Assembly (NCBI RefSeq): GCF_030936135.1
Contig: NC_082595.1
Coordinates: 85,922,451-85,986,450 of the forward strand
Length of the DNA stretch: 64,000 nucleotides
DNA from: Gavia stellata
Lineage: Eukaryota; Chordata; Aves; Gaviiformes; Gaviidae
Reading direction: 5' to 3'
Shown here: piece by piece, positions 1-64,000 of the stretch
Layout: each line of letters opens with the position of its first letter
Position numbering within the stretch: the first letter of the stretch is position 1
Translations under genes and position numbers: made by a program
The notes under the pieces: model-generated
Told to the model about the DNA's origin: nothing
Database searches by the model: none
What the model saw: only the letters and a program-made list of their open reading frames with translations

Positions 1-100
1 TTAGACACAGACTTTGAGAGTCAAGCTCAAAGAAGGACATATAAAGAGCTGCCAAAACTGCAACATGTGTGGTTTGTATTTAAACTACTGCAGAAAGAAA

Positions 101-190
101 TTGATGTCTGAAAATACATGTCTGAAATACATGATCTTGAAATACGTCATGTCTGAAAAATGCTTGATGTCTGAAATACAATGATCTGAG
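101..190. repeat. Degenerate tandem repeat, ATGTCTGAAATAC-like
   Basis: Four to five imperfect copies of a 13-base unit close to ATGTCTGAAATAC occur with variable spacing. It lies in the HMGCLL1 intron and no function is evident. Confidence 0.6.
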
Positions 191-1496
191 TTATCTGGGA
201 GCTTATTACTTATCTGTTGGTTGCAGTTCAGTGTGGCACACATGCCCATGGAGTTTCTTCACATAAAAGGATCATGGAACTTGCTTCTGAACTGTACATC
301 CCCTGAGCACTGTTACATCATATTCAGTACCTTACAGAGTTCACTGTAATGTTTATCTGCTTTCATGTGCTTCTTAAGGAGTTCATGTCAGATACCTGTT
401 TAGAAAAGGTTTAAACACAAGTGCCCATTGTACATGTGAACTCTGTTTTGAACTGTTCATATGTGCTTTGGGGTAACTTTTTCAAGAAGAAGGTGCTCAT
501 TCTTTGGAAACAACACAGTTCTTTGGAATAAGGAGGAGAAATCATGCATTTCACTTTACATTGCTGTGCACCTTAGACTTAGGCTTTCAGTATAGTCTGT
601 CCTTGGGCAAAATACCCATTGACTTTTCCAACTGACTTGTAGCAAAAGGAATCAATTAAATAAAAATAGCCTGATTAAATGAAATATATCTTGTTCCAGG
701 CTTCTTGTTAAGATTTTTTAATCTGTTAATGATCTGGTGTCCAAGCAGGAATCTAGCTTGTCCTAAAGGTTGATACCAAATCCCATGGAGATAGGAATCT
801 CACCGTCAAACATTTAGTTCTCCTTTTTTTTTTTTTTTAATTTTAGATTATGCAATACCATAACACAAGGCTTTGCTTCTTGACCCTTTTCTGACCCATT
901 AAGAAAAGAGTGGTTTACTGCATGAGAGACACAGAGCCTCAAAATTATTACCTTAATATATGAGCTTTGGTCTTTGCAGTGTTCGTTGGTTTTGGTACCA
1001 TGGCCAATTCTGTAAAATCATTATTGCAAAAATCTATTAATATGTCCCTTTTTGTGTAATGGCACACAATGAAATTATAATTATTAATGCTGTCCATTTG
1101 CAAGGAGCGCTTTCTCATGTTCCCCTCAGCTATGCACTAAAGCTTTCATTTTGTTGACTCAAGTCACTTAAAGTGTCAACCAAAGGATGGACAGTTTTTA
1201 AGCATATGTTATTGAGTTCAGATTGACTAGCTACATCAAAATAATAATTAATGCTTGTTCTATACTGTTCTTCAGAACACGTAACCAAGAAGTGACGCGT
1301 GAAATGAATCTCTAGCAGGCTAAATGTGAAATAATTTTCTAGCAGAGCCCATCTACAAAGAGATTTATTGGTTGTACCATGGTAATGGATAGATAATTGT
1401 GTCATAGATCATTAATGCTTATGAAACTTTGTAGGGGGCATGTACTTTCTATAAAAACAGTTTCTATATGGTTCCTATGTAATTACAGTAATAGTA

Positions 1497-1640
1497 CTTG
1501 TGCTTATGATGCCTTCAAAGTGCTTGGCAAACAATAAGCCTTTCTGAGAAGCAACTAAGTACTGTTAGCCTCACATTACTGACACCAAAACCAAGGTTCA
1601 GCGAGATAATAGACTTAGTATTTATGAACACTGAATGAGA
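1497..1640 (-). repeat. Probable ancient MIR-type SINE relic
   Basis: The + strand carries blocks in the order seen in a reverse-complement MIR: an AAGTGCTTGGCA-like block, then CCTCACA, then ACCAAGGTTCAGCGAGATAA, which resembles the MIR 'gaggctcagagaggttaa' core. It is strongly diverged, so the call rests on block order and spacing. Confidence 0.35.
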
Positions 1641-3532
1641 ACTGATTAATTGAAGTCAATGGGAGTTAAAGGACTTTGCCTTCTGACAGAAACTTTTCTG
1701 ACTTAAGGCACTTATCCAAGTTCATAGAAACTATTGGACATACTTGTCTTTGTGTTTCATGGTTTCATTCCTTGGTGTCAAGGAATAATTCTGGATATAT
1801 GGAGTGGTTACCAAGTACACTTAAGTACATTTCTGAGTATCTATCTGAAGACATACTATTATGACTCAACAACCTTACAAACACCTGTCACTACTCTTTT
1901 CCCATCCCCATCTGTGAGACATGCTCATGAATGCTGGGTTTTGTGCCCTCATGGTAATCCTCTTTGGTTCACAACACTTACCTAATAAAGACAATGTAAA
2001 AGGCAGAGATGCTTGTATTCCATTTAATGAATGTGAACTGTGAACGTATGTTTATTATTAACACATATCACATTGTGCAGTGTTACAGTGCTGAATATGT
2101 GAATTTTGTATAGTTCGGGGTTTTTGTTTTGCCATCTTCCATAATCTAACTGCCAAGTATGTCTATGCTGGTATGTTTCTCATTTCTTCCTAGTAAAAAA
2201 GCACAGATGCTCTAAGAATTTTTAAGATTTCATTATGTGCAATAGCACTCTACAAACTAAGCCTAAGTACCGACCAATAAAGGATAAACAGAATGAGCTG
2301 AAATCACCCTTGTTATAACTGTATTAAATGAGACAGCTATAAAACGATGTCTTTGAACAATATGTTTTAGATGGTGCTATATACTAGAGCTGATTGGAAA
2401 CTGAAGCATTTTTTTTTCAAATTAAAAATGTTTTTTGATTACATTTCCGTGAAATAATTTCTATTCTCATTAACATTTTTAGCCAATTCCAAGAATTAAA
2501 AAGGCAAAGTTTACTGTAGAACATGGAGATAAGTGGTAGATCCGATTAAAGGATTAAGCACCTAAATCAGGTCTTGGTCTGAACTTTAGTGCATAAATAT
2601 ATAAGTATTACGAAAGTGTATTTCTGGTGCAATACATCTTGTACTCTAGTGTTGAGTGACACACTTCTCCCAGTTTTCTGTGACTGCTCAGTGTATTGGT
2701 AGTTCAAAGTCCTGTTTCGCATCCCTTCTACAGGAACTTCACTGGCTTCTAAATTCCGATCTTTGGAGCAAGTACTTTCATCACTTATACGATCTAACTC
2801 TAAAACTTTTACTATACATGAGTAGTCCAGGAGACTAATAATGCCATATTTTTTCCTCTTTGATCAGTGATCTGATTCCATTTTAGCAATCAAGCAGCAC
2901 TGATATGTATCTTATGTTAGTTAAAAAGCAGTTGATTTCTCAAGGAACGTTGTTTTAGCATGGGCAGATCAAGCAGCTGCAATTTTTTACTCAGTTGTGC
3001 TAGCCATGTAAATTGTAATCTTACATTTAGAGGAACTTCTTCAAGAAGGAGATTATATTTATTCAAAAGAATGCAGGATCCCATTTCTCTCTGAACTCAA
3101 TTCCCAATACAAGTGTGGTTCCTCCACTTTCCTGAGCTGCAAATGGGATGCTTATATGCATGAAGTTTCTTAGCTTCAGGTGATAAATAAGTACAACACA
3201 TATGTAGACACTATATTTTTCTTCCAACTTCTTCAAGTTGTTATACCAGTTCTTTATCCCAGATTCTTTTGAGTTTGAAAGATATTACTAGAGTATTCGG
3301 TCCACTGCTGTTAGCATAAGAAATTACCCTCAAAGTGGTAGAACCTTCCACACAGCTGGAAGCTGTGACTGTTGTGTACATCACTGTAATGCTACTGATC
3401 TCCATTACCGACCTATGACATGAATCAGGCCCTTTGTTTGTGAAAATTAGACCCCGGAGTGAAAGAACTTGGAGTTTGAGCATTTTCAACATATGCATTT
3501 GTTACTCTTAACACTTTTCACCTTTTTTTTAG

Positions 3533-3646
3533 GGAGTAAATCTTTATACAGTGATGGAAGCTGGAAACTTCATCTGCACAGCTTTGAACAAGAAAACAAA
3601 CTCAAAGGTTGCACAAGCTTCCTTCAATACTGGAACTATCAATTAA
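3533..3646 (+). CDS. HMGCLL1: HMGCLL1 last coding exon (HMG-CoA lyase-like 1, C-terminus)
   Basis: The final coding exon of the extramitochondrial 3-hydroxy-3-methylglutaryl-CoA lyase, which splits HMG-CoA into acetyl-CoA and acetoacetate. A pyrimidine-rich tract ending in AG precedes position 3533. The frame then reads [20 protein letters not shown], followed by [17 protein letters not shown] and a TAA stop at 3644-3646. This matches the C-terminal helix of the HMGCL/HMGCLL1 family (GVNL...EAGNFIC...SKVAQA). The KVAQASFN ending, rather than the CKL peroxisomal-type ending of HMGCL, favours HMGCLL1. The catalytic TIM-barrel exons and the GASGN loop are not in the window and must lie to the left. 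The gene is convergent with GFRAL, as in human. What is seen is one exon; the paralogue choice rests on the C-terminus and the neighbours. Confidence 0.88.
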
Positions 3647-3836
3647 ATGGATTTTTTTTTTGCAGCTTAACCACATTTGTCATCTACCTTGACCAAGGAC
3701 ATTTATATCAAGAAAACAAATACAAGAAAACCATTTCAGCAAAGAACCAAAATAGAACCCATATATAACTTTTTGTTATGGGAAGAGTTACTGTACTGTA
3801 CTGTCTTGTCAAGAATTGTCTGACTTGTAAGTAAGA

Positions 3837-3842
3837 AATAAA
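3837..3842 (+). terminator. HMGCLL1: Candidate HMGCLL1 polyadenylation signal AATAAA
   Basis: The first canonical AATAAA after the HMGCLL1 stop, about 190 nt downstream. It would give a short 3'UTR. Later AATAAA-type signals (for example near 9174) could make longer ones. Confidence 0.45.
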
Positions 3843-5619
3843 TGACTCTAGTACAGAACCCTGTGCTTGGTACTTATACAGATGAGAAAAACGTATAAAC
3901 ACCAGGACATTTTACCACGTTTTAAATTGAATTTTAGTTCTTTTCAGGAAAACTGAATAGAAGCAATGAATACATAGTTAATTTTTAATCAAGATGACTT
4001 TTAGGACAGTACAAATATTTCCAGCAGTTTATGAGATCCCACACTGTGTGTGGCCATTCTATTATGTGTTTTATTTATCTGAGTCTTTACTTTTCATTTG
4101 TCAAGTCAGTTGTGTTATGAACATGGAGCCAAATCTGAATTCACCGTAAGAATTTTTTAGCAATAGCACTTCTTTATTTTTGTTTTGTTTAACATCTGTT
4201 AAGGATATGGATGACTTTATCTTGTTCCAAGACTTTGTGGTGAATGGCAGTCTGCCAGATCCTCCAAATCTAATGCAAATTTCCTTATTTGTTACATATG
4301 TTAAATTTGTTGTAGTTGCTTTTTTCATCAACTGTATTAAAACCTAATTGTATGAAGCAATTAAAAATTGGCAAGGTTTTCAACCATCATTCAGGGTAAC
4401 AGTAGTGTAGAAGGGTCTAAATTTTTGTCCAAAGTCTCATAGAACAATTTGATTTTTTTATTCTATAGTCTATGAATTTATATTCGCACTTATAATTCAC
4501 AAATTTTTGAGGATAATAATATTCTGCTGGACTAGCTTACACGAAGGGAACCACTTACAATTTTTCTTTGTGCTGTACTGATAGTGATACTGTACTTTTC
4601 AATGTCTTAGTTCAGCAAGATGCCAGTGAACCGCATTGTCATTTTTAGATCAATAATGGACAAATTCAAAGAAGACCCTTATCCTGTCTATAAACTTTCA
4701 AATGCCCATGAAAACATTGTCATTTTTTTCAGTCTGAAGCATCAGTACTGTTATTGGTTGTTTGTGTAGGATCCTTCTGTAATTCTCTGTGTACTTAACC
4801 TTGATTTTTTCTTAAAATAGCCTGTTACCATGAAAGTCCAAAACCCGGGACTATGGTCTTTTTCCATATTCTCCATTTTCCTCCAAAGTATGAAAGGTTG
4901 GAAAAAGGTAAGATGAAAGAAAGTGAAAGATAACATGTAAAGAAGGAAAAGGCTGAATCATTTTTGTCTGGAACTCAACTCTGCCAAGTTACAGCTGAGT
5001 CTCAGCTTGCCTTCGAAATTCCAGAGTGAACCTTTTCTGAGATCTTTTAGCCAGTACTGTAGTTGGCACAGCTTAAGAAAGTCAAACTTTGCATGCCAGG
5101 TAACTCCAAGCTAGAAATTTGATATAAAACCTCTATCTTCTTTATGCTGTAATGATAGTCAAAACCAGTATAAACTATATTGTTTCACTCTTCTTATGGT
5201 AAGAGTCAAAGAATAAGCAAAGAAATGTGTTTAGGTGAGGCAGGAAATATCTTGCCTATTAATCCGAAATACTAAATTGCACTCCTTCCTGCGGTGTCTA
5301 GTGAGAAGACTTTCAAGTACTCTTAAAGACATGAACACCCTGATTTGCTTGGCCTGCTCTGGATGGGTGGTTGGATCACCACAGAAAATGTGCTGTCCTC
5401 ATTTCCCCATGTTTTAGCTGGGGCTTTGTTATTTAGCAGCCACTCTGGCTCATATATCAAAACATGAACTTTAATAAAACCAGGTCTTGAACCATTCACA
5501 GATTTAAAAATTCTGTAATGGATTAGATCCAATGAAGAAGTGAGGAATCTGCAGCAGTACTTAGGTTGTACTTGGTCTAATAATTAGTAGTTAAGCCTAA
5601 ATGAGGTGCCAGAATTGAA

Positions 5620-5965
5620 TCAGAGAATCACAGAATCACTTAAGGTTGGAAAAGACCTGTAAGATCATCAAGTCCAACCATCAACCCAACACCACCATGC
5701 CCACTAAACCATGTCCCGCAATGCCACATCCACACGCTCCTTGAACACCTCCAGGGAGGGTGACTCCACCACTTCCCTGGGCAGTTTATTCCATTGTCTC
5801 ACCACTCTCTCAGTAAAGAAACTTTTCCTAATATCCAGTCTAAACCTCCCCTGGCGCAACTTGAGGCCATTTCCTCTTGTCCTGTCACTTGTCACTTGGG
5901 AGAAGAGACCAACACCTACCTCTCTGCAACCCCCTTTCAGGTAATTGTGGAGAGCGGACATCCTA
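5620..5965 (-). mobile_element. CR1 retrotransposon 3' fragment
   Basis: A 5'-truncated CR1 (avian non-LTR LINE) in minus orientation. The + strand starts with the reverse-complemented tail (AGAATCACAGAATCAC), then GTTGGAAAAGACCT and AAGTCCAACC. The minus strand encodes the ORF2 C-terminal signature [15 protein letters not shown] / [20 protein letters not shown] / [18 protein letters not shown] in one open frame of about 85 codons. The reverse transcriptase is missing. Confidence 0.95.
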
Positions 5966-8900
5966 AAGGCTCCCTAATTGAGATACCATTTACCCCTGAA
6001 GGTGACTAACCCCATTATAATACTTTCCTGTTTAACAATAAAATTTCTCTTTAGTTTGCTTCTGTGCAGGCCCAGAATTAGCTCATTTTGGGCTGAAGTG
6101 TGCGGTTCTCACGTAGGGCCTGATGAGTGTTCTTCCATCCAGGATCCTGTGAGCATGTTTAACTGACATGAGCGAGATTGAGGTTCTCTCAGAATGAAAG
6201 TGAAGTCACCCCTTGAAAAAGAAGTAGCTGTGATGCAAACCACCTTTTAAATACTAGCCTGAATGTTGGGCTAAAAAATTGATCTGAGATTAGCTTGCTA
6301 TTCAGCCTGAGGAGATTCAAATGCACATTTTTTGGTATCCTAATCAATGGATCTAACCACCAGGCTGTATGCAGAACTGAAAAATAACACACTTTCTCGT
6401 AAATCCATATGAAGTTGTGCCACTGGGTAGGACGGAATTCAAAAATCTCGAGACCGGAAAGATCACAAGAAAAAAACGTCTCTTCAACAGATAAGGGCTT
6501 TTTCCTTCAAGATGGTGGTGAGCGCTTCAACTATAGGCCGAGTTAGGAACTGAACTGATACTGTCCACTTTTTTGGTAAGTATACTAACTACAACATCTT
6601 GGATAAAAGTGAGTGGTTTCACTGCTACCACAACCTTTGCGTTAAATAAAGTACCTATGTAGAACATAGACTATAGAATAAAAGAGCTAGCTCTGCTCGG
6701 TTCTTTGAGAGTTCTAGATGTCTATGTTCCTAACTACCATGAAGGATTGCTAACTTTGGCACTAGGAGACCCTTACGCTCTGGAGGAGTTTTCAGCTGCG
6801 CCTCTGTGCGCATTGCATCCTAGGCTTCTTAGCATCTGGGCTGCCCAGTTTGCAGTTCTGAGGCTCTTAACAGTCCCTATGCACTGAAACAGGGTACCTA
6901 TTAAATCACGGGGATGAACAACCTAAAATGCCTCAGTTCTTTATTGGGTCTGTTTTAGAAACTACTTGTGGAGAGCCTTAAATGCAGGTCTGTTATTCTG
7001 TAATGATGTGAGTATTGGAAAAGATGAGCCGTCACATCTGGAGCCCGTGCTTTACCCGCACATTCAGCTTCAACCACATAGTGAGTTACAGTAATCCAGG
7101 GTGGAGGTCACAGACAAATGGATTGTTTGTCAGGATCGTTACAAGGCAGGAAGAAACATAGAGCCAGATTAAAAAAACCCCAACACTTACGTGCCAGAAG
7201 TGCCACCTGGGATGAATTTAGGCTTGTGGGTCCAGGTGAGCAATCCCCACAAAATCCTTCTTTACTTGTAGTGTGACTAAGAATCCCGAGACAACTCATG
7301 TTCTCACTACTAAAATTTGTTAGGCACGTAAAGTGCTGCTGCTCTGCTTTCCTGGGCTGGCATCACTTTGACTGTGCGGAGCATTTTAACGCCTCATCTT
7401 TGGCTTCACAAAATAAGCATACGTTGCCCTTAAGACCACGGTCTCATCCAGTAGCTGTGCCATGAGCATGCATCACTCACATAGGCAGCTTTGAGTTCAG
7501 CATAATAAAGCAGTTGAGACTACATCCCTTCAAAAACATGGCCAGAACTGTAAGTGATGTGATGGCGCTACTGCTCTCCAGTGCTTCTGACCTTCTAAAT
7601 CTTTATGCATATATTCGGAGTGACCCACAGCTGGTGGTGCCTGCTCTTTTAGTCCCTGTCAGTGTCCCCCACTGAGTACATTGCTGTCACTTCACCCTGA
7701 AGTAACCCTCTGGCTGCGGAAGACTTGCATCAAGGTGTTTGTCTTTCCTGAGCAGATGTTCCTATCTCTATGTGATTTTAAGAATTATATATATTTGTTG
7801 AAAGGTATCAAGAAAAAGAAACAGAGTGCTGAATATCGTGATCACACTGTTGGAATGTGGGGTCTCCCTGTCTGTTTTGCTGATGGTCCTCTGTAAATGC
7901 TGAAAAGGGGATAGCGTAAACTCTGAGAGCGTGTGGGAAAGAAGTAGTTATTGCCTGCCCTCTCTGGGTCTTATCAGAGACAAATTAGATGTACCAAGAT
8001 ACTTACTTCTATGCTTTGGAGACCTTCTTCTGTATCAAAGTCACCGCAGAGATCTCCCAGAACATGGAGATCATCTAACTTGTGCCAGGGCCATGAAGTA
8101 TGTAAACTGGAGTCCCCAGGGCAGTCCTGGTCTGAACTTGTGAAGGTTCAACAGCTGACGAATGTCGTGTTGCTGGAATTTTCTTTAATACTTTCATAGC
8201 AGGTTTTCTCATGTTGTTGGCAATAGAAAGTCAAATACCAGCTTCTTTGGCTGCTCAAGATACTACATTATTCTGAAGGCATGGCTGGCGTGCTTTTTTG
8301 GAGGAGAAGTTGATCAGTTCCATTAGTTATGGGCATAATTGTTCTTCAGTGCTTTTCACAAGACAGCAATGACATGGATCCTGTACATGGATAGTGCTAA
8401 CACCTTCCAGCTACAGCTTGCTTTATAGTTTAACCTTTTATGTTTTAGGACAACTTGGCTCTGGACCAGAGCTTTAATGTTTCATTTTCATGTATAACCA
8501 GAGTTTATGGAAATAACAAGTGAATATTCTGGTCTTATGAATAAGTCCAGAGAGGCTTTGGCTAATTTTCCTTTCTTAATAGCATCATTTCAGTTCATAA
8601 AACTTTTATTATTGTAATAAGGAGTTACAAAATGAAGACTGCAAGTCTGTGAGGTAAAATTCCCATGTTTGGGATCAGTGCTGTTGCAATGAAATAATAC
8701 TTTCCAAAGAGTTAGTGTGAGTGTATAAGATCTGCCTATTTTTCACAGAGTTATTTTTAAGGGGTAGAAATATTGTCTAGTTACTGTGATACCTGAAAAT
8801 GAGGATTATCTGCCATGATTTCTCAGACTGCCTTACGTTCTCTTTATTGATTGCAAAATCTCTAGAGAATTGACTAAACGGAAGAATCAGTCTGGAGAAC

Positions 8901-10757
8901 TGAATGAAAGACACTTGCTTTCCAGTTCTTGACTTGCTGATCAATGCTTTTCTTTTGTTATATTTTTAAGATTATTTTTCTTTACGGTCCTGCTGTAATG
9001 CAGTGTAAATTTTCATTGCTGCAATAACACTGCAGGCAGAAGGACTACAGCCAAAGTCAACTTAGTCCTTTGAAACTGATGTCAAAGAGATGATCTGTTT
9101 GTTAAGGAATTGTCATGTACCCTCTTGGTTAAATGCATTTGTGATTTTGCAATATTTGGTGTTAAAGCTGAAATAAAATCTATCTCAGTGTTTATTGAAA
9201 CTGATATGCTCATGTGTTATGCCGGATTCAGCAGCTCTGACTAACCAGCTCACACATACGGCACTAGTAAATACAAGCTGTCACTTTGACATGTACGCCT
9301 GTGTTGACTTTGTTACCTTGTAATCCATTTGGAGTGCATTTTCTTAGGATTACCATTTTATCAGTTTTCCTGTGTGCTTTTGTAGCTGACAAATCTCTTC
9401 TAAGTTACTAGGGAAACATTTCTTCCCTCCATTAACTAAACATTAAAAGCTAGAGCCAGGAATGGAGGTAGGAGTCGAAAAGTTCAGTGAGGCATTATCT
9501 AACTTCAGATGTTCCACTGCAGCGTAGAAATCTGTGCCCTCTATGTGATGTCTAAGACCCTCTACATGATTCATGGGAGACTGAATGACTTCAGCATGTG
9601 GTGTGAAACATCAGCATGTCGATCAGGGAACTTTCTTGGAAAAATCAACAGTAAAATTCCCTACCCCATGCTACCGTGAAGTGCCTCAACCTGAGGTACA
9701 GACAGTTATCTTCACCAGGTTGAATCCAAGTATTTTCCTTGGTGGAAAGACACCCACAGTAATTTTTTTTGAAAGAACTGAATGTGGTGTTCACTCTTTT
9801 AAGGCACCATCTTGGGGATGGTGTTGGTGCTGCTTCCATCCATCCTCTGTGTTCTTAGCTTGATCTGACATCTAGCTCGGAGTGCCTCACACGGCTGATT
9901 CCATGCCTGGCACTCCAGGCAGCCCATTCTCTCACTTCACAAACAGGTGAGACGGCTGAGAAAAATCTTCCTTTTGAAGAACTCAAGAGTCACTGTGGCA
10001 GGGCAGGAGAAGTGGAGACTTGGACTTTACAGCTTTGTAGCTTCAATACTGCATAAGGAACAGCTAGTCCTGTGTATTTGTCTCAAAAACTCTTTACACA
10101 TTTAATTTGAAACCATCTTTAGATAAACTGCATAAACAATCTTGAAAGAAAAAACTGGAACCCAGTATGCCCCCTTTCAGATGAGAGTGTTCTAAGGCTA
10201 AAATTTATGTTTTCTCCCTCTAGCCAAATCAATCTTCATTTCTTCATTCTACGATTTCCTAGCTCCAATGGAAGGGGGATGAACACCATGTCCTTACCCA
10301 AAATGACCTATGTATGTCCTGGGAATCCGAAGTCATCAGTAAGACTTAATTTTCCTCCATTGGGAATTAGGTGCAGATGTCTCACTCGAGGGGAAAAGAT
10401 TTTAATGATGAGTCTGTTACAAATATACTACTTCTTCTTCCATCACGAAACTGTTCATGAGGCAGTTAGAGTCTAATCATGATCACCTGAATACAGATAA
10501 TCCCAGCAGAAATTCCTTTATTTAATAATTAATGCCTATTTACAATTGCCAAAATATGGTGTCACTAGGAAATATAAATCAAAAGAATACATTTTACATG
10601 TATAATGGAGGAAATGTCCTTTTCCATTAAGCATTAGTCAGCCCTAATGAAGAGAGCCTGTAAAATCACAGAAGCAACACAACAGCCACTAAATATCTTG
10701 CTGTCTTTCAGAGTAACTCACATACTTACCGTCTGCTTCAAATACATTTTACATACT

Positions 10758-10782
10758 TGTGTGTATGTGAGTGTGTGTGTGT
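10758..10782. repeat. Short imperfect (GT)n microsatellite
   Basis: An interrupted GT run with one core of about seven dinucleotides. It lies in the HMGCLL1-GFRAL intergenic region. Confidence 0.8.
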
Positions 10783-12639
10783 CTAAGCACATAGATGAGG
10801 AGAGTTCCTAGCCTCTAATTATGAGATAATAAGAAAGCAAAAAGTTTCTAGGACAGAAAGTTACAAGAGATGTTTTTATGATTGAGGTTTAGTTAAACCA
10901 CAATATAAATGGATTTCTTCAATTTCTGTGACACAGAAGGTTCAGCACTGCATCATTGTTTTTTGAAGTCAGACTGAAAACCAACACAGGGTTCACTTCA
11001 TAAGTATATTTCCTATATAAAGAAATGTTTTTATCCAGCACTGATGAGAACATATTCAGAGCAGTATTTTCAGTTTGAACTTTTTCCTCTTTATGGTTTT
11101 AAGATGAAGAACATTATTATACTACTTTCAAAATACCTACATGATGGGAGGTAAACTGAATGCTGCAAATTGCTGGACTGATAAAAGAGCTTGTTTTGAT
11201 TAACAAACTAACCAACTTTCCACTTTTCTGTTGCATTTTTCTCCAAAGGCTGATTTAGTAATGAGATAGTATTTGATTGCAAAACAAGAATGAATTTTTG
11301 GTTTTATGCAGACCCTAAAGAAAGAGGAAATGCATGTTGTAATAATTGTTAAAAAGCTCTAATCTCTCCCAGACAGAACTGCACACCTAAGATTTTGCTC
11401 GCACACTGAATCATTTCACAAGCACCAAAGCCAGAAGCAAAAGCCACGTTAAAGAGCAGAGATTCCTGCTCTTCTGATCACACCATAAATTTCTAGCCCT
11501 AGATCTGAATCAGTCATGATCAAAACTGGAACTGAATTCGGTGGAACCAGTATTTCATTCCCGATGCTGTTTGTTGTGTGAGTTAAGTTTAGTGGGAATT
11601 CACACAAAATTCAAATTAATCAAATTCAAAATAAAATCAATTCATCAGATACTATCATAACAAGACTATATATAAGCTACTTATGGTAACAGTTGTATAA
11701 GAAATGCCAGTCCATTATCCTGTGCTGACCAGAACCAGTTTGTTACAAAGTTATAACAAAGACAACCAGTTGCTAGTAAATAGAAGCAAAACAACTCCGC
11801 TACAGGGAGAAATCCAGAACTCATAGCCAGAAAGTGGGATCCAGAGTGGTGTGTTAGGGACCATGACTCCCAGTACAGTGCACGGGGAGAATTAGGCACT
11901 TCGGGTATTGCCTAGAGACAATGAATAGGAAACACAGATGATGAGATGGGTCGTAACTTCTCTCTCGAGAAGTAGGCACTGCACTTCAGCCCCAAGCAAG
12001 TGGCTCTTTCCACAGGGCATTCAGACCACAAAATGCTTTCTAAAATTACTGTATTTGAGTTGGAAAGGCTCACTCATTTCTTCTTAAAGGAGGAGAAAGG
12101 ATAACCAGTTCCAGCAACAACATACTGGAGTCAAAGCATTAGCTCAGATAGTCAGAGTTTAATTCCTTTTCATACTGAAAATGGTTGTAATCCTGATCTC
12201 CTCTGATCCCTCCAAGTGCTCTGCCATCAAACTACAGGCAGCTTAGCTGTGAGTGCTGCCTTACAGATATGGCATTAGGTACTTGGGAACCTAGTGTACA
12301 AAACTACCACATATGTACTTTTTAACAGCTCTCTCAAACATTTCTGAGTGGATTTTTTCCTTTCCGCTGGATGACTTCAGATCAGAAGGGTGGGTTTCAA
12401 AGATTGCCACTGCTAGGCAGATTTGTGCTGATACAGCATTTATACCATTGTCATATGCATCTAAAGACGTAGGAAATGTGCAGCTCAGGACAGATCTGTG
12501 AATCTACGCAAACAAGAGAGAGTACAGTTCTATTTTTTTTTAGCTTGTGAAAGGTTTAATATGTGTTAATAAATATAAAAATCTTTTGTATGCTCAACTA
12601 CAAAATTCCATAATTTATAGTAGGTTTTCTAATATATAT

Positions 12640-12645
12640 TTTATT
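12640..12645 (-). terminator. GFRAL: Candidate GFRAL polyadenylation signal AATAAA
   Basis: AATAAA on the minus strand, about 65 nt after the GFRAL stop. It would give a very short 3'UTR; alternatives further left cannot be excluded. Confidence 0.45.
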
Positions 12646-12709
12646 ATCGCATATGTACAACAGGCTGGCTTTCAAGAATAGCCTTAAAACCCATAAGCAA
12701 CAGAGTAGT

Positions 12710-12797
12710 TCATCTGTGACTTTTATAATGGACCATAAATGTTTCAGAAGAATGGTCTGGCGAGGGACTTCTTGACTCATGTTTTGTTCTGCAGGCT
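12710..12797 (-). CDS. GFRAL: GFRAL exon 10: cytoplasmic tail and stop
   Basis: The acceptor TTTTCAG precedes the exon, which enters in phase 2 and completes an Arg codon split from exon 9. It then reads [28 protein letters not shown] and TGA. The spacing of R..R and ESRSPS echoes the human tail (TSRISSKARDPSS). The tail is somewhat longer than the human one. Like other GFR-alpha family members it has no kinase; signalling is expected through RET. Confidence 0.85.
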
Positions 12798-15700
12798 CTG
12801 AAAACAAAGAATGTGCGTGTATTTAACAATAAACGATACAGCTTTTGGTTTGAACTTTGGCTTAATTGAAATCAGTGGCAAAATTCCCCTCTTTTTATGA
12901 TGAACACAGTGGTATAAAATAATTCCCTTCACCGTTATTAATGTACTGTTCTTTCTTCCATCCCCTGTATTCTTTAAATCTGAGTTTTATTTATATGCTG
13001 ATATTCCTGTAACTGCAAACCTAAAGAGAAAGCCTCTGTTCCCATATATCCTTGACTTGCCTTTTGCATTTTTCTGCATGATTCCTCTTTGATCTGCCTC
13101 TGAATTTAATAATGAAATTTGACTCAATATCCCTCCCACTATATATAGCTCCTGCTACATCATGTTCTGTTACCTATCATCTGACAGTGTAATTCTTGAA
13201 ATCTGGCCATTTAATTTGGTCCAAGAAAATGTATCATTTAAAAAAAGGCCATGTTCATTTGACTAAGTGAATGCACATTTCTGTTTTCTTACCAAGCATT
13301 GGTGTACAGACAGTTTCTCATGCGGTGTGGGGGGGATGTTTACGGAATCCTATCAGCAAAATCGCGTTTGGTAAGAACACTAACTACAATAGCAGCATTC
13401 ACGGTTCAGTTTCTAAGCATGTTATAATGCTGAATATGCTCATTTCCTTTCTGCATTACCTCTGCCTGCTACAGGGCTAGGAAGGTAGCCTCGCAGAATT
13501 TTTGAATTCAGATTTCACCTTCCCCTGCCATGGGACAGGAAATGAAACCTCCTGAAGCCGGGGATCTCTGCATGAATGGTGGGCATTGTAGATAGGCATC
13601 GTATTTCACTCTTTCTTGCTGACACCCGCGATGTCAGTTCTTTCCATCACTGGGGCATGCTGGACTGGTTTTAAAGACAATCGCAGTGACAACCTCTTAA
13701 CTAAGTCAAAACATTTTATTTTCTGCTTTTCCAATTTCCTAGAACCAATGATTAATATCCCTGTCAAATTACCTGATCTTTAGGAGAGTCAACAGGACTA
13801 TTCCTAGGATGAGAACTATGCAGGAGGAATAGGCAATAATGTAGACTGTTTCACCTATAAGTAAAAAACAGAAAGCAGACCTGAAATATTTATGTCAGTA
13901 ATAGGAATCAGATTTGAGATCTGAATTGGAATGCATACATATGCAAGCTAAATTAGCAATCAATCCTGACATCAGTAATTAAAAGAAGGAAAAAGACCTA
14001 GATGTGTAGGTACTTAGATGTGTAGGCCAATGGTAGGAATAACTTTTCCTTCACCAGTTGGTGCAAAATCATTTTCAGACTCCTTTTAGTAAATACCAGC
14101 TCCAATAACACTGCATATGTGTAGCACTCACTACCTTTTATTCTATTCCACTCCAGGGGAACTGCAACAGCTTGTTACTCTGATTTGTGTTTTGGAGTAT
14201 TTTCCCCGTTGATTTTAAGGTGTTAATTTTATTCTGTGTATCAGAGGAGACCTGGCTCTTACTTGCTAGACCTCTTTTCCTTTTTCGCATATTACCATAA
14301 TTGCAGTGTGCAGAAATACTTGATCTAGAATCAAATTAATGTAAAATGGGATCTAACACTGCTTCTGGGCCCCATTCCCATGGAGTTTCCTCTTTCTCCT
14401 AGGCTTCTCACCAAGAAGTCACTTAGGCGGCTTATGTGCTAAAAAGTCCAACTCGAAAAACGGGGAGTTGTTTCAATTTTTGTTTTCCAAATGAGGAGAA
14501 ACTTATTTTTCTTGACAGAATGAATCCATCAGTTTTGATCAAATATTCTGAAGGAAAAGTTTCAGCTGAGAAGGTAACGTAAGCCCTGAACCTGGGATGG
14601 AGAGGTTAGATGACTTGACAAAAGGACTCACAACCAGAGCCGCAAGCATAAAACATGAGACCTTTCTGTTACTTTCCTGTTGCACTGATTCTGACATGTT
14701 TATACAATTAAATAAGTTTTGTTTATACAGGAACTCAAATGCAGAGTGGCAAAATATGGCCTTAGCTTTTCCCAAAGTGCTCCACCTTACGTAGCCAGTG
14801 AAATATTCACTGAAGAAGAGATGGAGTCCCAGTCCCATCACCAGGCCACTTACCTGGGCCGTGAGAAGCCCAAATTCTTGTCTCTGAATCAGTTATCAGT
14901 TATTATTTATTGTGTGTGTTTGTACATATGGACACACAGACCCTAAATGAGACATTTCTGTATACACTACATATATGCAACAAACGTAGTGTATAGTGTA
15001 ATACAAACACAAGCGGTATGGATACTGGAGCAGCTCCAGTAAGAGAGGGTGAATATATCTTCCTCAAGGCAAGCAGTGGGCAAGAGCTGAGCAGGGAATT
15101 GGACCCGCCTGATTTTTATTATTATCACTTGCTCTCAGAAAGCTATCCAAAAGTCAAGTTTTCCAATAAAAGAAAAATGAAAGCAATGATTGAACCATCA
15201 CCAGTTGCACAGATTTAACATACCCCTTAATGCAGCAAGCTACTGAAAAATATTTAGTGTAGTGAATTTTTGAAGGAATAAGGGTGAGGTCTTAGTCTCA
15301 GTGCGGGACTGATAATATCGTACATTAAAAAATAGATCAGCAGTTGGCCCTCCTCTCAAGTTGCAACATTTCTTTAAGATGATAAGTTTTAGGAAAATAA
15401 CAATTTTTAGGCTTTTTTTGCAGTTTCTGAATCTTAATTGTAAACTCAGTCATTTTCTTGAAACTTGCCACAACTTCGGGAGCAACTGTAGGGGCAAAAT
15501 TTTTCTGTTTTTTTGAAGTGGAAAGTGAGGTTCACACATATTTAAGGCAAATGCATGTTTTGTTAAGTACCTCGCTTACCACAAGACTAGGAAAATTATT
15601 AGGAGTGACAGTCATGGATGGTTAAGAACAGGCTAATATCATTTCACCAAAATATTATAATATTTTTCTTCAAAAAGTTGGAAAAGAAATTTCATTTTGA

Positions 15701-18700
15701 TGAAACACTCTGAAATGATCAAATGAAACCAAAATGTTCTATTTTTTGTCAAAATCTTATAAAATGCTATGGTTTTGGTGAAGTAATTGCTGACAAAAGA
15801 GATGTTGATTATAACATTTTCAGTTCTATGGGGAACACAAGAAAGATATTAATGATGAGGTCGTGCTAAAAGCCATACGTTTTCTGCTGCCTTCTGAGAA
15901 ATGAGGGAATTTGTAATGCTAGGAGAGTTTACAATTTTGTGGCTGAAGAGCTATTTCTTCATTTTGTATGTTCTTTCTGGTTTAACTACTTGAATGTCCT
16001 TATTCATCTTCCCTTAAAAATGTTGTTGGGGTCTGTGTTTCTCGATAGGCGCTCTGCTCTTCTTTAAAAATCCAAAGAAATTTTTTATATAAATTTTCAC
16101 TATTAATCTATGCAAAATCAGTTCTTGAAATGTGAACTAGTGCTAGGGAAGTTAAGAAATACAGATATGAAATTTTGACTTTGTTCATCCTAAATCTTGT
16201 CCATGAAAACTACCAGAATCCACGTTTAAATTCCTGTATGACATAACAGACTATATTATCCCATTTTGATCTGTGTATACATGATATTGATTGTTTGAAC
16301 ATGAACTAAATAACAACAAGTTAAGGCTTAAAAACCAATGTCCTAAACAAACAATAAAAACACTGACAGTAATTAGGCACATTTGTAGTTATGGATCAAT
16401 AAACACCTTAGGTCTCATGCTGTGTGCCCATTCACAGTTCACTGTAGAGCAGGCAGATCCATCACAAGCATTAAAAACATGATTAAAAGTTAGAATAATT
16501 TCCTATTCTTAGCAGAACGGTAAAAAATGTAGTGTACATAACATGCTTATGTCATTACTCTTCTAAGAAACACCTGTCCCTGTTCCAGCACTTCTCTTCA
16601 ACTGACTGAAGTACAGAAGAGCAAACCTGGTTTGGGTTCTCTGACTAGATGGAGAAAGGGATACAAATATCTGCATGTACCATGGAGAAAGAAAGGCACA
16701 CGCAGCGTCTAAAGACTTATAATAGGAGGTGGCTAAAATATGAGATGTTTCCAGCTCGATCCTGCAGAGTGAATCGACACAAGTGGAGACCATTCATTTC
16801 CATTGCAAGAGGAAGGGCTGCGAGACGCTGGGAGGGCTGCTGTGTCCCGTGGGGGTGACCTGTAGTCATGAGAAGCTTATGGACCTTTGCACCTGGGGGC
16901 AGGTCTATAGCAGGGCCACTGTGGCTGCGTGATGCATGTCTTGCCCTTCCTAGGATGGACCGCAAACCGCAGGGACACAACAATTGAGGCTGCAGGTGGA
17001 GATATATATAGACACATGGACATTTCCAGTGATGAAGTTCAGTAGAGGATAGCTGTGGGCTCAGCAGCTGGAGCAATTAGTGGGATTACACTCTTGTGTA
17101 AATCTACCTGCTTATGTATACCTAGTGAAATGGCTGTGAATATTCATTGGACAGATTAATTCCGGCTGGTGCTTAGAGGTTTCTTGGCTACCCGCAGCTT
17201 GTCACAGGCTTTTTTCTACATTTATAAAACAATCAGATTGACAATGTTTCATACCTCACAAATTAAAGTCACTGGAGCTGAACTAATCTCAGTTCCCACA
17301 GCAGCTGGTATAATTATAGATAAACCCTGCCAATTACTTGTTTATCTAGATTTTCAGCACGACAAAACTCCTCAGTAGGAAATATATGATAACGCTACAA
17401 TTTAAGACTAAATGAGATTAATTTCAACAGTTTTGGGTCAAGCCCAATTTTATTGTATCTCACAGAACAGGATAAGAGTTCTGTGTTTCTAGCTTTCTCT
17501 TCCAGCCAAAAAATACTCTAGCTCCAAAGCTCTATGCTGATGAAAGTAAATGCTTATCTTCACACATGAATCATTTTTCAAATTGAAGTGTGGGAAGCAA
17601 TCTTTTAAATTATGTGGATCTGTAAAATCATAAAAGATAATTTGCGTAAGATAAAGTAAAAACCAGGCTGAAAGTGCATAACTAGGTAGGCCATAACAAC
17701 ATTTTTTAACTTTTGAGAATTTTTGTTTGATTTATCACTTTTTGATGTTGTTTCAAAAATGACATAAAATTCTGGCCCCATCTAAGCTTACACAAAAGTC
17801 TCATTAACTTTTATATGTTTAGGACTCTGCCCACATCACATCTTGTTAACAGGGTTGTATCAGCCCACAGGCGACTGGGTTGGCCTGTACCCTCCTGGGT
17901 ATGTGAATGAGTGTAAATCCAACCAAGATTTTTAAACAATCATCTTGTTATCACACCAAAAGCTGGAATAATATTGTTCCAACTGAACAGGGTTATGTTT
18001 ATTTGCAAATATATATCAATATAAGTATATATGTTCAGATTTATTATTTATTATGAAAGACTCCTTTTATTAAAACCAATCTTATCCAATGACATGATTT
18101 GCAATACCACTGAATAGAATGGAGAAATCTTACTTTTTTTTTGAACAGTAAGTGTTTTTTTAATTATAAAATTAAGAAACAGTTGAAGAAATACTGAGTT
18201 TCTTCTGAGCATGTTCATCTGTAGACAGTCATTAGTTTGAATTGGTGAAAGACATCCTTGTATCTTTCAATGACAAGCTAAGTAAAGGATTCTCCTGAGA
18301 TTTTGATATAGGGACAAGACATCAAAAAATTTTATCTCCTGCTTTCTAAGCAGAAAATAGCCAAAAAGCAAGTATCTTCAAATATCTTTACACACACAAA
18401 AGGCCATATTTGACAACTTAACCGTTTTGCCTCTGCACCCTGGGATTCTTCTTGGGATTCGATTTCAGTAAAAATAAATATTTTGTAAAGATGATAACTC
18501 CCTTTGCAGCCTGAGTAATGCACATTTACTAGCATATGAATCTAGGATACTGGGTTAGATTTTTGGCAGTGGGATTTATGAAACCATTTGCAATATGGTT
18601 TTTATCATCAGGTAGATATCCTGAATCAGATCCTTCTCCTTGACCTGGCTTCCTATGAGACATTTATAGCTTAGAGAGTTCCCAGCTAGTGTACATGACA

Positions 18701-21700
18701 GCTCCAATAGAAGGAATAGTTTATTGTATGGTTTAGGCTGGTCAGCATTCTTTTTATTTTTCTAAGGCTATCCAAAATTCTGCTAAGAATTCAAGGACAG
18801 GTTTTTGGAAAATATTCAGACTTCAGTGGGAACAGAATTAACTGGGTGCAGGCTGCATTTTGCAAACATTTATCTGAATCTCTGAGGGAAAGGTCTGCAG
18901 CTAGCACTAGTCACAGGGGTGAGATATCTCACATTTTACTTTTTCTCACTTAGAGCAGGATTTCTTGCATTATAACTTGCATTATTTAACCACTAGAGTC
19001 TCGTTCCAGCTAGAGATTCAGGCTCCCCCTGTAGCTGACAAAGAGAAGTCAACACTTCCAGGACACAGCAAAGACAGTCTGAAAAGGTGGGATTAATCTT
19101 CCTCTGAGGGTCCCTGACTTTCTTCTCTGGCTACACAGAGCACTTAGCTGACATGCATGATTCTTAGGCAAGTAATTTTAATGCTAAAATTACAGCTGAA
19201 TGCTTGATTATTCACATACAGGTCTCAGGAATCCCATTCCCATGAATCTATTTTTATACTTCCCAGGTTGTCCACTTCAGCAATAGTTGAAGGATGGAGA
19301 TGATAGAAACCCCTTCATTTTGTACTGCATGCAGAGCTTGAATTATTTTTTCACTGTTAAAGGTGTTCGGTATGAACAGTTCTGGGAACTAATTCATAGT
19401 AATGTCTGCCCCACGCAAGGTAGAACAGGTCATTCTCACTAGAGTCAATATTTGTGCATTAAGCCCTTTAGTGTTTTCACTCTGTAACTGGGTCCTTCCA
19501 AAGGAAATATAAAATTAATATTATTTGTATATTAAAATTTGTATATTAATTCAATATCCTTTAACTTTATGTCACTTAATTGCTTACTGTAAATGCATGG
19601 AAATAAAACCAGATGCAGCTCTTCAGCCCAATGGATATCATGATCTGCAATTGCGTGCCCTTCTGTTGCATGAGAAGGTAAAGTCTGATGGAGTGCAACA
19701 CAAGCCCCTTCTCAGACCACTTACTGTGGCTTCCTAATTTCATTGTTGTAACTACTATGGCACAAAAAGTCAAGAGAGATGGGAGAGAAGTAGGTGTGAC
19801 ATCAAAGCTAATAATTTGTATTACACATTATGACTACTGTTCTCTAATGACTGTACGGAGAGTCAGGCTCTGGCGGGCTTAATAGCTTAATTTTCCCCAA
19901 TTATAATATAGTGATTGTGAGACATCTATTTCAAAACCACTTACCAGAGAAATTGGTTCAGTCTCATTATCTTTATTTTGTGGTTATATAAGCTAAGCCA
20001 AACGGGTAGAGAGATTTTTCCACATTATGTTGAATGGGGGAGCAACAGGTAGAGTTCACTTGCCTGAACCCACCCAAGGGACCCAACCTTTAGTCTTCCC
20101 TGTCATACACGGGGGAATCACAGAATCACAGAATGATAGGGGTTGGAAGGGACCTCTGGAGATCATCTAGTCCAACCCCTGCCACCACAGCAGGTTGACC
20201 TAGAGCAGATTGCACAGGAATGCATCCAGGTGAGTTTTGAATATCTCCAGAGAAGGAGGATCCACAACCTCTCTGGGCAGCTTGTTCCAGTGCTCTGCCA
20301 CCCTCAAAGGAAAGAAGTTCCTTCCCATGTTTAGATGGAACTTCCTATGATCAAGTTTGTGCCCATTACCTCTTGTCCTGTCACTGGGCACCACTGAAAA
20401 AAGACCCCATCCTCCTGGCACCCACCCCTTAAGTATTTATAAGCATTGATAAGATCCCCCCTCAGTCTTCTCTTCTCCAGACTAAAAAGACCCAAGTCCC
20501 TCAGCCTTTCCTCATAAGAAAGATGTTCCAGTCCCATAATCATCTTCGTAGCCCTTTGCTGTACCCTCTCCAGCAGCTCCCTGTCCTTCTTGAACCGGGG
20601 AGCCCAGAACTGGACACAGTACTCCAGATGCGGCCTCACCAGGGCAGAGTAGAGGGGGAGGACAACCTCCCTCGACCTGCTTGCCACACTCTCCTTGATG
20701 CACCCCAGGATGCCATTGGCCTTCTTGGCCACAAGGGCACATTGGTGGCTCATGGTCACCCTGTTGGCCACCAGGACTCCCAGGTCCCTTTCCACAGAGC
20801 TGCTCTCCAGCAGGTCAGCCCCTAACCTGTACTGATGCATGGGGTTATTCCTCCCCAGATGCAGTACCCTACACTTGCCTTTGTTGAATTTCATGAGGTT
20901 CCTCTCTGCCCAACTCTCCAGCCTGCCCAGGTCACACTGAATGGCAGCGCAGCCTTCCGGTGTGTCCGCCACTCCTCCCAGTTTTGTGTCATCAGCAAAC
21001 TTGCTGAGGGTACACTCTATCCCTTCATTTTTCAAGAGAAATTTCAAGAGTACTTCTATTAAAATCATGGAGTGGTTTGCCCAAACTCACCATTAATTGA
21101 AGAATGGAGTTGTGCTCTGGAAATCTTTTCTCCTGGCATTTCTGTATTTACCCAGTGAAAACCTTTCTTCTTAATGGAAATTTGACCTGAATATTGGAAA
21201 GAAAATATCCATTCAAAATATTATTTTAAAATAATAAGTGAATATTGCTGTTTGGTGTTTTCATAGAATCATAGAATGATTTATATTGGAAAAGACCTTT
21301 AAGATCATCAAGTCCAACCATTAACCTAACACTGCCAAGTCCACCACTAAACCATGTCCCTAAGTGTCTCATCCACACATCTTTTAAATACCTCCAGGGA
21401 TGGTGACTCAACCACCTCCCTGGGCAGCCTATTCCAGCTTTGATAAGAGTCACAGAATTTATAAAGGCAGCTATTAAAAAATATTGTTTACTGATACTCG
21501 ATGAACAAAGTGAATGAATGAGAGTCCTTCCTTTGACATGTCAGTTAAACTTCCCCTGTAGTTTGTCTTATGGGGGAGAAGTATGCTTTAAAAATATTCT
21601 CTGCCTCAAAACAGCTTAAATTCTCTTTTCACATAAACTGTTTTAGGAATAGGCCCACCAAAAGAATTGGGCCCACCAAACCAATATAGAGTGATGAAAA

Positions 21701-24700
21701 ATGGGTAGTAGTTTGAAGTCACTTCCAAAAGGCAGAGGTTATTCTCCAAATGAATTGCTAGACATCAATCCAGTCTTTCACAAAGGCCTGTCTCCTTAGT
21801 GGGCATAATTTCATCGATGTATCTGAAAAGATGTATCTTCTGTTGAAATGAAAAATAGAAGGTTTAGCTAAGTAGAATAGTTTACAGAGCAAGAGGCTAA
21901 ACCATATAAGACTACGCATGGTCATTCACATGAACTTTAAGCTGAGAAATTTGTATTCCCTAAATGAATGAAAACAAAGGCTTATGTCTGCAGCCTGGAA
22001 CATTGTCTAAATAACAATGGACTAAATCTCCTTGTAATGTATTTTTTCTGTGAGATGCAAAAGTACAACTCAGAGTTAAAATATTTTGGAAACTTAACTT
22101 TTTACTTTCTGTCACTGGCATTTTTGCTCATTCCTGTTGTGACACTGATGCTACATTGGCACTGATCCACTCTGTGTTTCTGGCTCATATAGCAGCCAGT
22201 TACTCACAGTTTTTGCCTTTTACTGAGTCTGCAGCAAGCTTTAATCCTGTAAGGACAGCGCCAAGAGCAAACACTTGTAGCACAGCAGTGCCATGCAAGA
22301 GCAGGAAGATGGGATGGTGTAAACACCACTTGCGGATCTGTTCACATCAGTTCTAGAGGCAAAGATCCTTTTTGCTAGCCCTGGGCATTTGCCTATTGAG
22401 AAAGACTTCAATGTTAAAAATCATCATCACTGTAAGAGTGAAAGTTATCCAAAGTTCACACCCAGGCCAGATGAATGAGTTTGCAGAAGGGGTTGGATGA
22501 GGTCTGCAACAGAGCACTCGCTCCATGTCTCTGAACTGCCATGCAGTTAACGGCATTTAACACTGTGGCTTACAATCAAACCCGTAATCATCTCTCTCTT
22601 CAGTTTAGCTGCATTACAACTAGACATCTAGAAAAAACAAAAGCAAGATTCATCAGATGCTGCAAATGTTCTGTAGCATAGGTGCCAATCCTTTACTCAG
22701 CCAAAGGCCCTGGATCCCCAAACTGGTTTCGTTTACCTAGCAGGAATTTGTTGCACCACAGGAGCAAGCAAGCTTCTGTTTTTCAATCCCAATTAGGTTA
22801 GGGGAGTTTCCATCACACAAAGAAACCATTTTATCCTGAGACTGCTTCAGGGAATGGCAAAAGCTCATGAGCAATTATTTGATTATTATGACATGAGGGT
22901 TATCTTTTTGCTTTGTAGGTAAAGAATAGCTAACATAATGTTGTGATTACTCATTTGGATCGTTAAATGCAGCCATAAAGCAAGCAAACAAATAAATAAC
23001 ATTCATCAGCAAAATCACTGCCAATAGTCTCAAATCTAAGTGTGTTATGATATCACTTTTCCAGGGGAGTTGTTATACAATTTTTAATCTTTTCTCAGAG
23101 TCTGAATTTTAGTAGTGATCAACTAAGATTAAGGGCAGTGTTTCAGCAACTTAATTTTAATTTCTGGGTAGACTTTGAGTGACAAGAAAAAAAATTACAC
23201 GCTTATCAGTGGTAAAATTTTGGCCGCTAAAACTGAAAAATTAGCTAATTCATTCCATGAAATGCATGCATGCAATTAATACATGTGTTTAAAAGACAGT
23301 CCATCAGATGGAACTATGAAATAGTCATTGCTTTTCATTGAAATCTTTAGATATAGTTACCTCTCCCAAGGTAGGCTGAGAATATACATAATTACATATA
23401 GAAGACGACTGGCATAGGGTATGATGCACTAGCAAATAGTATATCCTAGGAGGATTTATATAGCAAAATAGCCGGTGTCATAGATCAGAGATTTGAGGAG
23501 AAGAGGATACTTTGGTATTTAATCTGGTCCATGGATGCCTGGATGTAGCTGGAGCATTGGAGAGGCAGCAGATGAACCTTCAGGTTCAGTTTTAGGCTGC
23601 AGGAGTCCAGGAAACACCCTGTGATGTGGAACCATCCTGTGATGTGACCCACAGCACAATAAGTGGGGACAAACAGGGGATTTGCTTTGAAGGCATACTC
23701 CTGACTCAGACTAAAACATTAATATTTGCTCCCATATGGCCATTCACTGCACTAACAATTCTCTCTTAAACAGAGACTTGGCAAGGTCTTTTATATTTAA
23801 CAAAAATAAGTAGCTGATTTACCACATGAAAGGCTTTACTGGTTCTGAGAAAGTACATATATTTCATCTGAGTTAACCTCAGTGTTAACCCCTGAAGCCT
23901 CCATTCACAGCAGCTTTTTCTTTGAGAGGTCCTATTTAAATCATTGAAGTTATTTTTTGTGGAATGAAGTCTGTGGCTAAATGTGTGTGAGCTATACTAA
24001 TATTTAGACTCCAAGAAGAAAAGAAAGAAAAAACAACATAATATGTCATATTATTTGTAAAAACTGTGTACTGAAGTACAATGTTAAGCCAATAACAGGA
24101 AGACTTTAGACTTTTCTAATCTGTGTAATAGTATAGATCCCAGAAGTTATTCTTTTATTGTTATTCAAGCAAATTCACGTAATGAGACATGTAGTCAATT
24201 TTATTGATTTAACACTAATATAAAATATTTCCCAAAACCAAAGGAAAAAACTGTACATGCAATTTGTATTTTGATTTGGATTAAAAAAACCACAGATATA
24301 ACTCTTGTTGAAATCAGTGGTAGCAAAGATATAGTGAAGATTTGGTTTAAGTCAGCATTTTAATACTCTTTAAAACTAAGTTTTATGTGTTACTCACGTA
24401 ACTCACTGAAGCAGGATTTGCTGTGAAGCATGTGATGGAAGAGCTTGCACAAAGACTGCTCTGCAGGAGGTAAATTCTGGCAGGTGCACTCCATGCGCAG
24501 CATCGTGCCCCAGTTACTAATGTAGGCTGCTTCGCAATCAGCATTTGCAGAACAGGGCATGTCACCCTTGATTAAAGTTTCAAGACAAGCTTCATCATCG
24601 TAGCATTTTTTTGTCACGTGTCTCCAACACTTTGACCGAAAAGTTGTGTATTTTTTCCTGGTGGAAAAAAAAGAAGTATACAAAGACAGTTTAAAAACTC

Positions 24701-27700
24701 TGTGATTTCACAAAAAGACATTTAAGGATCATCATGAAAAGAGAGTGTATTCCCAAGGTACCACTTAAGCCTTAAAAGTCACAATATTCTGTGATAGCTG
24801 GCCTAAATTCTGCTCTGTTTTGCACCAAATTGGTTTGAGGAAAAACTCGGTTTTACTGAAAAAGTTTTTGAGAAAAAGCAACTGCACTTCTAATCAGCAC
24901 ATATGGAGATTTTCCCAGGGTCCAGCAAAAATCACTGTGAATACCAACAGTTTCAGATCCTCAGAGAAGAAATGCGGGTAGAAGAATTAGAGCAGTCATC
25001 ACAACGAAACTACACCAGGTGCTGTTCTAGTGGATCAGTTTGATGGGCAGTGTGAAGGAAGAATGACTGTTCAACTTATTTTACGTAAAACAATCTACAT
25101 CCAATGCCAACCCTTCCTCCCCCTGAATGCTAACAAAATACAAAATGTCCAAGGCTCAGGAAAAATTAGAAGCAATTCAGTTGACCTTAAAGATTAATTG
25201 GTAGCGGAGATAAGTTATAAGAGGAATTAACTTGTTTCCCAGCCTAATAATCTAAAATTATTTCAGTTTATTTGCTCTTAGGATAGAATAAAATTGGCCT
25301 TTAATGCATTATGCATGACAATAGAAAATATCTATTAAAAGTTAGCTAAGAAATCTATAGCTATTAATTAGAAACCAATTTACCACTTACATTAAACATT
25401 AGGAGACGATAAAGGTAAACTGTTGTATATTGTACATTAATATATGAAAACATTTTTTCCTTAATCATAAAATTAGATTATTAATTTACTGTTGATATTG
25501 TGTAGCTGTTACAAGAAAGTCACAAGGAAAAGCGTGGACTGTTACAATACCGGCTGGGACATTACTGTCAAGCAAAGGTTTCAAAGCAGATGCCACCTCT
25601 GTGCTAATGGAATTATTTTTATTCACCTCCTGGTTTATAGATATGGCTAGCCATAATTCACAGACTAATTTTGCTAATTACGTCCGCTTATTGTCAGTGC
25701 CAGGAAGTGTTAATGTTCCCAAAATAACGGGTAATTCAGCAAGTCTCCATTATGATATTACATGTGTACACATGTACATGCACATGCACATGCACAGGCA
25801 TACATTTGTAGCCCAGTTCTTGACATAAAAAGGGGCAATTCCCCCTGACATCAATCTGAATAGCCTGCACAAAACTGAAAGCGTCTCTTGGCCTCCTGGT
25901 TTGTTGACTGACGGTTAATTTGAGCACAGGTCTAATCTACAAGGGAACTGGTGACTATGCTGAAAACCGAAGTGGGCCAATTGACTATCCACAAATGGTG
26001 GCAATTAAGTAGAACTACAAATATGGGCTAATCATGTTGCGTGTTTTCTAAAAATAAAATAAAATCTGAAAACTGCATTATTCTTCATGAGTTTGGTGGT
26101 CTGTGTATGTTTCAAGGCAGCGTTTTTCAAGTATCAGTATGCTTGAGGCAAAAAGAATAAGATGAAAGTTTTCTGAACGGGCCAAGCTGGTTGTATGGCT
26201 GTTGGGTACAAAGGGTCAGACTGTGCAGTGGAAGAGGTAATTACTTTAACCAAACAAACTTCGTCCGGTCTGCTGCACAATATGTGCAAACTGCTACAGG
26301 GCAAAGGTGCAGACTGGCAGGCGTTATCTGAAGAACATGGTAATGAAAATACTCAGCGGCATAGTTTGTCTAGCAGAAATAGTGTTAAGAGTCATGAAAG
26401 AAGCAGCAAGAAAGCCCACACTAAATTCTAGACCTTTCTGAAAGTGAACCTTTTCTGTTTACTTGTGGAATTACCACAGCTGATACAGACATTTGCGAAG
26501 ATGTCAAACACAAGTGATAAATATACAATAGATACAGTGCAGAATTTTTTTTTGCAATAGATGAGATATATGGCATATATATAAAATTATTTGATCAAAT
26601 CCTTATTCACAGGTACATTACTAGGCAAAAATCATTCTTCTACTTACCTGCACAGTTCATTCTTTTCACACATGTGGATTACATTCAGACATGATGGGGA
26701 TGGAACTGCAGTAACTGCACAGGGTTTGCCATGGAGAAGTTCTTTGGCTCTGTGGCAGGATTCATCAGGCTGGATACAATCACAAAATGTCATCATTTGG
26801 GCAACTTCAAAAGGCATGTTTCGATAGAAGAACCTTATGGCTGCTTGACATTCTTCCATGTTGCACTTCCTATTTATTGAGCAAACCTTAAGGTACAGGG
26901 ACAACTGTTTGTTACATACTTCATCTTCAACACACTCTTTGTTCACATCCAAACAGGTCCTGTTTGCTGTGTATGCTAAAAAGAATAATAGTTTTTAAAA
27001 TGAAATCACAAGTAACCTTTCTCAAGTGATGATTGGTAGTCATCCTGCCTGCAACATCACCATTAAAAACAAGTTTGACTCCCCAAAACTCTGATCCAGC
27101 TCTTTGAGCATTGCCTCTTTTAAGCCCATTGTGTGATCTTCATACTTCTACTGCTTGGCCCTCATAAGCAACCCTCCTGCAAGCTTCTGCCCCTGCCAGA
27201 TAAAGAAGGGAGAAGAAAGTGAAAGCTGGCAAGATGGAAGTTTCTTCATGGTATGTAACAGTTTCTGGAAGCTAGTGGCTAGTGGATACCTGAAACTGCT
27301 GAAATCTCCAGCATGCAGTCTTATGCTAGGATACGTGATAAGTAACGGAGAAGAGAATATAAATGGCATTTCTGAGCTTTTAAAGCTAGTTTAGGTATTT
27401 CTAGCCTATGCTATAAACCTTACAAAAAGATCTAGACAGTTCTGACCATAAGATGTTTATGGGATAAGATTTGACTCTGTAAATTTAACAGGATCAGGAT
27501 TGTTACCTGACATTTTTGGATTCTTATCTACCCAGTAGCTTAACTGAAAATATGTTGGATCTATTGACTCCATGCTCTTCAGTAATTTGAATGAAAAGTA
27601 TTCCTTTTAATCTCAAGATAGATTGTACACTATTTGAAAACAGAGCTAAAACCAGTTATAAGGATTCATAAGTAAATTCAGACTTACCTTGTTTGGAGAG

Positions 27701-30700
27701 CGCGGATAAACTCCATTGTAATTTTGTTTCTGTACTAATATTGTCTAGAAAAAAAAGTTACGGATACTGGCGTAAGTAATAAGTCATGTTTTAGCTTAGT
27801 TTTTAACTTTAAAGTATTGGCTGCGCTGCTGGCATAGTGCCAGTAGTAAAAATAAACACAAATAAAACAAATTAGCTTGATCAAATAGGACCTGCTCTAA
27901 AATCACTGTTACATATATTCATAAGTTTTGGGGTGAAAGCACAGTTTATCAAGGGCTTCTGATAACATTCTCTACATAATTATAGATCCTGGGACCTCAA
28001 GAAGAGTTTATAGAGCTGCTCAGCACAGTATAAAGTCAGATTTCTTGTGAGTAAATAAAGGCCATAGGCTTTAATGTGTTCATCAGTGCACCCAGTTTTC
28101 AAGCTCAACTAACTGCTTGTCATGATCTAAAGTCATTTGTCAAGATCTAAAGACATAAAGTCATTAGAAAATTATTGTTATCGGTCTTATATTGTTTCTA
28201 GTTATAGTGTAATACTAAAAGGGACTGATTTGGATCAGGTTGTATCAAATTAACACATTGAAGGACAATAGTATTTGCACTCAGGCTATCATTTTGCTAT
28301 CAGATTATTCATTCACATCTAAATAAGCCTCTTAAAACTATCCTGTTTCCAATGTTAAACTGCAAATGATTAAGAAAACCTTTTTCACAGACTTGTGCAC
28401 ACTACTGTTATGTATGAAAGCATTCAGACTGCTGGAATACCACTAACCTGTGTCAATGTCGGGATTTTTCTCATCATCAATATCATCATCATCATTGTCG
28501 TCATCATCATCATCATTTTCACTAGCTGCTGAAGCTTGCCTTTCTTGAGAGTTGTGTAAACAAGGGTTGTTAAATATTCCCTTCCATATTTTAATGCATC
28601 TCATCTGGAGTGGTTCTGAGCACTTGCACTCTCCCAGCACTGTTTTTCTCAGTTCTTTCCATGCTGACAAACACTCCTGGTTGACCATTGGGAGCCTGCA
28701 CTTTGCTGTGTCTGCCTGGCATGCTCGCTGGAAGCTCTTATACACTAGAAAACAGTGAGGGTCCTCTCGACAGCGTTGCTTTGCAATACCACAGTCGTTC
28801 TCTAATTCTTCTGGGTGTCTTTGGTCTTTGGGGTTTCTGTGTTGCCTAAAACTCAGTCCAGTATCTGACCTTGAGGAAGTTTCCAAATATGCTGTACAAA
28901 TAGGTACAAACAGAGATATAAATCAAGTAGAAGATGGAGCATCACCACTGGTCAGCTCAAAACTAACTCAGGAAAAGGATAATTGTCTTAATGCAATAAA
29001 ATGAATGAAACAGCCCTAGTTTCATTTTGATCTGTATCTAAATGCATAATAATTTCAGGGTCTTGCAGACTAATGAATCTTGATCATGCTTGCCGTGTCC
29101 TGGTAGCTGTATAATACAGCTTACTTTAACAATTCAGCTGCTAACAGTAATATGAGAAACCCTCACTAAAATTACTGCATAAAGGGATTAATCTCATACA
29201 ATTTTAACCACCTACAGATTGGACATATCATGGATTATCATATTAATTCAATGCATAAATTATAAAGAGAGAATGGCAATTCCAGAAGATGGTTCATTCA
29301 TTACCTAAAATAGTCATTTCAGATAGACAGGGAGAATTACTCTGGAAAGTATCTACCAACACCTTAAGATATCATCTGTAGGTAAAACCGATACTGGTGT
29401 AACTCCATCCAAACTTTTTGCTATATCGGTGAGAAATGTAATCTCAATTAGCAAAAAACCATAAAATTACTTTATTTTACTACAAGCAAAAGCAACTGTT
29501 CCAATGACATCAACATCAGATTTTAGATACTCACTCTTCTTGTTTGGGGCAAGGAGTAATGGATCAGGATGCTATTATTTCCTCTGCCATAAAGCCATAT
29601 ATTCTACTACTATATGATGTATGCTGATTGATGCCAGGAGGGATTGATGGAACAGAGCTGGGAATCAACCTTGGGGCTCACTTTCCAGGCTCTCATTCAC
29701 TGGCTAATTTTACCTCTCTTATGTCAGCTTTGCTAAACGTAACTCCAGGAGACATTGGATCAGAAACTGCAAGCCTTTCATGCACCAAGTAATTCTCAAT
29801 TACATAAATAGATTTTCTGAAGGGAAAAGAGTTCTCAGGATAATAAAAAAATAAATTTAAAGGAGCTGGGCCCGTTGATTACAATGGAATTTTTAAAAGG
29901 ATGCACTTTATATATTAAGTACAGCTTTATGAAGACAGTAACTGTGTTTCCCACATCCAGTAACACCTCCTAGATGTAATGAAGACAATGTGACACAACT
30001 GCACAGCTGTGCATCCCCATTCACCCACCGTCCCATTCACAAGGTGGCTGGATGTGGCTCTCTATACATACCACAGATCCAGCGGCGCTCAGGCCTCCTT
30101 GGGCAACAAGTAGCCCTCAACACACATAGTATTTTCACTCTCGCTTTCCATTGGATTGAGCAAGAGCTTTAAAAACCATTTTAATTTCTCACATGTCTTG
30201 TATTGGTTTTGTTTATTTTAAAGCCGATATGGCATTGCTTTCATATGCATGTTGGCGTGGGAATATCATAGAAAAGACAAAAATAATTTTTTTTGGGAAT
30301 TATCAGATTTGAGAAATATGCAAAGAAACTTGAATCCAGTTGAAATGAGGGTTACAAAATCATATATTTCTTTTTGTTCTTCATAATTAAATCTTTATGT
30401 TTAGTTACCTTTATCAATGCTGCACTGTTTCCCAAGCAAAGTTGTGATGCTACAGAGATCATCTGTAGTGCAGACACAGTTTTTAAATTCCGGGTATTCG
30501 TCAGCCAGGACTTGGATGATTCTATTACATCCAATAGCATCTTCAGTCTTGCATCTATTACCTAGAACTTACCATTAAAATTATAATGTTGTTAATGCTT
30601 ATGAACGCTTAAGGGATATGGTTACATAAAACAATTCAATTGAAGCACAAAAATAATATGTTTTGCCAAGAGAAGATGGTTTGAACTTAGTTTTGTTTGA

Positions 30701-33700
30701 AAACCTGTCATAATTTACATATTTTAAATAATATTCAGAGTGACATAATAAAGTTGTGGGTATGATATTGCTTTCTTTTATTCAATCTGACCCATTGCCA
30801 GAACATCTGTTTCTGTTCTCATTTCCAAAGTACATAAGAACTTAAACTCGTACCTTTTATTCTGGGTAGGTGAGGTACAGAGACCAAACTAAAAATGTGC
30901 ACAGGAGTCGAGGGTCACATCCTGAACTGAGGCACTGAAACACTCAACTTGGTCCTGTGTAGAAATGAGGTATCTGGTACAGGGACGAGAATTCACAGTA
31001 CAGGCTAAGGCACTGTCACGTAATGGAGTAAGAGAGGGGATGTAGGAGGGCAGGCGCAGTCCTGTGATAATGATGATGCTAATCCCATGCTGAGGGATGC
31101 CATTTCTGGTTCAGATCCCTCACTCACGTGAGGATGGCACAAGCCTACAAATGCCTGGCTGTTTGGATGTGCCCTTGGATGGCTACCCTATAGAACAACT
31201 TCACTGCCTAAGTTTGGCAATGACAACAAATTTAAAGTAGTCCAAGAATATTCTGATTTTTAATTTTTTTATAAAAGAAATAAAAGAGAAGTTAACATAA
31301 AAAAATGCTGAAACCTTAGTTTGCCAATCCAGTTTCAAGCCCATTGCTTGTGTGTGCGCTTGGACTCAATGACAAAGACACACAGGCTATCAGATCATAT
31401 TTTCCTTTAATGTGTAACAAAAATAAAAAGCAGGTACTAGCTTGTGGTACAAAGATAAATAAATCAACCCTCTACTTCATGGATAAATGGTTTTAAAAGT
31501 ATTTAATTACTTATTATTGCTTAAGAAAGTTACAAGTTGCTTAAGAAAGTTACATAAGAAGCAGTTTAATAGTTTTATTTTGTGAAAGCCACAGTCTACC
31601 TTGTCAAAACGGGTATGCAGGTCCCCAAACCAGCACATTTCCTCTCTGCCTCGTAGATATTAAGTATCTCACAGTAAGTAAGATAATGAGTATGTGGCTC
31701 ACAAGATGCAGGCTGGTCACAGGGCAGCATGAGGATCGGTTTTAATCTACTGAGCAAATATGCTATTGTCTCTGCCCTGTCAACAGTGATGTCTGGCTTC
31801 CTGCCTTGCTGCTTCCCCGGTGACTGGTGTGGAGCAGCAGAGACCGTGCGCTCTAGTAAAACTGCAAAGCTAGCAGCCATGTGTCACCGCTGCCACGGAC
31901 AAGCTTTAATGTGATTAGAGCTTTAATGTCATTTATATGTTGTTGACACAAATAGCAGCAGAAGGTAGCCTAGGTGAAGGCCTGCAAGAGGAAACAGTGT
32001 GTTTTGCCTGTGCCTGAAGGAATGAATATCAGTTATTCCAGAGTGCACATCCCCATTTTGCCACCCCAAATTCCTTTTTCAAACAGTGTCTGCATTGCCC
32101 TTTCTCCAGTTGTTGTTGCGGACTACAGAGGCTTTGGAGATGTATCAAAATGTGCACTGCTACAGGGGGATGTCACAGTCCAGCAAGAGCTACAGTTCCC
32201 AGCCTCTGCTCCCACTTCACTTCTTGTATCAGCAAAGGAGGAGGTGATGGTGCCCAGGCTTGCCTGTATCTCTGCAACCCCAACTCCAACTTGCCTTCTG
32301 CATTTTTAGAAGCAGAGCATGACCCTGTCCCTTAGCTCTCACACTTCTTTCTTTTCCCAGTAGATCTACTGAAGGTCATAGACATAGGACACTCCCTCAC
32401 CATAAAGATAGGATGGAAAGTATGTGGTGACATGGGAACTATGGAGGCCCATCAAGGTGGATGGGTGGATATTCTAGTCTATATTTTATCAAGTGACTAA
32501 GCGATAATAAAAGAATTTCAGAACACAATTTCAGGAGGACAAGTTGCAGGGGTAGAAAAAGAGCAACAAATATCAGGAGGGGCTTGTGTAAAAATTAGCT
32601 AATTTACAAAATTTATGACTGCCTTCTTCAAGGTCCTGAGGATGCTTCAAGGATGGAGGTGAGTAGAGGTAGGACAATAAGAAACACAAATCCCAGTATA
32701 TTTTGTGCAGCACCCCAGACTCACTTAGCTGGTCTGTCTTCATGGCACTAACAACTTGTGGGTAGGAGTCAGGTACAGGGGCTGTGTTCAGAGTGGCCCT
32801 GTGTGCAGTGAACACATTGCGCTGAATCACAGCAGCTGACAACCAGGGGGTGAGAGGTAGGTTGTGGGGCTATGAACATACAGAGGCCATAGACAGAATC
32901 AGGAAGCACATCAGATTTATGGGGTTCCCTTACCTGGCCTCTTGAAAGCTGTGTAGAAATAACCGATTATCAGTATTGGTCTGTTTGTACACTGTGTTGA
33001 TTCAGCTGTGATGAACAGCAGAAAATATTTTATTGCTGGTTTTCAATTATTGTTGCTTTACCATTGATTAGTTCTAGGTAATATATTTTAGCTTATACAT
33101 ATGCTTCCAAGGCATTTACAAAAAATGCTCTCTGACCTAATGCTTGGCAGCCATTATTCATAATTTCTTTTATTTATATGTACATAATTTATGTACGTGG
33201 GACCACAGATAGAAGCATGACAGAGTAGAAGCTGACACTTCCATGGTGATAATCTCTGTTCTTGCACAGTCAGCTCTCCAGACAGTTCAGTGGGAATTGC
33301 ACCTGAAGACTGCAGACGAAAGTACTAGGTGAGACCACATCTGGAGTGCTGTGTCCAGAGCTGGGCTCCTGAGGACAAGAGGAACATGGGCATACGGGAG
33401 TGGCTCCTGCAAAGTGCCACAGATGGGTTTAATGGACTGGAGCATATGTCCTGTGAGGAGAGGCTGAGAGAGCTGGGATTGCTCAGCCTGGAGGAGAGAA
33501 TGCTCAGGGGCATACCAATACACATATCCGTGTGTACAAATACCTGATGTGAGAGGAGTGAATAAGGCAGGGACAGACTCCTCAGTGGTATCCAGTGACA
33601 GGACAAGAGGTACAAACCAAAGTACAAGAAATTCCATTTAAAGGTCAGAAAAAACATTTTTAATATGAGAGTGGTCTAACAGGAGAAGAGGTTGCTCAGA

Positions 33701-36700
33701 GGGGTTTTGGTGCCTCCATCATTGGATATATCCAAAATCCAACTGGACACAGTCCTGGAAGACAGCCTGCAGTTGACCCTAGCTGAGCAGGGGGTTTGGA
33801 CTAGATCTCCAGAGGTCCCTTCCAACCTCAGTGTTTCTCTTATTCTAAGAAAAATAAACTCTTCCAAATCTAATTCCAAATATGATTCCTTAATACTTAA
33901 CTGATCTGAGCTTTTTTTTTTTTCTTTTGAACTCAGGTGTTTCCAGTTCTGAAAAATTTTAAAAAAGTATATTCATAATTAAATCACAGCTCAGAAATTT
34001 CTATTTTTTTCAGTGAAATAACAGAAGAAAAAAACCAGGAAACCCCAAACTTTAAAATCTTCATTCTGCAGTGCTGAAACATTTCTGACATTTTCAAAGT
34101 AAAAACTTCTGATTCTGTCAGAATTAAATATGTCCATCTTTTCCATCCTGACCTGGAAGCTGACTCAGACATTTTCACCCCCTTTTTTTTTTTTTTTCCC
34201 CACTGTATCTTGGCACAGAAAACTATAAACTGAGTCTCTGAAAATGCTGCTGTAATACTAGGGGGAGCAGTGATGGACAGTTTGACAGAGAAAGGATTGA
34301 CTTAGGCAGTCGTCTGGAGAGTGTCCCCAGACCTGCTCTGAAGAACAAAAGATGGAGGTCTTGATAATGCACACATTTAACTTGGAGGTTACAACCATAG
34401 GGACTGAGTTACTGAATTCATACCACACAGTAAGAGTGGAATTATCATTTGTAGTTAGGTTTCTCATAAAGAAACTAGGAAAAGGAATATTTGCCCTATT
34501 GCCTATTGGCTCTAACTAACACATTCATGCTCAGCACTGAAGGGCCTTTTCCATTCCTACAGCTCATCCATGAAGTTTTTAGTCTTGCACATGTAGAGTA
34601 CTCTTGACAGAGAGCATAATGTTATTCTTACTAATAATGCTGTTGGTAGATTTTCTGTTGCTGTTTCTGTGGGCTCTCTGAGAGGTACCATCAGCTGTCT
34701 GACTGTGGGTTTACACCCTCTGGGGACATGACACCTAATAAGCAAATTTAGAATAGTTTGTCCTAGACCGAACACGGTATCTGAGTGCCCTGCAATGCTA
34801 GAGAGTCCTTGCCAAAGACTATTATCCTAAGAAAATATACAGATGCAAAACCAAACAAGCAATCACAAGAAGAGTTTATTTTCAGAAGGTTTCTCTGACC
34901 CAGTTACAAATACCATTAATATCAGTGAATAAGGACATAGGACAATAAGTGAGGGAAATGGCATATTATGGGACAATGCAGTAAAACCACAGGGGAGACC
35001 ACAGATGCCATCATGCTGTCCCACTTCATTTGGTTGCAGGGTATGATGAAGAATAGGCTACAGTGCAAATCCTGATCTTTATGTCAAGTAGTCTTCGTGC
35101 TAATGACTTTGTGAATGATGTGAGAGAAGCAAATTCAACAACTTCTGATCTGGGGAAGAGGTTTGGTTCTAGAGATCTCATCTTTACGTCACTGTCTTGA
35201 GCCTGAAAGTACTGCATATTCTAATACTTTTTTTCAAACAGCAGCCATATCTTTTGAAACTGTGCCACTTCACATAAAATATTTAAAAACTCAATAGAAC
35301 ATGAGCTGAAACCCAGTTCCTTTGGGGACTGTTGTAACCATTAGGTTATCATGTATTTTTCATTTACTCCTTTCTTAAAAGTATTCAGCCATTCTATGCA
35401 AAGCAGATACGTATCTGGAACAGGACATACTAAGAAGGACCCCTCAGAGAATTTTCTGCTCAAATCATTTTAAATACTGCCTTGTGACTTGGGACACTTG
35501 GGTTCAAATCTCTGCAACAAATCAGACAGACACAGGCATTCAGGTAGCTTACACTGCAGGTGAATGTTCTAGCAATGGGCTATTCACCATGAGGTCAGGC
35601 AGCATCTTCTGCTGCCTGGCTTCCCACACAGACCAAATGTGAGACTGGGTCCTGACATCAAGACAGACAGAGGGATGTTCACTTTATCAACTCTGCTGCA
35701 GCTGAGGCTGAGAACAAATTATGGCATCAGGACATGGCTGGTTTTCTTTAAATAATGTCAATATAAGGAGAAGGGAGGCTTCCATGGAGATATAGATACC
35801 TCTGATTCCCAGTGATGGAGAACTTGCCCTATGGAATTAAGTTGCTAGAAATGGCAGTTATGTACCTAAACACCCTTTGCTGCATTTATGAATAGGACCA
35901 AGGCATGGGCTAGGCTAATGGCAAGTGACTGTATCTATACTGCTGCACTTTTGCATGGTACTTGGTCTGGACCGAGCCAGCTGGACTGTGAAGATAACGT
36001 GGGCCTGGAGTCACTCACAAAAGGCAGTTCTGCGCAGCCAGTGTGGGGGTAAGACAGTTTAGTTGTATGGATATGTGCTACCCCAGGACAGTTGAACTCG
36101 GGGCCAGAAAATAGTCCCTGGCCCATTTTATTTGCTAGTACTGATGTAGCCTTGGCAGATCAAGGCCCTTGACATTTATCAGTCAACAAAGGTGTCATTA
36201 CTAGCTTAGTCTAATAACACTACCACACCGTACTGTCACTCTTCTTCTCCCTTCCATATTCACAGCACCTGGCAAGTGAATTGTCAACTATTAACAGCAA
36301 GGTCTTGAAGGGATTTAAAGAAAGAGAGACATGGTGACTGATACCCCAGATTTGTTCAAGAAGATAATAGGCCTTTGGGGAAAGGAACATTTTCATCTGA
36401 ACAACAACAGAGATTAGGATGAGTTTCAGGTCAAACTTGTAATACCTGGTCTTCCCCCACTTAAAATATACTTTACTTGGAAATGATGCACCAAGCGTTG
36501 GAAGTGCAATAAACAGAGACAGAGACTGATTTTCTGCTTTCATTTATGTGAGAATCTGTTTAACAGTTCAAGGAGGCTTAGTCACATCATAACCTGCACT
36601 TTATCATACCATCACTCCCTGCAAGTGAATCACTCTGACGTGTAGGTACTATTCACTGAATAAATACAATGTGCCTCCCTACAGCACAACTTTCTTTGAG

Positions 36701-39700
36701 GCATGCTTTATTTGATTTGTTTCTTATTCTAATACAATATTTGAAAATTACTCTAAGTAACTACTACATTGTTTTGGGTACCATGTGAGATCATAGAATC
36801 ATAGAATGGTTTGGGTTGGAAGGGACCATAAAGACCATCTAGTTCCAACCCCACCGCCATGGGCAGGGACACCTTCCACTACACCAGGTTGCTCAAAGCC
36901 CCATCCAGCCTGGCCTTCAACACTTCCAGGGAGGGGGCCATTGTCAAGGATTTCAGAAGTTGACTGTCTTCTGTTGCAATTTTCTCTTTGAAATCTCACT
37001 GACATCATTCAGTTACCAGAGCAATATTATGATAAATTATGAATATGCAACCATTCAGCAATTCAAAATAAAGCTGTGTACACCATAAAGAATTACCTGA
37101 AATATTGAAAGCATTACCTGAAATATTGCAGACATCTTCAACAACATTCCAGATACTCTCACATCCATTTGCAGCATTTATACATTGCTCCCTTAAGTGC
37201 AGACAGTCAGTAGTCTGGGCAGTAGATATATTTGTGAGGTACATGAACAACGCTGTAAAAACAGAATATAATGACTATTTAATACAATAGCTATTGTACT
37301 GACCTTTTTCATTTACACTTATATTATAACAAGATAACTTACTGTTTTTTATTTATAGATTCAAATTTTCTGTCAAGTTACTTTTTAACAGAATAAAACT
37401 TTTCCTCAGTTTCACAACTGGAAAATTAAATTAAAATTTTAAATTTTCAAAGCTGCAGTGTGACATATTTTTCTTATTTTTACCCCAGTATTATAACATC
37501 AACCATAGCTATATATGACATCAACCCATGGATACATAGAAATGACTGAAGTTCTGACATCCATAATAAATTATACAAAGGAAGACAGTATAAAATTCAG
37601 AGGAAACAGCATTTTTTTTGGACTACAACTTCATCAAGCTAGAGAATACACAGGAATTCCGATGACTAATAAATGAGATTTTATTTCATAAGACAGTACT
37701 ATTCACCCTCTTTGTTTTTACTTCATGGATGCATCATTTCTTGAAAGCAACCCCCACATTTATGTCTTTATCTGCTTCCCTGAGTGCACTGAAGCTGAAG
37801 ACCATGTTAATTGCATAAAAAAGTTCTGAAGCTGAAGACTGATATGGAGGTTTCAAGGTAAATAATTTTAAATCAGCACCACCTCTGGCTTATCAGTAGA
37901 AAATTAAATTGCCTAAAAGACAAATCAGTTGGGGTTTAGCTCTTTCATTCTCATGGTAACACAACCTCTAATTTGTAACCATGTGTCTTAATTTTCTATA
38001 AAATTAAGTTTCAGACACTGATTTCAGGTCTTATCAAAACAGCTGCTGAACACCTGATGGGAGTGTTTTCCTTAGGTATTGAAGGACACAGCATCTCCCA
38101 GATCAAGTATCTTTTTTTTCTTTATTTTCAGGCAAGTTCATATGGAATTTGAGGAATTTCCAGCACTGTTTAATTCCTTAAACATCATCTCCAACAGGCA
38201 TGAAATATTCCCTCAGGACTTGTCCAGACCCTATCCATAGAAATGAAATGTTTCCAATGATATATTTGAGAAATAAGAAATGAAATATCAAGTATCACTC
38301 TTAATAATCTTAAAGAGCCACTACTGTTTAGAGCTGATGCCATCCCTTCTGGAAATTATGCTTACCTGTGATACAACAGTGCTGCTGTAGGGAACACTTT
38401 CTGGTTGCATGTTGATAAAGATGAAGCAACATTTAACACTTTACAACTGACAGGGGCAATAGCATCTATTGGCCTCAGAGACACAGAAGAGGCCACATGT
38501 GCTTACTATGAGAGCGTGAATGGGGCTGGTGCTAATCCTTTTTCAGTTGTGCATATGCCTGCCAGTTCTCAGCTCTATGAAGGGTTGGTTGTGATTTCAG
38601 TGATTTCCAGCCTGAAACACTCTTTTAGGCTGTGTCTGTCAGTCAGCCTGGAAGATAGAAACGGCTCCTGCCACTTGACATTGAGGAATGTGCAGCTGGC
38701 CAATCCACAGGGACAATTTTGGCTCATTATGACAACATTTTAGTCCTGGGACTGTCTCCAAAAGTTCTTTCTAATTATGAGATGACTCACTATTTATTCA
38801 GATGACAGAGAAAAAAAGTTGCCAAATGCCTTACAGGTGAAAATGGCTGTATATAGAAGATAATGCAACATTACAAACCCAGGAACTTTTTAAGAAAAGG
38901 TAATTTGCTGGATGACCATTCACCTATTTTGTGGCTACTAACACATCGAAAGATTTACGCATCCAATTAGGATCCATAGCACAAAGACTCTGTGCTGTCC
39001 CCCTCCTGTTAAGACAGCTTTTCGGAACCAGTGCCTGAAAATGAATAGTCAAAGTAGGACTGATTGAGCAGCCAATTAGCAGTTCCTGCTCTTTTGTAAG
39101 GATTATTTCAGAGTGTGTTTATTTTGAACCCACCTGGAAACTGTGCCCACAAAAAGGAGGAGATGCTTTTGCAAAATAACTATGATTGAAGCTAATTCAG
39201 TCCAAGCAATGGCTTCTCTAGATCTAATGACATGTTATGGATGGGTCTTTTGTTTCCTCAGTAGTACACAGGTAGCATACTGTGGCAAGCCTACCTGAAA
39301 CAAACAGGCCTATATGATTTTAGAATCCAGTGCACGGTAGCTTATACAATTGCTTGAATTGGCAGCTATTAACTTTAGTCATTCACTTTAGTTATTTACT
39401 CCAGTGTTTGGAGTACTAAGTGACTGTTTTCTAGTTAGAAGAGTTCAGGGCATCTAAGAGTTAGTTACTTTTAGAGGGATCCATTTTGATATGAAGACAC
39501 ATAAATTTAGATTTCTACAGGTGTCTGTATTTTTCTACAGGTGTCTATTGATTCATTGGGTTGATGTAAAATTCCCTGTTCTGAAGAACTCAGTGTCTAA
39601 AGTGAAAGGGGGGAAAAAAGGACGTTTTAGCGCCTTCATTTTGCAAATTGGGAGCTGAAGCACAGAGGAATCACAATGTCTCTCTTAAGATTACAGAACT

Positions 39701-40505
39701 ATTATCTGGCAGATAATAATGAGTAATGGGAAACCAAGCCGTGGTTTCTATCCGAATGCAAGAGCAGCAAGATAGCTGGCGCCAAAGGAGAAAAGCAAAC
39801 TATGGTTGAATATAGTTTGAATATAGTTGAAATGTGATAAAGAACAACTTTATTCTAATAAAAACTGGGGCAGAACTACGTACAGAATGTTTTTAACATT
39901 GGAATATGAGTTTAGAGTGGTGGGATGTTAAAGAGAAAAGCAGAAGGTGTACAATATGTAGAAAGGGGGAAAGGAGAATAAAATAAACTCAAAAATACTT
40001 GTCTCGTATTCTCTTCTACCAATTCTTTCTGTACCAGCTTTGTTGATTTTCCCTTTTTCTCCACTCAAACCCAAAGGGTAATGTCAATAGCCCTCCCTGT
40101 AGCACTGCCAGCACTAAATGCTTTCCACTTAGCAAACAAGTGCCTGTTCATTTAGACAGGGCATCCCATTTGTGGGTCCCCTCGCCGGCTGAACTTACTA
40201 CCGGTGCCGGCCCTGCTACCCTGCCTTACCTCCCGCTTCAGAGACGCTATCCGGAGCCGGGGTGAAGACGTCTGCGCCAAGCCGCAGGGCCTGGACGTCG
40301 CAGGCTGGTGCGAACCCCCGACAGGTACCTGCTCGCCCCCGCCTGGAGGCTCCCCAGGAGAAGGAGCAAGGGATGGAGCTGTAAGGGGAACCCGCGGAGA
40401 GGAGAGGCCCGGCGGCGCGGGGCGAAGCGAGGGGCCCGGCGAGGCTGAGGGCTGCCTCCCTCCCCACCTCCCGCGGCACTTACCGAGGCAGAGGAGCGCG
40501 GCCAT
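12710..40505 (-). CDS. GFRAL: GFRAL, GDNF family receptor alpha-like (GDF15 receptor), complete, ten coding exons
   Basis: Join, in transcription order: 40505-40484, 37252-37118, 30561-30409, 28891-28448, 27744-27688, 26975-26648, 24657-24407, 21186-21091, 13854-13773, 12797-12710. The total is 1656 nt, in frame, 551 residues. In mammals GFRAL is a hindbrain receptor that binds GDF15 and recruits RET to suppress feeding. The protein shows a signal peptide (MAALLCLALFMYL), domain D1 (exons 2-3), an extra ten-cysteine domain plus acidic stretch (exon 4), a linker (exon 5), D2 (exon 6), D3 (exons 6-7), a stalk (exon 8), one TM helix (exon 9) and a 30-residue basic tail (exon 10). Every junction has GT/AG and compatible phases. 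From the start Met to the first D1 Cys is 24 residues, the same as I count in human. Without exon 4 the product is 403 residues, against about 394 in human. The homology was recognised from memory of human GFRAL, not from a search. Confidence 0.93.
12798..13772 (-). other. GFRAL: GFRAL intron 9
   Basis: A 975-nt intron bounded by GTAATT and TTTTCAG. I saw no repeat or exon inside it. Confidence 0.8.
13773..13854 (-). CDS. GFRAL: GFRAL exon 9: transmembrane helix
   Basis: An 82-nt exon entering in phase 1 and leaving in phase 2. It reads (G)[19 protein letters not shown] followed by LLTLLKI(R): a hydrophobic helix of about 23 residues ending in basic residues. It aligns with the human NGEVIY...GILLL..KLR segment. 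The acceptor is TTATAG and the donor is GTAATT. It was found by looking for the membrane segment, because the reading frame is too short to stand out as an ORF. Confidence 0.9.
14590..14650 (-). repeat. Possible MIR core relic
   Basis: The + strand has GAGAGGTTAGATGACTTGAC followed by AAAAGGACTCACA. This matches the order and spacing of the MIR core (gagaggttaagtgacttgcccaaggtcaca-like) in reverse complement. Confidence 0.4.
15045..15110 (-). repeat. Possible MIR relic (second fragment)
   Basis: The + strand has AGAGCTGAGCAGGGAATTGG then ACCCGCCTGA, resembling the 'cagagccgggattcgaaccc' block of MIR. It lies about 400 bp from the preceding relic and could be part of the same or another copy. 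Confidence 0.28.
20115..21057 (-). mobile_element. Long CR1 fragment with reverse transcriptase C-terminal half
   Basis: About 940 bp of CR1 in minus orientation, the same strand as GFRAL. The tail side begins with GAATCACAGAATCACAGAAT at 20115. The minus strand has a long open frame (roughly 21040 down to 20331) with the RT catalytic signature FADDTKLGG, then [37 protein letters not shown] and [20 protein letters not shown]. The frame then shifts, and the C-terminal block [11 protein letters not shown]...WNKLPREVV continues in another frame down to 20200. The element is 5'-truncated and frameshifted, so it is not autonomous, but it is the best-preserved copy in the window. The inner boundary near 21057 is approximate. 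Confidence 0.95.
21091..21186 (-). CDS. GFRAL: GFRAL exon 8: juxtamembrane stalk
   Basis: A 96-nt exon, phase 1 in and phase 1 out, with acceptor ...CCAATATTCAG and donor GTGAGT. It reads (S)[19 protein letters not shown] then [12 protein letters not shown](G). It lines up without gaps over the human segment between D3 and the TM helix: KG at the same offset, KIS/KIT, and HSSING/HSPFNG just before the helix. It is not visible as an ORF-level feature. It lies between two CR1 insertions. Confidence 0.87.
21187..24406 (-). other. GFRAL: GFRAL intron 7
   Basis: About 3.2 kb with one CR1 3' fragment (about 21261-21445) close to exon 8. The rest is AT-rich sequence with no recognisable exon. Confidence 0.75.
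21261..21445 (-). mobile_element. CR1 3' fragment
   Basis: The + strand shows the reverse-complemented tail TCATAGAATCATAGAATGAT, then GGAAAAGACCTTTAAGATCA, AGTCCAACC, AAACCATGTCCCTAAGTG and CCTCCAGGGATGGTGACTCA. About 185 bp remain, ending at the conserved GGGCAGCCTATTCCA block. It belongs to a subfamily different from the 20115 copy and similar to the 5620 and 52885 copies. Confidence 0.95.
24407..24657 (-). CDS. GFRAL: GFRAL exon 7: C-terminal part of domain D3
   Basis: A 251-nt exon, phase 2 in and phase 1 out. It starts (R)[20 protein letters not shown] and ends at [15 protein letters not shown](S). The cysteine spacing ([45 protein letters not shown]) follows human D3 closely. The family's RET-contact and GDF15-contact surface lies mainly in D2-D3. 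The preferred donor is GTGAGT right after TTCA (exon end 24407), which gives the human length. A second GTGAGT nine nt downstream (exon end 24398) would add three residues. Confidence 0.93.
24658..26647 (-). other. GFRAL: GFRAL intron 6
   Basis: About 2 kb of AT-rich sequence. It includes an alternating purine-pyrimidine stretch near 25756-25803. No CR1 copy or extra exon was seen. Confidence 0.75.
25756..25803. repeat. Alternating purine-pyrimidine (CATGCA/ACATGT) tract
   Basis: A run built from ACATGTGTACACATGTACAT followed by three GCACAT-type hexamers. Such strictly alternating tracts can adopt Z-DNA in vitro; no role here can be inferred. Confidence 0.65.
26648..26975 (-). CDS. GFRAL: GFRAL exon 6: domain D2 and start of D3
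   Basis: A 328-nt exon, phase 1 in and phase 2 out. It encodes [20 protein letters not shown], a run with [15 protein letters not shown], then [32 protein letters not shown], a stretch ending GKPCAV, and the D3 start [15 protein letters not shown](R). [14 protein letters not shown] and FCDC motifs are near-identical to human D2, the main GDF15-binding domain. An NRT sequon sits at the domain entry. The donor is GTAAGT and the acceptor is TTTTTAG. Confidence 0.95.
26976..27687 (-). other. GFRAL: GFRAL intron 5
   Basis: A 712-nt intron; nothing else recognised. Confidence 0.8.
27688..27744 (-). CDS. GFRAL: GFRAL exon 5: D1-D2 linker
   Basis: A 57-nt exon, phase 1 at both ends, acceptor TTTTTTTTCTAG, donor GTAAGT. 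It reads (D)[18 protein letters not shown]. It corresponds to the human linker DNVKEDKFKWNLTT..., which in human directly follows exon 3, so this exon anchors the comparison that shows exon 4 to be additional. It carries an NIS sequon. Confidence 0.88.
27745..28447 (-). other. GFRAL: GFRAL intron 4
   Basis: A 703-nt intron, donor GTTAGT. Nothing else recognised. Confidence 0.78.
28448..28891 (-). CDS. GFRAL: GFRAL exon 4: additional GFR-alpha-type domain and poly-Asp stretch
   Basis: A 444-nt exon, phase 1 at both ends, acceptor CTATTTGTACAG, donor GTTAGT. It begins (A)[17 protein letters not shown], then a ten-cysteine block: [53 protein letters not shown]. The order C-x6-C-x5-C-x10-C and the later CxC followed by C-x3-(I/L)-(W/Y) are the hallmark of GDNF-receptor domains. 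The exon ends with an aspartate-rich run ([18 protein letters not shown]) encoded by a GAT repeat. The human protein, as I recall it, has no counterpart: exon 3 joins directly to the exon 5 equivalent. Exclusion keeps the frame, so it could be a cassette. Long open frame, clean splice sites and intact cysteines argue that it is coding. Confidence 0.85.
28470..28520 (-). repeat. GFRAL: Coding GAT trinucleotide repeat (poly-Asp)
   Basis: An imperfect (GAT/GAC)n run inside GFRAL exon 4 encoding twelve Asp with two interruptions (N, I). Length polymorphism is likely. Confidence 0.9.
28892..30408 (-). other. GFRAL: GFRAL intron 3
   Basis: About 1.5 kb, AT-rich; no repeat family or exon recognised. 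Confidence 0.78.
30409..30561 (-). CDS. GFRAL: GFRAL exon 3: second half of domain D1
   Basis: A 153-nt exon, phase 1 at both ends, acceptor AAGTTCTAG, donor GTAACT. It reads (G)[18 protein letters not shown] then [18 protein letters not shown] and [14 protein letters not shown]. It matches human D1 (PC...YCN..IQ.LVE...FKECLCTDDFYC...LLGKKC). The frame continues through both splice sites. Confidence 0.92.
31517..31556. repeat. 20-bp tandem duplication
   Basis: Two adjacent copies of a unit beginning TTGCTTAAGAAAGTTACA, differing only in the last two bases. It is a recent local duplication in GFRAL intron 2. Confidence 0.9.
33320..33846 (+). mobile_element. CR1 fragment, plus orientation
   Basis: It begins near GTGAGACCACATCTGGAGTG, with the residues [13 protein letters not shown] and LSLEER readable in frame. 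It passes through GTGACAGGACAAGAGG and ends with AGAGGTCCCTTCCAACCTCA and a decayed tail (GTTTCTCTTATTCTAAG). Its frame is broken in several places, so it is older than the 20115 copy. It lies antisense to GFRAL. Confidence 0.92.
36791..36945 (-). mobile_element. CR1 3' end fragment
   Basis: The + strand shows TCATAGAATCATAGAATGGT, then GGGTTGGAAGGGACC, ACCATCTAGTTCCAACC, CATGGGCAGGGACACCTTCC and TGGCCTTCAACACTTCCAGG. This is the reverse complement of a CR1 3'UTR of a subfamily different from the other copies here. It lies about 150 bp from GFRAL exon 2's donor side. Confidence 0.95.
37093..37125 (-). promoter_or_regulatory. GFRAL: Duplicated splice donor of GFRAL exon 2
   Basis: The sense strand carries CAATATTTCAG|GTAAT twice, 21 nt apart (exon ends 37118 and 37097). 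Both cuts leave phase 1, so using the distal donor inserts seven residues, NAFNISG, with another NIS sequon. Confidence 0.7.
37118..37252 (-). CDS. GFRAL: GFRAL exon 2: signal peptide end and first half of D1
   Basis: A 135-nt exon, phase 1 at both ends, acceptor CTGTTTTTACAG. It reads (A)[19 protein letters not shown], then [20 protein letters not shown] and VCNIS(G). Signal-peptide cleavage is expected before or around TAQTTDC. It matches human QTNNCTYLREQC...ANGC..AW.VMEDAC. The preferred donor (exon end 37118) gives the human length. A second copy of the same donor lies 21 nt downstream (exon end 37097). Confidence 0.92.
37253..40483 (-). other. GFRAL: GFRAL intron 1
   Basis: About 3.2 kb starting with GTAAGT. 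It contains a MIR-like relic near 39625-39740. An open + frame at 38405-38743 (112 codons) shows no domain or homology I know and no promoter or splice context, so it is not called as a gene. Confidence 0.75.
39625..39740 (-). repeat. Probable MIR-type SINE relic
   Basis: The + strand runs CATTTTGCAAATTGGGAGCT, GAAGCACAGAGGAATCACAA, then CTTAAGATTACAGAACTATT and ATCTGGCAG. This parallels reverse-complement MIR: lower-case consensus 'attttacagatgaggaaactg', 'aggcacagagaggttaagt', 'aaggtcacacagctagta', 'agtggcag'. Confidence 0.5.
40484..40505 (-). CDS. GFRAL: GFRAL exon 1: start codon and signal peptide
   Basis: The start ATG lies in a strong context (GGCCATGGCC) and encodes MAALLCL plus one base, then GTAAGT. 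Joining to exon 2 gives [20 protein letters not shown], a good signal peptide. The distance to the first D1 cysteine equals that of human GFRAL, and human exon 1 likewise encodes only about seven residues. The frame is open upstream within the GC-rich island, so an N-terminally extended start is formally possible but would bury the signal peptide. Confidence 0.85.
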
Positions 40506-40617
40506 GGCCGGCCGCTGGCGGCTGCAGCTCCGCGCCCAGCGGGTCGCGCCTGGCGGCAGGTGCCGGTGTGGCACCGCCCCTTCAGCACCGGCCGCGGGGA
40601 CAGCGCCCCGCCCGCCC

Positions 40618-40661
40618 GGCCCCGGCCCCGGCCCCGGCCCCGGCCCCGGCCCGGCCCCCGG
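40618..40661 (-). repeat. GGGGCC hexanucleotide repeat upstream of GFRAL start
   Basis: Five perfect GGCCCC units on the + strand (40618-40647), followed by two imperfect units. Read on the GFRAL sense strand this is (GGGGCC)n, about 113-156 nt upstream of the ATG. The G-runs are suitable for G-quadruplex formation. Confidence 0.9.
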
Positions 40662-43600
40662 CAGCGCTTGCCGCACGGGGCGGACCGTGGGTGGGTGTCG
40701 TGCCGACAAGGCCACGGCAAGGGGCGGGAGCGGGCAGGTCTGCCACCCTTCCGATGTAAATATTGCATCTTTCTCTGCCCACCTCCTTCGGTCGGGAGCA
40801 GTGGACGAAACTTCCCACCACGTCCCCTGCGAGCTTCCTTTGCTGCCATTGTTATACCCTTGGCTTACATTTCTCTTTTTGCCATAATCGTTAAGCTGGA
40901 CTGCGCCAAGGAGATATGGTTCTTGGGCATTTTTCACGGGATCCGGCAGTCCCTCTGCATTCAGTCCCACTTGATTTCTGGAGAAACTAACAGAGCAAGT
41001 CTTTGGCTGCTGCCTATAATCTCTCTGAAAATGCCTGTTGCTGTGTCTGATCTTCTTCTGTAAGCACTGGTCAACGCATTTTAGAAGTGAATTTGTTTGT
41101 TTTCATCTCAGATGTGAAATAGGATCGTGATCTATTAAGGAGAGAGAGGAGCTACGGAGCATGTGACAGTAGACCAGAGGAACAAGTAACTAGTCTATAG
41201 TCTAGACCCATACTGGACTACGGGTCTAACTTCAGGAGTTTCACTAAAATACATCGAAAAACAGTTTACCATACAAAAGTCAGCAGCTGACTTGGCTACT
41301 TATTAAAAAATAAATCAACTATAAATCTTCCACACATGCACCTGCTGGCTTTACTGCATGCCCTTTTTTGCACTGGAAGCGGGAGTAAACAACAGATCCC
41401 TATTGATTTCTCCATGCTACTTGTGAGTCTTATTTTCACAAGTTGCTTATCCCATACAGAACATTTTAAATTGGATTTGGTCTTTGAATGCTTAAAACAA
41501 AAAGACATCATAAAAATTCCAGTACAGCTAGGAGAGACAGAGTAGTACTTTCCCTATTGGCAAAGTAGAACTTGAGCGAAGATTTTGCTTATTTTTTTGT
41601 TTAGCTCAGGAAAATTCAATCTCACATATAAGTAAGTTCTTAATTTTTTTAACTCAGATTTTAACTTAGTTAATTTATTACATTCCTTATTTAAACTCTT
41701 AATGCCAACATTGCTAAATACTTGTCTTTTTTTTGGAAAGTGTATGCAATAAAATAAAACACTATTTCATCCAATAAATCCAACATCCAGGAAAAAAACT
41801 TACTGTCAGGTAAAAGGAATAACCTTAGAAATGAACATGATTTTAGCTCTGAGACAAATTTTAGATTGGAAGGCTAAACTTGCCTTGGCCTTAATCCGTT
41901 GTAACATGCAGCAGTAGGTTGCAATGCATCTTCCAGTGAGGGCTGAGTTAAGCTAATGTTTAGAGTACTCTCCTTCCTATATCTGTTCCTATATATCCTA
42001 TTATCTTGCAGTCATTGTGACTGCAGGGCACAGGCTTATCACTACAGTGACAACAGGGAAGGAGAAGGAGGGCAGGATATCAGACCTCCAAGACTGTAAA
42101 ATATGTTAAGACACAAAGTACCAGAGTGATGGTGGCACAACAATTTATGTACGCAGGAACAAACATGTTGTGATTTGAACTCAATTTGTCTAATGATGCT
42201 ATGACCAAGCAGAAACAATGGCAGGAGAATTCCATTTCTATGCTCCTGAGTTGCTAGTGGAAATATTAGCATACCAAAGCAGCTAGAGGTAACAAAACCC
42301 AATTAAGGCTCAGCTTTCAGATAATTTTCAATATTTATAGACTGGATAAGAAATGCTTATTCTTCACCTGACCTTTTTTGATGGATAAGATGCACAGAAG
42401 TTTTTTTAACATGCTTTAATTTCTGTCACATGCAAAAGACATTAAATTCCATATTGCTCTTAAAATCCTACCCTGTCTTCTCACAGCCATTTCTATCTCC
42501 ATTAATATCCACTGCTCACTGTTGGGTTTATCTTTACTGAAAACTCCCAGTGATTATTTTCATACAAAAATAAATCCAGCTGGATAATATTTTGAATATA
42601 CCCAAATACTTGGATCTTTCTGGAGTAAAAGGTCCTAGAACTGGCAAAAAACGCTTCACTACTTTACACAGGTAGACAACAGATTTTTAAATGCCTATGT
42701 AGTTTTTCTGATGAAATGGTGCCTGAAAACATATATGAGATAAAGAAGAAAATGTCTAGGTATTTCTCAAATTTTGTAAAACTAAAGAAATAAATACATA
42801 TGAATATTTGCATTAAAAATATTTTTAAAAACCAGAAACCTTTGAATGACAAGTATTTTCATCAAAATAACCAAATCTTTAGCTTGATAACCATATTCTC
42901 TGGCAAGAATAAGTTAACACTTTCTACCTATCCTTAGACTTACAAATCTTAGATAAGCTCTGATGGTATCACTTGTGTCTCAAAGATATGCTATTTACTC
43001 AACAAAAATCTGGCCAGAGAAAAACCCAGAATAATTTGTAAATGAATGTCTCATCTTTTATTTATATTCTCCACACAAAAAGTACTGTTAAGTTAAAGTT
43101 ATGGCTAAAAGAAATTCCTAAGAATGTTGGAATATTTTTATTTTGGGGATTTAAGTGATAATAAAAAGAGAGAACAAAGGAACAAAAGATAATTTTTTCT
43201 CTTACAAAAGAGAAAATTAAGGCCAGAACCTCCATTTCTAACATGTCATGGGAGACCTGCAGGAGTCAAAAACTGCCAATGACCTTTAGTGGTGATCTCA
43301 CCTCAGATTAACTAACACAATTTATCCCACTGGCATTAAGGTAGCAGCAAGAAGAAGACAATTTCAGCTGACAGGTGGTGTTCAACCCCCCTTTAGAAAG
43401 ATGCTACTTATGGTTTTTCCATGAGCATCACTACCACCACCACCACCCCCTGTTCATCTCACAGGGATCTGGGCAACTCGCCTGACACGGCGTGAGAATT
43501 TTGCTGGTTTTCCACAGTCATCCAAGTCATTCAAACTTTTATGTTTGAAAAGGATGCATACTCCCCTTTTATAGTGACAAAGTTTTTTTAGAAAGCTACT

Positions 43601-44170
43601 TACTTTCTACTTTCTTGCTCTCTCTTCAAGGAAAAGATAAAAATACATTTTCTGAAATGAAAGTGTAGGTTTGCAAAATTTTGGCATAATTGACATTTTT
43701 CAGCAATGGTTTGAGGCACAATTAAATGATTACTGATAATTATTTTGCAGCTAGATTACTATACTAGTTTTTAATTTTTTGACTTTTTATTTACTTATGT
43801 TACAACAAAAGAAAAAATTAGAAGACTTTTCAAATTCCATTCTCCCATTTCTGCAATGTTTTAATTCAGCAGCTGTTTGTCCAATCATTTCAAATGATAT
43901 AGAAAAATTGTATTTTGTTCCACACAGTTTAAAAATACTATGTTTTCCATGTCTGAAGAGCAAAAATAGCCTTCTAATGGCAAAGGAATTGCAACAGCTA
44001 TGAAATCAAATCCTGCTGTGCTTTCCATAACTATTTGGGTTTTCAAAGTAAAATAATTTCTTGAAATAACAATGACATAATAGCTATAGTCAAAAATTAA
44101 GCTTACACATAGGAATGTAGGAATTCTTATGATTTTATTTGATGTTTAAACATTCTTTCCATTTAGGTAT

Positions 44171-44237
44171 TTCTCCTTATTCTTTTTTAATAGAAAAAGA
44201 ATGTTCTCCTTTTTCTTTTTTAATAGAAAAAGAAAAA
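44171..44237. repeat. Tandemly duplicated 33-bp unit containing an inverted repeat
   Basis: Two copies of a unit beginning TTCTCCTTATTC or TTCTCCTTTTTC and continuing TTTTTAATAGAAAAAGAA. Each copy can fold because TTCTTTTT pairs with AAAAAGAA across TAATAG. Confidence 0.85.
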
Positions 44238-46300
44238 TTTAATATACAAACAAATGTAAAACTTTTTTTCTCACTTTACACCAGTATAAACTAGGAGTAA
44301 TTGCAACAATGTCAAGTAAAACAGCTGTTAGGGAAGGCTAAAGCATAAAGTGACTAAGCACTTCATAAAACTATAGCTGTCATGACAGACGGTACATCGC
44401 ATGACATTCGGTCAAAGTAAAACCTAGAAAAATATTTACATAAGTTAATCAAATAACACCTTGTCTATGAGTAATTGGCTTTTCAGAAACATTTGAATGT
44501 GTGAGAATGTCTGCTTTCTATGTCAAATGCTTTTTATTGAAAAACAAGTCCTCCCTCCCATCTTAGCCTTCCTTTTGAAAAATCTTAGCTGAAATGCAAG
44601 AATAGTGCCACAGGGAGATTGTAGCTGAGGTTCTTAGAGATTAGCTTTTTTCTAACCAATAGGCCATGTTCCCCTAGTAGACTAAGTCTCCAGTGATGCA
44701 CCATCTGTGTTCTTTAAGAAGAAAAATTACAATGTGCGGTAGGAAGCCCCAGGCCAGGGAGCTCATCCCATAAATCGAGAATGGGTAAGTGAGTAATTGA
44801 TCTACTAGTCCAGTGAGATAACATCTCTATAATTTTGAGAGAGAAACATTTTGATTGTTGAAAAGTCAAAATTTTCTTGGCCTATAAATCTGTTAATTGT
44901 TTGTACCATTAGTATTAAATGGCAGCTGAGAGAGAAATCATGAAAGAAAGCAAGCAAGATAACCAATGTTTTCTACTTTAAAGATCCTCAGAGATCTTCT
45001 AGAGCAACACCTGCAGACATTATGGACTGAAATGAGCTACCAAAGTTAAAATGTCCTGTCCTTTAGGGGTGCTGACACTTGTTATTCCTATTGGCCTGAG
45101 TAGGAATTTTGAGCTTATAGCACCTTTGAGCATCACGTGAGTTTTATGTAAGTAGTTACTTTTTAGGCACTCGAGTCTGAAGAAAAAAAATAATTGGCTA
45201 TTTAGTGTAATCTTATGAAAACATGTGTGACTCGCAGCACTTTGGGTTCGTGTCCTAGAAGCATGTCTGTGCTTGGAAAAGTAGCCTGGAATCTCCCCAA
45301 ATCAATCTGAAGTGAATGTTCCGTAATGAACATAGAATTTACTACAAGTGAATTAGCAGAAAAAAAAGTGCAAAGTAATTCCAGAGTATCACTAGTGCAT
45401 AAGTAAGCATTCCTTGTAAATAAGTCACTCATTTATAGAAACAAGATATAAATAAATGATGTTTGAGACTTCTTTCAAATACTTGAGTTCTTCATATAAT
45501 ACATTTTAGAACATTCCACAGCATCTAAAATATATAAAAATAAATACCTACAGTATTTACAAAGTATGATACAATCCAATCTTTAAAAAGACTTGTATAG
45601 ACCTGTTCTTTAGCTCATACTGAGGTAAGTAGGTTTCTATAAGACTGAAGAGAAATAGGGGAGGCAGTTGTTTTGAAGGAATCCCTTTGTCCAGTTGTTG
45701 TAGTCTGTAACACAGCTAAACGCATGTGCCATTCTCCAGTGGTCTTACACATATTGAGCCAAAGTCATCCTTGCTGCAACTCCATCGAGGTAAGTTTAGT
45801 TATGCTAGGGACAAATTTGTCCCACTCTACATTCCCTGTGTCGCCAGTGGTTTCCGCAGAAATCCTCACAGCTTCATCTAAACTTGAAGTCATGTTCATC
45901 CCTGGTATGTGGAGATGTAGTTCCACTGATTTCAATGGGCTGAGTGTAGCTGGGATACCTGTAAGATAAAATAAAGATTTTAAGATGATGTGACTGTTTG
46001 TATCAGATAGCTGATGGGCTCACCCTGTGATTGTCGCTCTCTGAACACTATGCAGGTGATGTTCTATTAAAATGGTCTGCCAGAAAATGTTCCAAATTGC
46101 ACTTGCAAATTTTAAGCAAAGACTTCCTGACTGAAGTCTAAGGGGATTTCTGATGTATAAACCTTGAATTTCTTACTTTTAAACATTTTTAATGTGTTCT
46201 ACTACTGATTTAATATGCATTATTTGGTAAATTGCCCTGTCGTTCCTTAACCAGATGCCACAGTGACCAGTAGAGCACTACAGCTTCCTGTGTACAAGTT

Positions 46301-46380
46301 AATCATAGGATGGTTTGGGTTGGAAGACACCTTTAAAGATAATCCAGTCCAACGCCGCTGCCATGAGCACAGGACAGGCA
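46301..46380 (-). mobile_element. Short CR1 3' end fragment
   Basis: The + strand reads AATCATAGGATGGTTTGGGT, TGGAAGACACCTTTAAAGAT and AATCCAGTCCAACGCCGCTG then CCATGAGCA. It is about 80 bp of a reverse-complemented CR1 3' end and ends abruptly. Confidence 0.88.
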
Positions 46381-47276
46381 GGGAGAAGAGAATGATGACA
46401 AATAATCGATACAGAGTGAAACATCTACAGCCACACTGTCATCTGTGTTTCATGGCTGTAACCTTGTTTGTGCCTTACATACAGGAATGGCAAAACTACT
46501 GGAGAAGAGCAAGCTGAATTCAGGAAAAAAAACCCCATTCCTTCTATAGTAAGTGAAAAAAACCAATCTTCTTCAGAGGTAATTTGTTTAATTCTCATTA
46601 GATATATATTTTAGGAACAGATTAGTTGTCCTTGGAGATACCAATTTCTCTGTTATCAATGTATAGCTTATATAGTCCTAGCCTATAGTGTCACATAACT
46701 GCTGGACAGCCAACGTTCACATCTCTAGGACAGGAGGGATGAATCCTGTACTTGCAGTCCCTTGCAAAGTCCTGCTGGGATATAACACATAATGTAACGA
46801 GAAATATAAAATAATAAATTATAGGCCATTTTCCATCTATTCACAAAGCTAGAGAATTGCACAATCTACCTAATTTACCCAGAATTAGGTAAGCTTGAAC
46901 AATTTCTGCTTTTCATTTCAGACTATGTTCCAGCCCAAGGACAACCTGTATTGGAGAAAAATCGAGTGGCTTCTCGGTTGTTCCTGAATACACACAATAA
47001 CCCATCCAACAGGAAAAAGAACAGAAAACATGAGAAAAGAAATTAATGTGAATTTCTTATTTGATCAGCCCAACTCACATCAGAATGTATGGTAAGAAGA
47101 TAATTTGAAATAGTCAAGGACATTCAGGTATTTAAATCTGTACACACAATTTTGCTTATAACATTTGTTATAAAATAGACCACAACTTCAGAGAATTAGC
47201 TCTGAGTAGAATATAGCTGTTTATAAACACATTGCAACTCCAGGAAAATGATTTTCATACTTTCAGGTACCTGTTC

Positions 47277-47282
47277 TTTATT
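47277..47282 (-). terminator. HCRTR2: Candidate HCRTR2 polyadenylation signal AATAAA
   Basis: AATAAA on the minus strand, about 300 nt after the HCRTR2 stop codon. Other AATAAA-type motifs further left could be used. Confidence 0.35.
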
Positions 47283-47582
47283 TACTTATGAGTCTAAAGG
47301 AAGTAGAGATCCAAAGAAAATATTTATATAAAATATTATTACCTTACCTCCTCCCCAATTGCAACAGAACTTTTGAAATAAATTATATGAAATTTTGTTT
47401 CATCAATATGTAACCAAAGTTGTAGCTTATTCTGTAAAATATTTCTTGTAAGTTACTTCTCTTATAGTCAGTTCTTAGTTGTAAAAAACTTTCTCTCATT
47501 ACATTGTTCTCAGATTCAAATATTGTTGTATGCACAGTTAAATTTTACTTCCACAGCATCAGAAGACATAGGGACAAGTATA

Positions 47583-47809
47583 CTACCAGTGGGTAATAGG
47601 TGCAGTACCATTTGCTGGAAGTGTGTTTATGTTGGTCAATACAACATGTTCTGAAAGCTTCGAAACATTATCAAAATTGCTGATCTGGGTGGTCAAGGAT
47701 TTCCGACTCTCTGTACTGGCACGACCTCTGGTGAGCCGTTCATCATGGTGACTGTGAATGCCAAAGATGCAACAGGAAAATGCTGCTTTAAATTCTTCTC
47801 TAAATTTCC
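47583..47809 (-). CDS. HCRTR2: HCRTR2 last coding exon: helix 8 and C-tail
   Basis: A 227-nt exon entering in phase 1, acceptor GTTGACAG. It starts (G)[19 protein letters not shown], continues with [20 protein letters not shown] and ends in THW with TAG at 47585-47583. The Ser/Thr cluster, an arrestin-binding site in the family, is kept. The segment after CC ([10 protein letters not shown]) and the last residues differ from human. Confidence 0.96.
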
Positions 47810-50800
47810 CTGTCAACCACAAAAAATACTCATGAAAAAAATGTACTATAAACCGTGGTTCAACAAACTTTATTGATTAGAAAAAAGCAGCTATCTAAAG
47901 CAAAATTAACCCAAAACACCCAGATGTTCTATTGCAGAACTAGGAAATCACAATTTCAACATCTTGGAGGAAGACAGAAAAAATATAACCTTTGTAAGAA
48001 GATATGTGAGGTATGGTATGAAACCTAAATTATTCTTGGCTAGACAGAATGGATAAACTAGAATGATTTATGAAATCATGTCATGGATAGTCTGTTGATT
48101 AATAACTTATCTAAGAAAAACAAGTAATTGAGCAATCGTAGGCTTAAATGACTGAATAGTTACTTAACATGTGAAATGAAAGGGCATGGCTGATTTGTAT
48201 TTCATCTTGAATACATTTTAGAAGAAGATTCAAAGTGTTCAACAGCCCATTAGTCTGCATTTGGGTCTCAGAGCAAACTGTTCAAATCATCCTCACACCA
48301 CACACCACAAAAAAACTACAGTGGGGAAATGTGTAGTGAGGATCAACAGACTTTTGCCTCCCTGTATTTAGCTGTAATACCACCAGGTTAGGTCCTGATT
48401 CTGCTGTCCATAGCCAAATAAGACAAATACAAACTAAGAAAAATCTATACCGGTAAGTAAAGAGCATCCTGGACAGTTCTTTGGCCTTGAACCTAGTTGG
48501 CACAGTCTGATCATGCAAGTACTATTAAAGACTCACAGCCTCCAAAACCCAATACCTGCATATAAAATGCCAACTGGGGACAGCCCCTGGCCTGTGCTAC
48601 CTCCCAGACAGTATCTGGGGAGTGTTTAGGGGAATGGTAATTGTTTCAAACCAAAGTCATGCCAGGGACTTCTTTACCAAATTAATGGCATGCACAGTCA
48701 AATTGAAGCACTTGGACTCAGGCCCTGGCACTGTTTAGTTCCGTGATAGGTAGATAGCCTGAAGGTAATGGGATACTTCAGGCAACTTATTCCAAGAAGA
48801 GGATCTAGTTCCCACCGGAGGAGCTGGGCTGATGTTACACAGTCATTAATCTTATTTGCTATGGCTCATTACATTCAAACTATACATTAAAGTTGAATTC
48901 TAGGTAACTGTAACTTACCACTGAGGAAGTTATAAATAATAGGATTGGCTGCACTGTTTGCATATACAAGCCAGTGTGAGAATGTGAACCAGGCGTATAC
49001 AGTTTCTCTGTCATCGGCATGATTAAACATCCCAAAAACCCTACAGAAAAAGAAAAGCAAACCTGAAAGATGGCAAAATTAGAAATCATATAAAAGGATT
49101 CGGCAACTTCTAGCCTAATTTTATCTCTGATGACCTATTTGCAGTATCACAGAAAAGCTGATTCAACAGTGCTCGGTTTCTTGAGAGAATAAAGTCCTCT
49201 CCCCATCCCTCAGCCTCCTGTCTTGCTGGTTTAGTACAACAGAGACCATCAGTACTTTACTTTGCAATGGTACAGATGCGTGACTTTTCTGCTAAGTAAC
49301 CAAAGTCAGCTGGTGTCAGGTACGTCAAGAAAGATGGGAAAAGTTGCTTTTGACCTATTCATGTCATTGAGGTTCCCAGCTCTAGGTCCACTCTCCAATA
49401 AACAGGGTCTCTGGAATTGGAAAGGCACTGAACTGGTCCCAAAACCAAGGCCACAGTAGCAGCTTCTGTCCTCCAGAGAAACCTGCTTTGCCCAGATTCC
49501 TTACACCTAACTTTTGCCATTTAAGTGAGAATCTAACTATGGGCCTATTCTGCTATTGCAGTTGAGGCAGCCTGCAGTTCCTCTGCGGTTCAGATCATAG
49601 GCGGCCTGAACTGCCTTCTGGAAATACTTCTGTCTCTCCACATTGCCTACCAAGGGACCTGAGGATGAAAAGTACTTAAATTAGGCCTCAAGAAAGTGCC
49701 AGAATTGAGTGGGATGTATTTAAGCCTTCATATCCAACTTGAAACTATTCCTTAAAAACTAAAATGTTCCTCAAGCACTAAAAAAAGGCTGGTTATTTTT
49801 TAGGATAGTCAAATCTTCTGCTATATGTCATTATTTACCAGTATTCCAGAGGTCTCATGAGGTATAAATATATCAAAGCCTTAGCCTGTCAGGCAGTGTA
49901 CAAAAACCAGAGCATAAACAATTATGTCTCAAATGAACAGGAGAGGAAAGGGTAAATAGGTAAAACAAAGCTTCATAGGCAAACTAAAGGGTTAGTCTAA
50001 GGTCTCAGAATTGTACATGATGGGGCTGGGGTTTGAACCCAGCATTTCACAGTCCCTAGAGCCAAGCCACAACATGACACTCTCCTGCTAACCTTCAGCT
50101 GCTGCTTTAGGTAAATGCACTTCCATGGGTGCATTTACAGCAAACAAGCTGTAATCCCATGTAAATGAGAGGGTTTAATGAGGAGATAGGCTAGATCATT
50201 TTCATGAGGAAGAGCTTGCTAATAAGGATTCCACAATCTGGCCTTTAGTTTAAATACTAAGGATAGGTTAGCTACATTTTTTTCTTGCAAGCGTATGATT
50301 TTAATTTTCTTTATCATGAAATAAGTAGGCTTCTCCTTCAAAAATATTTGCCAGAATAAGAGGAATTTAGTAAAAGAGGATTGGTTTTGGACAGAAAGCT
50401 TTCCCAAGTGTTTATATTTTGGGATAAACTTTACCTTTTCAAGACATTGAGGATGCTAATTGGTAGATAGCAAAGTGCAAAAACCAGGAGGACGACCATT
50501 AGCATACGTGCTGTTTTCCTTCTTGCACGAATCTGTTTTATTTCAGCAGCCACAGCGCTAATCTTTGACTTTGTTGATTGTCCCAGCCCTCGGGGCTGTG
50601 CTGAGGACTGCAGAGGCTTCCATTTTTTCTGAACAACAGAAGAAGTTCCTGGGATCTAAAAAAGACAAAATAAGGAGCACTTTGAAAAACTAGCACTGTG
50701 GGTAACTGTAACTAGAAAAATAGATAGGTTGACATCTACAATGTAAGCTTGCAGGGAGAAGTATTCTTTTTTATTAAATTAATTGAGGTAGCTGGAAGAA

Positions 50801-53800
50801 ACGGACCAGATTTCAGACATGCCTGCAAGTCTGCTTAAAAATTCGTGGTTTATCCAAATATATCAGCTGATATGTTAAAATTGTCTTTACTTCCCAAATA
50901 CCTTGCCTTGCTTGTCTCTTCACAATATCACACTTACCAACCCTACTACTGCAATTACGTTGCTATAAAATGCTACATTAAATGTTTTCTTGAATGGCAG
51001 AGTAGTTTATCCATTATGCTGCTAATTTAAGATACTAAACAGCTTTTCAGCACTGGAAAACAAGGATTTAAAGCCTATGTAGTTTTAAGTGCCATAAAAC
51101 TTCCAAATATGCAATCTAGATGACAATGAAGCAGCTAAAGAAATCACAGCTGAAGTATGCATCTCTCTCCAAAGCTCTTCAGAACTGAATGTATATACAG
51201 TGATGAATAGAGGGGAATCGCAGAAGAGTGCCCAGACATAGGAAGAATTAGGCTAGCCAAAGACACCTTGCAACGGGTAGATGTAGCACCATGCTGTTAA
51301 AAAAAAAAAAATCTCAGGTTTTGTTTTCTGTGCCCTCACATAAGCCAAGACAAATAAAGCAATTTAGCTTCAGTTCTTCAAAATTATTTCCTGTCTGCAG
51401 CCACATGTGAAAGATTACAGATGGCAAGGACTTTCTCAGAGAACTCTATTACAATGACATTTATAATTTTTTCAGTGTTATACATTATGAAAACCTTTTG
51501 TGTAGAAATATAGTTTTATTCATGTGTAGTACAATTATCTGTGGGGTGACTAGTCTCATGAGTGTAAAATAATTCATGTTTAAAAGTGTCTACAAAATTC
51601 AAATTGTCTATTGTAACATTTTAAAAATTAGGGCTTATCCACACAAACTGACCAGAAAAGAATGGAATTTTGGATATTTATTTCACAAAAAAAGTAAGCT
51701 AAAAAGGGAATACCTGTTCTAAAATAAAAGCATGCACATTCAGATTTGTTCTAGAATAGCTATTATGTTGTTGGGTTTTGGGGTTTTTTGGGTTTGTTTG
51801 TTGTTTTTTTTTTTTTTTTTTTTTTGTGAACAGCTTCCTTGCACAGACAAACCCTTAATTTAGCATTTATGTGCACCATCAAAACTGATTTACAACTATT
51901 GGAAAGTTTTGGCAAAGTTATGTTGTAATGAACAGGAAATCAATGAAGCAGAATGGGGGATATGTTACAACATTTGTTTTTTACTAATGTCTCTATGGAC
52001 ATAAAGCAAAAAAAAACCCCTTGCACTTACTTCTACTGTGGGTTCCCACTCATTCAGCTGAAATCAGCAGTATCAGCTTCATACCTGGACATGTCTGTCC
52101 TATTGCAAGGGATTTACCCTACTTAGCTGTGGGGTGTAGTACTGCAACGTGTTTTTGCCATGCACTACTAAGATAATAGGCTGTCTAAGATTCTGATTCT
52201 GGCTTATCAGGGGTGCTTTGATATTCTGTTCTTCTAACTTTGAAGCAGAAGCTTTTCCTTCCTTTTCAGTCATACTGAGTTACCATATTGTAGCAAGAAC
52301 TAGAGATGGAAGCAGAGAAATTCAGCCAAATCTCTCCCTCCTGATTATGCTGAAGATTCACTTGAAGAAATCAGTGACCAGCTTTCATGGTAGCTAGATG
52401 CAATTTAGATGAAGAGGAACATTATCTTGGCTCAAAATTGTGAATGCCTCTTTCTATAGAAATGTTAGACATGACTGTGTACATGGTTTGTACCTGTGCG
52501 TGCAGGTAAAAGGGTCTTTTCTGGTCTTTAAGCAGTCTTTAACAGCAAGAGGTGATCAAAGATAGGACTGTATACAATGTATAATCTCACTGCACTATAT
52601 ATTAAATTGCTAAATATTCAGGAGTTTGTATTGAGAACCTTTCTAAAGAGCCCTGTTTTCCTCAGTCTTTACCTGGCATACACCTAGGCTTTGCTACTGT
52701 TACACCAACAGAAAATAATACAGCAAGAATTTTATCAGGAAATTAAAAAAAAAGAAGAGCTATATACCCACAGATGCATCGCTGAACCAGTACCATCTAA
52801 GGAGCATAAAACTTCAGAAGTGTGTGTGTGTGTATCCAGAAACATTTACAAATATGCATTTATGTAAACACACATACATATATTACAAATGATAGGACAA
52901 GAGGAAATGGCCTCAAGTTGTGCCAGGGGAGGTTTAGAATGGATATTAGGAAAAATTTCTTCACCAAAAGGGTTGTCAAGCATTGGAACAGGCTGCCCAG
53001 GGAAGTGGTTGAGTCACCATCCCTGGAGGTATTTAAAAGATGTGTAGATGAGGCGCTTAGGGACATGGTTTAATGGTGGACTTGGCAGGGTTAAGTTTAT
53101 GGTTGGACTCAATGATCTTAAGGGTCTTTTCCAACCTAAATGACTCTATGATTTCATATGTACAAATATACACATGCCACCATAATGCATATATTTGCTT
53201 TTCAGTAACGAATAAGTTATAGAGACAATTGTGGAGAATTTGTGTAATTCCAATGATTCACTAAAAGCCTACTAGCTGTGTCCAAACAGGTACTGAAAGC
53301 TGCAGTTATTTTCTTATGCACCTTTCCTCTATCCCCTCAAATTATTATCAAGGGGTTTATAACCAGAGGAAATGTCTCCAAATGTAATAATGACTTGCAA
53401 AGATTGGAAGGGCATATTTCAGCTGCCAAAATGAAAATGGGTAGGGTTCCTAGTTATTAATATGAGTAGGCTTTACTGTCAATGAATTTGGACATCAGTA
53501 AATAGAAGAATACAGTATGAAACTTGGTAATAAAAATTATGTATCAACACTTTCATCATAAGTCCATTCAGTCCTGTTTATTTGTTCAGAAGTTACTTTT
53601 AATCTACTTAAAATCCACAAGAGAATATAGCCTTCTAAGTCACTACTTCCTTGCTTATAATCAAAATAAATTACTCAAAATCCCTGGTATTTGTGGCATG
53701 ATTGTTCTTGTCTTTACAAGGATGAATCACTAATTCAAAGATTGTAAAGCTTACATTCAAAGACCTGCTTGAAAGACACAATCAGTAATTTTAAGAGCTA

Positions 53801-56800
53801 TTGCACAAAGTATGGTAAGGATAGCTTGTAAAACTATCTTACCTTTAGTCATCTGAAAATTTGCATGCACAACATGGTCCATTTTAAAAAAGAACCTTTA
53901 GAAAAAGTGTAAGGCATAGAAAACATCTACTGTTTGCTGTGTTTTTTCTACCACGTACATCTGGAAGGCTCATTGTACCTTGCAATAGGATCACTATATT
54001 TAAATGAAGTTCTGGTAAACAGCATGATTTCTTAATTGAAACTATTATCAAATAATACATTTAGAGCACTGCATTCATTTGCTCTACATGACTGATTATG
54101 ACACACCTGTTGCACTTAGCAAAATGCCTGATGTCTGCAGCCAAGTCACAGTTGATAATAGATGTGCAGTGGTTTTAATTTCACTTAGTGCAGCCTCTTA
54201 TACATAGTGCTATCATCTATGCTAGGAAAAGAGACATCTGTAATTTTGCATCATTGATAGCACTAAGCCTGTAGCAGTATTTGTCTTTTTGCCACTGAAA
54301 AAAAAAGGATCATCCTAACCTTGTCAGCATGCAAGATGTATAGGGAGAAGAAATATTCTGAAGAAGAAATAGGCCAGCTAATTGTTTAGCCTGGAGAAGA
54401 GGAGGCTGAGGGGAGACCTTATCGCTCTCTACAACTACCTGAAAGGGGGTTGCAGAGAGGTGGGTGTTGGTCTCTTCTCCCAAGTGACAAATGACAGGAC
54501 TAGAGGAAATGGCCTCAAGTTGTGTCAGGGGAGGTTCAGGCTAGATATTAGGAAAAAGTTCTTTACTGAGAGAGTAGTGAAACATTGGAACAGGCTGCCC
54601 AGGGAGGTGGTAGAGTCACCCTCCCTGGAGGTATTCAAGGAGCGTGTGGATGTGGCATTGTGGGATGTAGCTTGATGGACATGGTGCTGTGTGGTGTTGG
54701 GTGGGTTGTGGCTTGTTGTTGTTGTTGTGTGGCATGGGTTTTGTGGTTTTTCTTTTTGTGGTGGTTTTTTTTGTTGTTTTTTTTGTTTGTTTGTTTTTTT
54801 TTTTTTCCCCAGGTTGGACTCGATGATCTTACAGGTCTTTTCCAACCGTACTGATTCTGTGATTCTGTGTGATTCTGTAATACAATAGGGGGGGAAAAAA
54901 CCCAACAAAAAACCAGCTTGGTTTCCAGTCATTCAGCTTCTGCTCTGAATCTGAACCAGCATTTTCAAGCTACGTGCAGGTTAAGAACAATTGCTTTGCA
55001 TTAACTTAATTAATGGACAGTTTGAGAGAATAGGTAGACTGTAAAGAAAGTACAGAAGAGAAGGTTAAGAAGGAATATGGTGATAAGGTCATTGGGTGCT
55101 ACAGGACAGATAACTATTTACCAATGCAGAGCATCTTAGAGCTATGTTAGACTGAATTTAATTTCAAAACTAACTGAACAAAGCCTGTGTTCTGGTGAAG
55201 AGTCCCCTTCAAATTGTAAAGGTTAAATTTTATCTTCAAACTATCTTGCTATTTAATCTTATAAATGTAAGAAATTAAAAGCAAAAATAAAAATTTAAAG
55301 ATAAACAGCAAGATAATCAGCAACTCTGGTTTAACCTAATCTGATTAGAAGTAAGAATAATTGCTGTTATGACGTACGGATGATAACAAAATGCCTTAAA
55401 GCAGATTTGTTTTTTCCTATATTTTAGTTATTTGCAAGAGATATGTTTTGTCAGTATAAGATTCGATTTTTACTTTTAATATATGTGTATTTACAAATCT
55501 AAAGTCTACTTGTGATTTCTCTGAAGGATCAAATTGAACTGCATGAAGAATGCTCCTGATGTGGCAGATATTATGCCCTCGTCAGGATAGCCTCAAATTT
55601 GGATGGTATCAGACATAATGGTGAGAGAAATGATTCATGCCTATATCTTGATGGAAATTTCAGCCATTGTTAGCGCCATTTGATAGGACAGGAGAGAGGA
55701 TATCTTGCATCATGTCTTCAATGGGATGAGTTTATTGTCCTTTACAGAATGACAGGGCAGGGGCTGGCGGAGGACTACAGCTATAGATAAATCCCAACAA
55801 AACAGAAGACAGCAGAGAGAACCATAGACTGATGCATGATAGGTTACAGTACACACCCAGAAAATGATTCTCAAGCTGACACCCCTTTGAATTGTGGGAG
55901 AGGGAAAAATGTTCCTGAAAAAATTCACATAATTTTTGCCACTTCAGTTCAAATGTTCTTTGTATGCTTGTTTGCTTGGGGTTTTTTGTTTAGTATTTCT
56001 GTTTTCTTCCCTGCATTTTTAATTTGAAGCTTGAAAAAACAGATGTTCACATTAGAGATCATGCCAATTATTTGTCAACAATTCACATCAAATGTTACTG
56101 ACAACAGCCAGCTTCACATCAGGAAATTCCAGTCTCACAGTTCTGGTAGTTTGACTTTCTAGTTTAACTTTTGTTCATACTGGACTTGCTATGAACCCGA
56201 GACTTTGTGGAATGAAAAATAAAAAAAAAAATTGTACAAACTATTTAACAAAATGAGAAGGTCAGTCCTAACTTTTGACTACTACAGGAGATTTTAGCAG
56301 TATAAATAAGGTCACCTAAGGTATTTTGGTAAGCATTTCAGATACAATGGGAGAGATCTTTCTTCTGCCAATAATCAATCTTACTGTTGCCTTTTTCTCT
56401 CTTTCTCTCCCTCTCTGTTGCCTTTTGCTCTCTTTCTCTCCCTCTAAGTCCTTCACAGACACGAGCAAGAAGGGGTTTACACTCAACCTGACTGCCTTCA
56501 TTTTCTAATGCACCTCAGTGCCTATCCAAGGATGTAAGCCAGCAGTGTCACATCACTGAACCTGGAAACGGTGCTGGATATAAAAATCCAAGTCCTAAGT
56601 GACAACATGGAGCATACAGAGAAGAAGGTTGTACATAGGAATCTGCATATAGTCACAACAGCAAGCAAATAGAGCTAGTGTTAAGTGACTTACCTGGCGA
56701 CACCACAGCTTTCGAAATATTTGCAAATAGGCCAACACCATAAGACACAGTGGTGCCATGTATGTCACCAGAAAAAAGCATGTGTGATACATTTTGGGGT

Positions 56801-59800
56801 AAACCTCAGCTGGAAAAAGAATTCAAATAGGAAAAGTGCATTTAAATATACATACAGTTCAAAATCACTTCAAGCCAAATTATTCATATAGATATGCATG
56901 TGTTTTTCAAACATAATAGGTTATAATAGAAGGTGTATCCAATAATATTATGGTCAGGATTGATTTTTTAATCACTTCTATATACATTCTGTTTCTATTA
57001 TAAACATACTTTTATCTCAAACATCTCTTATATCACATTATTGCTTTCATATCGTGTTATTACTTTAGGTATGAAGTCTTAAGAAGTTTTGCTTTTTATT
57101 AAATCAGTGAAAGATAGAAAATTTCATTACCTAACAATAGCTATCTAATTATCCAACCTACCTCATCGCTGACGTTATTTCACAGGTTGTGTAACTGTCT
57201 TTAGGTTTAATTCTGCAAAGGCTACTATGTATCCCTGAGTAAACTGCACAGTCCCTCACCTATAAACAGAGAATGTAGACTACAGCACAGAGGATGCTGA
57301 TGGGAGGAGAGAAGACATTTCTTAAATGACTTTTTGGTGGCAGAATAAATATGGTTAAGACTCGGTGATTTATTATTACGATTACATTTAAAAAAATAGA
57401 ATTAATTCAGTCAAGTGCTCTAAACTTAGAAAATTTCCAAGATTATTTTTGACTCAGCTTTAACAATAATGAGTTTGCTACCATTGTGTTCTAGTTTCCT
57501 GTGTATCTCTTTTCAAAAGACAACTTACGAATGTTATTTGCTTGGCGACAAGCATCTTACAAGTGTTGTGAATATACTGTGTTTTAAGAATGTTGTATCA
57601 TAAGCTTCATCATTAGATTATATCAGAACGTGCAGCGGGTGCCTGGAAAACTTGCTTTCACTTTTATAACATTAAATGTAGTTTGGTATTACCAAACATT
57701 GGTATTAATTATAACAAAGAAGAAAAAAAGATTTGCATGAGATCAAAACATTGGTGAGTCAAACTTATTTTCTGCCTCTTAAAATGATTGAGATTGTGGA
57801 CCCTATCAAACAAGAGGTCCATTTGCATGCCAGGAGAATCCCTGAGAGTTTGATAAGACAAGGAGATACAAAGACTTGGCCCATAACTCTCATAGCAGGG
57901 AGGAGTACACCATCATTTTAACTCCAGGATCATCCTCAAACCCAGACTCGAGTAATATCCCACTCAGTGTTGGGCCTGAAAGTCCCAGCTGGTTCACCAG
58001 TCAGAAAAACTTCAGTATCAGGGAAATAGAAACTTGCTATAGCAAAATCCAGCCCATGTTCATTGCTAGCAAGGGTAATAGAGACACTGCCATTGACATT
58101 TGACAGCTTTGGTGGATCAGGGTTCAAAAAATTCAGATAAGCAGCATTTGCCTCCTTACTTGCTCTAAGATCCTGTAGCAAATCAACATACCAACTCTTA
58201 ACTTGCAGCTGCAGCTACTAGCTCTTGTCAATGTCCCTGGGGAAGACAGACCATTTGGGGCAGGTTTTTTATAATTTTATAACCTGGGTTTGCATATTGA
58301 CTGATGATCTCAAACTTATTTTTGCATTCCCGAAAACGCAGACTCACAGCAGTCCTGTCAGCCAGGGAAATACCGACATGCTTGCTTCACAGGTGGAGAG
58401 ATTAAGGAGAAACTGGAGTAACGTGACTTACTGGGATCACGGGAGGTCAGAGCTGAAAGTACATTCTTTCTGCTCAGAAGGAGGTGCCACCTGCCTCATC
58501 AATGCTCTGCAGGCAGCCAGGCCCCTTTCAGGTAGAAGGACAGTACATATTTAAAAGGCCATCTGGAGTTTATGGCTTCCAATTTAGCATTCCAAGTAAA
58601 GTGAAACATTAAATGAGCCTAGCTATCTACAAAGAGCTGACGGACCAGGTTGGAGGAAGATCCTAACACTTGCCTTTGAAGTTTAGCCACCTGGAAAGTG
58701 CCAGCTGCTAAACATCAAAGGAAACCTGTCCCTCCTCCACCCAGGGCAAAGCCCTTTGTAGAACTTTTCCCTAAGAAGCATGACTCTGTTTAGCTTCTCA
58801 AGCCAAAGAAAAGCTTTAAAGCTGTTTGACAATTACACCAGCAAGAAGGAGGAAGGGCTGGTTTGGGATACCGTTCATTTATCAAGTGAGTGAGTTCCAG
58901 GCTCCTTGAATGAGAACATCAATCAGTCTATGGTCCTGGTGATATATCAGCTGCCTGACTGGGACTGCTGAACCTCTTACTGCCAAGCAGAAGAGGAGAA
59001 AAGCATCTTTGCCTTCCATGGTCACTTAATGGGCTTCAGGACAGGGGGAGATCGTTCTTAGCTGGAGTAACCGTCTCTTTAAGAAGAAATTAATGATTCT
59101 CACATCACTGGCCACGATTTAACTGAAAAGAGAGAAGGGACAAAGAGCAAACAGGTGGTCACAGGGATTGGACTGGGGTGAGATCAGCATTCCTACTCAG
59201 CACCAGTCATACAGTATGATTGCTCCACCTGATAAAGGATCAGTATGCTAAAACAAGCCTTCTTCTGTCTGCTGCAGGGGTTATTAAACAAATTTTAAAC
59301 TTTTCTAAAGCTTCCTTCTTGGCACTGTGTTCCAGCCCTAGACTGTTGTTCAGTGAAGCAAGGAGGTAGAAGATTGAAACTACAGTTTCTGGATTTTTGC
59401 CAGAATTTTACTATATTTGCGTAAATACATATATACATACATGTATACATATATGTAAATATACAAACTCCCAGATTCAAAAGGTTTTGATATGTCTAGC
59501 AAATGAAATATTCCCTTAAGCCATAGGTGCATAATGGAATTGGTACTCTTGACAGCTTCCCTAAGAATAGGGAAAAACAAGACTATCAAGTTTATTGAGC
59601 ATCAGTAGAGAGTTCCCAGGTTCCCTAGTCTCAGAAGACAACTATCAGGTTTTGGAGTTACCAATATGAAGAAGCAATGCAGCTAAAAGAGTATACTTTT
59701 AGAATAAAGCTTAATAAATAGGGATGTTAGGAAGTGAGTGCCCACAGTAGAGAAAATCAGACCACACAACACAGTCCTTTCCAAACTATGTTCCTATGTC

Positions 59801-62800
59801 AGAGTACTTACAGTTAGCTAATACTAAAATTACATTTTCAAACCTGATATATTATGCTTATCAGTTCACAATAACACCAAGCATAATTTTAGTATTAGCA
59901 ATATTCTGACTTCTTTCTGCATTGAAGTGTCCCACAAGTTTTTCCTTATAATTCTGAAGACTTCAATAAATGGGTTGTATAAACCTTCATGTAATAATGC
60001 CATTCCCAGCTATTTGCTTTCCAGAATTAAGACAATATGTTTTTGTACTATTTTATGAGTAGTCTAAGAGGAAATAGAACACAAAGTCTTCCTTTTGTTT
60101 CCATTCAACCATGTAGTTTTGAGAAAGGATTATCTCCGTATTCTTTTTATCATTTGCAAAGGGGTTGGTTAATGCACTTTGGCTAACACTGTTTTCGTGA
60201 ACAGCTCTAACAGAATGTATTTAGCTGACTTGGACACATGGTGAACTCATTTTAACATACATTTCTTTTATTTTGGCACTTTATCATCAAATTCAGCACA
60301 TAGCAATTACAGACTATTATAGAACTGTGGGGCCAACACTGGCTCCTTAAGTGAGCCTGCATAGGTCACATCTTGGATCCTTCTGCATTCCCAAATAAAA
60401 TATTGTTATTAGACAGTACTCAAAATGAAAAACCCTCAGCCTAGAATTGGCAATGAATTTTATATTAAGGAATGCCAGAAGCAATTAAAAAGAAATTGAG
60501 CCCTGTTTTAGGCTGAACTATTGCTCCATTTGCAGTCACTGGCAGCTCTCCAACAGCATGCTTGAAATCTTATTAGTCAGGGTGGCCACTATTTGTTCAC
60601 TGTTAAGGAGCCCAAGTGTCACAGTGCTGATCAGACCTTCCTTCCAGACACTGATCAGACTTACATGGATTTCAGCAGCTGGACCTAAGTCTGGGAAGGG
60701 TACAGTGCTGACTCCTGCTTTGGCATCTCTGACATTTTCCTGGACGTGGCTTCCCGTTAGTCCTCCACAGCACCTCATGTTTCAGTGGCCCTGAGTTCCC
60801 AGAATTAGAATAAACTTCCAAAACACTTTGGAAAGTGTCATTAAGCACCCCATTTTTGCAGTCCCAACCTTGACAATTCACAGTTTCACATCCTTGGGAC
60901 ATGCGGTGTACACGATGCTCTGCAAAGATTTCATCAGATGTACCCTAATTTTAGATGGCATAAATTATATGTAGTTCTAAACAAAGCAGTAAACACCCAA
61001 ATATAATCCCTTTCCTCTAAATTGACACTCCTATGGGATTTGCTCAGGGTCTCTTGGGTGTGTGCAGTATCTACATCTCCACTTTCTCTTTGCAAATATA
61101 GCATATTCGTAGGAACATGAATTTCTTTCTCCTTCAACCTCCTCCTAGTTAGCTTTCTTTGACCCTTGATATTGCCATAGCCAAAAAAGGCAAAACAAAA
61201 TCCAACAAAAGTGCAACTATTTTCTTTATTCCTTCTGGTCTCAAAGCTCACCAGTCTTTTCAAACTGCTGCTCTGTTATCCATGTTCTTTTGTTCTGCTG
61301 TTTGGGGGCCTTTGTGATTTCAAACCCTGGTTTTCAGCAGAAAAACTGCATCTTCTATGCTTTGGCCCAACTCAGTGTCCTTAGACTTTTTCAATTGAAT
61401 GAAAATTATTTGTAGCTAATGACACTCTATCCTCCACAGTCTGAAAGGGATGTTAAGGGGGGTGTGTGTGTATATATATATATATCTATCTCATGTCTTA
61501 TCCTCATTGATAATATATGGTTAACTCTACATTTACTAAGTAATTCCATGATTTGAGCAACCTACTTGTAACTTAACACACAGAAAGGTTCTTCTCTCAA
61601 GTTACTATCATAAGCTATTATTAGAAAGTGGAGAGGATTATTTTTTATGGATAGCTGAAATGCACCAGCAGAATAACTAGCAATGATGGTACATCATCAT
61701 TAGAAGAACAATTCATTAAAAAGGCAGCAGGATAAAAATAGGATTGTTATCTTTCAGTGGAATTAAAAGCTTCCCATTTCAGAAAACTTTAATGTATTTT
61801 ACATATAAAATTATTTTCATTTGATGCTCAATATAAATTAAAAAAACCCCAGCAAAATAATTTTGGAGTATTTGCACTTCACTTCTGAAGCCACATACAA
61901 AAAGAACTTAATTCTATGCACAAGTACTTGCCTTTGTTATACTCCTTTCTACCTCTCCAAACATCCAAGTGAAGGCTCACAGCATTACCTGAAGATCAAT
62001 AGATTTCAGTTTGGACAAATATACTCCATAGGAGTAGAGTCTTGCAAACACACGGGAGGTTTTTTCTTTTGTATAACGGGTGCTTCAGCTCAGGCATATC
62101 CTTGGGCTGCAACTACTCCAGCACAGCACTGAATGAGAGGCACTCTTTAAAATAGTTCCAAGGCTACTAGGAGCTCTGTAGTTCGAAAGCAACACTTTCC
62201 TGTTGGGAATCAAAGTGGCCAGTGCAGATCTGGAAATTTTGACATCGAGTTCCCTGACGAAATGCTCTCCTGACTCCCTAATTAATTAACTACAGCATTT
62301 TCATTTCCTAGGTTGATTAAAAGAATTTTTGCTGCAGATCTAACCTTGAAGTGATGGAGGCATGGATAATTAGTTCTGCAGCCAAAATGAGTGGGCACAA
62401 ATTGTACTTGGAGTGAACGCAGTGAAAAAAAGTAGTCACATAAATACTGCAGCATCCAGCAGCAGACTGGGATACAAAATTGTTCACAGATGAAGAAAGA
62501 ACACCAGAAGTAAAGAGCAGATGCGTCCTCTCCAGTGAAATGGCAACTACAATACTCGTAGCTTAACAGAGGCTTCCTCTAACTTACAAACTTTCAGCAC
62601 ATCTTTGTCTGCAATGAATGCCAGCTAGCTAATGGCCACGTCTGCCCCCTTGCCTTGTTCCAGAGGACTAACTGGGATGAAGGAGATAAAGAACAGGGAA
62701 TGTGATAGCCAATGTCTTCTCATTAATCCCCTGGTGGACTTGCAGAGGCCATTAGCAGGGGAGAAATTTCCAGAACAGCACATGGAAGAGCCCTCAGCAG

Positions 62801-64000
62801 TTCAGGCTGCTTAAGCTAATTTATCACAATAATTAAGTACAGGTGATCCAGTTGTATTTTATCTTAATTGTTCACAGGACTGGAATCTTCTTCTACAGAG
62901 ACAGCTCTGGGAGAGAATCTGATTGTGTTTTAATCTGACTTGGCTATTAACAGGCACCTTTTGGTTATGTGTTTTGGCAAACTTGGCTTTATTTTCCTGT
63001 GTGTGAATAATAGTATTACTGATGGTCATTATATTCAGTATCAGAGTCACAGCATGTAACTCATATGCTCTATTAGCATTGGAGTTATGCCAAGGCCCAC
63101 CAGAGTTGAGTCGTAACCATTTGGATGGGTGGCTAACACCACTTGCTGTGAACAGAGACAAAATAGAAGTAGTTACTCCCTGGCAACCCTTACAGCTTCT
63201 TACAGCTGAATTCAAATACAGAACAAGTTAGATTCAAAGAATCTGGAAAGACAGAATTACACTTCCTGGATGGAATAACTGACTACATTTATGAAGTTAT
63301 TTAAATGATTTTGTCCATGACAAATTTCAAATTGTAGACTAACTCACTACCCTGTATCGAGGACATCTCTGTAAATTCTGTAATGACATGCAATTTGCAC
63401 TGAAGTCCCAGGAGATATCTACAAAGACTAGTCAAATATCAGCAATTAGAAAAGCAATATATCACGTAAACAGAAATTCTGTTCTTGTGTAGTTATTTCT
63501 TAAGGCTAAATACTGAAGTCTTTGTAAATCTGCAATGTCCATTGATCACAGAATTATATAAGCATAAGCATTTAAGGGTGGGAACAGTTCTACCCTCTGG
63601 GAAACATTAACACGGTCAAGACACAAGCCAGCCTCATTCATTTAAACTTGGTTTCAAATGTACTTTAAGTCTTAGCAATACAAAAGAAAATAGGATTTCA
63701 CAGTATTTGAAAAATGGTAGTTCTAGGAAAGCTTATATAATTAAGAACATTTTGTGATATGTTTCTACAACTTGACTGCATATTAATATGTCCTGATATT
63801 TCTATTACTTAACAGCAGTACAAATTCAGTCTTTATGGTCAATGACACACTCACCTCCCCAGTGCTCATCACACACTGTGAACAAGGTGGTTTTATTGGC
63901 TAATCCTGGGAACACACTGCTGCACTCCATAACAATAGCCTGAGGAATCATTATGATGCAGGATACAATCCAGATAATTATAATGCTGTTCCTTGCTCGC
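47583..64000 (-). CDS. HCRTR2: HCRTR2, orexin (hypocretin) receptor type 2, 3' part of gene
   Basis: Join, in transcription order: 64000-63855 (cut by window edge), 56809-56694, 50655-50435, 49040-48919, 47809-47583. This gives 276 residues of a class A, Gq-coupled neuropeptide receptor for orexin-A and orexin-B, acting at the plasma membrane of arousal and feeding neurons. It covers TM4, extracellular loop 2, TM5, intracellular loop 3, TM6, TM7 and the C-tail. Visible landmarks: [13 protein letters not shown] (TM4-ECL2), [20 protein letters not shown] (TM5), [16 protein letters not shown] (TM6; the usual CWxP is CYLP), [13 protein letters not shown] (TM7 NPxxY), then CC palmitoylation candidates and a Ser/Thr-rich tail. 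Identity to human OX2R, as remembered, is very high. The TM1-TM3 exons lie to the right of the window. The upstream neighbour order matches human. Confidence 0.96.
47810..48918 (-). other. HCRTR2: HCRTR2 last intron
   Basis: About 1.1 kb; no repeat or exon recognised. Confidence 0.8.
48919..49040 (-). CDS. HCRTR2: HCRTR2 exon: ECL3 and TM7
   Basis: A 122-nt exon, phase 2 in and phase 1 out, acceptor TTTTTCTGTAG, donor GTAAGT. It reads (R)[19 protein letters not shown] then [20 protein letters not shown] and S(G). It contains the NPxxY motif (NPIIY). Confidence 0.96.
49041..50434 (-). other. HCRTR2: HCRTR2 intron
   Basis: About 1.4 kb; contains a probable MIR relic near 49960-50080 and otherwise unique sequence. 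Confidence 0.78.
49960..50080 (-). repeat. Probable MIR-type SINE relic
   Basis: The + strand has GGTTAGTCTAAGGTCTCAGA, then GGGGCTGGGGTTTGAACCCA and CATTTCACAGTCCCTAGAGC. GGTTTGAACCC is the tRNA-derived B-box block (GGTTCGAAtCC) in reverse complement, with the upstream 'ggtcacac' equivalent at the right spacing. Confidence 0.5.
50435..50655 (-). CDS. HCRTR2: HCRTR2 exon: intracellular loop 3 and TM6
   Basis: A 221-nt exon, phase 0 in and phase 2 out, acceptor CTTTTTTAG. It reads [20 protein letters not shown], a [20 protein letters not shown] stretch, [20 protein letters not shown] and [13 protein letters not shown](R). The basic RARRKTARM segment before TM6 is the G-protein-coupling region. 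Confidence 0.96.
51768..51826. repeat. G/T-rich stretch ending in T22 homopolymer
   Basis: GTTG/GGTTTT-type simple sequence running into about 22 consecutive T (51804-51825). No transposon body is attached on either side that I can recognise. Confidence 0.85.
52820..52834. repeat. (GT)7 microsatellite
   Basis: A short pure GT run about 50 bp left of a CR1 copy. Confidence 0.85.
52885..53155 (+). mobile_element. CR1 3' fragment, plus orientation
   Basis: It encodes [40 protein letters not shown] and [20 protein letters not shown] in one open frame. The 3'UTR with GGTTGGACTCAATGATCTTA and the tail ATGACTCTATGATTTCAT follow. About 270 bp; no RT domain remains. Confidence 0.95.
54387..54882 (+). 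mobile_element. CR1 3' fragment interrupted by G/T-rich expansion
   Basis: It starts with [20 protein letters not shown], runs through [20 protein letters not shown], and [20 protein letters not shown] to a stop at about 54673. The 3'UTR follows and ends in repeats of GATTCTGT. Between the stop region and the conserved GGTTGGACTCGATGATCTTA block lies about 135 bp of G/T-rich simple sequence not present in the other CR1 copies here. Confidence 0.93.
54682..54815. repeat. G/T-rich low-complexity expansion inside CR1 3'UTR
   Basis: GTGTGGTGTTGGGTGGGTTG, then (TTG)5-like runs, TTTTTGTGGTGGTTTTTTTT and a T-tract, replacing the roughly 40 bp that other CR1 copies have at this place (compare 53060-53098). 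Confidence 0.8.
56384..56445. repeat. 31-bp tandem duplication, pyrimidine-rich
   Basis: Two adjacent copies of a unit CTGTTGCCTTTTNCTCTCTT followed by TCTCTCCCTCT, differing at one base. On the sense strand of HCRTR2 it is purine-rich, so it is not a splice-acceptor tract. Confidence 0.9.
56694..56809 (-). CDS. HCRTR2: HCRTR2 exon: end of ECL2 and TM5
   Basis: A 116-nt exon, phase 1 in and phase 0 out, acceptor CTTTTTCCAG, donor GTAAGT. It reads (A)[19 protein letters not shown] then [19 protein letters not shown]. Human has WGGEIY where this bird has WGAEVY across the junction. Confidence 0.97.
58335..58460 (-). repeat. Probable MIR-type SINE relic
   Basis: The + strand has CTCACAGCAGTCCTGTCAGC, then CTTCACAGGTGGAGAGATTA and AACGTGACTTACTGGGATCA followed by CGGGAGGTCAGAGCTGAAA. 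This is the block order of reverse-complement MIR: 'cctcacaacaaccctgtgag', 'tttacagatgaggaaact', 'gtgacttgcccaaggtcac'. Confidence 0.5.
59425..59460. repeat. (AT/AC)-rich alternating tract
   Basis: ACATATATACATACATGTAT then ACATATATGTAA; self-complementary and able to form a hairpin. Confidence 0.75.
61461..61490. repeat. Compound (GT)n(AT)n microsatellite
   Basis: GGTGTGTGTGTGT followed by ATATATATATATAT and CTATCT; about 30 bp. Confidence 0.9.
63855..64000 (-). CDS. HCRTR2: HCRTR2 exon: TM4 and ECL2 (cut by window edge)
   Basis: The readable part is 146 nt, donor GTGAGT, phase 1 out. It reads [40 protein letters not shown] and TVCDEHWG(A). It contains the ECL2 cysteine (VCDE) that pairs with TM3 in the family and an NKT sequon. 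The exon start is outside the window. Confidence 0.96.

Follow-up and report, generated by a model that had tools for sequence, protein, structure and literature searches.

The GFRAL locus

The window, that is, the whole 64,000-nucleotide stretch of Gavia stellata DNA analysed here, carries on its minus strand, from 40505 to 13773, the gene for GFRAL, the established receptor of the nausea hormone GDF15. Nine coding exons are recognised (Table 1), which join into a frame of 525 codons with no stop; a short last coding exon, expected beyond 13773, was not found. Sequence and exon order identify the gene as the GFRAL orthologue, as exons 2 and 3, D2, D3, the stalk and the transmembrane helix surround exon 4 in frame. 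Whereas mammalian GFRAL counts three extracellular domains, the bird gene has four. The domain encoded by exons 2 and 3 is the textbook D1 of GFRAL and is also referred to here as the N-terminal or D0-like domain. All five junctions from exon 1 through exon 6 lie in phase 1, so that the presence or absence of exon 4 leaves the frame unchanged, and when it is left out the other eight exons form an open frame of 377 codons. Ten of the 67 open frames listed for the window were scanned against Pfam; the D2 and D3 exons matched, and the other eight frames stayed below the cut-off.

Table 1. Features of the GFRAL gene, in window coordinates.
Feature	Position	Strand	Length	Phase	Content	Basis or match
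Exon 1	40484..40505	minus		ends in phase 1	start of signal peptide (ATG)	read from sequence, splice scores
Exon 2	37118..37252	minus		1-1	first half of textbook GFRAL D1	matches human GFRAL D1 in 6q2j
Exon 3	30409..30561	minus		1-1	second half of textbook GFRAL D1 (exon 2-3 domain)	
Exon 4	28448..28891	minus	444 nt	1-1	GFRalpha-D1-like domain and acidic Asp-rich tail	
GAT trinucleotide repeat in exon 4	28471..28516	minus			encodes Asp-rich tail	15.3 copies, 81% matches
Exon 5	27688..27744	minus		1-1	linker to D2	human counterpart in 6q2j
Exon 6	26648..26975	minus		1-2	D2 and start of D3	Pfam GDNF, 49.7 bits
Exon 7	24398..24657	minus		2-1	rest of D3	Pfam GDNF, 27.4 bits
Exon 8	21091..21186	minus		1-1	juxtamembrane stalk	
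Exon 9	13773..13854	minus		1-2	transmembrane helix	

Elsewhere along the gene, the end of exon 2 and the donor site that follows it are doubled by a 21-base tandem duplication (37087-37128; 2.0 copies, 95% matches), which offers two in-frame donors 21 bases apart, so that the exon 2-3 domain could gain seven residues. A GC-rich stretch immediately upstream of exon 1 contains eight copies of the hexanucleotide CCCGGC (GGGGCC-type on the strand of the gene; 40615-40662). Intron 8 holds an open frame of 251 codons on the minus strand (20331-21086) with no Pfam match at E<=0.01, which, from the impression its sequence gives, may be part of an interspersed repeat.

Exon 4 as a coding exon

A first-pass annotation of this DNA had described exon 4 as a 444-nt exon in phase 1 at both ends, joined to its neighbours by the junctions 30409-28891 and 28448-27744, and these coordinates and phases proved correct throughout. 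The exon is open across 147 full codons and encodes some 30 leading residues, followed by a domain with ten cysteines and the Asp-rich tail. The translation likewise contains the cysteine pattern reported at that stage (C-x6-C-x5-C-x10-C, followed by CKC and RCIKIW), and all ten cysteines align with those of GFRAL D2. The splice sites, which had been called good, rank accordingly: among all AG and GT sites on the minus strand of the window, scored with position weights, the acceptor (tttgtacag/CATA) belongs to the top 4.1% of AG and the donor (ACAG/gttagt) to the top 0.9% of GT, and both scores fall within the range of the other GFRAL exons.

The Pfam GDNF profile (PF02351) matches exon 4 over its full length (positions 1-87 of 87) with 30.5 bits at a cut-off of 22. 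When the whole genome was searched in six frames with the same profile, exon 4 came out among 15 matches (31.7 bits, E 3.0e-4); twelve others lie in threes on four contigs and are read as GFRA1-4, one is GAS1-like and one is GFRAL D2. Exons 2 and 3, the textbook D1, give no Pfam GDNF match at E up to 1. A chance open frame is ruled out by the Pfam match together with the probability of 147 open codons, which is 1.5e-5 given how often stops occur in the introns on either side, uncorrected for the choice of place.

A duplicated stretch of the assembly is also ruled out, as a genome-wide DNA search found no second copy of exon 4 among the matches listed. This search, in which 26 candidates were scored and counts are lower bounds, gave at least 31 matches, comprising exon 4 itself and at least 30 others, all of which touch only bases 368-428 of the exon, the GAT-repeat tail. 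Repeats matching the GAT microsatellite thus occur at many genomic sites, and the length of the Asp-rich tail that it encodes may vary between individuals and species. A scan of genome contigs returned one bacterial match (44% in the best segment, query residues 20-55), which was taken for chance, and a scan of viral contigs returned none.

When decay by substitution alone was simulated, 14% of runs kept exon 4 open with ten cysteines at 0.05 changes per site, as opposed to 4 of 4000 runs at 0.18 and 0 of 4000 at 0.3. Since an open frame with ten cysteines seldom survives beyond about 0.2 changes per site if unconstrained, selection has probably kept exon 4 in this line, as judged from this one genome. 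The exon is predicted to be spliced into the mRNA.

Comparison with human GFRAL

The statement of the first-pass annotation that human D1 runs straight into the linker is borne out by the solved structure: the human chain in PDB 6q2j can be aligned along its whole length to the bird protein without exon 4, with three gaps of one or two residues, the nearest of which is placed four positions beyond the junction. Human GFRAL (6q2j, 5vz4) resembles the bird protein along the full chain, in exons 2 and 3, the linker, D2 and D3, with identities of 45% for exons 2 and 3, 58% for D2 and 55% for D3. The D2-D3 unit is open and intact in the bird gene, as the first-pass annotation had stated. Bird exon 4, however, has no counterpart in the human chain of 6q2j and is absent from solved human GFRAL. 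The original proposal of an additional GFR-type domain that lies on its own symmetric exon and is lacking in the known human protein is supported. In an excerpt of PMC7299427, human GFRAL is described with nine exons and three domains, and skipping of mouse exon 6 is reported to remove D3. In the bird gene D3 lies on the seventh coding exon instead of exon 6, one more, as expected with exon 4 present.

Domain identity of exon 4

The class of exon 4 was assessed in an alignment of 21 domains: exon 4; the exon 2-3 domain, D2 and D3 of bird and human GFRAL; D1 and D2 of the four GFRA genes of this genome; two GAS1 domains; one zebrafish and one human GFRA D1; and two human GFRA D3s. Exon 4 reaches 32.7 bits on the D1 profile (six GFRA rows), a score equalled by none of 1000 shuffles with fixed cysteines (maximum 22.6), and stays between 28.5 and 34.2 bits when any one of the six rows is dropped. 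On the D3 profile (four rows) it reaches 14.1 bits (0 of 1000 shuffles as high), on the D2 profile (six rows) 1.4 bits (265 of 1000) and on the exon 2-3 profile (two rows) -1.5 bits (898 of 1000). Because genuine D1s score 1.9-18.0 bits on the D3 profile, the 14.1 bits of exon 4 are no argument for D3.

Searches outside the alignment lead to the same class. With the exon 4 protein as query against the whole genome, the D1 exons of GFRA2, GFRA3 and GFRA4 take ranks 1, 2 and 4 of the eight non-self matches (E up to 10), with E values of 0.06, 0.89 and 2.1 that are singly weak; no D2 or D3 exon is among these eight, and neither is the D1 of GFRA1. Four of the seven sequences listed in a PDB search are GFRs matched in their first domain, namely GFRalpha3 (E 7.5e-4) and GFRalpha2 (0.01 and weaker), and the remaining three are haemoglobins with E about 0.9. 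Exon structure agrees as well. In all four GFRA genes of this genome, with boundaries set by eye, D1 occupies a single exon of phase 1-1 and the D2 exons are of phase 1-2, which is the arrangement of GFRAL exons 4 and 6. The closest class to exon 4 by profile, genome-wide match and phase is therefore the D1 of GFRalpha1-4, although each of the six aligned D1 rows has eight cysteines, as opposed to ten in exon 4. In GFRalpha1, D1 comprises residues 14-120 of chain 4ux8_C and no domain comes before it. In GFRalpha2-4, too, no domain is known to precede D1.

Profile scores and exon phases make exon 4 the best candidate for the regular GFRalpha D1. In the first-pass annotation, by contrast, it was not so identified; that annotation had regarded exon 4 as the extra domain; an added domain of GFR type it is, but on the same profile scores and phases the unusual one would rather be that of exons 2 and 3. 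A remote link between the exon 2-3 domain and D1 is nevertheless possible from its scores on the D1 profile, which are 5.3 bits for the bird (16 of 1000 shuffles as high) and 7.9 bits for human (2 of 1000).

The assignment is bounded in several respects. Genuine D1s score 72.9-122.9 bits on the profile of the others, and exon 4 with its 32.7 bits lies far below this range; it is therefore read as a D1-like domain that falls outside GFRalpha1-4, which is what an early branch should look like. By plain identity the D1s barely stand apart from D3 and GAS1, as exon 4 is 23.4-28.6% identical to the D1s, 25.6% and 20.0% to the first and the other GAS1 domain, and 24.7 and 23.5% to two D3s. Counting the non-cysteine residues that exon 4 shares with at least half of a class gives 11 for D1, 10 for D3 and 4 for D2. 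The domain tree suggested in the first-pass annotation places exon 4 with the D1s at moderate support (84/92), but long branches meet at this point and a grouping with D3 is compatible with the data in the AU test (p 0.479). The same test gives p 0.115 for exon 4 with exons 2 and 3 and barely rejects exon 4 with D2 (p 0.0485), and a grouping of exons 2 and 3 with the D1s is not rejected either (p 0.226). GAS1, whose domains are also of GFR type, is placed by the tree on the side of the D1s, though weakly (52/52). In this genome the two domains of the GAS1-like gene, which we take to be GAS1, lie in a single open frame; the D1 profile gives them 10.4 and 8.1 bits.

Structure prediction gave poor models of exon 4, with a mean pLDDT of 67.5 for the 90-residue domain alone and 66.9 with D2 of the window as a second row. 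Foldseek found no match for either at E<=0.001. In VIA-align, five GFRAL or GFRalpha rows and one GAS1-complex row were among the best 50 for a poor model, and GFR-family proteins made up three of eight in another list from a poor model, in both cases below or among unrelated helical proteins.

Age and origin of exon 4

The distance between exon 4 and the GFRA D1s can be compared with that between other GFRAL domains and their GFRA counterparts. A profile of the four GFRA D2s gives GFRAL D2 31.4 bits, and one of two GFRA D3s gives GFRAL D3 11.8 bits. As exon 4 is about as far from GFRA D1 as GFRAL D2 is from GFRA D2, its divergence is most simply dated back to the split between GFRAL and the GFRA genes. 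Between the two origins considered in the first-pass annotation, an ancestral domain lost in mammals and a duplication in the bird lineage, these scores (32.7 against 31.4 bits) favour the former. On the sequence of this one genome, exon 4 is probably as old as GFRAL and was most likely lost by mammals. We consider it likely, taking the evidence as a whole, that exon 4 is a GFRalpha-type D1 which has been part of GFRAL since about its split from GFRalpha1-4, so that four domains would be ancestral, kept by the bird and reduced in mammals.

A recent copy of a GFRA D1 exon is ruled out, given the divergence, the ten cysteines instead of eight and the lack of a near copy among the matches listed. 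A gain specific to the bird line, in which the D1 exon of a GFRA paralogue was duplicated or shuffled into GFRAL and mammals never had it, would suit a symmetric 1-1 exon, which is easily shuffled, and the three-domain state of human could then be ancestral, the vertebrate GFRAL genes compared here being those of the bird and the human chain. Such a gain is nonetheless unlikely in our view: exon 4 is at most 28.6% identical to any of the six GFRA D1s, a distance similar to that between GFRAL D2 and the GFRA D2s, it carries ten cysteines where these D1s have eight, and the genome matches listed include nothing close to it. That exon 4 instead derives from another domain of GFRAL, either D3 or that of exons 2 and 3, and resembles D1 only in appearance, seems very improbable. 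Neither grouping is rejected in the AU test, no shuffle matches the score of exon 4 on the D3 profile, and the residues shared with D3 are only one fewer than those shared with D1; the D1 score, however, is more than twice that for D3, where genuine D1s score up to 18.0, the exon 2-3 profile scores below zero, and GFRAL D3 is split over two exons while D1 exons are single.

A further alternative concerns usage rather than descent, namely that exon 4 is real but usually skipped or alternative, with most bird GFRAL in a three-domain form like that of mammals. The length of the exon is divisible by three and the frame stays open without it, and an exon-6-skipping form of mouse GFRAL is described in an excerpt of PMC7299427. 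Neutral drift, however, would not long hold the frame, the ten cysteines and both splice sites, all of which are intact, and its splice scores are within the span seen for the rest of the gene, which makes predominant skipping improbable.

Four-domain receptors and a proposed mechanism

The preferred reading, an ancestral D1 on exon 4, has a parallel in invertebrates. According to parts of PMC3527400, Drosophila Gfrl has four domains, D0 to D3, with ten cysteines each, a Gfr-like gene of C. elegans predicts four domains, and the D1-D3 exons have been proposed, with reference to Airaksinen et al. (2006), to share their origin with those of the GFRalpha genes of vertebrates. Drosophila Gfrl resembles bird GFRAL in having four GFR-type domains in a row, whereas its protein is much larger and insects are without GDNF ligands (PMC3527400, in part). 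By analogy, it is suggested that bird GFRAL fits the four-domain plan with exons 2 and 3 as D0. It is possible, although we lean slightly towards doubt, that bird GFRAL has kept an ancestral D0-D1-D2-D3 order from which GFRalpha1-4 lost D0 and mammalian GFRAL lost D1.

In the proposed course of events, ancestral GFRAL would have had four extracellular domains, the N-terminal domain of exons 2 and 3 followed by D1, D2 and D3, all of which the bird keeps. The mammalian line would have dropped exon 4, an easy loss since the removal of a symmetric exon is frame-neutral, and the remaining N-terminal domain would be the one that has since been called D1.

According to PMC6760901, the human complexes have the ligand bound by D2 and RET clamped by D3. 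For GFRalpha2 a D1 is described that is packed on D3 and in contact with RET-CLD1, whereas no D1 can be seen for GFRAL, GFRalpha1 or GFRalpha3 in cryo-EM maps of the ternary complexes. The role of a D1 may therefore be small. Replacement of Thr261 by Arg in human GFRAL abolished complex formation in a pull-down (PMC6760901, in part). Among the human residues in contact with RET, with the register counted by hand, Lys251 and Thr261 are conserved in the bird and Ser263 is Ile. The genome also contains a GDF15-like gene (C32:2136055-2136372; 44% identity, E 2.2e-26, next best 6e-18). Given the intact D2 and D3, the conserved Thr261 and Lys251 and this gene, GDF15 signalling through RET is to be expected. 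By analogy with the human receptor, bird D2 would bind GDF15 and D3 would clamp RET. The D1 of exon 4 may pack back on D3 and add a small contact with cadherin-like domain 1 of RET, as D1 of GFRalpha2 does, with its acidic tail serving as a flexible spacer and the exon 2-3 domain sitting further out. In such a complex, exon 4 would supply an accessory D1 bracing D3 while GDF15 signals through RET.

Implications for the GDNF receptor family

No description of a four-domain GFRAL appeared in the titles and abstract openings of the papers listed in literature searches; the comparative studies by Airaksinen et al. (2006) and by Hatinen et al. (2007) may contain one. The excerpts of PMC4349606, PMC5415192 and PMC12542990 do not say how many domains GFRAL has outside mammals. 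The GDF15-GFRAL axis is a drug target (PMC7299427, in part). If the reading proposed here is true, the “D1” of human GFRAL in the GDF15 drug literature is not equivalent to the D1 of GFRalpha1-4, and comparisons of D1 function between GFRAL and GFRalpha1-4 set different domains side by side. A four-domain bird GFRAL would also correct the domain homology across the GDNF receptor family.
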